Part shown: in pieces, positions 1 through 37,626 of the stretch
Layout: each line of letters starts with the position of its first letter
Numbering within the stretch: the stretch's first letter is position 1
From: a bacterium
Lineage (GTDB): Bacteria > SZUA-182 > DTGQ01
DNA: 37,626 nt
Reading direction: 5' to 3'
NCBI GenBank assembly: GCA_040755755.1
Contig: JBFLZW010000005.1
Span: 1 to 37,626 of the forward strand
The notes under the pieces: generated by a model
Database searches by the model: none
Told to the model about the DNA's origin: nothing
The model's input: only the letters and a program-made list of their open reading frames with translations
Position numbers and translations under genes: made by a program

Positions 1-224
1 AGGCCGCCCAGGCCATACAAGCCGTAGAGCCCGCCATAGAGGCCACCCAGGCCGTACATGCCATAGAGTCCGCCGTAGAGTCCCATGCCGTAAAGTCCGC
101 CGTAGAGACCGCCATACAAGCTTCCTAAACCATAGTAAGCATCCGCCTTTTGTGCAGGCATACTGACAAGGGCAAATAAAAGCACTGAAAGGGCAATCAA
201 TGTCTTAATCTTAAGGGAACGCAT
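1..224 (-). CDS. Secreted Gly-Leu-Tyr repeat protein (N-terminal part, cut by window edge)
   Basis: The minus-strand frame is open from ATG at 224 to the window edge, so only the first ~74 residues are seen. A strong ribosome site (AGAAGGAGTT at 231-240) precedes the ATG. The product begins with a signal peptide (basic MRSLKIK, hydrophobic core, ending near QKADA) and then changes to YYGLGSLYGG followed by GLYGG/GLYGM repeats. Signal peptide, repeat start and ribosome site closely match the gene at 1942-2673, so these are paralogues. The role is unknown. Such Gly/Tyr/Leu repeats suggest an extracellular structural or adhesive protein, which is inference only. Confidence 0.85.
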   Translation of the reverse strand, partial: MRSLKIKTLIALSVLLFALVSMPAQKADAYYGLGSLYGGLYGGLYGMGLYGGLYGMYGLGGLYGGLYGLYGLGG

Positions 225-369
225 AATTTCAACTCCTTCTCTCTCCCCCCGGGATTACCGTAATGTTTAAAAGGAAACGCAAAATCAGCTCGGCTGTTCT
301 CCATTTCGAATCAAACGATTAATTTGAAAAGGAAATTAAAAGTATTTATGACTGGTTCCACCTCCGTTA

Positions 370-1728
370 TCAAATAAAAGGAATAAAAGGAATAAACAGG
401 CCAGAGACAACAGCCGGCACTGCCGTGGCTGTAGGAGCTACCGGGGCAACAATTGTAGGTACAACAGGAGCCGTAACCGTAGGAGCGATCGGGGTCAAAA
501 CCGTAGGAGCGATCGGCGCAGCAACCGTCGGCACAACAGGAGGCGCAGCAACCGTAGGTACAACAGGAGGCGCAGTAACCGTAGGCACAACAGGAGGTAC
601 AGCAACCGTAGGCACAACAGGAGGTACAGCAACCGTCGGCACAACAGGAGGAGGCAGAACAACTGTTGGTACAACCGGAGGCGCAACGACCGTAGGTACA
701 ACCGGAACCACAGGGGCTACAACCGGAGCTGCAACAGGAGCGGCAAGCGTGGGAAATACGGTCAGGTTAAGATCGAAGGTTCCTGTCTGCAGTACACCCA
801 GAGCCTTGACAACGATACCGGTAGCTACACTGACAATACTCCAGGTTCCGGTCATGGTGGTAGGACTGGTCAGGGTCCCGCTGATCTGGAGAGCATAGGT
901 TCCCAGAGCATTAATTCCACTCAGGGTGACAGAATATGGAGTAGAGGTTCCATAGACCGTAACCGGAGTCGGGATAGAGGCATTTCCAAAGAGTGTGGCT
1001 GTTCCGCTGAGGAATCCGGTCAGAGGATCTTCAACTATCGTCAAGGCCATATCAGCATACAGGAAACCCAGATACCAGGTCCCGGTCCATGATCCGTCAA
1101 ACTGCTCGGCAGTAACAGCAGCAGTAGCGGCTGGTGCCGCGGTAGTGGTCGTTGTAGTAGTAGGCGGAGTAAGCCCGGCCAGGGCTGCCAGCAGAGGATT
1201 TGCCATGCCCATCATGCCCATGCCGCCGTATAGACCACCATACAGGCCGCCGCCATACAGGCTGCCATACGAGCCGCCGTAGAGGGTGCTGCCATACAGA
1301 CCACCGTACAGGCCACCCAAACCGAACATGCCGCCATACATGCCACCCAGCCCAAGCAGGCCGCCATACAGGCTGCCATACGAGCCGCCGTAGAGGCTGC
1401 TGCCATACAGACCACCATATAAGCTGCTGCCATACAGGCCGCCTAAACCGAACATTCTTCCCAGGCCGCCATACAAGCCGCCATAGAGACTGCTGCCGTA
1501 CAGGCCGCCTAAACCGAACATACTTCCCAGGCCGCCATACAGGCCGCCATACAAGCCAGTATAAAGACTGTTGTTATATAAGCCGCCATTGTAAATGGTA
1601 CTGCCAAGCATGCCGCCATAAGGACTATAATATCCTTCGCTTGGCTTTGAGAGAGCGATAATCAGGCAGAATATCAACAGATACGACAGGCAGGCTTTTA
1701 ACCACAATTTTCCAAGATCTTCATTCAT
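370..1728 (-). CDS. Secreted GLYG-repeat protein with beta-rich domain and Pro/Val repeat tail
   Basis: A 452-residue product. An upstream in-frame codon exists at 1773, but AAGGAAGGAAAG just before ATG 1728 makes 1728 the likely start. Order of parts: hydrophobic signal segment (about residues 10-27), a GLYGG/GGLYGSSLYGG repeat region (about 33-195), a Thr/Ala linker with seven consecutive Thr, a ~120-residue domain (about 210-330), then nine-residue repeats of the type APPVVPTVA, ending in the hydrophobic LFIPFIPFI. The ~120-residue domain carries the motifs GSWTGTW, DPLTGFLSG, TMTGTW and TGTFDLNL. The same domain is in the neighbour at 1942-2673 (GTWEGLW, DPLFGTLSG, TMDGTY, TGSFKLSL). The pattern looks like an up-and-down beta sheet or barrel. 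A surface or matrix role is inferred; I do not recognise the family. Confidence 0.85.
   Translation of the reverse strand: MNEDLGKLWLKACLSYLLIFCLIIALSKPSEGYYSPYGGMLGSTIYNGGLYNNSLYTGLYGGLYGGLGSMFGLGGLYGSSLYGGLYGGLGRMFGLGGLYGSSLYGGLYGSSLYGGSYGSLYGGLLGLGGMYGGMFGLGGLYGGLYGSTLYGGSYGSLYGGGLYGGLYGGMGMMGMANPLLAALAGLTPPTTTTTTTAAPAATAAVTAEQFDGSWTGTWYLGFLYADMALTIVEDPLTGFLSGTATLFGNASIPTPVTVYGTSTPYSVTLSGINALGTYALQISGTLTSPTTMTGTWSIVSVATGIVVKALGVLQTGTFDLNLTVFPTLAAPVAAPVVAPVVPVVPTVVAPPVVPTVVLPPPVVPTVAVPPVVPTVAVPPVVPTVTAPPVVPTVAAPPVVPTVAAPIAPTVLTPIAPTVTAPVVPTIVAPVAPTATAVPAVVSGLFIPFIPFI
500..690 (-). repeat. 27-bp in-frame tandem repeats coding the Pro/Val tail
   Basis: Several copies of a 27-bp unit (plus strand: GCAACCGTAGGTACAACAGG plus seven bases, with small changes) lie inside the preceding gene. 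Each unit codes nine residues of the type APPVVPTVA. The near-identical DNA suggests recent expansion or slippage. Confidence 0.8.
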
Positions 1729-1847
1729 CACACACTTTCCTTCCTTAAAATATGTTAATACACACGATAACACACACGATCCGCAATTTCAGCGCTCCAA
1801 CGGTGGCGGAGCGTAAGAAATTGATGACTCAAATCAATACGGCAATG

Positions 1848-1890
1848 CAGGAGAGTAACCCGAGTTTCAGTTTCTCCGGTTACTCTCCTG
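1848..1890 (-). terminator. Perfect 13-bp hairpin downstream of the 1942-2673 gene
   Basis: CAGGAGAGTAACC at 1848-1860 pairs perfectly with GGTTACTCTCCTG at 1878-1890 around a 17-base loop. It lies 52 bases beyond the stop of the minus-strand GLYG gene. There is no clear T-tract after it, so it may be a weak terminator or a 3'-end stabilising stem. Confidence 0.45.
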
Positions 1891-1941
1891 AGATATTACC
1901 ACTTCAATCTGAAAAATCGGCTCATCAAGTACCCTTAAATA

Positions 1942-2673
1942 CTAGATAACAGGAGTAAGCAGGCTGAGCTTAAAGCTGCCGGTTTCCACCAGCGAGGTAC
2001 TGTTAGTCAAGGTATAGGTTCCGTCCATAGTGGTAGCGGTAGTCAGAGTACCGACAATATCAATCGTAAAGGTCATACCACCAAGGCCAATACCGGAGCC
2101 GCTCAGAATGATCTGGCTGTTCAGCGCAGATCCGGTAATACTCACCAGGCTGCCCAGCGTGGGATTACCCAGCAGTTGGACATAACCGGACAGCGTTCCA
2201 AACAGAGGATCCGAAACCAGGTTCAGAGTCATTGGGCCGGAAACCAGCCCTGAAGACCACAGACCTTCCCAGGTACCGGTTTGCTCGGCAAGGCCATACC
2301 GTAAACCACCCAGGCCATAGAGGCCACCGCCATACAGACCGTAGAGGCCGCCCACACCATACAGGCCATAGAGGCCACCGCCATACAGACCGTAGAGGCC
2401 GCCCATGCCATACAGGCCATAGAGTCCGCCGTACAGGCCGTAGAGCCCGCCATACATGCCATAGAGCCCGCCGTACAGGCCGCCGCCGTACAGGCCATAG
2501 AGGCCGCCATATATGCCGTACATGCCGCCGTAGAGCCCGCCGTAAAGACCACCATAACCGCCATACATGCTTCCCAAACCATAATAAGCGTCTGCTTTAT
2601 TCGCAGAAATACCAGCAAGAGCAAACAGCAAGACAGAAAGTACAACTACCACCCTAACCCGAAAAAAATGCAT
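1942..2673 (-). CDS. Secreted GLYG-repeat protein with C-terminal beta-rich domain
   Basis: A 243-residue product. The ATG at 2673 follows GAAGGAGTTTGAATT, nearly the same ribosome site as the gene ending at the window's left edge. Residues 1-29 form a signal peptide (MHFFRVRV, hydrophobic core, SANKADA). Residues about 30-130 are GLYGGLYG/GLYGLYGG/MYGG repeats, almost all Gly, Leu and Tyr. Residues about 133-240 are a beta-rich domain shared with 370-1728 (motifs GTWEGLW, DPLFGTLSG, TTMDGTYTL, ETGSFKLSL). It lacks the Pro/Val tail of its neighbour. It probably belongs with the neighbouring paralogues and the secreted protease as a surface or matrix locus. The function is not known. Confidence 0.87.
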   Translation of the reverse strand: MHFFRVRVVVVLSVLLFALAGISANKADAYYGLGSMYGGYGGLYGGLYGGMYGIYGGLYGLYGGGLYGGLYGMYGGLYGLYGGLYGLYGMGGLYGLYGGGLYGLYGVGGLYGLYGGGLYGLGGLRYGLAEQTGTWEGLWSSGLVSGPMTLNLVSDPLFGTLSGYVQLLGNPTLGSLVSITGSALNSQIILSGSGIGLGGMTFTIDIVGTLTTATTMDGTYTLTNSTSLVETGSFKLSLLTPVI

Positions 2674-2902
2674 AATTCAAACTCCTTCACTTCTCTCCCC
2701 CAAGCACGCAGTTGATGTTTGGTGATTACTGCCTTCAGGGAAGATACCTGCAAGGCACAACCACCTGTTGAAATACTACTCGATGTGTATGATCACCTCC
2801 TTGCTTTTTAATCGTTGACAAACAGGAGCCTCCGGCAGGTTTGTCAATGAGTTTTTTGAGTGTTCACTCCCCTCAACCTATCCTTAAATACTCCTTTCCT
2901 TT
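2674..2902. other. Intergenic leader with orphan perfect Shine-Dalgarno and a hairpin
   Basis: On the minus strand, AAGGAGGTGATC (2791-2802) is fully complementary to the conserved 3' end of 16S rRNA, yet no ATG, GTG or TTG with an open frame follows at normal spacing. A hairpin, TTGACAAAC (2815-2823) with GTTTGTCAA (2839-2847), is followed on the plus strand by six T (2852-2857). It could stop transcription in the plus direction or act as a stem in the protease 3' end. No gene is seen here. Confidence 0.5.
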
Positions 2903-4750
2903 TCACGATCCTGAATAGGAATAATAGGGAAACTGGATCGTTGATAACGGATTCACGAATATCGATAGCGGACTCAACAGCGATAATGGATTCACGAATG
3001 GGGACAGTTGATTTACTAACGGATTTTCCCATGCCGATACCTGATTCACCGGCCTGAATAACCATGTCTGCTGCTGAAAAGAGCTTTCACCAGACTGCCA
3101 GGAAGAACCGGAAGATGCCAGGGAATCCTTCAGCCGCAGACGGTTCGAAACGCTCCCTGATCCGGCAAAAGGTGACAGCGCGTTGGTCTTTGAATTTCCT
3201 GCCTGGGCAGAAAGGTTCAAAATACCTGACAGGAAAAGAGAATTTGTCAATTCAGCCAGGGCCAGATTGACGAGTCCGGTCCCGACCAGCGGGGTCAGAG
3301 GAGTCGGTTGCGACAGGAGGGGCAGCACCGGATTCAGCGGTGATAACCCCCAGGGCACAAGACCGCCAGCCACCGCTGCCGCAGGCGCGGGAAGGGCGGC
3401 CTGGACCGCGTTCAGGGCATTGATCAGCCCCCAGCCGAAGTCCTGGTCCCAGCCCGCAGTCCCAAGATCCACGGCTGTAGTTTCCAGGAGGGTTTTTACG
3501 GCATCAGGAGTCAGTGTATTGCCGGCCACGGATTGGGCCAGAGCAGCTACGCCTGAAGTATGGGCTGCTGCACATGAAGTCCCCTGGTAGAGTGCATAAT
3601 TGAACTGGTAATAGGTTTTCCCGTCGTGGGTTTGCTGAACAATGCCGTCCTGGTAACCATCCAGGTTTTGATCAACGGAAAGATCGCCACCCGGAGCGCA
3701 GACATCGATATCCGGCCCGTAGTTGGAATAAAAGGGACGGGTCTTGTCATACCGGACCGCACTGACGCACACGCAGGTAGGATACGAAGACGGATAATGA
3801 GGAATACTCGAAGCGTTGTTGCCCGCAGAGGTGATAACACTTACTCCGTTCTGGTAAGCATAGGCAACTGCATCCTGAAGAGTTACCGAAGCGGTATAAG
3901 TTCCGAAGCTGATATTGATGATTTTAGCTCCGTTATTAACCGCGTAATAGATTCCGTCGGCAATATCGGTGAACAGCCCGTTGCTGGCGCTGTCCAGCAC
4001 CTTGACCGGCATGATGGTGCATCCATGAGCAATCCCGGCCACTCCCAGAAGGTTGTTGGTAGTCTGGGCAATCGTTCCTGCCATATGGGTTCCATGTCCG
4101 TTATCGTCGTCCGGATAGGCATCGTTATTGACAAAATCCCAGCCCGGAGCAAAGCGGGTACCGGCAAGGTCCGGTGCCTGGAGATAAAGCCCGTTGTTTT
4201 CAAAGGCCACGCCGGTATCGACCACGGCTACAACGACATTTGCTCCGGTTGAAATATCCCAGGCCAGTTCCATATTGATCATGGGAAAGTTCCACTGGTA
4301 CTTATAATAAGGATCATTGGGAAACAATTCCGCCCAGGCCCAGCCATTTGGCTCCGCATACTCGATGGCCGGATCGCGGCTCAGGATCGCCGCAACCTCC
4401 AGGGCGTTGTTGGCGGGGAGCACTGCCCGCTGGAATCCGGCTCTGATGCTTCCCTCAGTCCCTCTGATTCCCTGACTGGATAGGAGCCTGCTGACCTGAG
4501 CCTGATTTGCCCCTGCCCGTACCCTGAAGATAACTTCATTGGGCGCAAACGGACCGGCATTGAAGAAGCGAAAACTTGCCGGGACAATCCCTGCCGCTCC
4601 AGGCGGCAAAAGAACCGCTTCACACCTTGCCGGAGAGAAAGAAAGACACAATGCCCCCAGGAGCAATAAAACGATTTTTAGCTGACTGTTTGGCCACTTT
4701 CTGTTTGACAAATCCGATTCGATAATGTTTAATTTTTCTCTTAATTCCAT
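2903..4750 (-). CDS. Secreted subtilisin-like (S8) serine protease
   Basis: A 615-residue product with an N-terminal membrane/signal segment (about 23-43, ending SPARC). Residues about 67-138 resemble an I9/fervidolysin-type propeptide (EVIFRVRAG...EYAEPN). The catalytic domain spans about 150-455. The triad is visible: D178 in VVAVVDTGV, H219 in GHGTHMAG and S392 in QGTSCAAAHTSG; the oxyanion Asn is N311 in SAGNN. The serine motif is GTSCAAAH instead of the usual GTSMAAPH. The last ~150 residues are low-complexity Pro/Leu/Ser with repeated NPLS and SPL units, perhaps for surface retention. The start is uncertain because no clear ribosome site precedes ATG 4750. It lies beside three secreted GLYG proteins, so processing of those or of other surface proteins is plausible but unproven. 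Confidence 0.93.
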   Translation of the reverse strand: MELREKLNIIESDLSNRKWPNSQLKIVLLLLGALCLSFSPARCEAVLLPPGAAGIVPASFRFFNAGPFAPNEVIFRVRAGANQAQVSRLLSSQGIRGTEGSIRAGFQRAVLPANNALEVAAILSRDPAIEYAEPNGWAWAELFPNDPYYKYQWNFPMINMELAWDISTGANVVVAVVDTGVAFENNGLYLQAPDLAGTRFAPGWDFVNNDAYPDDDNGHGTHMAGTIAQTTNNLLGVAGIAHGCTIMPVKVLDSASNGLFTDIADGIYYAVNNGAKIINISFGTYTASVTLQDAVAYAYQNGVSVITSAGNNASSIPHYPSSYPTCVCVSAVRYDKTRPFYSNYGPDIDVCAPGGDLSVDQNLDGYQDGIVQQTHDGKTYYQFNYALYQGTSCAAAHTSGVAALAQSVAGNTLTPDAVKTLLETTAVDLGTAGWDQDFGWGLINALNAVQAALPAPAAAVAGGLVPWGLSPLNPVLPLLSQPTPLTPLVGTGLVNLALAELTNSLFLSGILNLSAQAGNSKTNALSPFAGSGSVSNRLRLKDSLASSGSSWQSGESSFQQQTWLFRPVNQVSAWENPLVNQLSPFVNPLSLLSPLSIFVNPLSTIQFPYYSYSGS

Positions 4751-5026
4751 ATTTTTGTTTGGGAACCATGAAGTTAAAGGTTAATGTCAGGGGCAGTAAT
4801 AGCCCTGGTCCTTGCTCCTTCTATGGGTAAGCATAGTTGATGCCAGGGTTTTCCCGGCAGGAAAGGCCGCTCAAAACTGCGCTCCGGCAGCGGCGGGACG
4901 GACAAAACCCCTGCTGATTCGGGGTGAAGGGCTGTTTCCGATCGGCTTGTTCTTTGATTAAGAAGGGTAATAAATTTTATGCTCTATCGGTAATTTTATG
5001 CTAACTTTCCATGAAAGGTATGACGT
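4751..5026. promoter_or_regulatory. Divergent intergenic region with nested hairpin
   Basis: This lies between the minus-strand protease and the plus-strand membrane protein. A nested stem is visible: CCCTGG (4803-4808) with CCAGGG (4843-4848) encloses CTATG (4821-4825) with CATAG (4832-4836), and four T follow (4849-4852). A second GC-rich stretch (4866-4930) can also fold. I could not match it to a known riboswitch. The ribosome site for 5027 is GAAAGG at 5013-5018. Confidence 0.4.
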
Positions 5027-6541
5027 ATGAGACGAACCTTGCGGTATCTGGCGATTCTGTCTTTCTTTCTGGCGGTTATCCTGCTTGGCTGGTTTAAAAT
5101 CGTTGACTTCGATGTCGGCTGGCATCTGAAGGCCGGTGAGTATATCTGGTCCAGCAGATCAATACCCGGCCAGGACATTTTTTCCTATATCGTTCAGGGA
5201 AACCAGTGGGTGGATTCTCACTGGCTGTTTCAACTCCTTTTGTATCTTTCCTATGCCCTTGGCGGTGTGAGCGGCAGCATCATGCTGAGGATGGCGGTTG
5301 TTGCCGCTGTCTTTGGCCTGCTTTTTCTGACCACCTACCGGAAAGAATACTATCCTGTCTCCCTGGTCGTATGTCTTTTGGCTCTCTTCATGTCCTTCCA
5401 GAGATTTTTGCTGAGGCCGGAGATTTTCACCTTTCTCTTTCTGGCCATTTTTGTATATTTCACGGAAAACTTCTCCCGGCACCCCCGCCTTTCCCTGATC
5501 GTGATTCCGGTCAGTCAGGCCCTCTGGGCCAATATGCACGGTCTCCATATGCTGGGTATTGCCTTCCTCCTGCTGTATCTTCTGGGCGATCTGCTTCAGG
5601 TGCTCCTCAACAGGTATCTTCCCGCTATTCCGGCACCCCGGATCCCGGCGGAGGAATGGAAGCAGAAGGGGCTCCTGTTCGGCTTGACCTGTTTTGCCCT
5701 CCTGCTCAACGCCAACGGAATCGCTGGCATCATGTACCCGTATAAAATTTTTACCGAACTGAAAGCCAAGCCAACGATCTTTTCCCTGATCACTGAACTG
5801 GTTTCTCCCCTGGCGATCAGAAATGCTCCGTTTCCTGATCCTTCAGTGATCTACAGAATTTTCCTTCCCCTTTCGGTTCTTGCCATAATCTGTCAGGTAA
5901 AGCGCATCCGCCTGGCCCATCTGTTCCCCTATGCGGCCTTCCTCTATCTGTCAGTTCTGGCGATCAGAAATGTACCCCTGTTCGCAATCGCAGCCACGCC
6001 CATGACTATCGGGAATATCTCCGGGATACTCGACTTTGTGCGGGACAGGAAATTGGTTCCGGCCAACTGGCCGATTGCACCGGCAGCCGGAGCCGGTTTC
6101 ATTATTCTCGCCCTTTTCATTTGTGTATCCACCGTTAATAACCGGCTGTATCAGCGGCTTCATTACCTGCGCAGCTTCGGATTCGGCATTTCCGATACCT
6201 ATCCGGTCGAGGCTGTCAATTATCTGAAGAGCAGGAATCCGGCGGGAAATATCTTTAACAGTTCCGATATCGGAGGCTACCTTCTGTGGCAGATGTATCC
6301 TCCCCGTCAGGTGGCTCTGGATGGCAGGTGGGAGGTATATGGCGATTTTCTGGATAATATCCAGAAGCTGGCGGATCCGCGGTTTTTTGCCGAGCTGGCG
6401 GCCAGGTACCGGATCGAGACCATTATCCTGTACAAGCGGTCATGGGAAACACAACTCATGTCTCCCTGGCTCCAGATCAGCCCTTTCTGGCAGGTAGCCA
6501 AAGAAACAGCCGAAGCGGTAGTTTATGAAAAGGTGGAGTGA
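5027..6541 (+). CDS. Multi-pass membrane protein, GT-C glycosyltransferase-like
   Basis: A 504-residue product with about ten hydrophobic segments. After the first membrane helix comes DFDVGWHLKAGEYI (residues 23-36), then WVDSHWLFQ. Acidic residues in the first extracytoplasmic loop of a polytopic protein are typical of GT-C glycosyltransferases (PMT/ArnT/OST-like), which transfer sugars from polyprenyl-phosphate donors. The last ~110 residues form a soluble domain (from about PVEAVNYLKSRNPAGNIFN, with DGRWEVYG). ATG 5027 follows GAAAGG at good spacing. Enzyme activity is inferred from topology and the first-loop motif only. It could instead be a non-catalytic relative. Confidence 0.7.
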   Translation: MRRTLRYLAILSFFLAVILLGWFKIVDFDVGWHLKAGEYIWSSRSIPGQDIFSYIVQGNQWVDSHWLFQLLLYLSYALGGVSGSIMLRMAVVAAVFGLLFLTTYRKEYYPVSLVVCLLALFMSFQRFLLRPEIFTFLFLAIFVYFTENFSRHPRLSLIVIPVSQALWANMHGLHMLGIAFLLLYLLGDLLQVLLNRYLPAIPAPRIPAEEWKQKGLLFGLTCFALLLNANGIAGIMYPYKIFTELKAKPTIFSLITELVSPLAIRNAPFPDPSVIYRIFLPLSVLAIICQVKRIRLAHLFPYAAFLYLSVLAIRNVPLFAIAATPMTIGNISGILDFVRDRKLVPANWPIAPAAGAGFIILALFICVSTVNNRLYQRLHYLRSFGFGISDTYPVEAVNYLKSRNPAGNIFNSSDIGGYLLWQMYPPRQVALDGRWEVYGDFLDNIQKLADPRFFAELAARYRIETIILYKRSWETQLMSPWLQISPFWQVAKETAEAVVYEKVE

Positions 6542-6543
6542 AA

Positions 6544-6617
6544 AAAGCAGGAGTCAGGAGTCAGGAGTCAGGAGAAAATGTGTATTTATTCTGGCTTCTG
6601 ACTTCTGACTCCTGCTT
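6544..6617. terminator. Long bidirectional terminator hairpin built from AGGAGTC heptamers
   Basis: AAAGCAGGAGTCAG plus following heptamers (from 6544) pairs with CTGACTCCTGCTTT (to 6617), giving about 24 paired bases if G-U pairs are allowed. On the minus strand the stem is followed by six T (A run at 6541-6546). It sits between two convergent genes and probably ends transcription from both sides. Confidence 0.7.
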
Positions 6618-6621
6618 TATA

Positions 6622-7419
6622 TTATCCATTCCCCTTGCTCTCTTTCCATTGTGACCAGAGGAGTCCCAGGCGGGGGAAGATAAAGCCGGTCTGCTGCTTA
6701 TAGAGCCGGTATTCCGGTAAATGCATCGACAGCTTTCGCTCTTCCAGCTTGGCCCGTGAAAGCTGCATGATAATGACTACGATACAAAAACTGTAGGAAA
6801 ACCGGTTATTGAAGAGCATGCAGACCCCCAGGAGATGGATTAACTCACCGGTGTAGAGGGGGTGGCGAATGAAGCGGTATGCTCCGGTATTGACCAGTTT
6901 GCGGACCTCAACCATGACACTGAAAGAATTTTTGAGCTGCCAGAGAGCAGCAATATTCAGGGAAATTCCGCTCACACACAGGATTAATCCAGTGATGTAT
7001 ACGGGTGGCACATAATTGCTTTTCGTATGAGTAGAAAGAAGGGATGTTCCCATCAGGTGGAAGACTACCACAAATACCGGATAGAATCTTTCCCATATCC
7101 CTTGTGCCTGTTTCTTGGGAATAGATCGAATGATGTAACTGAAAACGACGATTCCCATGAAAATAGCCACAAATGAACTGTTGATCAGTCCAAGGATGGC
7201 GGAAAAATTGATCCGCGTTTTCAGACTGAGCACAGTGGTTATCAGAACCCGAAGAAACATGACAAGGAAAAAAATAATGGGAACAGGATAATTCTTTATC
7301 CAGCTTCGGCCTTCCTGAGGGGATACCCAGTAGATAAAGAGAGAAAAGAATGCCAGGGGAAGTATAATACTCCAATTATCTATAACAAACTGAAAAATAC
7401 CCTGAAAATAAGCGATCAT
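6622..7419 (-). CDS. Isoprenylcysteine carboxyl methyltransferase-like membrane protein
   Basis: A 265-residue product with several membrane helices in the N-terminal two thirds. The C-terminal third has the ICMT/PEMT SAM-binding signature: TGAYRFIRHPLYTGEL, followed by the paired acidic residues in LEERKLSMHLPEYRLYKQ. These motifs define bacterial integral-membrane methyltransferases; the substrate cannot be told from sequence (lipid, isoprenoid or thiol are all possible). The start ATG at 7419 follows AAAGGGAATAGGA. A related gene lies at 7933-8826 in the same direction, about 510 bp upstream and separated by repeats, so the pair is probably an old duplication. Confidence 0.8.
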   Translation of the reverse strand: MIAYFQGIFQFVIDNWSIILPLAFFSLFIYWVSPQEGRSWIKNYPVPIIFFLVMFLRVLITTVLSLKTRINFSAILGLINSSFVAIFMGIVVFSYIIRSIPKKQAQGIWERFYPVFVVVFHLMGTSLLSTHTKSNYVPPVYITGLILCVSGISLNIAALWQLKNSFSVMVEVRKLVNTGAYRFIRHPLYTGELIHLLGVCMLFNNRFSYSFCIVVIIMQLSRAKLEERKLSMHLPEYRLYKQQTGFIFPRLGLLWSQWKESKGNG

Positions 7420-7467
7420 TCCTATTCCCTTTCTTCCAGTTGCGCATCGTACAGATACCGCTGGAAT

Positions 7468-7494
7468 GGCACCCCCTTCCGTGAGGGGGTGTCC
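7468..7494. repeat. GC-rich hairpin upstream of the methyltransferase
   Basis: CACCCCC pairs with GGGGGTG around an eight-base loop, extended by GG/CC. It lies in the leader of the minus-strand gene starting at 7419. It may be a leader stem or one of the C-rich foldback elements seen nearby. Confidence 0.5.
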
Positions 7495-7573
7495 CTTTGG
7501 TGAAATTTATTTGAACTTGCCGAGAACCTAATACTATAACGATATTTAATGATAGAGGAATGGTCATAATAAA

Positions 7574-7704
7574 TCATCCCCACCCAGCCTCCCCCCTCAA
7601 GGGAGAGGAGTTAAAAGATGCCTCCCCTGCCCATATCCTGCCCTGCACCTTGAGGGGTAATCCTCAATTCCTCTCCCTTGAGGGGGGAGGTCAGGTGGGG
7701 GTGA
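7574..7704. repeat. 131-bp foldback (MITE-like) C-rich element
   Basis: The 40-base left arm (7574-7613) and the reverse complement of the right arm (7665-7704) agree at about 34 of 40 positions, with the core CCCCCCTCAAGGGAGAGGA in both. No coding capacity is visible. Similar C-rich arms recur at 7823-7870 and 19036-19185. The rest of 7420-7932 holds no recognisable gene. Confidence 0.75.
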
Positions 7705-7822
7705 ATAAAACCCAAATAGAGTCCTTTAACCACTCTTCTTACCTGAAGGAAAGGGGGAAAGTCCCGTTGTACTACTAAGTACACTGGCGCGTTAAATACG
7801 CGGCCAGTTAAAGCCGCCCATT

Positions 7823-7870
7823 CACTCCCTCGCCCCCTCTTTTGGGGGGAGAGGGTTGGGGTGAGGGGGG
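7823..7870. repeat. C-rich palindromic repeat
   Basis: CTCCCTCGCCCCCTCTT folds onto a right arm rich in GGGGGGAGAGGG and GGGGTGAGGGG. It is of the same style as the element at 7574-7704 and the copies near 19.0-19.2 kb. Confidence 0.65.
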
Positions 7871-7932
7871 CGTCGTTGAACCAAACCGGACGGGTAATTC
7901 CCGTGCCGTGTACTAAGAACCCAAAAGGATAC

Positions 7933-8826
7933 TTACATTACCCCGCGCAATTTGGGAAAGAAGAAGCCGGTTCTGGCCTTATAGTCGGCATATTCAGGAA
8001 CAACTCCCAGAAATTTTCTTTCCTCGAATTTTGCTCTGATTGCTTCCATGGTAAAGAAAAGAACATAAATCGAAATGGTTGCCGAGTTAAGGAGCAGCAG
8101 GGTCGTACCGAGAGCATGAGTCAATTCGGCGGCGTAGAGTGGATGCCGTACATACTTATACATCCCATCCGTCACCAGTTGCCGGACCTCAACCATAAGG
8201 CTGAAGGAATTTTTCAATCTCCACAAAACGATGGTGCTGAGCGTACAGCCGATGAGGGAGAGCAGAAAGCCTGCCATCCCGACACCATGAACAAAGGATG
8301 GAGACTGATAGAGATTCCGGAACAACGGGTCGTTTTCTATGGGCAGAGGGCGATACAGAAGGTAGGTAAAAGAAACCATAGGGATAAGGACGGTAATGAT
8401 CGGATACCACATCTCCCGGAATCCCTTTGCTTTTCCCCGGTCACTGACCGGTTTGACCCGGATCAGATAGCTGGTGATGATAAGCATATCGAACAGAATA
8501 GCAGTGATCGTATAGGTGAAATCCAGGACAGGCCGGGAAAAGATAATGGCCTTGATACCGGCAAAGCTCCGGTCAATTCCATACATTATACTGATAAAAT
8601 TGGCCGTTATATCGATTTTACCAATTAAATGATAAATTTTTAAACCAACCAGAGTGCCGAAGAATAAAAACGGGACCGGATCATCGATGATCCTGGTTAG
8701 ATAGGTAGCAGGGTTTTTACCAGAGCAGTTCCTTTTTGTTTCGTTAGTCATATCGTACAGCCTCTCATCTGGAAAAAGGTTAAAAAGGTTTTGCCGCCGA
8801 CTCGTGCCTATCAAATTTGCTGCCAA
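7933..8826 (-). CDS. Isoprenylcysteine carboxyl methyltransferase-like membrane protein (second copy)
   Basis: A 297-residue product with several membrane helices and the C-terminal ICMT/PEMT motif: DGMYKYVRHPLYAAEL, then KFEERKFLGVVPEYADYK. It resembles 6622-7419 in the C-terminal third (LKNSFSVMVEVRKLV against LKNSFSLMVEVRQLV) but has a longer N-terminus. Start choice: TTG at 8826 is preceded by AGGAGAGGTGA, a very strong ribosome site. ATG at 8751, with GAGAGG upstream, is the alternative and would give 272 residues. It is a SAM-dependent membrane methyltransferase of unknown substrate. Confidence 0.78.
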   Translation of the reverse strand: MAANLIGTSRRQNLFNLFPDERLYDMTNETKRNCSGKNPATYLTRIIDDPVPFLFFGTLVGLKIYHLIGKIDITANFISIMYGIDRSFAGIKAIIFSRPVLDFTYTITAILFDMLIITSYLIRVKPVSDRGKAKGFREMWYPIITVLIPMVSFTYLLYRPLPIENDPLFRNLYQSPSFVHGVGMAGFLLSLIGCTLSTIVLWRLKNSFSLMVEVRQLVTDGMYKYVRHPLYAAELTHALGTTLLLLNSATISIYVLFFTMEAIRAKFEERKFLGVVPEYADYKARTGFFFPKLRGVM

Positions 8827-9320
8827 TCACCTCTCCTGGATAAGGAAACCACGAGATCATCAGATTTATCTTCAGTATTTCCTTAATGTTAATAGTATCT
8901 GCAAATAATGTCAATAAATTATTCATTCCTGCCTAACCAAGGGAATCTCTGTAACCCTGGGCAATTGTGCATGCCGGTAAGGTAATCTTTGAGTTGTGCT
9001 TCTGTTGGTTTAGTCATACAGGTCAGACACTGTGTCATAAATATGCGTCCCGTGATACCCCCTTAATTTCTGCACAAATGCTACTTCCCCTTTTCGCTTG
9101 GCTTTGGGTGACAAAGGTACCAGGATACTAAAAGCCAGGGGTAATAGCTCACTCCCTGTCATTCTTAATAACTCCATGCATTTTTTGTACCTGGTTTCAG
9201 TATCTTATTGGTGGTTTCAGTATCTTATTGGAATGGAGAGGAGAACCCCGTGTCACAGGGATGCCCTAATGTGGCAGGTGAGGGGTTTGTAGGGAAAAAT
9301 ATGACCACAGCAGGAGAGCT
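8827..9320. other. Gene-free stretch with a 20-bp tandem duplication
   Basis: I see no gene in this stretch. A perfect 20-bp direct repeat (TGGTTTCAGTATCTTATTGG, 9192-9211 and 9212-9231) lies about 90 bp before the hicAB promoter. The short open frame at 9098-9292 has no credible ribosome site or recognisable product. Confidence 0.6.
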
Positions 9321-9349
9321 TTGACAATATAGTACCATTCTGGTACTAT
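9321..9349 (+). promoter_or_regulatory. Sigma-70-type promoter of hicAB
   Basis: TTGACA (9321-9326), a 17-base spacer, and TACTAT (9344-9349). The predicted start of transcription falls at about 9355-9357, on the hicA ATG at 9356. No Shine-Dalgarno lies between, so the message may be leaderless. Confidence 0.75.
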
Positions 9350-9350
9350 A
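9328..9350. promoter_or_regulatory. Palindromic operator over the hicAB promoter
   Basis: TATAGTACCA (9328-9337) and TGGTACTATA (9341-9350) form a perfect 10-bp inverted repeat with three bases between. It covers the spacer and the -10 box. HicB antitoxins with a ribbon-helix-helix domain repress their own operon, so this is the likely HicB site (inference). Confidence 0.7.
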
Positions 9351-9355
9351 TCACT

Positions 9356-9554
9356 ATGCCGAAGAAAAATACGACAACTCATCAAGGATCTGGAGAAAGC
9401 AGGATTTATTAGTCGTGGTGGAAAAGGTGACCACCGAAACTACCTGCATGAAAAAAGTGGTGTAGTCTGTACCATAAGTGGTAACCTCGGCGATGATGCG
9501 AAACCCTATCAGGAGAAATTAGTTATTCAAAAGATCAGGGAGTCTCAAAAATGA
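9356..9554 (+). pseudogene. hicA: HicA-family mRNA interferase toxin, frameshifted near the start
   Basis: From CGA at 9372 the frame reads RQLIKDLEKAGFISRGGKGDHRNYLHEKSG..., through TISGNLGDDAKPYQEK to TGA at 9552-9554. This is a complete HicA double-stranded-RNA-binding-like fold with the conserved His in GDHR. The only start codon at the right place, ATG 9356, is one base out of frame: it reads MPKKNTTTHQ and stops. With four A instead of five in the run 9365-9369 it would read MPKKIRQLIKDL, the usual HicA N-terminus. So hicA carries a +1 frameshift in an A-run, or needs slippage, or this is a sequencing error. HicA normally cleaves mRNA and is neutralised by HicB. The stop overlaps the hicB start (ATGA). 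Confidence 0.8.
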
Positions 9555-9889
9555 AAGAAAGAGACAGATATTTAAAAATCGTTGCATGGTCGGAAGAGGA
9601 TCAATGCTATGTTGGGTCGGTTCCTGGTTGGATCGGTAAATGTTGTCATGGAAATAATGAAGAAGAAGTGTACCATAAATTGTGTCAGATAGTTGATGAG
9701 TGGATAGAAATCTATCATAAGGATGGAAAGCCACTGCCTCCGGCCACGGCAGGGAGAAAGTACTCTGGTAAATTCCAGCTCCGTGTCGGGAATGAATTGC
9801 ACTATGCTCTTGCTGTACGGGCTTTGGAGTCTGGAGAGAGTTTGAACAATTACTGTGTGAAAGTTTTGAGAAAGGCAGTCCAAAAGTAA
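9551..9889 (+). CDS. hicB: HicB-family antitoxin with ribbon-helix-helix domain
   Basis: A 112-residue product. The N-terminal part (YLKIVAWSEEDQCYVGSVPGWIG...) is the HicB RNase-H-like fold. The C-terminal part (GKFQLRVGNELHYALAVRAL...SLNNYCVKVLRKA) is a ribbon-helix-helix DNA-binding segment. The ATG overlaps the hicA stop by four bases, which implies translational coupling. It should neutralise HicA and repress the operon at the palindrome at 9328-9350. The gene is intact although its toxin partner is frameshifted. Confidence 0.88.
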   Translation: MKERDRYLKIVAWSEEDQCYVGSVPGWIGKCCHGNNEEEVYHKLCQIVDEWIEIYHKDGKPLPPATAGRKYSGKFQLRVGNELHYALAVRALESGESLNNYCVKVLRKAVQK

Positions 9890-9972
9890 AGCGAGAGGGC
9901 AATGACTGATTGGAAAGGAATTAACTTTCAATTGGCCTCCTAATGACTTTATTTGAGGTGGTAAAGCCAGCC

Positions 9973-10002
9973 TTGACAATCCGACAGGTGATCATTTATG
10001 AT
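9973..10002 (+). promoter_or_regulatory. Promoter of the Rpn-family gene
   Basis: TTGACA (9973-9978), an 18-base spacer, and TATGAT (9997-10002). Only nine bases separate the -10 box from ATG 10012, so this transcript too may be leaderless or nearly so. Confidence 0.6.
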
Positions 10003-10011
10003 GAAAGTATC

Positions 10012-11060
10012 ATGGATGAGGTTATCAAATCACCCCACGATATTTTCATCAAAGAAGTTCTGAGTAACAGGGAAAATGCCAGGGATTTTTTTTTCAACTA
10101 CCTCCCTGCGCAGGTTCAGGCTATAGTGGACATGAAGAGCCTGGAGATATGTAAGGATTCCTTTGTCGAAAAGGAACTGCGGGAATACTTCTCCGAGCTG
10201 CTCTATCGGCTCAACCTGATGGGTGAAAGTGAAGAAGAGCAGCAGCCAGGCTATTTGTATCTGCTCTTTGAGCACAAGAGTACACCGGAGCGATGGATTG
10301 CTTTTCACCTGTTGCGGTATCAGGTCCGAATCTGGGAATTATACCTGAAGCAGTATACTCAAGCCAGGTATTACCGGTGATTATCCCCCTGGTGCTCTAC
10401 CACGGTCAGGAGAAGTGGAGGATAGGGACCCGGCTGTCTGATCTTATCCCCCAAGGCCAGAGAGAGGAACTTAAGCCCTATGTTCCTGACTTCTCATACC
10501 TTTTATGCGATATACCAGCCTGTCCTGATGATCAGATTCGTGGCATGGCTATCCTGCGGGTATCCCTTCTGCTGCTCAAGTACATCCATCATCCTGATCT
10601 GGCCAGGCATTTGCAGTGGATATTCTCCTTACTGAAGGATATGATTCAGTCAGGGGCAGCAGGGCAGGAATTTATGGACTGGCTGGAGAGTGCTTTCCGC
10701 TATATCTTTCATGCCAGTGAGCGGGTGAGTGTGGAGGAATTAAAAATAATAGTCGAGAAATCTCTCGATAAACACAAGGAGGGGATCGTCATGACCCTAG
10801 CCGAACAATTAATCCAAAAAGGTGTACAGCAGGGACTACAGCAAGGATGGCAGCAGGGTGAACAGAAAGGTGAACAGAAGGGTGAAGTAAAAAAGGCCAG
10901 GGAGGATGTGGTGAATGTTCTGGAAATCCGCTTTGGTGATATCCCTTTATCTTTCAAGGAAAAACTGGCAGGTATCTATGATCTGGCCATTCTGGATGAT
11001 CTGCTGCGAAAGGCTGTGACTGCTGCTTCTTTGGCTGAAATGGAAGAAATGATACGGTAG
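10012..11060 (+). pseudogene. Rpn-family PD-(D/E)XK nuclease / YhgA-like protein, frameshifted
   Basis: Two overlapping frames together make one Rpn-like protein. The first (from ATG 10012, ending at 10380) reads MDEVIKSPHDIFIKEVLSN, then LYLLFEHKSTPERWIAFHLLRYQVRIWE. The second continues LPVIIPLVLYHGQEKW and ends with a Gln/Gly-rich tail (GVQQGLQQGWQQGEQKG) and a C-terminal helical part. The break is at 10371-10372: one extra T in the T-run would give QARYLPVIIPLVLYHG without interruption. D/E and EHKS residues of the nuclease core are in the first half. Rpn proteins are DNA nucleases linked to recombination and phage defence. It looks like a recent one-base loss or a sequencing error. An in-frame upstream start (9943) is less likely, because the promoter overlaps it. 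Confidence 0.85.
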
Positions 11061-11085
11061 GGAATTATACGGTAAGGAAAGAGAA

Positions 11086-11115
11086 AAGGGCAAGATCATT
11101 ACTGATCTTGCCCTT
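11086..11115. terminator. 13-bp hairpin after the Rpn-family gene
   Basis: AAGGGCAAGATCA (11086-11098) pairs perfectly with TGATCTTGCCCTT (11103-11115) around a four-base loop. It lies 25 bases after the stop. The T-tract is short, so termination strength is uncertain. Confidence 0.6.
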
Positions 11116-11205
11116 GATACCACTTCAGATATACATTGACCTATCAACTCTCCAAAGCATCAATTAATCTGGAACATTTAGGAAGCATCTGATATATCTT
11201 TAAGG

Positions 11206-11480
11206 GGAATGGCACTTACATAAGAATTAGTAATTCTCCCGCAGAGACGCTGAGACGCAGAGGATATCATTGAAAAGTAAAAGTAAAACAAGTTCCTCCT
11301 TGTGCCTTTTTACTTTTTGCTTGCTTCCAGGCCGTTGACACATCGATATATCCCGACTTTCATCAGGACCTTGCCGGATTGGTTGTTCTCTGCGTCTCTG
11401 CGTCTCTGCGGGAGATCTTTTTCCCTGTGTGCTTTGTGTCCTCTCTATATTATAAGCTTGGCTTATGTAAGTGCCATTCT
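11206..11480. mobile_element. 275-bp MITE with 19-bp terminal repeats and 8-bp target duplication
   Basis: The left end GGAATGGCACTTACATAAG (11206-11224) is repeated inverted at the right end (CTTATGTAAGTGCCATTCT, 11462-11480), with 18 of 19 matching. CTTTAAGG stands directly outside both ends (11198-11205 and 11481-11488), an 8-bp target-site duplication. Inside lie a second inverted pair rich in GCAGAGACGC (near 11240 and 11400) and no transposase gene. A second copy in inverse direction starts at 37562. It should be moved by a transposase coded elsewhere. Confidence 0.9.
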
Positions 11481-11550
11481 CTTTAAGGATGTACAATAAC
11501 CGGTTGAGATTAGGAGAAAGAGATAGGCACTGGTGGGAAAACAACATCAA

Positions 11551-12093
11551 TCAGGAAATTGTCCTGCGCTGGAATTTCTTTCGGTAGATATGGAGCCCCA
11601 ACACAAGGAGGGTGCATGCGAATAAGGCAATAGCCATGCGGATCTTGGACTGCGTAACCAGATGGGGTCGCCTGTCTCCGGTTTTGATGATTTTCAATTC
11701 TTCGGCATGGATATCCAGCTCTCCCCCATGCTGCGGGCAGGCTTTATGGAAGGTGCCGGTCACTTCGATAGTATCACCGTTGTATTTATAGTCTCCAATA
11801 AACCGGATGGATTTGACGAGCCTTTCAGGGCAATAAATTCCAAGAGCCTGAGGACCGTCATTGACATTGATCCAGCAATGAGTGCCGCGGTGCATGATAT
11901 CTCCGACAACTTCGCCCCGAAACTGCACGGTCTGCCGGTCATAGCGCCTGCTCTGATTGATGAGGGTATCGCTGGACAGGAGCCGTGCCGCCTGGCTGAG
12001 GCAGGGGGAGAGAATGATCCAAAGAACTGCCAGGATTGGTATAAAACAGGAAAACGGTTGTGCTTGGCGCAGGTTATTAATGTTCCTCATCAT
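11551..12093 (-). CDS. Membrane-anchored extracytoplasmic OB-fold-like protein
   Basis: About 180 residues from ATG 12093, which overlaps the trkH stop (ATGA), so the two are probably translationally coupled. An in-frame N-terminal extension reaching into trkH has no independent support. Layout: signal/membrane segment (about 14-34), a small beta-rich domain (QTVQFRGEVVGDIM...GTHCWINVNDG...LGIYCPE...YNGDTIEVTGTFHKACPQHGGELDIHAEELKII), then a C-terminal membrane helix and a basic tail. The pattern GEV...VNDG...GDxIEVTGTF is typical of OB-fold domains. The two Cys and two His residues (CPE, HKACPQH) could bind metal. The role is unknown; its position suggests an accessory to K+ uptake or envelope assembly. 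Confidence 0.75.
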   Translation of the reverse strand: MMRNINNLRQAQPFSCFIPILAVLWIILSPCLSQAARLLSSDTLINQSRRYDRQTVQFRGEVVGDIMHRGTHCWINVNDGPQALGIYCPERLVKSIRFIGDYKYNGDTIEVTGTFHKACPQHGGELDIHAEELKIIKTGDRRPHLVTQSKIRMAIALFACTLLVLGLHIYRKKFQRRTIS

Positions 12094-13592
12094 CGTCCCT
12101 TCACCTGCGCCCAGACAAAGGCCAATAGAGCAAAAATTGACATAAATTCCAGTCTTCCTGCCCACATCATGAAGATATAAACCACCTTCATGACAGATGG
12201 CATGGATGCACAGGTCAAACCGCATGAGAGCCCGCTGTTGCTGCCCGCAGAGACGGAATCGAAGAGTGAGTGCAGGAGGGGATATCCATAGAAGAGGCCG
12301 ACCACGGCCCCAAGGAGGTACATAGCCATATAGGAGATGGTGATTAAGGCTGCGGCCCGTACATGGCGGTCTTCGAGGACCACGTCCCGGATGTGGTGAA
12401 ACTTCCGGGTTATCACTGCCGAATCGGGAGAAAAAATCCGGTGGATATCATTGATCAGGGCGTGAAAGAGAATACCTGCCCGGATGCCCTTGATTCCTCC
12501 GGCAGTAGAGCAGGCACTGCCTCCGATGGACATGGCGATCATAATGCCCATGGCCGCCAGTATGTTCCAATGGTTGACAAATTGCATTGCATAGACAGTC
12601 ATGTTGCCGGTGGTTGTGTGAGCCGAGACAATCTGATAGAAGCAGCGGCGGAACAAGGCGGTAAAACCAGGATAGAAGCGGGCCTGGAGGAGGCCGATGA
12701 TGCTGACAACGCAGGTGATGGTAACGGTGGTGGAAAAGGAAACCGTTTCGATATTACGGCGAATTTCATGGTAATTCCCCTGCCAGACTGAGTAATGAAG
12801 AGCAAAATTATAGGAGCCTATGATAAAGATAATAACCGTTACCAGCTCGACCAGAGGGCTGTGATAGTAGAGCAGGTTCTGGGTTTGCGGAGCGAACCCT
12901 CCGGTGCTCCAGGAGCCCATGAAAATCCAGAGTCCATGCAGCAGGGACCTGAGGGGAGTCATTCCGGCCAGAAGATTGGCCACGAACAGCCAGGCTGTTC
13001 CGACAGCCAGATATATCAGGCTGATCATCCAGATGGCTCTGGCTGTCTGGACGACATTCGGCATAAGCCGCTCATCCTTTCCCTCGCCCACATACAGCCG
13101 GTATGCTCCTGCGGTTCCCTTGAACAGAAAGGTAATGGCTACCACGATCATGCCCTGGCCGCCGAGGTAAGTCAAAAGATGCCGCCACATGTTCAGACCG
13201 TGGGAGACATGATCCAGATCCTGGATCAGGACCAGACCGGTGGTGGTGTAGCCGCTCATAATATCAAAGCAGGCGTCAAGGTAGGAGAGAAAGTGCCCGC
13301 TGAGATAATGAGGGATGGCCCCCAGAAAGGTGGCCAAAGCCCAGGAAAAAGCGGCGGTAACCATGCCGTGCATCCACAGAAGGTCGCGGTCGGTCTCGCA
13401 GAGCATGGTCAGGCCCAGGCCAACGATCAGGCAGACGCAGATGCCGATGGCAAAGTCCAGGGCAGGATCCCATTCGGCAAAAAGGAGCGAGGTCACAAGG
13501 GGGACGATCATGGTCAGACCTATGCCGACGATGATCTTTCCCGTGTAGTAGCCGATAATTGTATAATCGTTCTTTTGAGGTCGAAGGAGCAT
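12090..13592 (-). CDS. trkH: Potassium uptake channel subunit TrkH
   Basis: A 500-residue polytopic protein with the four selectivity-filter loops of the TrkH/KtrB family: SGYTTTGL, GSWSTGGFAP, SAHTTTGN and SAGSNSGLS. These line a single pore, one per MPM repeat. It imports K+ across the inner membrane under control of TrkA-type RCK proteins, two of which are coded upstream in the same operon. The start at 13592 has only a weak ribosome site (GAGAAG); 28 bases separate it from the 46-residue peptide gene upstream. The downstream gene overlaps its stop. Confidence 0.96.
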   Translation of the reverse strand: MLLRPQKNDYTIIGYYTGKIIVGIGLTMIVPLVTSLLFAEWDPALDFAIGICVCLIVGLGLTMLCETDRDLLWMHGMVTAAFSWALATFLGAIPHYLSGHFLSYLDACFDIMSGYTTTGLVLIQDLDHVSHGLNMWRHLLTYLGGQGMIVVAITFLFKGTAGAYRLYVGEGKDERLMPNVVQTARAIWMISLIYLAVGTAWLFVANLLAGMTPLRSLLHGLWIFMGSWSTGGFAPQTQNLLYYHSPLVELVTVIIFIIGSYNFALHYSVWQGNYHEIRRNIETVSFSTTVTITCVVSIIGLLQARFYPGFTALFRRCFYQIVSAHTTTGNMTVYAMQFVNHWNILAAMGIMIAMSIGGSACSTAGGIKGIRAGILFHALINDIHRIFSPDSAVITRKFHHIRDVVLEDRHVRAAALITISYMAMYLLGAVVGLFYGYPLLHSLFDSVSAGSNSGLSCGLTCASMPSVMKVVYIFMMWAGRLEFMSIFALLAFVWAQVKGR

Positions 13593-13620
13593 CAGCTTCT
13601 CAGAGTCTTTTTCAGGAGCA

Positions 13621-13761
13621 TCAGAGGAACAGGAGGCTCAGGACAAAGGAGATGATCAGGGAACTCACCAGTAAAACAAGAGGAAGGGATGACTCGATAA
13701 GTATTCCCCATATCGACAGCATTACTTTTCGTGATAAGACGTGCGAACTGATTTGGTCCAT
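13621..13761 (-). CDS. 46-residue single-span membrane peptide in the trk operon
   Basis: This small frame lies between trkA and trkH. ATG 13761 is preceded by TAGGAG, ten bases upstream, overlapping the end of trkA. The product begins MDQISSHVLSRKVMLSIWG and continues with a strongly hydrophobic stretch to its end (SLPLVLLVSSLIISFVLSLLFL minus the first residues), giving one or two membrane spans. Spacing to its neighbours is 13 and 28 bases. A longer in-frame reading from 13827 runs back into trkA and is unlikely. By analogy with KdpF and other small subunits of K+ transporters it may stabilise TrkH, but I know of no such Trk peptide and this is inference. Confidence 0.6.
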   Translation of the reverse strand: MDQISSHVLSRKVMLSIWGILIESSLPLVLLVSSLIISFVLSLLFL

Positions 13762-13774
13762 AGTGAATAAACTC

Positions 13775-14443
13775 CTAATCCTCCAGTTTTCCAACCAGGA
13801 GACTGAAGGCCTCTCTTTCATTTTCAATGGTTGTCAAAGCCACCACCTCATCTCCTTCCATGAGCAGGGTATCGCCACTGGGAATAAGCAGGTCCTCACC
13901 CCGCAGAATGGATACCAGTACACAGTCCTTGGGCAGCCTGATTTCCCGTATTTTCTTGTTGGTGACCGGTGAAGAAGTGGGCAGATCGACCCGGACAATG
14001 GCCAGTTTGCCTTTTTTAAAGGTAAACAGGGGAAGGATATCGTCCAGGGTGGTTTCCTCTTCGATGATTTTGGTAATAATTGAGGTGCTGTTAACGGGAA
14101 CATCGATTCCCAACTGGCTGAACGAGGATTCATTCTGCGGATCGTTGACTCTGGCCACCGTCCTCCTGATGGCAAAGGACTTTTGGGCCACCTGGCAGGC
14201 AATGAGGTTATCCTCGTCATTGCCGGTTACGGCAGCCAGAACATCGGCCCGTTCTATCCCCGCCTCCCTCAGGTATCTTTTTTCGCAGCCATTCCCATTG
14301 ATAACCAGGGCATTCAGCCTTTCAGAGATATATTGGCACCGGTCTCCATCCTTTTCGATAACGACCACCGTATGCTTATCCACGGCCAGGGATCTGGCCA
14401 GGTGATATCCGATCTTTCCACCTCCTACTAAAATAATATACAT
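13775..14443 (-). CDS. trkA: TrkA-type RCK regulatory subunit of K+ uptake (second copy)
   Basis: A 222-residue product from ATG 14443 (AAGGAG upstream); an in-frame start at 14476 would add a charged leader with no support. The N-terminal Rossmann domain has GGGKIGYHLA and the acidic end of beta-2 (VVVIEKD), for NAD(H) or nucleotide binding. The C-terminal RCK-C domain (ILPLFTFKKGKLAIVRVDL...LLIPSGDTLLMEGDEVVALTT) follows. One RCK-N/RCK-C set is present, half the size of E. coli TrkA. Together with 14525-15202 it may form a hetero-octameric gating ring on TrkH. Confidence 0.93.
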   Translation of the reverse strand: MYIILVGGGKIGYHLARSLAVDKHTVVVIEKDGDRCQYISERLNALVINGNGCEKRYLREAGIERADVLAAVTGNDEDNLIACQVAQKSFAIRRTVARVNDPQNESSFSQLGIDVPVNSTSIITKIIEEETTLDDILPLFTFKKGKLAIVRVDLPTSSPVTNKKIREIRLPKDCVLVSILRGEDLLIPSGDTLLMEGDEVVALTTIENEREAFSLLVGKLED

Positions 14444-14524
14444 TCTCCGCTGCTCCTTCTCTGATTTGCCTGGCAATTCCGGTAATAAAGAAATATGGGG
14501 GAGTAAATAGGCTGGTGTATCATG

Positions 14525-15202
14525 TTATTGCGGACTGAGTTTGGGTGAATTAAATTCAGGTCCGAGCAGATCCAGAACCTCATTCCGTTTCGCCTGATTC
14601 ACGAGACACAGGAGAATGTCCTCTTTCCGCACGACCATTTCCGGCGTGGGCATGAGCAGGTTTGAACCATTCTTACAGGTGATTATGGTAAGTGCGCCCG
14701 GAACATTCAAGTTGCCATATTTCCTGCCGATAATTTTATCATGTGATGGAACTTCTACCAGGTCCAGCCGTCCCTCATTCCCGCTGCAGCTTGCCCGCAG
14801 AGAGTCCTCGATGAAACGGTCCCTGACGAGTTGCGAAACCAGGACCGTGGTATTGATAATATCGAAACCGAAGTCCCGCAGGGTCTCAGCCAGCTCCGGA
14901 TCATAGATTTTAGCTATAACCCGCTTTACCTGGTAAATTTTTTTGGCTATCTGGGCCACCATGGCATTGCTGGTGTCGGAATTGGTCATCAGGGCAATCC
15001 CATGCGCCTTCCTGATTCCTGCCTCTTCAAGGAGTTCCCGGTCAGTGCCGTTTCCCTGACAGGTGAGTCCGTTGAACAGGGAACCCAGGTGCTGAAAGGC
15101 CTGTTTATCCTTGTCAATGACCACCACATCGTGTCCTTCTTCGGACAACTGGTTGGCCAGTCTTGATCCTGATCTGCCGCAGCCGACAATGATGATATAC
15201 AT
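14525..15202 (-). CDS. trkA: TrkA-type RCK regulatory subunit of K+ uptake (first copy)
   Basis: A 225-residue product from ATG 15202, with AGAGGAG eight bases upstream. The Rossmann motif GCGRSGSRLA and VVVIDKD are at the N-terminus, with the RCK-C domain after about residue 135. It is the first gene of the operon, behind a clear promoter at 15269-15297. It binds TrkH on the cytoplasmic side and gates it in response to nucleotides. Two single-unit TrkA genes instead of one fused gene match the arrangement known in several bacterial and archaeal lineages. Confidence 0.93.
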   Translation of the reverse strand: MYIIIVGCGRSGSRLANQLSEEGHDVVVIDKDKQAFQHLGSLFNGLTCQGNGTDRELLEEAGIRKAHGIALMTNSDTSNAMVAQIAKKIYQVKRVIAKIYDPELAETLRDFGFDIINTTVLVSQLVRDRFIEDSLRASCSGNEGRLDLVEVPSHDKIIGRKYGNLNVPGALTIITCKNGSNLLMPTPEMVVRKEDILLCLVNQAKRNEVLDLLGPEFNSPKLSPQ

Positions 15203-15268
15203 TCTGATGCTCCTCTTTGGTGCTGTTTATTCCCCCTGATGCCTTCTGCCAGGGAATAAATGAGGCAG

Positions 15269-15297
15269 ATTATAAGCCTTGTGAGGAAAAAAATCAA
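15269..15297 (-). promoter_or_regulatory. Sigma-70-type promoter of the trk operon
   Basis: On the minus strand: TTGATT (15297-15292), 17 bases, TATAAT (15274-15269). It gives a leader of about 60 bases before trkA and is the best consensus promoter in the window. Confidence 0.75.
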
Positions 15298-15459
15298 CTA
15301 GAGAATTTCTCCGGGGAAATTTCCAGGAGGGTTCTCGATTGAAAAGGAACTGACGGCGGACCTCATTTCTTCACCTCCCGATGGTCAGACCCCAATGAAC
15401 CGAACAATAACTATAGTAGTAATGGTATTGTATTCCGTATCAGAACAGGGGGAAAAAGT

Positions 15460-15837
15460 ATGTCCTTGAAAGTGTTGATTGTCGATGATTCTTTAGTCAT
15501 GAGAAAACTGATTGTCAAAAGTTTAAAGCAGATCGGTGTCGATGTAGATCCGGTCGAGGCATCTGACGGTAAGGATGCGCTGCAGAAACTGGACCCCAAA
15601 GAGATTAAACTGATCATCAGCGATTGGAACATGCCCCAGATGGATGGTCTGACCTTTGTCAAGAAGGTGAGAGATGCCAAAGATAAAAAGCATATTCCGA
15701 TTATCATGCTCACTACTGAGGGGAGTATGGCCAAGTTCGAAGAGGCGCTTAACTGCGGAGTCGATGATTACATCACCAAGCCCTTTACCCCCGAGAAGCT
15801 GAAGAAGAAACTGGACAAAGTCATGGGCAAAGCCTGA
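15460..15837 (+). CDS. cheY: CheY-type chemotaxis response regulator
   Basis: A 125-residue single receiver domain. The acid pocket is D9/D10 (IVDDS), the phosphorylation site D55 (IISDWNMPQMDG), and the Thr and Lys switch residues are in MLTTEG and ITKPF. There is no output domain, as in CheY. The ribosome site AGGGGG lies seven bases before ATG. It is followed after 23 bases by cheX, whose product dephosphorylates CheY. The phosphate donor is probably the CheA coded at 26164-27981. Confidence 0.93.
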   Translation: MSLKVLIVDDSLVMRKLIVKSLKQIGVDVDPVEASDGKDALQKLDPKEIKLIISDWNMPQMDGLTFVKKVRDAKDKKHIPIIMLTTEGSMAKFEEALNCGVDDYITKPFTPEKLKKKLDKVMGKA

Positions 15838-15860
15838 TCAGGGAAAGGAGATGGGGGGTT

Positions 15861-16346
15861 ATGAATGAAATATTGTTCCAAAAAATAATTCAGGGTCTTA
15901 TAACTTCTGCTCATGATGTTTTCCAGACCATGATCTTCATGGAGATAAATCCCGAAGAGCCTTTTGTCAGGAGGGGACTGGATTGCCTGTCGGATATTAC
16001 CGGGGTTATCTCACTGACGGGAAATATCGTTGGCTCGGTAATTCTCAGCATGGATGCTAAAACCGCACAGGCAGCGGTATCGAACATGTTAGGCGATCAG
16101 ATCGAATCCGAGCAGGAAATCGTCGATGGCGTAGGGGAAATCACCAACATGATTGTCGGCATGGCCAAAACGGAATTGTCCAACATCTCCTGTGACTTTG
16201 AAATTTCCGTACCGGTCATGATTCTTGGAAAAGGATCGGCCATCAAGCATCTCTCCCTGGAGGGAAGCTCATTGACAACTATTCCCTTTGCAGCAGACGG
16301 GCAAACCATTTTTCACCTGGAACTGTATGCCAAGGATGCTCCTTAG
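15861..16346 (+). CDS. cheX: CheX-type CheY-P phosphatase
   Basis: A 161-residue product of the CheC/CheX/FliY superfamily. The single active-site motif is VGEITNMIVGMAK, with E93 and N96 as the ExxN pair. Having one motif and no second copy points to CheX rather than CheC. The ribosome site is AAAGGAG before ATG 15861. In an operon with cheY, it would end the chemotaxis signal by removing phosphate from CheY. Confidence 0.88.
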   Translation: MNEILFQKIIQGLITSAHDVFQTMIFMEINPEEPFVRRGLDCLSDITGVISLTGNIVGSVILSMDAKTAQAAVSNMLGDQIESEQEIVDGVGEITNMIVGMAKTELSNISCDFEISVPVMILGKGSAIKHLSLEGSSLTTIPFAADGQTIFHLELYAKDAP

Positions 16347-16710
16347 CAGGCTATCCCTGAAAAAAAACAGGAATTCAGCAGCGGCGTTTGGCCGCATAGA
16401 GAGGTTTCTCAGACAGACTGGTGGGAGGCATCCGGCTGCAAGACAGGTCTTTTTATGAAAAAAGTAAAAATCTTGTTGACTCATCGGCGCTCTTAATGTT
16501 ACTATAACTTCGTCTTAAGTAAGGTTATTTCTCTTCGTAAAGTCTATCTCTCAAAGCAAGTCAAGATCAGGAATTGACCATGGTAACTTGGGGGTTATGC
16601 CTCAAGAGTGAGCGGCGTTCTCCTGAAATACATAAGGCTTGGAAAGACCGGGTATTTCTCTAGGATTAATCCATTGCAGGACAAATAAAAGGGGGATGTG
16701 TTTTTGACCA
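16347..16710 (+). promoter_or_regulatory. Promoter and ~200-base leader of the PilZ gene
   Basis: A promoter is seen at 16476-16505: TTGACT, 18 bases, TACTAT. The start would be near 16512, leaving about 200 bases of leader before ATG 16711. The leader can fold (for example CTTGGGG with CCTCAAG, around 16586-16605). I could not match it to the c-di-GMP riboswitch consensus. The first part holds a small GCGGC/GCCGC stem after cheX. Confidence 0.5.
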
Positions 16711-17385
16711 ATGAGGGAGGACACTTGTGCCCAAAAGCGAAATAAAGAGGCTATTCTGGATGTCGGCCTGGTGATCTTCATCCAACCGAAAGGGAGCCCT
16801 AAAATCATCCGGTATAAATCCGCCGTCGTGGGCTGGAAGACGGACCATCTGGTCATTATCGAGATGCCGGTATTAAACGGGGTTTATGTCAATTTGGCTG
16901 ATGGATGTACCTGTATTGTTCGGTATATTTATTGTGGCAATGCTTATGGATTTGAAACAAAAGTGCTGAGGAATATTAACGATACGAAGCTCCCATTAAT
17001 CTATCTGAGTTATCCGAAATCAGTGGAGAAGATTTCCCTTCGACGATACCACCGAATTCAAACACAGATACCAGCATTTATCGAAGTACCGGTTGAGGGT
17101 AATATCCGGAAGCTGGAAGGGAACATCCTGGACCTGAGTGCTGGAGGGTGCCTTCTGGAGATGAGCGGTCAGGAAAATAAAGCGGTCAGTCTGGATATTG
17201 ATACCAGAGTGAAGATTTCATTTACCCTTGCCAATAGCGGAGAGCAGGTAGAGGGAATCCTTGCTGTCGTCAAGAGGGTCCAGAAAACCCGCGACAATAT
17301 GATGGCTGGTGTGCAGTTTATCGATTTATCGCCGGATATGCTGACAAAAATCAGCAGCTTCTGCGAATCACTGAAATCCGGGTGA
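16711..17385 (+). CDS. YcgR-like c-di-GMP effector with PilZ domain
   Basis: A 224-residue product. Residues about 15-100 match a PilZN/YcgR-N-type beta domain. Residues about 108-220 are a PilZ domain with the c-di-GMP-binding arginine motif R111-R115 (RRYHR, RxxxR) and DLSAGG (141-146, D/NxSxxG). Both ligand motifs are intact, so binding is expected. Proteins of this layout act on motor or secretion partners. ATG 16711 has only a distant G-rich ribosome site. It lies between cheX and a sigma-54 regulator, next to a chemotaxis cluster. Confidence 0.9.
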   Translation: MREDTCAQKRNKEAILDVGLVIFIQPKGSPKIIRYKSAVVGWKTDHLVIIEMPVLNGVYVNLADGCTCIVRYIYCGNAYGFETKVLRNINDTKLPLIYLSYPKSVEKISLRRYHRIQTQIPAFIEVPVEGNIRKLEGNILDLSAGGCLLEMSGQENKAVSLDIDTRVKISFTLANSGEQVEGILAVVKRVQKTRDNMMAGVQFIDLSPDMLTKISSFCESLKSG

Positions 17386-17478
17386 TCATTGATCTTCAAT
17401 CCGTCGAAGGTTTCGCGCATTCCGGATGGAGCGGTTGGAGTAAAAAAACAGGTTGTTAACCCCCCAGCAGGAATTGGT

Positions 17479-18852
17479 ATGGCCAGAAAGAATGTTCTTT
17501 TAGTTGATGACGAAAAATCTATCCATGAGATCTTTGCTGAATATTTTGACAGCAAGTCTTATAGGTTAATCAGTGTCTTCAATGGGAACGATGCCCTGCA
17601 GAAGGTCGAACAGGAGAAGGTCGATATTGTTCTTCTCGATATCAACATGCCTGGCATCAATGGACTGGAAACACTCAAAGAGCTCAAAAAAATCGATTCC
17701 CAGCTCATTGTCATTATTATAACCGGCTATGGGACAGCGGACACAGCCATCGATGCCATGAAGTGCGGCTGCTATGATTATGTTACCAAACCCTTCCGCC
17801 TGCCGGAGATTAAAAATGTTATCGAGGCCGCCCTCATTGACAAGGCCTACAACAAAAAAAATAAAATTACCAGTTCTCTTCTTCCCTATCAGTCCGGTTC
17901 AATTCCTATTATCGGACGAAGCAAAAAGATGCAGGAGGTATACCGGCTTATTGCCAGGGTAATTAATACCGACTCAACCGTACTGATTCAGGGAGAAAGC
18001 GGTACCGGCAAGGATCTGGTAGCCCGGATTCTCCATTGCAATGGCCCGCGGGCCAATAAACCATTTATCACGGTCAATTGTGCGGCTATCCCCGAAGCTC
18101 TCCTCGAAAGCGAGCTTTTCGGCCATGAAAAAGGCGTCTACACCGGGGCACACATCGCCAGGAGAGGGAAATTCGAGCAGGCTGACGGGGGGACGATATT
18201 CCTGGACGAAATCGGTGATATGAGCCTGAATACTCAGGCCAAAATCCTCCGGGTCATGCAGAGTAAAACATTCACCCGGATCGGAGGAGAGAAAAACATT
18301 TACGCCGATGTACGGCTGATCACCGCTACCAACAAAGAGCTGCGAAAGGCCATGAAAGAAGGGTTGTTCCGCGAGGACCTTTTCTACCGGCTGGATGTGC
18401 TCTCGCTGACCCTTCCCTCCCTGAGAGAGAGAAAAGAGGACATCCCCGATCTCATCAACTATTTCATTGCCCGCTATAATGACAGCATCAACAAAAAGGT
18501 TTCCTTTGTCTCTCCGGATGCTATGGATATGCTCATGGGGCATGACTGGCCCGGCAATGTCCGGGAACTGGAACACGCTATCGAGCATGCCATTGTTCTG
18601 GCCAATGGGTATGTGCTGCTGCCTGAGCACCTGCCCGACAGCCTCAAGATACAGACGCAAAAGACTACTTCCATTTCACTCGACCTGGGGCTTTCCCTCG
18701 AGGAAGTGGAAAAATTCTATATCCAGGAAACCCTGAAAATGGTCAATGGAAATCAAACCAAGGCAGCCAATATCCTCCAGGTCCATCGAAATACCCTCCA
18801 TCGCCTGATGGAAAAGATGGACATCCGGTTCTCCAAAGGCGACTACGCCTGA
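17479..18852 (+). CDS. NtrC-family sigma-54-dependent response regulator
   Basis: A 457-residue product from ATG 17479 (AGGAA upstream); the frame is open from 17389, but that extension has no ribosome site. Receiver: residues 5-118, phosphorylation site D54 (VLLDINMPG). AAA+ domain: about 142-370, Walker A GESGTGKD (172-179), Walker B FLDEIGD (241-247). C-terminal Fis-type helix-turn-helix: about 405-450 (NQTKAANILQVHRNTLHRLM). It should activate sigma-54 promoters when phosphorylated. The sigma-54 contact loop reads GVYTGA (219-224) instead of GAFTGA, an uncommon double change. No partner kinase is adjacent; the kinases at 28331-31796 are candidates. Confidence 0.94.
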   Translation: MARKNVLLVDDEKSIHEIFAEYFDSKSYRLISVFNGNDALQKVEQEKVDIVLLDINMPGINGLETLKELKKIDSQLIVIIITGYGTADTAIDAMKCGCYDYVTKPFRLPEIKNVIEAALIDKAYNKKNKITSSLLPYQSGSIPIIGRSKKMQEVYRLIARVINTDSTVLIQGESGTGKDLVARILHCNGPRANKPFITVNCAAIPEALLESELFGHEKGVYTGAHIARRGKFEQADGGTIFLDEIGDMSLNTQAKILRVMQSKTFTRIGGEKNIYADVRLITATNKELRKAMKEGLFREDLFYRLDVLSLTLPSLRERKEDIPDLINYFIARYNDSINKKVSFVSPDAMDMLMGHDWPGNVRELEHAIEHAIVLANGYVLLPEHLPDSLKIQTQKTTSISLDLGLSLEEVEKFYIQETLKMVNGNQTKAANILQVHRNTLHRLMEKMDIRFSKGDYA

Positions 18853-18869
18853 TTTCTCCTCCCGCCGCT

Positions 18870-18926
18870 ATCAGTGATCAGTGGCCAGTGGTCAGTGACC
18901 AGAAAAAGCAAGTGGTCAGTGGTCAG
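18870..18926. repeat. AGTGGTC-type heptamer repeats
   Basis: Seven-base steps of the type CAGTGATCAGTGGCCAGTGGTC, followed by a second block after an A-rich gap. This is the same family as 26053-26094, 28006-28032 and 33222-33249. Confidence 0.8.
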
Positions 18927-19035
18927 AAAAAAATGATAGCTTCTTTTTTACTCCGTGGCTGAAATATCGCATAAATAAAATGGAAATTCCTCTGTATTTA
19001 ACAGATTTTCCTCATCTTGAATGGGAGCATCCACT

Positions 19036-19185
19036 ATTCTCCTCCCCCTTGAGGGGTTCAGGGGCGGACAGTTTTAATTTTTCCTATTTTATAGGGGGAG
19101 AATTTCTCAACTTCCGCCCCATAGCATTGCACAGGGGAGTGTTTTTCTCCCTTGCCCCTTTGGGGAGAGGGGTGGGGTGAGGGGC
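19036..19185. repeat. C/G-rich foldback repeat pair
   Basis: Two arms, CTCCTCCCCCTTGAGGGG (from 19037) and CCCCTTTGGGGAGAGGGG (from 19155), match the foldbacks at 7574-7704 and 7823-7870. The rest of 18853-19422 holds no gene that I can support. Confidence 0.6.
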
Positions 19186-19335
19186 TTTTCCGGTAAGTAG
19201 TATGGGGGAGGGATTAAAGGCGTACACCCCTTCGGGCTAAGAATCAGGAGCTTATCGCTGCTAAACTAAACCTGTCCGTCCCTGAACCCTTTGAGGCAGG
19301 GAGCCCCTGTGGCAGGGGAAGCCTAAATTATTTAC

Positions 19336-19365
19336 TTGACGGAAACGGTAATGTAAGCTCATAAT
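19336..19365 (+). promoter_or_regulatory. Probable promoter of the coiled-coil gene
   Basis: TTGACG (19336-19341), 18 bases, CATAAT (19360-19365). It leaves a leader of about 50 bases; AAGGTGA lies before ATG 19423. Confidence 0.5.
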
Positions 19366-19422
19366 ATGAAATTATGATATTAGGATGAGGTATAAAATTA
19401 AAACCACAAAGGTGATATCACC

Positions 19423-19875
19423 ATGACAGATTTAGCCATAACAGCAAAAGCCTTTAAGAGAGTCACGCTGGATGATATTTATACAGCGATTGACGAGCTA
19501 AAAAACCGGCAAGAGGAAGATTCCCGGTATTTCAATCAGAGGATCGACACCTTGAGTCAGAGGATCGATACTTCAAGCGCTCTTTTAAACCAGAGAATGG
19601 ATTCCTTAAATCAACGAATTGATAGCCTGAATATCCAACTTAACCAGAAAATAGATTCTCAAGGAGCGCAGATAAACCAGAAAATAGATTCTCAGGTAGC
19701 GCAGATAAACCAGAAAATAGATTCTCAAGGAGCGCAGATAAACCAGAAGATTGACACTCAGATTAGTCAAGTGAGGCAGGAGATCGGTCAGCTCAACCAT
19801 CGATTTGATACTGTCATGCAGATGCTGGTTGAGATAACCAAGCAGGTAATGAAATTAGCCGAACAGAAAAGTTAG
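19423..19875 (+). CDS. Hendecad-repeat coiled-coil protein
   Basis: A 150-residue product with no signal peptide or membrane span. Residues about 10-150 are one long predicted coiled coil. The middle is built of 11-residue repeats of the type NQKIDSQGAQI, and before that looser units with NQRID or SQRID. An 11-residue (hendecad) period gives a right-handed coiled coil. The ribosome site AAGGTGA is well placed. Proteins of this kind are short oligomers with no catalytic residues. I cannot assign a function. It stands alone, between repeats and a convergent reductase gene. Confidence 0.75.
   Translation: MTDLAITAKAFKRVTLDDIYTAIDELKNRQEEDSRYFNQRIDTLSQRIDTSSALLNQRMDSLNQRIDSLNIQLNQKIDSQGAQINQKIDSQVAQINQKIDSQGAQINQKIDTQISQVRQEIGQLNHRFDTVMQMLVEITKQVMKLAEQKS
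19642..19755 (+). repeat. 33-bp tandem repeats in the coiled-coil gene
   Basis: Units start at 19642, 19675, 19708 and (partial) 19741, each beginning AACCAGAA. The first three are almost identical in DNA, so they are recent copies that add 11 residues each and keep the frame. Confidence 0.9.
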
Positions 19876-19922
19876 CCGGTCCCCAAAACGATGTACGCGG
19901 TACCTGTTCGAGCTGCCGGCGC

Positions 19923-20864
19923 CTAGCGCAGCCAATAGGGTTTTTTAATTTCCTCAAAAGCATGTACTGCGGCAGTAATTCCTTCAGCGCAGGCAGTAGC
20001 TATCAGCCTGATTTCTCCGGTAATGTCTCCGGCTGCAAATATACCCTTGATATTCGTCTGAAGGTCCCTGCCGACTTTTATCGAGCCATCCTCCTGGACG
20101 ATGAATCCATTACTCTCCAGAAAACGCTTGATCGGTTCAAAACCTATGGCCACGAACAGCTCTTCAGCCCTGATATTTTCTGTCTCCCCCGTCTCGAGAT
20201 TTGTCACCAGGATGCTCTGGAGCAGGCCGGACCTGTTTTTGAATATTTTCACCGGGGTCGTATTGTAGAGCACCTTTATCCCTGCGCTTTCTGCAAGTTT
20301 AACCGTATGCTCCTTCGCCTTGGCATACTTTTCCTTCACCAGGACCGTAGTGCTCCCGGCAGTATCGCTTAACTGGATTGCAGTATCGAAGGCATGATCT
20401 CCTCCTCCCACAATCACCACCTGTTTTCCCCTGAACCTGGCCGGGACTTCCACCCGGTAGTGAACATTGGGACCGGTATAGCTCTTCAGGACATCCAGCT
20501 TCTTGGGAACGTTGTAGGTTCCGGTACAGACGATAACCCTCTTGGCCTGATACACATCCTGGGTAGTCTTTACTTCGATAAGATTTTCATCTTTCTTGTC
20601 TATCTTGAGTACCTCCTCATCGCACCGGATCTCCGCTCCGGCGTTCCTGGCCTGCATGACGAGCATCCTGCTGAGCTCTCTGGCCAGTATGCCTATCGGA
20701 AAACCGGGATGGTCCCGGATAATCTTATCAGGGTAAACAAGCATGGGCAAGCCACCCGGGGTAGCCTGTTTATCGAATACCAGGCTCTTCAACCCCCGGT
20801 GAGAAGTGTTTGCCGCGGCCGTTAAACCGGCAGGACCTGCACCTATTATGATTACGTCATACAT
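19923..20864 (-). CDS. TrxR-like ferredoxin/flavodoxin-NADP+ reductase
   Basis: About 313 residues. FAD site GAGPAGLTAA (residues about 8-17), NAD(P)H site VVIVGGGDHAFDTA (about 150), and the C-terminal FAD motif GIFAAGDITGE. The CxxC redox pair of thioredoxin reductases is missing, and the N-terminal part (GGLPMLVYPDKIIRDHPGFP) resembles YumC-type reductases. It probably moves electrons between NADPH and a ferredoxin or flavodoxin. ATG 20864 is chosen; a TTG six bases upstream is possible, since the ribosome-site region is duplicated (20866-20901). It is followed by no co-directional partner, and cheB ends about 200 bases upstream. Confidence 0.82.
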   Translation of the reverse strand: MYDVIIIGAGPAGLTAAANTSHRGLKSLVFDKQATPGGLPMLVYPDKIIRDHPGFPIGILARELSRMLVMQARNAGAEIRCDEEVLKIDKKDENLIEVKTTQDVYQAKRVIVCTGTYNVPKKLDVLKSYTGPNVHYRVEVPARFRGKQVVIVGGGDHAFDTAIQLSDTAGSTTVLVKEKYAKAKEHTVKLAESAGIKVLYNTTPVKIFKNRSGLLQSILVTNLETGETENIRAEELFVAIGFEPIKRFLESNGFIVQEDGSIKVGRDLQTNIKGIFAAGDITGEIRLIATACAEGITAAVHAFEEIKKPYWLR

Positions 20865-20865
20865 T

Positions 20866-20901
20866 GACAATCAATTTGTCCCTGCCAATCAATTTATCCC
20901 T
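20866..20901 (-). repeat. 18-bp tandem duplication of the ribosome-site region
   Basis: On the minus strand AGGGAYAAATTGATTG occurs twice in a row, directly before the reductase start. Sixteen of eighteen bases agree. Each copy carries an AGGGA site and TTG codons. Confidence 0.75.
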
Positions 20902-21067
20902 GGTTTTCTGTTTTATCATGGATCGTAAGACACTATTGCTGTTAAGCTTTTTCGGCGAGGCAGATAAAAAGTAATTACCCGGACGGATAAAGGTCTTGTG
21001 TCCGGGAGGGAAATCCTGAAAAGTAGCATACAAAAAGATGATGATCATTATATGGATCGGTAAGCGC

Positions 21068-22593
<1,526 letters not shown>

Positions 22594-22634
22594 AGCTTTC
22601 TCCTGCCTGCCGGCTTTTTCACCGGAGTAAAGTC

Positions 22635-23429
22635 TTACACCTTCTGGTAGATGGAGGGTTGGACATACCGGAATCCGGCAGCCATGCCGAGGAGGCTTTC
22701 CGAATGTCCAACCATCAGGTATCCTGAAGTTTTCAGCAGCCGGTGAAATCGGTCGATAATTTTTCTGCGTCCCTGGTCATCGAAATAAATCATGACATTC
22801 CGGCAGAAGATCGCATCCAGAGGACCGCGAAAGGGGTATTCAGCACCCTGGAGATTGAGATAGTTGAAAACAACCATTTTCCGGACAAATTCCCGGACCT
22901 CTACCCTGTCTTCTCCGGCAGGTTGAAAATATTTGCTTTCCTGAACCGGAAGATTGGCCAGTTTTCGTTTCTCATAGATACCTTTTCTGGCTTTGTTTAA
23001 AACCTGCCGTGAGATATCCGTGGCCAGGATCTTCGCATCCAGAAACCTTTCCCCTCCCAGGGCTTCCAGGATAGTAATGGCTAAAGAGAAGGGTTCCTCA
23101 CCCGTCGAGCATCCGGCGGACCAGAACCGGAATGTCCGCTGACCTGCCCTGAACCATTCCCTGGTGGTCGAGGTTATGAAATCGAAATGGTCCTTTTCCC
23201 GGAAAAAGCTGGTGACATTCGTTGAAATGACATCTACCAGGGAAAACAATTCTTCCTTTTTCGGGTCCCTGACCACATACTCGTAATAGTCCTGGTAGTC
23301 GGCAATGCCCAGAGCATGCATCCGTTTGGCCAGGCGGGCCCGGACCAGTTCCTTCTTGCTCTCTCCGAGGTTGATCCCGCTGTGAGCGTAAATCAGGGCT
23401 GCATATTTGTGAAAGGTCTGATCATCCAT
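22635..23429 (-). CDS. cheR: Chemoreceptor methyltransferase CheR
   Basis: A 264-residue product. The N-terminal helical domain (about 1-75) is followed by the SAM-binding domain with WSAGCSTGEEPFSLA (motif I), ILATDIS and CRNVMIYFD. It methylates glutamates of the receptor coded directly upstream. It follows mcp after 33 bases and precedes cheD after 41 bases, in one operon. The ribosome site is weak. Confidence 0.96.
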   Translation of the reverse strand: MDDQTFHKYAALIYAHSGINLGESKKELVRARLAKRMHALGIADYQDYYEYVVRDPKKEELFSLVDVISTNVTSFFREKDHFDFITSTTREWFRAGQRTFRFWSAGCSTGEEPFSLAITILEALGGERFLDAKILATDISRQVLNKARKGIYEKRKLANLPVQESKYFQPAGEDRVEVREFVRKMVVFNYLNLQGAEYPFRGPLDAIFCRNVMIYFDDQGRRKIIDRFHRLLKTSGYLMVGHSESLLGMAAGFRYVQPSIYQKV

Positions 23430-23462
23430 TCGCTGTCGTTGTAAGGTCAGGTTGCGGTTTGC

Positions 23463-25457
23463 CTAGCCATTGAAATCCGTGAAATCGTTATCATCGAGGG
23501 GGATGATTTCCTCCGGCTTGACCACCCTTCCTTCCTTGGGAGCAGCCTGAATCTTCGTCCTTCTCTCGATCATTCCTCCTCGTGCAGGACCTGTTGGACC
23601 GGCTATCCTGGGGGGCCGCAGTCGAGGAGGACCGGTCTCATCGGCCAGGATTATTTCCCGTGCAGAAGGGATCGTGTCGCCCCCGACAAGCCGGGTCAGG
23701 TCATCCACCATTGCCTTGAGATTTTCGGACTGAAGATGAAGTTTTTCAGAAGATGCGGCTCCTTCCGCGGCACCGGCTGCATTTTGCTGAGTCACTTTAT
23801 CCATCTGGCTGATAGCTACGTTGACCTGATCGATCCCCTGGGCCTGCTCTTTGGAGGCGGCGGCGATCTCACTGACCAGATCGGCTACCTTACCGGCGCT
23901 GCTCTCAACCCTGGCGAAAGCTTCAAAGGTGCGCCTGGCAAGACTGGAGCCATCATTGATCTTGTGGACCGCATCTTCAATCATGCCGGAAGTATTCCTG
24001 GCCGCTTCGGCTGCCCTCTGAGCCAGGTTGCGGACTTCGTCGGCCACCACGGCAAACCCCTTGCCTGCCTCGCCGGCCCTGGCAGCCTCGACCGCTGCAT
24101 TGAGGGCCAGCAGATTGGTCTGGAAGGCGATCTCGTCAATGGTCTTGATGATTTTGCCAATCTCCTCACTGGCAGTGGAAAGCTCGGTCATGGATTGGTC
24201 CATGGCCTTCATCGACTGACCGGCCTGTTCGACCACCCCCTTGGTTTCCTCCATCAACTGGTTGGCCTGGTGGGCATGGTCGGCATTATTTTTGGTCATG
24301 GAAGTGATCTCCTCGAGAGAGGCCGAGGTCTCCTCCAGGGAGGCAGCCTGCTCGGAGGCCCCTTCTGCCAACTGCTGACTGGATGAGGATATCTGCTCGG
24401 AAGCGGTATACACCTGCTGAGCGCCATTGGACAGGGTGGCAATAATCCGCCGCAGGGGGACGACGATATTTTGAGACAGCAGGAAGGCCATCAGGCCGCC
24501 GATAATCAGGGCAAGCAGGGCGGTTATCGGGATGAATTTACTGACAAACGAGGAAAAGGAACTGTACTGCTCCTGGAAGGTTTTTTCCTTTTTATCCAGG
24601 ATACTTTCTATTTCATCCATATAACCGAGAACCAGATCCGTATTTTTTTGAGTTGAATTCTGAAAAATCTGCATCGCCTGGTTATTTTTCTCAATTATGT
24701 TATCGATGTGCCTCATGGTCTCCTGGTAGCAGAGACCGAGCTGATCGAGAGCGGGCAGGGTTTCCCGTTCGTAAATCAGCATGGCTTTGCTTCTGTCCCC
24801 GCTTTCATTGGCCTCGATAATTTTCTGGGCTGAATTATGAAGGGCTTCATGGGGGGATGCCCATTTTTTCAGCAGGGACTCAAGCTCCGGATCATCCGTC
24901 CGGTACGTATAATACCATTGGCCGAAAGCACATTGGTGAGGATTCAGTGATCCGGTAAACTTCTTTCCGGTCATCAGATAGTCTCTCAGATCGTTAGCCC
25001 AGGTCAGGTGATCAATCCATCGCTCTGCCAGCAGGGCATCGTTTTTCTGATCGAATTTAGTAAATAAGCTGCCGATCTGTTTGGCTGAATCGTGCAATTC
25101 ACGGTGAGGCTGTTTGATCTTTTCCAGAAGAGAGTGTATTCCCGGATCGATCCTGGCCATTTGGTCGGCTTGTTCACTATAGAGCCATTTTCCGAATGTA
25201 CACTGGTGGTCATCGGTCTGAACGTTCAGTCTGTCCACGTCTTTTCTCAGGAAAATATCGGATACGGTATTGACCCAGGCCAGATGTTTGATTTTTGCAT
25301 CATGGAGCCGGATGCCTTCGGTGGCAGCGATCTTGCTGGCCTCTTCCAGAGTTCCCATCCGGTGGATGGAATAGTAGCTGATACCTCCCATGGCCAGTAA
25401 AAGCACAAGAATCACTGCAAATCCAATCCAGATTCTCTTCCCTATGGTATCGAACAT
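23463..25457 (-). CDS. Methyl-accepting chemotaxis protein with two tandem extracytoplasmic CZB domains
   Basis: A 664-residue product. Membrane spans at about 8-29 and 308-330 enclose the sensor. The sensor holds two CZB zinc-binding domains that both fit HxxW-x(21-28)-CxFGxW-x(18-27)-HxxxH: H58/C86/H118/H122 and H150/C176/H203/H207. The cytoplasmic part has the hairpin tip [21 protein letters not shown] minus its first residues, and flexible methylation helices. The C-terminal tail ends in an acidic/aromatic stretch ([12 protein letters not shown]) that may tether CheR or CheB. CZB domains are usually cytoplasmic, so two between membrane spans are unusual. The ATG overlaps the cheW stop (TAATG). 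Confidence 0.95.
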
Positions 25458-26029
25458 TATTTTTCCTCCTCCCTCTGCTCTTCATCGAGAGAACTCCGCA
25501 TATCCTTATCACCACACTGGTCTGATTTCAGACTCTCCATCAGCAGCATGCCCTCGGCGTTCAGAACCTGGTTGATATCCAGCAGAATGACTACCTTGCC
25601 TTTGGCTTTGGCCATTCCCATGATGTATTCCGTATCCAGCTTTACTCCGAAATTAGGAGTCTCCTCCATCTCTTCCTTTCTGATATTCATGACTTCGGAC
25701 ACCGAATCCACTACCATACCCATAGGTATCGACCCTGATCTGCCTTTGATTTCGGTGACAATGATGCAGGTGCGGTCAGTGTGTTCCAGGAATTCCATGC
25801 CGAACTTCAGCCGCAGATTGACCACCGGGATAATCTTTCCCCGCAGGTTGATTACACCCTCGACATAAGCAGGAGTTTGCGGTACTGTCGTGACTTCCAT
25901 GGCCCCGATGATTTCCTTCACCTTCATGATTTCCAGTCCATACTCCTGATGAGCCAGGGTAAAAGTCAGATATTTTCCCTCTCTTGCGGCCAAGGCATGA
26001 TTATTCTTTTCCAACAGCGCTTCCGCCAT
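25457..26029 (-). CDS. cheW: Chemotaxis adaptor CheW
   Basis: A 190-residue product with one CheW domain (about 17-160): [22 protein letters not shown], then [19 protein letters not shown], both typical. It bridges CheA and the receptor. The ribosome site GGGGAGG lies six bases before ATG 26029. The charged C-terminal tail (DEEQREEEK) is not part of the domain. It is coupled to mcp downstream by a TAATG overlap; cheA lies 134 bases upstream across a repeat block. Confidence 0.95.
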
Positions 26030-26052
26030 GGTGTACCTCCCCTCTCTTCAGA

Positions 26053-26163
26053 TAAGTGGTCAGTGATCAGTGGTCAGTGGTCAGTGGCCAGTGCTTTTCT
26101 CTGTGCCTCTGTGTCTCTGTGGTTTCTTTGTCTTTGCCTTTGCTTTGGTCTTTGCTTTTGTCT
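26053..26163. repeat. AGTGGTC heptamers plus CTGTG/TTTGYC repeats between cheA and cheW
   Basis: Five to six steps of AGTGGTC/AGTGATC (26053-26094) are followed by CTGTGCCTCTGTGTCTCTGTG and then by six-base steps of the type CTTTGC/CTTTGT up to the cheA stop. No gene fits here. Confidence 0.8.
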
Positions 26164-27981
26164 TTAAGCCGCATCCCCACGATAGTGAGAAGAATAATAT
26201 TCGAGCAATCCATGAGCATCCAGGATCAGTCCCACCCGGCCATCGGCCAGAATTGCCCCTCCGGAAACGCCCATGAGCCCCTGAAAGGCTTCACCGAGTG
26301 ATTTAATGACCACCTGCTGCTGGCCAATGAGGTTATCCACCAAAAATCCGACCCGGTTTGATCCGTCACGGATAACCATGACCAGCCCCTGGTCGAAATC
26401 CTCCTCCAGGTTTTTGGTCAGAGTGCCCATGCCCAGGAGCCGGTCAAGGTCGATCAGGGGAATTATCGAATCACGCAGGTGCAGGGCCTTCCCCCGGTTG
26501 TGACAGACAACGATCTGTTCTTTTTTGGGTTTCAGGGATTCCTCGATGCAATAGGTGGGAAAGATATAGCGCTCTCCTCCCGATTGAACCAGCATGCCGT
26601 CAATAATGGCCATGGTCAGGGGAAGCCGGATACTGAAGGTGCTCCCTTCCCCTTCGGTGCTTTCCAGTGAGACTACTCCCCGCAGGGACCCGATCTTTTT
26701 CTTGACCACGTCCATTCCCACGCCACGGCCTGAAATATCGGTAATTTTTTCGGCTGTGGAAAAACCGGGATGGAAGATAAAATTGAATATCTCCTCCCGT
26801 GAATACTCCTTTCCCTCAACGATAAGCTCTTTCTGCCGGGCTTTTTCCAGAATCTTCTTTTCGGACAGGCCCCGGCCGTCATCCCTGACTTCAATGACGA
26901 CATTTCCCGCCTCATGCCGGGCCTCCAGATAGATATTACCCACTTTGTCCTTTCCCAGAGCTTCCCGCTGTTCCGGATCCTCAATTCCATGATCCACGGC
27001 ATTGCGCAGCATATGAACCAGGGGATCGCCAAGAGTATCGATTACCTGCTTGTCCAGCTCGGTTTCCTCACCCCGCAGCGTAACCTTCACCGTTTTACCG
27101 GCCTTGCGGCTCACATCCCGCACCAGTCTCTCCATTTTCTGGAACAGAGGACGGATCGGCAGCATGTGCATTGACATGGTCAGGTTTTGCAGCTCTCTGG
27201 TGATTTTGCTCAGGTGAGCAATGTTCTTGCTTAACTTCTGATCATGAACTTCGCTGCTGGCTACCTGAATCTGGGCAATTACCAGTTCCCCGACCAGATC
27301 GACCAGACTGTCGAGCTTATCGACACTGACCCTGATCCCCTCCTCAGTCTGAGGTTTTCTGCTTTCCGCTGTCTGGGTATTTTTCTGCTCCCGGATGGCT
27401 TTGACAACATCTTTCGTTTCCGCCTTTCCGGAGCGGATCAATACTTCTCCAATCTTGCCCGGCTCTCCTTCGGCCTGCTTCTGGAGCGCTTCCTTGACAT
27501 CCTCTTCGCTGACAGTTCCCTGCTCCACCATGATCTCGCCAATCTTCCTGCCGTCTTCCTCCCCGGCTTCATCATTCATGGTGGTGGCCAGCTCCAGCCT
27601 GCTGACCAACTGGGCCACCTCATGTGGTACTTCTTCCTGCGACAGGCTTCCCTCGTTCACTTCGTTTTGAATCTTATTTACCAGTTTTCGGAGCACATCC
27701 ACTGTTTCAAAGAGCATATCGATCACTACGGAACGCAGGACAGTTCCCTTATCTCTGGCCGTTACCAGGATGCTTTCCGCCACATGAGTCAACTGGCCGA
27801 TGGCCACAAAATTAAAAAATCCAGCCACACCTTTGATGGTATGAATAGGCCGGAAAGCCGCATTGATAACCTCCTTGTCTTTGGGTCTTTCCTCCAGGGA
27901 CAAAAGAGCCATGTCCACATTATCCAGGTGCTCCTTTGCCTCGGCACAAAATTCCAGGATAAGGTCTGCATCCTCAATCAT
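26164..27981 (-). CDS. cheA: Chemotaxis histidine kinase CheA with MshEN-like repeats in the P2 position
   Basis: A 605-residue product. P1/HPt: about 1-105, phosphorylated H47 (HTIKG). P3 dimerisation: about 216-275. P4 kinase: N box HMLRNAVDHG, G1 DDGRGL and G2 GRGVGMDVV. P5 CheW-like: about 465-600. Instead of a classical P2, residues 146-169 and 176-199 are two 24-residue repeats, beginning KIGEIMVEQG and KIGEVLIRSG and ending in L/IxxQ. They fit the spacing of the MshEN c-di-GMP-binding motif, with Lys for the first Arg. The ribosome site is AGGTGAGGGG before ATG 27981. It is the first gene of the che operon, with the sensor kinase at 28331 divergent from it. Confidence 0.96.
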   Translation of the reverse strand: MIEDADLILEFCAEAKEHLDNVDMALLSLEERPKDKEVINAAFRPIHTIKGVAGFFNFVAIGQLTHVAESILVTARDKGTVLRSVVIDMLFETVDVLRKLVNKIQNEVNEGSLSQEEVPHEVAQLVSRLELATTMNDEAGEEDGRKIGEIMVEQGTVSEEDVKEALQKQAEGEPGKIGEVLIRSGKAETKDVVKAIREQKNTQTAESRKPQTEEGIRVSVDKLDSLVDLVGELVIAQIQVASSEVHDQKLSKNIAHLSKITRELQNLTMSMHMLPIRPLFQKMERLVRDVSRKAGKTVKVTLRGEETELDKQVIDTLGDPLVHMLRNAVDHGIEDPEQREALGKDKVGNIYLEARHEAGNVVIEVRDDGRGLSEKKILEKARQKELIVEGKEYSREEIFNFIFHPGFSTAEKITDISGRGVGMDVVKKKIGSLRGVVSLESTEGEGSTFSIRLPLTMAIIDGMLVQSGGERYIFPTYCIEESLKPKKEQIVVCHNRGKALHLRDSIIPLIDLDRLLGMGTLTKNLEEDFDQGLVMVIRDGSNRVGFLVDNLIGQQQVVIKSLGEAFQGLMGVSGGAILADGRVGLILDAHGLLEYYSSHYRGDAA

Positions 27982-28005
27982 AAGTGCCCCTCACCTCTCT
28001 TTTTA

Positions 28006-28032
28006 TAAGTGGTCAGTGGTCAGTGGTCAGTA
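28006..28032. repeat. AGTGGTC heptamer repeats before cheA
   Basis: TAAGTGGTCAGTGGTCAGTG plus further bases, three to four exact seven-base steps. They lie 25 bases upstream of the cheA start, inside its leader or promoter. Confidence 0.85.
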
Positions 28033-28150
28033 AAGACATGCATGAGTGGAAAAACTGATAACTTCTTCCTGATATTTCTTTACGGTTAAAAAGCAAAGAG
28101 ACTTCTGAAAATTTATGCTGTACCGGCTGAGAACTTAACTTTTCCAGAGA

Positions 28151-28215
28151 AGTCAGGAGTCAGGAGTCAGAATCCAGAATAAGCAATCATCCCCTCCTGA
28201 CTCCTGACTCCCGAC
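28151..28215. repeat. AGGAGTC heptamer foldback between cheA and the sensor kinase
   Basis: AGTCAGGAGTCAGGAGTCAG (28151-28170) pairs with the inverse heptamers in 28194-28212. It is the same type as the terminator at 6544-6617. Between two divergent genes it cannot be a normal terminator, so its presence points to a mobile or slippage origin. The rest of 27982-28330 shows no gene. Confidence 0.75.
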
Positions 28216-28330
28216 CCCCGAACAGTATTGTTGCCTAAAACGAGTAAAATAGCAGCAAAACCGATGATATCTCTCCATTTTCCGAATAATAAAGCAACTC
28301 AGCCCCTGATTACCTGTATGATGGTAGACC

Positions 28331-30334
28331 ATGAAAATAAAAAGCTTCACCCAAAAGATCGTAATCGGTTTTCTGGCAGTGCTCCTTTTGATGGTTATCC
28401 TTGCTTCTGTTTCCTATCATGCTTTCACCAAAATGGAACGACTGTCACAGGAGCTGAACCAGATGCTTTTGCTGGACATGTTTCTGGATGAAAGCATGGG
28501 CTCCCATCGGAAGTGGATGAACGACCTGGCCCAAACCTTTCTGTTGAACCGGAAATTTCAGGGGAGCCTTGATCCTCATAAGTGTGAATTCGGCAAATGG
28601 TATCACTCCTTTCAGTCATCGGACGATAAAATTATGGAAATACATAAAAAGATCGATAAACCCCACCATATCCTCCACGAGTCGGCCAAACAGATCCTCG
28701 ATCTTCTTTATGAACCTGGCCGGCAAAGAGATATTGCCCACCTGCTGGATGAGGAAAAGAATGAGCACATGCTCTGGTTTTTTACCTTTTCCAGGGTCAT
28801 GGAGAAACAGGAAAAAATCCCTCTTGCCTTTCTGGAGATGAGAAGCTGCTCGATAGATCGCTTATATGAAAGTTTTTCGGCAGGCGATGGCAAGGGAATG
28901 GTTTATCTGCAACCGTTAAGAAAATCTCATCAGCGTCTCCATGAGCTTTCACAGCAGGCGATTCACCTGGCCCAACAGGGCAGGTGGAAAGAGGCAAAGA
29001 GGTTATATAGCCAGGATATCCGGCTGGCCAATAAAGATGTCTTGGATTATTTTTTCAGATTGGATATATTGGTCCATCAACGGATTAAAGGCAACCAGCA
29101 GGCAAGGGAGATCTATGCCCGCCTCACCATTCCAGCCATGGAAGAGCTCCAGCACCTGGTTGATCAGATACGGTCCAGCCTCATGGCCAGGATTGGCAGG
29201 CTGGAAAATGAATACCAGCAGGTAGCGGGAAGATCGAAAAAATTCATCGTCTGGGCTACACTTTTCGTCATCTCTCTGGCCATACTTTGCAGCTTGCTCA
29301 TTCCTCCAGGCCTCACCAGACCGATCAGGCACCTTACGCAGTTTGCCAACCGGATCGCGAGCGGAGGAGACCTGTCGGAAACCATCCGGATTGAGAACCA
29401 GGATGAAATCGGCCAGCTTGCCTCCTCGTTTAACCGGATGATTCAAGCTCTGCGAAAGTCGAGAGAAGAGCTGGAAGAGTGGGGAAAGACCCTGGAGAAG
29501 AAAGTGGAAACTCGAACCAGAGATCTGAAGGATGCCTACCGGCAGCTTGAAATGACCCAGGGTCAACTGGTGCAGTCATCCAAGCTGGCCTCTATCGGAG
29601 AGCTGGCTGCCGGCATGGCCCACGAGATAAATAATCCCATGACTGTCATTGTCGGCTATTCGGAATTGCTGCTCGATGAGGTCACGCCTGGTACGGAAAA
29701 CCATGTCTATGTTCAGGGAATACTTGAAGCAGGCCAGAGGATCAGCATGATTATCAGAAACCTTTTGACCTTTGCCCGGCAGGGCACTCAGGAAAGGAGC
29801 CGGGCATCTATCCCTGTTCTGATCGACCGTGCGCTTTCGTTCATGGAAAAACGCATGGAAAAAGATGGTATCCGGATCGAGCGCGATTACGAACCTGGCC
29901 TTCCTGACATTTATGTCCGAATGGGTCAACTGGGACAGGTATTCCTCAACCTGATTATCAACGCCAGGGATGCCTTACTGGAAAAGTCAGAAACTGCATC
30001 CGGGGATTTTGCCAAGGTATTGAAGGTCCAGGTCCGTAAGGTTGAGGAAAATGATATTCCGGCAATCCGGATCACCTTCCGGGATACAGGGGCAGGGATA
30101 AAACCGGAAAACCTGAGCCGGGTGTTTGATCCCTTCTTCACCACAAAAAGAGAGGATAAAGGAACAGGTCTGGGACTGAGCATCAGCTACGGGATTATCA
30201 AAGACCATCAGGGGAGCATTCGGGTGGAAAGCCGGGAGGGAGAATACACGATGTTCACGATTGATCTGCCGGCAAACCAGATTTCCTCCTGCTCCAAGGA
30301 AAGAGGAGAGCATGAAAGACATTCTCTTAATTGA
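28331..30334 (+). CDS. Membrane histidine kinase with two tandem extracytoplasmic CZB domains
   Basis: A 667-residue product. Membrane spans: about 8-29 and 304-325. CZB1: H59, C85 (CEFGKW), H112 and H116, a full match. CZB2: H146 (HMLW), C173, H200 and H204 keep the spacing and all four ligands, but CxFGxW has become CSIDRL. Then HAMP (about 327-380), a coiled coil, HisKA with H431 (MAHEINNPM) and a HATPase with N, G1 (DTGAGI) and G2 (GTGLGLS) boxes. It overlaps the next kinase by 23 bases. The probable signal is metal or oxidant at the envelope, as for other CZB proteins. Confidence 0.94.
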   Translation: MKIKSFTQKIVIGFLAVLLLMVILASVSYHAFTKMERLSQELNQMLLLDMFLDESMGSHRKWMNDLAQTFLLNRKFQGSLDPHKCEFGKWYHSFQSSDDKIMEIHKKIDKPHHILHESAKQILDLLYEPGRQRDIAHLLDEEKNEHMLWFFTFSRVMEKQEKIPLAFLEMRSCSIDRLYESFSAGDGKGMVYLQPLRKSHQRLHELSQQAIHLAQQGRWKEAKRLYSQDIRLANKDVLDYFFRLDILVHQRIKGNQQAREIYARLTIPAMEELQHLVDQIRSSLMARIGRLENEYQQVAGRSKKFIVWATLFVISLAILCSLLIPPGLTRPIRHLTQFANRIASGGDLSETIRIENQDEIGQLASSFNRMIQALRKSREELEEWGKTLEKKVETRTRDLKDAYRQLEMTQGQLVQSSKLASIGELAAGMAHEINNPMTVIVGYSELLLDEVTPGTENHVYVQGILEAGQRISMIIRNLLTFARQGTQERSRASIPVLIDRALSFMEKRMEKDGIRIERDYEPGLPDIYVRMGQLGQVFLNLIINARDALLEKSETASGDFAKVLKVQVRKVEENDIPAIRITFRDTGAGIKPENLSRVFDPFFTTKREDKGTGLGLSISYGIIKDHQGSIRVESREGEYTMFTIDLPANQISSCSKERGEHERHSLN

Positions 30335-31796
30335 TGATGAACCTGGAATTCGCCTTACCTTTTCCCGGATGCTGGAAAAGGAAGGGTATACGGTCAGGAC
30401 CGCTTCCAATTTTCAGGAAGCTCAGGAAATCCTGCACAACCATAACCTGGATGTGGTCGTCAGCGATATTCTTATTCCCGGCACAAGCGGTATCGAAGTG
30501 CTGAAGCTGGTCAAGGATTACTCTCCTGACATGCCGGTTATCATGATTACCGGAGAACCCAATATTGACACGGCCATTGAGTCAGTCCGTCAGGGAGCCT
30601 ACGATTATCTTTCCAAACCGATCAGCCGTCAGCAGTTGTGCGGAGCTGTAGCCAGAGCCATAGAGAGAAAGTGGCTTACCGATGAGCGAAAAAGGCTGGA
30701 AGAGGAAAATCTGAGGTATCGGAAGGAGCTGGAGGATAAGGTCAGGGAACGGACCCGTGCTCTGGAAGAGCTTAATACCTTTATCAATAATGTCATCGAA
30801 AGCATTTCATCCGCTTTGATCGCGCTGGACCTTTCAGGGAGTATCACCATGGTCAATACCCATGCTTTTGAGTTCCTGCAGGGAAAAAGCAGAGCGGAAA
30901 TCATCGGGAAAAATTACCAGCAGGTATTTCCGAAGGACCTGGCTCAGGCTTTGCACAAGGTCATTCAGGAGGAGGACTGGATGCACTCTCATGAATTTGA
31001 GCTGGGAGATCAGACTCTCGGCTACAGTGTTTCACTCCTCCTGGATAATGAGCAGAAGGTCAAAGGGAATGTAATTATCATGCGAGATATTTCAGAAAAA
31101 AAGAAGCTTGAGCAGGAGCTGATCCAATCGGAAAAATTAGCAACCCTTGGCCTTCTGGCCGGAAAAATCAGCCATGAGATGGGAAATCCTTTGTTTGGCA
31201 TCCTTGGCTATGCAGAGCTTCTGGAGGCAAAATATCCGAAAGAAAAATATATCAGGCTCATGATCAATCAGGCCCTTCGCCTGAAAAAAATGACCAAGGA
31301 TCTTTTGACTATCAGTAAACCCAAACCGCCCCTGATCAGCTCGGTTGACATAAATAAAGTCCTGGTGGAAACCCTGGATTTTCTGCGGGATGTCACCGGC
31401 CAGATCAAATATCATGAGATCGTCCAGGAATATTATCCTCAACTGCCCTTGATTCAGGGCGATGAGGAGCAGCTCAAGCAGGTTTTCATCAACCTGATCG
31501 TCAATGCTTCTCAAGCCATGAAGAATCAGTCTCAGAAAAACATCCTGACCGTAGGGACAGGCATAGCTGAAGAGGGAAAAATGGTGATGGCTCTCGTCCA
31601 GGATACCGGCTGCGGAATTGCACCCGCAGATATTGACCGGATCTTCGATCCCTTCTACACCACGAAAGGCGAGGAAGGAACAGGCCTGGGTATGGCTGTG
31701 ATCCGGGAGATTATCAATAAACATCATGACCGGATGCATATTGAAAGCCGGATAGGAGAAGGAACCAGGGTCACAGTTCTGCTGCCGGTGAAGTGA
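30312..31796 (+). CDS. Receiver-PAS-histidine kinase
   Basis: A 494-residue product from ATG 30312 (AGAGGAG upstream), overlapping the sensor kinase by 23 bases. Receiver: 1-118, D52 (VVSDILIPG). Coiled coil: about 120-155. PAS: about 155-265. HisKA: H288 (KISHEMGNPL). HATPase: about 375-492 with N, G1 (DTGCGI) and G2 (GTGLGM) boxes. It has no membrane span. Its receiver is the likely target of the CZB kinase upstream, and its own H288 would pass the signal to a regulator. None is adjacent; the NtrC-like protein at 17479 is a candidate within the window. Confidence 0.92.
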   Translation: MKDILLIDDEPGIRLTFSRMLEKEGYTVRTASNFQEAQEILHNHNLDVVVSDILIPGTSGIEVLKLVKDYSPDMPVIMITGEPNIDTAIESVRQGAYDYLSKPISRQQLCGAVARAIERKWLTDERKRLEEENLRYRKELEDKVRERTRALEELNTFINNVIESISSALIALDLSGSITMVNTHAFEFLQGKSRAEIIGKNYQQVFPKDLAQALHKVIQEEDWMHSHEFELGDQTLGYSVSLLLDNEQKVKGNVIIMRDISEKKKLEQELIQSEKLATLGLLAGKISHEMGNPLFGILGYAELLEAKYPKEKYIRLMINQALRLKKMTKDLLTISKPKPPLISSVDINKVLVETLDFLRDVTGQIKYHEIVQEYYPQLPLIQGDEEQLKQVFINLIVNASQAMKNQSQKNILTVGTGIAEEGKMVMALVQDTGCGIAPADIDRIFDPFYTTKGEEGTGLGMAVIREIINKHHDRMHIESRIGEGTRVTVLLPVK

Positions 31797-31840
31797 AGTT
31801 AATTGAAACTGATCGATATGTATTGCTCATTCGATCCCTG

Positions 31841-32948
31841 CTAGGAATTGCTCTGTATCTTACTCATGAACTCCCGATATAGCTTTTCACTCAGGGACTT
31901 ATTGGCATATAGTTTCTCTAACTGTGCTTTCGCCTGCTCTAAGGTAAGGACTCCTTCACTGTAAAGGTCATATAAAGCCTGAGCTTTTCCTTTTTCAATG
32001 CCTATTCTTTCGGCTGTAGTGATATAAGCCATGTTCATTTCCTCCTCAAAGGTTCTCATGTCCTCTTGGAACTCGATCTCGAGCTCTTTCGGTAAGACCA
32101 TCAGCCAGTCAATGAAGCGGTAAAGGTTCACTATATCTTCCCGACTGAACCCTTTGTTATATAACGTCTTAACCAGACTCAACTTCCATTTGAGCCTGGC
32201 CTGGGAATTCTTTCTCGTCTCTAGCGTTTTAAGATGGGCCACCACAATAATACCAAAAGGATTCCGACTGGCCTCGAGTTCCTCTATCTTGTCAGTATAG
32301 TCAATAAGTTTGATGACTGGGAATTCAAACAGGTGCCTGAATCCCCATCGGTTGATCTCATACCGGCAGGGCCTGTAGCATTGGTTATCATCAGTCAGAA
32401 TGGCCAGGCTGATAACCTCCTCATCATACCGGTCAAAGATACGATAGTTGTAAGTGTACATCCTCTTCACAAAATCAGCGTCGTAATAGCCTTGGACCTC
32501 CATGTGGATTAGTAACCATTTTTCTGTCCCGTCCTTCAAACAAACCTTGACGAGCTTATCGGCAAATTTTTTACCAATAGTAGAACTTTTAACTATCTTT
32601 TCAAGTTCTTTATCGAGGAACTCTCTACCGGACACTTTTGAGGTAACAACCGCGAATGAACGCGAATGAACGCGAACTGAACAAAGAGGACTCGATAATG
32701 AAGGCAAATCAAAAGAATTTATTAGCGTCTATTCGTGTGCATTCGCGGTTGATTACAGGAATTGAAAAAAAAGTGTCCGGTAGCGAATCGAGGAATTGAT
32801 AGCCTTTTTCCAGATCAACTTCATCATAGATTGCTGGGAAGAAAAACGATACGAACTGCTTGAAATATAGCTCAATAACCTCTTTCCAGCCACTGTCAGA
32901 CTCACTATAGGCAGTTTCGCCGCTGGTTGTAAGATCGCTCTCTGCCAT
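31841..32948 (-). pseudogene. Rpn-like PD-(D/E)XK family gene split by a MITE
   Basis: The N-terminal part (32948 to 32787, 54 residues) reads MAESDLTTSGE...EVDLEKGYQFLD. The C-terminal part (from 32611 to 31841) reads KELEKIVKSSTIGKKFADKLVKV, then WLLIHMEVQGYYD with the E-x-Q of the nuclease core. The two parts are in one frame once the 166-bp element and one copy of the 9-bp target duplication are removed, giving about 310 residues (GYQFLDKELEKIV). With the element in place, the upstream part stops soon after the junction. The C-terminal part could start inside the element at a GTG or other codon, but would lack the N-terminus. The family is linked to recombination and phage defence. There is no further damage, so the insertion is recent. 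Confidence 0.9.
32621..32786. mobile_element. 166-bp MITE inserted in the Rpn-like gene, 9-bp target duplication
   Basis: The ends are inverted repeats (CTACCGGACACTTTT at the left; the same, inverted, at the right, GTGTCCGGTAG). ATCGAGGAA stands on both sides (32612-32620 and 32787-32795). An inner inverted pair AACCGCGAATG / CATTCGCGGTT and nine-base steps of CGCGAATGAA lie within. No transposase is coded. Confidence 0.9.
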
Positions 32949-33245
32949 TAAGACTTGCTCTCCATGCGCTAATAGGGTTAAGCTGCTTCAGAACCAAAAG
33001 GCCCATTACCATAATATTACATGATCTTTTGAATATTTACCACTCATATTACTGGTCGAGGAGTTATGCATCGAATATGAAGAAAACCTCTACGAAGGAT
33101 TCTGTAATGGCTGGGTTAGACCTGTACGAAGCTACTGCAACTATTTTTCTGGACTTCTATAGTTTTTCAGTTTTTCACTGCTAACCGATGTCTGACAATT
33201 GTCTTTGCTGGCAATTGTCTTTACTGACCACTGGCCACTGACCAC
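32949..33245. other. Gene-free stretch with heptamer repeats
   Basis: AGTGGTC-type heptamers lie at 33222-33249, reaching into the HDOD stop codon. GGCAATTGTCTTT is duplicated just before (33188-33213). A frame without a start codon near 33035-33165 gives no recognisable product. Confidence 0.6.
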
Positions 33246-34094
33246 TTAAAAATGTCCCTTTTCCGCTTCATAGCTGGCTTGAACCGTTTCAGCCAGCCGG
33301 AGGATGTCCGGTTCGCCGATCTTCAGAATATGGACTGATTGGAGGGCTTGAAAATCGGTATCCTCGCGGGGCTGGCGGTATCCAATCCCCAGGTAAATAC
33401 ACAGCATATCGGCAAGGTTGATCAGAGCGGCAAACTTCAGTATATCCACCTCCAGAGGATCGATGTCCGAAAGACTATGATGGTAGGTCACCGCATCTTC
33501 CAATTCCCGTGAGAGGTTCCACTTCTTCACGATCAGGCCGCCTACTTCGGCATGAGTAAAACCCAGCCTCTCTCTCTCAACCTCTGCAAAGGGCAGATCA
33601 TCGTTATAAGCCGTCTGGACAATCTCACTGAAAACCTCATTCATCTGATTATTCAGGATAGTCTTTCCGATATCATGCATCAATCCGCCGACAAAGGCCT
33701 CTTCAGTGTGGCAGCAAAGCTCCCTGGATAAGATGTGGGCAGCAATGGCTGCGCCGATCGAGTGTTCCCAGAGCATCTTTTCGGTCAGATTTATCCGGCG
33801 GTAAAAACTCTTGAGAGATGCGGCCAAAGCCAGCGTCTTTATTCCCTTGAATCCGATTAAAACAATAGCCGCAGCTACGGTATTGACGCTTCGGATACAC
33901 CCATAAAAGGAGGAATTGGCGATTTTTAAAATCTGAGCGGTCAGTGCCTGATCAGCCAGAATGGCCCGTTCCAGAACTTTGGAATCCGTATCGGGATTCG
34001 AGGCTAAAGATACGATCCGGCTGGCTACCAGCGGCATGGGAGGAAGATCACAGGTGGAGTCAATAACGGCTTTCAATTCCTTGTGCATGGACAT
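33246..34094 (-). CDS. HDOD-domain signalling protein
   Basis: About 282 residues from ATG 34094, with GGAGG ten bases upstream; the in-frame extension to 34157 lacks support. The HDOD domain spans about 10-210: LPPMPLVASRIVSLASNP, ALTAQILKIANSSFYG, and the HD-like motif GGLMHDIGKTIL. HDOD proteins are often regulators in motility, chemotaxis or c-di-GMP pathways, and most lack enzyme activity. It is monocistronic here. Its stop codon TAA merges with the start of an AGTGGTC repeat block, so the C-terminus may have been set by that repeat. Confidence 0.9.
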   Translation of the reverse strand: MSMHKELKAVIDSTCDLPPMPLVASRIVSLASNPDTDSKVLERAILADQALTAQILKIANSSFYGCIRSVNTVAAAIVLIGFKGIKTLALAASLKSFYRRINLTEKMLWEHSIGAAIAAHILSRELCCHTEEAFVGGLMHDIGKTILNNQMNEVFSEIVQTAYNDDLPFAEVERERLGFTHAEVGGLIVKKWNLSRELEDAVTYHHSLSDIDPLEVDILKFAALINLADMLCIYLGIGYRQPREDTDFQALQSVHILKIGEPDILRLAETVQASYEAEKGHF

Positions 34095-34225
34095 AGCTTT
34101 AGAGCCTCCTTGAAAACTTGACCGGATAAACGAACCATACCCAGCGGTCAGGTTCACGGTTACTCTTACTGAATATCATAAAGCATCGGGCAAGGCAACC
34201 CCCAATCCTGCTCATGGTTCAATTT

Positions 34226-35656
34226 TCAGTCTGCGGCCTTGAATCGTACACGTCGGCGTAAGGCATGAAATATGGAAACCGCCAGGCCGACATCTTCCGG
34301 GGTTATCAGCAGAATATGGCGCAGGTTTATTCCCGCCTCCCGCGTGAAAAATCCTGTGGTTAAAGCCGCGCTGGTCGAATACGAGACCGTGCTGGCAATC
34401 GCCGCGCCCGTGATGCCGAACCGAGGAATGAGCAGCAGGTCGAGAGACAGGGTGACCAGGAGTCCGGCCAGACTGATGAGGAAATTGACCCGCGGCTGGC
34501 CGATTCCGGCGATGTAAGAGCTCAGAACATTCACCATGCCGAAAGCAACGACTCCCGGCAGCAGCCACAGGAACGGGATGATACTCCGGCGGAAAGCAAG
34601 GCCATATATCAAAGGCAGCATAAAATGGGCACAGAGCGACAGAACCAGGGCCAGGGCAAAGCTTACCCAGAGGGTGAAGCGGGTGATTTGAGCTGTACCG
34701 GCCGCATTTTCCGAGGCAGCTTCCTGGGAGGCGGCGATTTTGGGCAGCAGGACCCTGGCCGCTGCCTGCGATATCAACCAGATCACCTGAGCCAGGTTGA
34801 CCGCCAGGGCGTAGAGCCCTACACCCTCGATACCCACAAAGAAACTGACCATAAAGACATCCAGCCGGTAATTGAGAAACTGGCTGAAATTGGCCAGGTA
34901 ACAGGGCAAAGCAAAGGCTGTAAGCTCCCGTAACCCGGTTCGCCTGATTCCGGTTTTACCCTGCGATAGCGCCGGATAGAGAGCATGGAGGAGGATGAGG
35001 CTGGTCAGGACCAGCGAGGCCACATGGATCCAGATAAAGACCACAGCCGATGCCCGGCTCTGCCGGATGGCCGAAACACCGATTGCAGTCACGAGCATGC
35101 CAAAGAACAGAACCCGATTGATCAGATCGAGGCGGTTGACCTTGATTATCTCCTGAAGCCCCATAAGTATTGCCCGCCAGTAAGCGGACATTACAGTAAA
35201 GGTGAGAGAAATGGCAATGGCCATGATAGCCTGACCTTCCATATGGGGCGGCAGCAGCGCTGTCGAATAGGCCGTATGCTGCACGATGAAGAGAAGCACG
35301 GCAGCCGCCAGCCCCTGACACGGGGCCAGGAGCATAAGCCGCTGGGCCAGTGGGCCCGGGGCGGCATCACCCCTGGCTATCACGTAGACCACTCCTATTG
35401 GCAGGGAAAAATCAAGCAGCACCTCAAGCAGGGTGGTTGTGGCAATCACCAGGTCGTAGCTGCCCTTGCCTGACGGTCCAAGGCTCCGGGCAAGGATAAT
35501 TCCGCATACGACCAGAAGCGGAGTGGCAATCAGGTTTGTGCCCAGGGTATGAAGCCCGCTGTACCAGAGAGACTTGAAGGCTCCGGGCTTGTCCGGCGAG
35601 GGATTTTGGGATGAAGGTCCGTTCTGTGTCTTTACGGGCATACGGTTTATCGGCAA
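34226..35656 (-). CDS. Polysaccharide/O-antigen flippase (MOP superfamily, Wzx-like)
   Basis: A 476-residue product with about 12-14 hydrophobic segments. The start of the domain (NLIATPLLVVCGIILARSLGPSGKGSYDLV) and the second-half repeat (GVGLYALAVNLAQVIWLISQAAARVLLPKI) are typical of the polysaccharide synthesis/Wzx family. It should flip lipid-linked sugars across the inner membrane. The start is TTG at 35656 or ATG at 35641; neither has a good ribosome site. It lies five bases after a GT9 gene, so the three genes to 37429 form one operon for cell-surface glycan. Confidence 0.9.
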   Translation of the reverse strand: MPINRMPVKTQNGPSSQNPSPDKPGAFKSLWYSGLHTLGTNLIATPLLVVCGIILARSLGPSGKGSYDLVIATTTLLEVLLDFSLPIGVVYVIARGDAAPGPLAQRLMLLAPCQGLAAAVLLFIVQHTAYSTALLPPHMEGQAIMAIAISLTFTVMSAYWRAILMGLQEIIKVNRLDLINRVLFFGMLVTAIGVSAIRQSRASAVVFIWIHVASLVLTSLILLHALYPALSQGKTGIRRTGLRELTAFALPCYLANFSQFLNYRLDVFMVSFFVGIEGVGLYALAVNLAQVIWLISQAAARVLLPKIAASQEAASENAAGTAQITRFTLWVSFALALVLSLCAHFMLPLIYGLAFRRSIIPFLWLLPGVVAFGMVNVLSSYIAGIGQPRVNFLISLAGLLVTLSLDLLLIPRFGITGAAIASTVSYSTSAALTTGFFTREAGINLRHILLITPEDVGLAVSIFHALRRRVRFKAAD

Positions 35657-35661
35657 GATGG

Positions 35662-36558
35662 TTATGGAGTTGCCTTTTTCCTGATAATCATAAGCGGTTT
35701 AAAAAATGCCTCAAAGAGTATCCTCTGGCAGATCCAGTTAATCTTGCGCAATAGTATGAAAGACCCTGAATAGGATTCGATGGAGCGGCATTTCACATCG
35801 AGTGGCCTTACCTCATCGATAATACCCGGCATGAGGGAGAAATAGGCTATGGCAATATCCTTGCCCAGAGCGTTTGCCGCATGCAGAAACACCGAATCGG
35901 CAACCACGATCAAGCGGGCCTTTTCCAGGAGGGCAAACGAGAAATTGATGTGCCGGTCGTGAATCGAATATGTTTTTCCCACCTCGATTACCGGAAGCGG
36001 CGGAAGCTGGAGAAGAACCCTGGCAGCCACATCCTCCGGCATATCTTTGACCGGATTTGCGGTCTGCCGGTGGAGGAAAATATAATTGTTCTCCTCATAC
36101 CCATGCTCCTGAAGCCAGGAGCGAGCCTGGGAACGGTCCTGATCGGAGAGATAAAGCTCTGTTCTCGTATCCGTGATCGGCCCAACACCCAATTCATTGG
36201 CTGTCCGTTGAATCTTATGAATGCCGTATCTCCATGCAGGCCGGTGCTTTATGCAGACGAGTTTTTCATACCCGTGTTCCCTGCGGATCATATTACCTGC
36301 CTGAAGATATTTTTCCAGCTTCTTCCGGTAATGCTCTCTATCCTCGACCTCCGGGATCACATGGACCATATCGAAATAGGGGCAGCGATCCAGTATCCCT
36401 GAGTCATGGACCATCTGCCTGACAGCGATGCCAAGGCGGCAGCCTGGATTGTGCCGGTAAAATTCCCGCAAAGCCGGGGTGGCGAGAATGAAATCACCGA
36501 GTCCATGCCAAAAGATAATGAGTATTGAAGAAGGCTTCACTTTGCCCGTTGTGCTCAT
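35662..36558 (-). CDS. GT9 (heptosyltransferase-like) glycosyltransferase
   Basis: A 298-residue product. The N-terminal motif ILIIFWHGLGDFILATPALREF is the GT9 signature. The C-terminal half has EVGKTYSIHD and VVADSVFLHAANALGK, the donor-binding region with D-S-x-x-x-H. It adds a sugar to LPS or a similar glycan using an ADP- or other nucleotide-heptose-type donor (specificity unknown). It is similar along its whole length to the next gene upstream (36566-37429). It ends in a basic, hydrophobic tail that may sit on the membrane. Confidence 0.9.
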   Translation of the reverse strand: MSTTGKVKPSSILIIFWHGLGDFILATPALREFYRHNPGCRLGIAVRQMVHDSGILDRCPYFDMVHVIPEVEDREHYRKKLEKYLQAGNMIRREHGYEKLVCIKHRPAWRYGIHKIQRTANELGVGPITDTRTELYLSDQDRSQARSWLQEHGYEENNYIFLHRQTANPVKDMPEDVAARVLLQLPPLPVIEVGKTYSIHDRHINFSFALLEKARLIVVADSVFLHAANALGKDIAIAYFSLMPGIIDEVRPLDVKCRSIESYSGSFILLRKINWICQRILFEAFFKPLMIIRKKATP

Positions 36559-36565
36559 ATGCCGC

Positions 36566-37429
36566 TTATTTTTTTATCTCAAAAAATGTCTTATAGATGC
36601 CTTTCTGACCCCACCAGTAAATCCGGCGCAGAAAATCGAGGTATCCGGAATAGGATTCTCTACATTCACAGTTACTCTGCAGCGGCCCGACCTCTTCCAC
36701 AATACCCGGCCTGATGGCGAAATAGGCTTTGGTGATATCCTTTCCCAGTGCATTGGCAGCATGGAGAAATACCGAGTCAACAACAATAATGTACCGTGCT
36801 TTTTCCAGGATGGCAAAGGAAAAGTTTATCGGTCTTTCCTGAATGGAATAGGTTTTCCCAACCTCTATCACCGGAAGCGGGGGGAGCTCTTTCAGGAACT
36901 CTTGGGCTACTTTCTCCGGCAGGTCTTTTGGAGGAAATGCCGTCTGCCGGTGGAGAAAAATGTAATTGTTTTCCTGATATCCATGCTCATCGAGCCAGGA
37001 GGATGCCTCGGATCGATCCTCGTTAGATAAATAAATTTCGGTCCTTGTATCTGTCAGCGGCCAGACACCCAATTCGTGAGCTGTACGGTGAATTTTGTGG
37101 ATACCGTATCTCCATGCAGGCTTCTGGTTGATACAGATCACTTTCTCGTATCCATGTGCCTTTTGTATCTCCTTCCCTTCCTGAACGCATCGTTTTAAGC
37201 CTCTTCTATAGGATCTGCCTTTCCATACATCGGAGATAATATGAATTTTGTGGAAATACGGGCATCTGTCCAGTATCCTGGAATCATAAACAAGCCTCTT
37301 GACCGCTATGCCGATGGTGCAATCGGGATTTGCCTTTGAAAATTCCCGAAATGCAGGGGTGGCCATAATAACATCTCCCAGGCCATGCCAGAAAAGTATC
37401 AGTATGGAAGAAGCGCCCTTCTTATGCAA
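36566..37429 (-). CDS. GT9 (heptosyltransferase-like) glycosyltransferase, tandem paralogue
   Basis: A 287-residue product. ILILFWHGLGDVIMATPAFREF, then EVGKTYSIQE and VVDSVFLHAANALGK. It shares most residues with the neighbour at 35662-36558 (for example PAWRYGIHKI, ENNYIFLHRQTA), so it is a tandem duplicate. The start is TTG at 37429, with a weak ribosome site (AAAGAAGA); no ATG is available nearby. Only seven bases separate its stop from the next ATG. The two enzymes may add successive sugars to the same glycan. Confidence 0.88.
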   Translation of the reverse strand: MHKKGASSILILFWHGLGDVIMATPAFREFSKANPDCTIGIAVKRLVYDSRILDRCPYFHKIHIISDVWKGRSYRRGLKRCVQEGKEIQKAHGYEKVICINQKPAWRYGIHKIHRTAHELGVWPLTDTRTEIYLSNEDRSEASSWLDEHGYQENNYIFLHRQTAFPPKDLPEKVAQEFLKELPPLPVIEVGKTYSIQERPINFSFAILEKARYIIVVDSVFLHAANALGKDITKAYFAIRPGIVEEVGPLQSNCECRESYSGYLDFLRRIYWWGQKGIYKTFFEIKK

Positions 37430-37561
37430 TGTATCTTCTTTGCCCCTTTGTGCTTTATGCTTGAGTAGTCACCCCATGCTAACATTATCACCTCGTATTG
37501 TCAAACCGGAGGTGATATAGCGAAAAAGAACCGAAGCTGCCGAAACAGAGGTATACTAAGA

Positions 37562-37626
37562 GGAATGGCACTTACATAAGCCAAGCTTATAATATAGAGA
37601 GGACACAAAGCACACAGGGAAAAAAG
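37562..37626. mobile_element. Start of a second copy of the 275-bp MITE (cut by window edge)
   Basis: GGAATGGCACTTACATAAG followed by CCAAGCTTATAATATAGAG and further bases matches the inverse of the right end of the element at 11206-11480. About 63 of 65 bases are the same, with one extra A near the end. It lies about 130 bases upstream of the GT9 operon. Confidence 0.9.

Follow-up and report, generated by a model that had tools for sequence, protein, structure and literature searches.

A chemoreceptor and a histidine kinase encoded in one chemosensory locus each carry, as judged from sequence, a pair of CZB domains on the periplasmic side of the membrane. The locus lies in the 37,626-nucleotide stretch of bacterial DNA analysed here (the window), and it is conserved and holds all of the CZB genes of the genome. 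The four domains have three-His/one-Cys ligand sets, and the second site of the kinase is in decay. CZB domains have been implicated in the sensing of zinc and redox state (PMC8262984, PMC12871147, PMC13370339). We consider it somewhat better than an even chance that receptor and kinase both sense zinc occupancy in the periplasm, which would reflect zinc supply and redox state, by means of a helical sensor in which two CZB modules are stacked. Most likely, the one reads zinc or redox through CheA and the other through an NtrC-type branch that would resemble the Myxococcus Che3-CrdSA system.

The Che proteins, the HAMP-HisKA kinase and an NtrC-like regulator all fall within the window, as follows.

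17389..18852, plus strand: NtrC-type sigma-54 response regulator, candidate output (Pfam)
21068..22114, minus strand: CheB (PF01339, 5.9e-66, plus REC)
22099..22593, minus strand: CheD (PF03975, 1.2e-21)
22635..23429, minus strand: CheR (PF01739, 1.2e-58)
23463..25457, minus strand: chemoreceptor gene, 664 aa (Pfam, hydropathy)
25457..26029, minus strand: CheW (PF01584, 1.4e-37)
26164..27981, minus strand: CheA, with Hpt, dimerisation, HATPase and CheW-like domains (Pfam)
27982..28330, no strand: divergent intergenic region between cheA and the kinase gene (ORF limits), part of it conserved in the sister species
28331..30334, plus strand: histidine kinase gene, 667 aa (Pfam, hydropathy)
30261..31796, plus strand: REC-PAS-HisKA-HATPase protein, overlapping the end of the kinase gene (Pfam); same order in the sister species (L022 ORFs)
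33246..34157, minus strand: HDOD protein (PF08668); a similar gene lies within the cluster of two relatives (L022, L023 ORFs)

The receptor gene forms one operon with cheW and cheA, and the kinase gene is divergent from cheA; a scan for promoters in the stretch that separates these two genes was empty. The first-pass annotation had the receptor and kinase genes back to back, which is not strictly so because CheW and CheA lie between them, but they are indeed neighbours in one conserved locus and share a sensor type. In an ORF comparison, the sister species has the same cluster with the receptor and kinase genes kept together. The viral contigs scanned held no relative. The genome has four CZB domains (PF13682), all of them in these two genes. 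Some 9.5 kb separates the NtrC-type gene from that of the kinase, and the sister contig stops short of the corresponding point. On the strength of this gene neighbourhood, it is plausible that one signal feeds two pathways.

The receptor has the architecture TM1, CZB1, CZB2, TM2 and MCP signalling domain, and a Pfam search of it for HAMP gave no match.

25377..25433, minus strand: receptor TM1, aa 9-27 (Kyte-Doolittle)
25074..25286, minus strand: receptor CZB1, aa 58-128, with H58, C86, H118 and H122 (PF13682, 58.1 bits)
24816..25010, minus strand: receptor CZB2, aa 150-214, with H150, C176, H203 and H207 (PF13682, 56.2 bits)
24534..24794, minus strand: long descending helix back to TM2, aa 222-308 (AlphaFold2 model, helix 222-345)
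24477..24533, minus strand: receptor TM2, aa 309-327 (Kyte-Doolittle)
23790..24254, minus strand: MCP signalling domain, aa 402-556 (PF00015, 2.8e-46)

PF13682 matches two stretches in the receptor (whole-protein E 6.2e-30) and two in the kinase (whole-protein E 1.1e-19), with every His and Cys named in the first-pass annotation present, so that its claim of two CZB domains in each protein stands. Because TM1 and TM2 flank both pairs, and Omp85/BamA-type proteins indicate an outer membrane, the domains are predicted to be periplasmic, in agreement with the envelope-side placement first proposed. The receptor, with its CZB domains between the MCP membrane spans in a cell with an outer membrane, thus belongs with the periplasmic (N-terminal) CZB chemoreceptors. 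In the available portion of Perkins et al. 2021 (PMC8262984), that group likewise has an N-terminal CZB between two MCP membrane spans and a C-x-x-G lid motif, and is described without copy number, whereas the present sensor is a stack of two copies whose sites are both conserved.

Structure prediction gives the receptor a stacked helical sensor (AlphaFold, pLDDT 94.5) with what appears to be the helical CZB fold: against the crystal structure of the DgcZ CZB (PDB 3T9O), the model scored a probability of 1.00, TM 0.71 and rmsd 3.0 over 115 columns, with a weak Foldseek E-value of 0.18. The model supports CZB1 as the membrane-proximal module with CZB2 on top, and a stalk whose return helix is continuous with TM2. 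When kinase and receptor sensors were combined in one profile, the H, CxFGxW and HxxxH of that profile lined up with the zinc-site motif of 3T9O (E 0.0096), while a profile of the receptors alone gave no sequence match to 3T9O, and the top Foldseek list for the kinase model contained no CZB. DgcZ resembles the present sensors in ligand motif and fold, but its CZB occurs singly, in the cytoplasm, attached to a diguanylate cyclase.

Tandem periplasmic CZB domains are a common chemoreceptor design and not peculiar to this genome. We found 60 chemoreceptors with two CZB domains and 12 with three, which rules out a doubling unique to this locus; the earlier view that the doubled periplasmic form was special to this pair of proteins therefore has to be given up, and Perkins 2021 had already counted 384 periplasmic CZB sequences (PMC8262984). 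The complete four-ligand set is present in 31 of 33 tandem receptors from many phyla for the receptor-type CZB1 and in 32 of 33 for CZB2, more than chance would give. The distance between the membrane spans is 160, 286 and 409 residues for one, two and three CZB domains, and that from the last CZB to TM2 is 61, 95 and 131 residues, so that each added module contributes about 91 residues up and 35 down (~125 in total); these fixed increments fit a stacking of modules. Many periplasmic-CZB che clusters are adjoined by NtrC-type regulators. One relative has a tandem CZB receptor fused to hemerythrin, an oxygen/redox domain.

Could the modules serve chiefly as structural spacers, stapled by zinc, in a long stalk, with the zinc constant and the true signal coming from a solute, from a partner protein or from strain in the envelope? 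The rise of sensor length in fixed steps with copy number would suit such a role, as would the decay of one module in several proteins with the tandem length unchanged (14 sensors of this length have the distal CZB only). Moreover, the published sub-femtomolar zinc affinity of CZB domains (PMC8262984, PMC6715182) is hard to reconcile with direct zinc sensing. Against this, the ligands, Cys included, are near-invariant in both modules of the tandem chemoreceptors, whose sensors otherwise diverge, and the same site serves signalling in TlpD, DgcZ and McpA (PMC6715182, PMC8262984, PMC13370339). We consider a mainly structural role unlikely. A literature search found no metal or signal test of a periplasmic CZB.

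The kinase has the architecture TM1, CZB1, degenerate CZB2, TM2, HAMP, HisKA and HATPase.

28358..28414, plus strand: kinase TM1, aa 10-28 (Kyte-Doolittle)
28505..28699, plus strand: kinase CZB1, with H59, C85, H112 and H116 (PF13682, 57.6 bits)
28766..28963, plus strand: kinase CZB2, decaying, with H146, C173, H200 and H204 (PF13682, 22.7 bits, sub-threshold)
29246..29302, plus strand: kinase TM2, aa 306-324 (Kyte-Doolittle)
29312..29455, plus strand: kinase HAMP (PF00672, 2.5e-13)
29597..29785, plus strand: kinase HisKA (PF00512, 4.2e-17)
29927..30277, plus strand: kinase HATPase_c (PF02518, 1.1e-21)

The Pfam CZB profile, proposed at the outset as the check on all four domains, places both receptor modules and kinase CZB1 above its curated cut-off of 29.4 bits and kinase CZB2 below it (E 6e-4). 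This second CZB is decaying, to judge from its residues, and is probably losing metal binding: its lid reads CSIDRLY in place of FGxW and so lacks the C-x-x-G-x-W pattern, and in the sister-species kinase three of the four ligands are gone (H to Y, C to S, H to D).

Perhaps, then, the kinase senses something other than the receptor does, the shared domains reflecting a domain swap and the kinase sensor drifting to another role. The identity to the sister-species kinase, 30% for CZB2 versus 71% for CZB1, points that way, as do the identity of only about 20-24% between the kinase and receptor sensors and the lower certainty of the kinase model around CZB2 (pLDDT 68-77). It is difficult, however, to square this with CZB1, whose ligands are retained in all three kinases compared, or with the fact that the genome has no CZB genes besides these two, which are together in the sister species as well; a separate signal for the kinase seems to us improbable. 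That the kinase recently gained its sensor as a copy from the receptor next door was neither supported nor rejected by an AU test (p 0.58), and the domain tree has too few columns to decide it.

If both proteins do read periplasmic zinc occupancy, gain or loss of zinc at the CZB sites would move both TM2 and the return helix. This shift would set the activity of CheA in the case of the receptor; in the kinase, where the main read-out is probably through CZB1, the shift would act via HAMP and HisKA to set the phosphorylation of a partner, for which the REC-PAS kinase and the NtrC-type regulator are candidates. TlpD and McpA also control CheA through a three-His/one-Cys CZB, but theirs is single, C-terminal and cytoplasmic, while that of the present receptor is tandem, N-terminal and periplasmic. 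The wiring may be like that of Myxococcus xanthus Che3 with CrdS/CrdA (PMC3510030), in which one NtrC-like sigma-54 regulator is the joint target of a Che system and a membrane-bound HAMP-HisKA kinase, although no sensor shared by receptor and kinase is reported there and the partners at the present locus are candidates. Rhodospirillum centenum Che3 (CheA3/CheS3) similarly joins a Che cluster to an extra receiver-kinase protein, which receives phosphate from CheA (PMC3868531); here the extra protein is REC-PAS-HisKA-HATPase, and there is a second, CZB-bearing kinase besides. Ordinary flagellar chemotaxis to oxidants or zinc, with the kinase linked by position only, is less probable still, since FliG and, in the window, a YcgR-type PilZ protein are present but the window ORFs scanned include no CheY, and kinases and NtrC-type regulators flank the che set as in che clusters of alternative function.

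Few histidine kinases, it seems, use a paired CZB sensor. Among the classes given in a published survey of 10,140 CZB proteins there is none for kinases. When further CZB ORFs were gathered via the Pfam CZB family and inspected, the 271 fetched included no other histidine kinase outside this kinase family. A combined sensor and kinase profile was swamped by ordinary HAMP kinases, with few candidates scored per genome, and its best sensor-covering matches turned out to be chemoreceptors.

Research on CZB domains has so far centred on single cytoplasmic domains. We offer, as a tentative possibility, that CZB histidine kinases are a new CZB output class, in which a periplasmic zinc/redox signal goes to a chemosensory array and, in parallel, to a two-component kinase that uses the same stacked-module sensor, its modules added or silenced like rungs that set reach and sensitivity. 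The kinase would then place a two-component output beside the known CZB outputs of chemotaxis and c-di-GMP. Periplasmic CZB domains are widespread, in stacks of one to three sites, and would be directly exposed to zinc and oxidants in the environment. This would make them a clean testing ground for direct oxidation versus zinc as messenger, and the stacked series offers natural variants that differ in the number of copies and in which of the sites is still active.

Tandem CZB domains (zinc-binding, PF13682) are found in two proteins of this contig:

23463-25457, minus strand: chemoreceptor (MCP) of 664 residues, the receptor
28331-30334, plus strand: HAMP-HisKA-HATPase protein of 667 residues, the kinase

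The Pfam profile matches twice in each, and these four matches are the only ones in the genome. Scored singly against the curated cut-off of 29.4 bits, CZB1 and CZB2 of the receptor (numbered from the N-terminus) reach 58.1 and 56.2 bits, both above it, and CZB1 of the kinase 57.6 bits; CZB2 of the kinase, at 22.7 bits, falls under it. All His and Cys residues named in the first-pass annotation are found in their places in both proteins. Each pair is flanked by two hydrophobic spans. As the MCP and kinase portions have to lie in the cytoplasm, and Omp85 proteins are encoded in the genome, the CZBs are periplasmic. The earlier sequence claim of tandem domains, ligands and envelope-side location is right. 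The receptor has no HAMP match, and its last 14 residues are identical in the sister species, though the linker before them differs.

The genes are not, however, "back to back" as first described: cheB-cheD-cheR-receptor-cheW-cheA run on the minus strand, followed on the plus strand by the kinase and a REC-PAS-kinase. The divergent arrangement recurs in the sister species (G001). In a related genus (G003), receptor and kinase are located on two short contigs, and several frame shifts, which may be assembly error or decay, break the kinase gene and the beginning of the one that follows it (L024:1200-2400). An HDOD gene is shared with the clusters of both relatives. A thioredoxin-reductase-like flavoprotein gene (19923-20870) adjoins the che operon just past cheB, and a YhgA-like putative transposase (PF04754; 9943-11060) is split across two overlapping reading frames.

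How are several CZBs accommodated in one sensor? In receptors with one, two and three copies, the median distance between spans is 160, 286 and 409 residues and that from the last CZB to TM2 is 61, 95 and 131, while TM1 to CZB1 stays at 26-31 whatever the number. A further module therefore lengthens the outward path by about 91 residues and the return by about 35, which is what stacking of the modules on a single long return helix would give. For the receptor sensor, AlphaFold predicts (mean pLDDT 94.5) an unbroken helix, 222-345, running into TM2; from the lengths and helix limits we infer that CZB1 is membrane-proximal and CZB2 distal. Foldseek matches the model to the DgcZ CZB crystal structure, 3T9O (probability 1.00, TM 0.71 on the target, rmsd 3.0 over 115 columns, with a weak E of 0.18), and in a sequence profile H, C-x-F-G-x-W and H-x-x-x-H line up with its zinc-site motif.

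The second CZB of the kinase is decaying, and its metal site is probably failing. Compared with the sister species, the kinase is 71% identical in CZB1, 30% in CZB2 and 53% in the remaining sensor; the receptor values are 67%, 72% and 68%. The kinase CZB2 ligands H, C, H, H have become Y, S, H, D in the sister species. The window copy retains the four ligand letters and has lost the C-x-F-G-x-W lid, the G003 copy retains all four ligands, and the kinase model is least certain at CZB2 (pLDDT 68-77). In a whole-sensor tree the three kinases group together as a clade (100), within a larger set (99) that also takes in their own receptors and four other receptors. Because an AU test does not reject holding the kinases together with their own receptors (p 0.58), a local domain swap between receptor and kinase is possible.

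Tandem periplasmic CZBs are a widespread, little described variant. Among 271 distinct CZB ORFs, from a one-genome-per-species scan, whole-genome searches and direct ORF reading, periplasmic chemoreceptors with one, two and three copies number 74, 60 and 12, counts that are not frequencies, as the first scan was seeded with a tandem sensor. Hosts of two or three copies include Thermodesulfobacteriota, Myxococcota, Bacteroidota, Planctomycetota, Kiritimatiellota, Zixiibacteriota, Omnitrophota, Auribacterota, Sumerlaeota and Nitrospirota-group members. The ligand set is complete in 31 of 33 aligned tandem receptors at CZB1 and 32 of 33 at CZB2. In fourteen sensors of tandem length, with a median of 292 residues from span to span (for example L025:5285-7195 in genome G002, L153, L154, L158 and L171), only the distal CZB is recognisable. 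Three receptors (L058:8590-11043, L074:5857-8286, L164:2032-4686), with CZBs near residues 60 and 330 and TM2 near 478, look as if their sensors had three or more modules, the middle being silent. Nitrospirota-group receptors L235:1584-3881, L237:827-3313 and L238:2677-5181 end in a Cys-rich domain (CWE...C...CW..TGT.C...C..C) that has no Pfam match, possibly a metal or redox module.

Rarer than the tandem receptors is the CZB kinase. The 271 ORFs, classified by phmmer with the window proteins and motif checks (some are incomplete, and divergent kinases could be missed), include no CZB histidine kinase beyond the window gene, its sister-species counterpart and the broken G003 gene. Perkins et al. 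2021 counted 384 putative periplasmic CZBs, and no histidine kinase group is among the seven into which they sorted 10,140 CZB proteins (PMC8262984); our literature search found no published report of one.

The CZB zinc site consists of three His and one Cys, and zinc loss or Cys oxidation alters the output of TlpD, DgcZ and McpA (PMC6715182, PMC8262984, PMC12871147, PMC13370339). By analogy, zinc occupancy of the periplasmic stack would shift the return helix and TM2 in receptor and kinase alike. Many periplasmic-CZB che clusters adjoin a gene for an NtrC-type regulator, frequently accompanied by a kinase. One tandem periplasmic receptor (L071:190-2739) combines HAMP and MCP domains with a C-terminal hemerythrin domain, in keeping with a role in redox or oxygen sensing. 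The NtrC-like CrdA of M. xanthus is under the joint control of the Che3 system and CrdS, a membrane HisKA kinase (PMC3510030), and in R. centenum CheA3 phosphorylates a receiver of the kinase CheS3 (PMC3868531); the window has comparable parts. No CheY was found among the window ORFs scanned; FliG is present, so a flagellar output is possible. That one signal is shared by receptor and kinase is a reasonable and testable inference.
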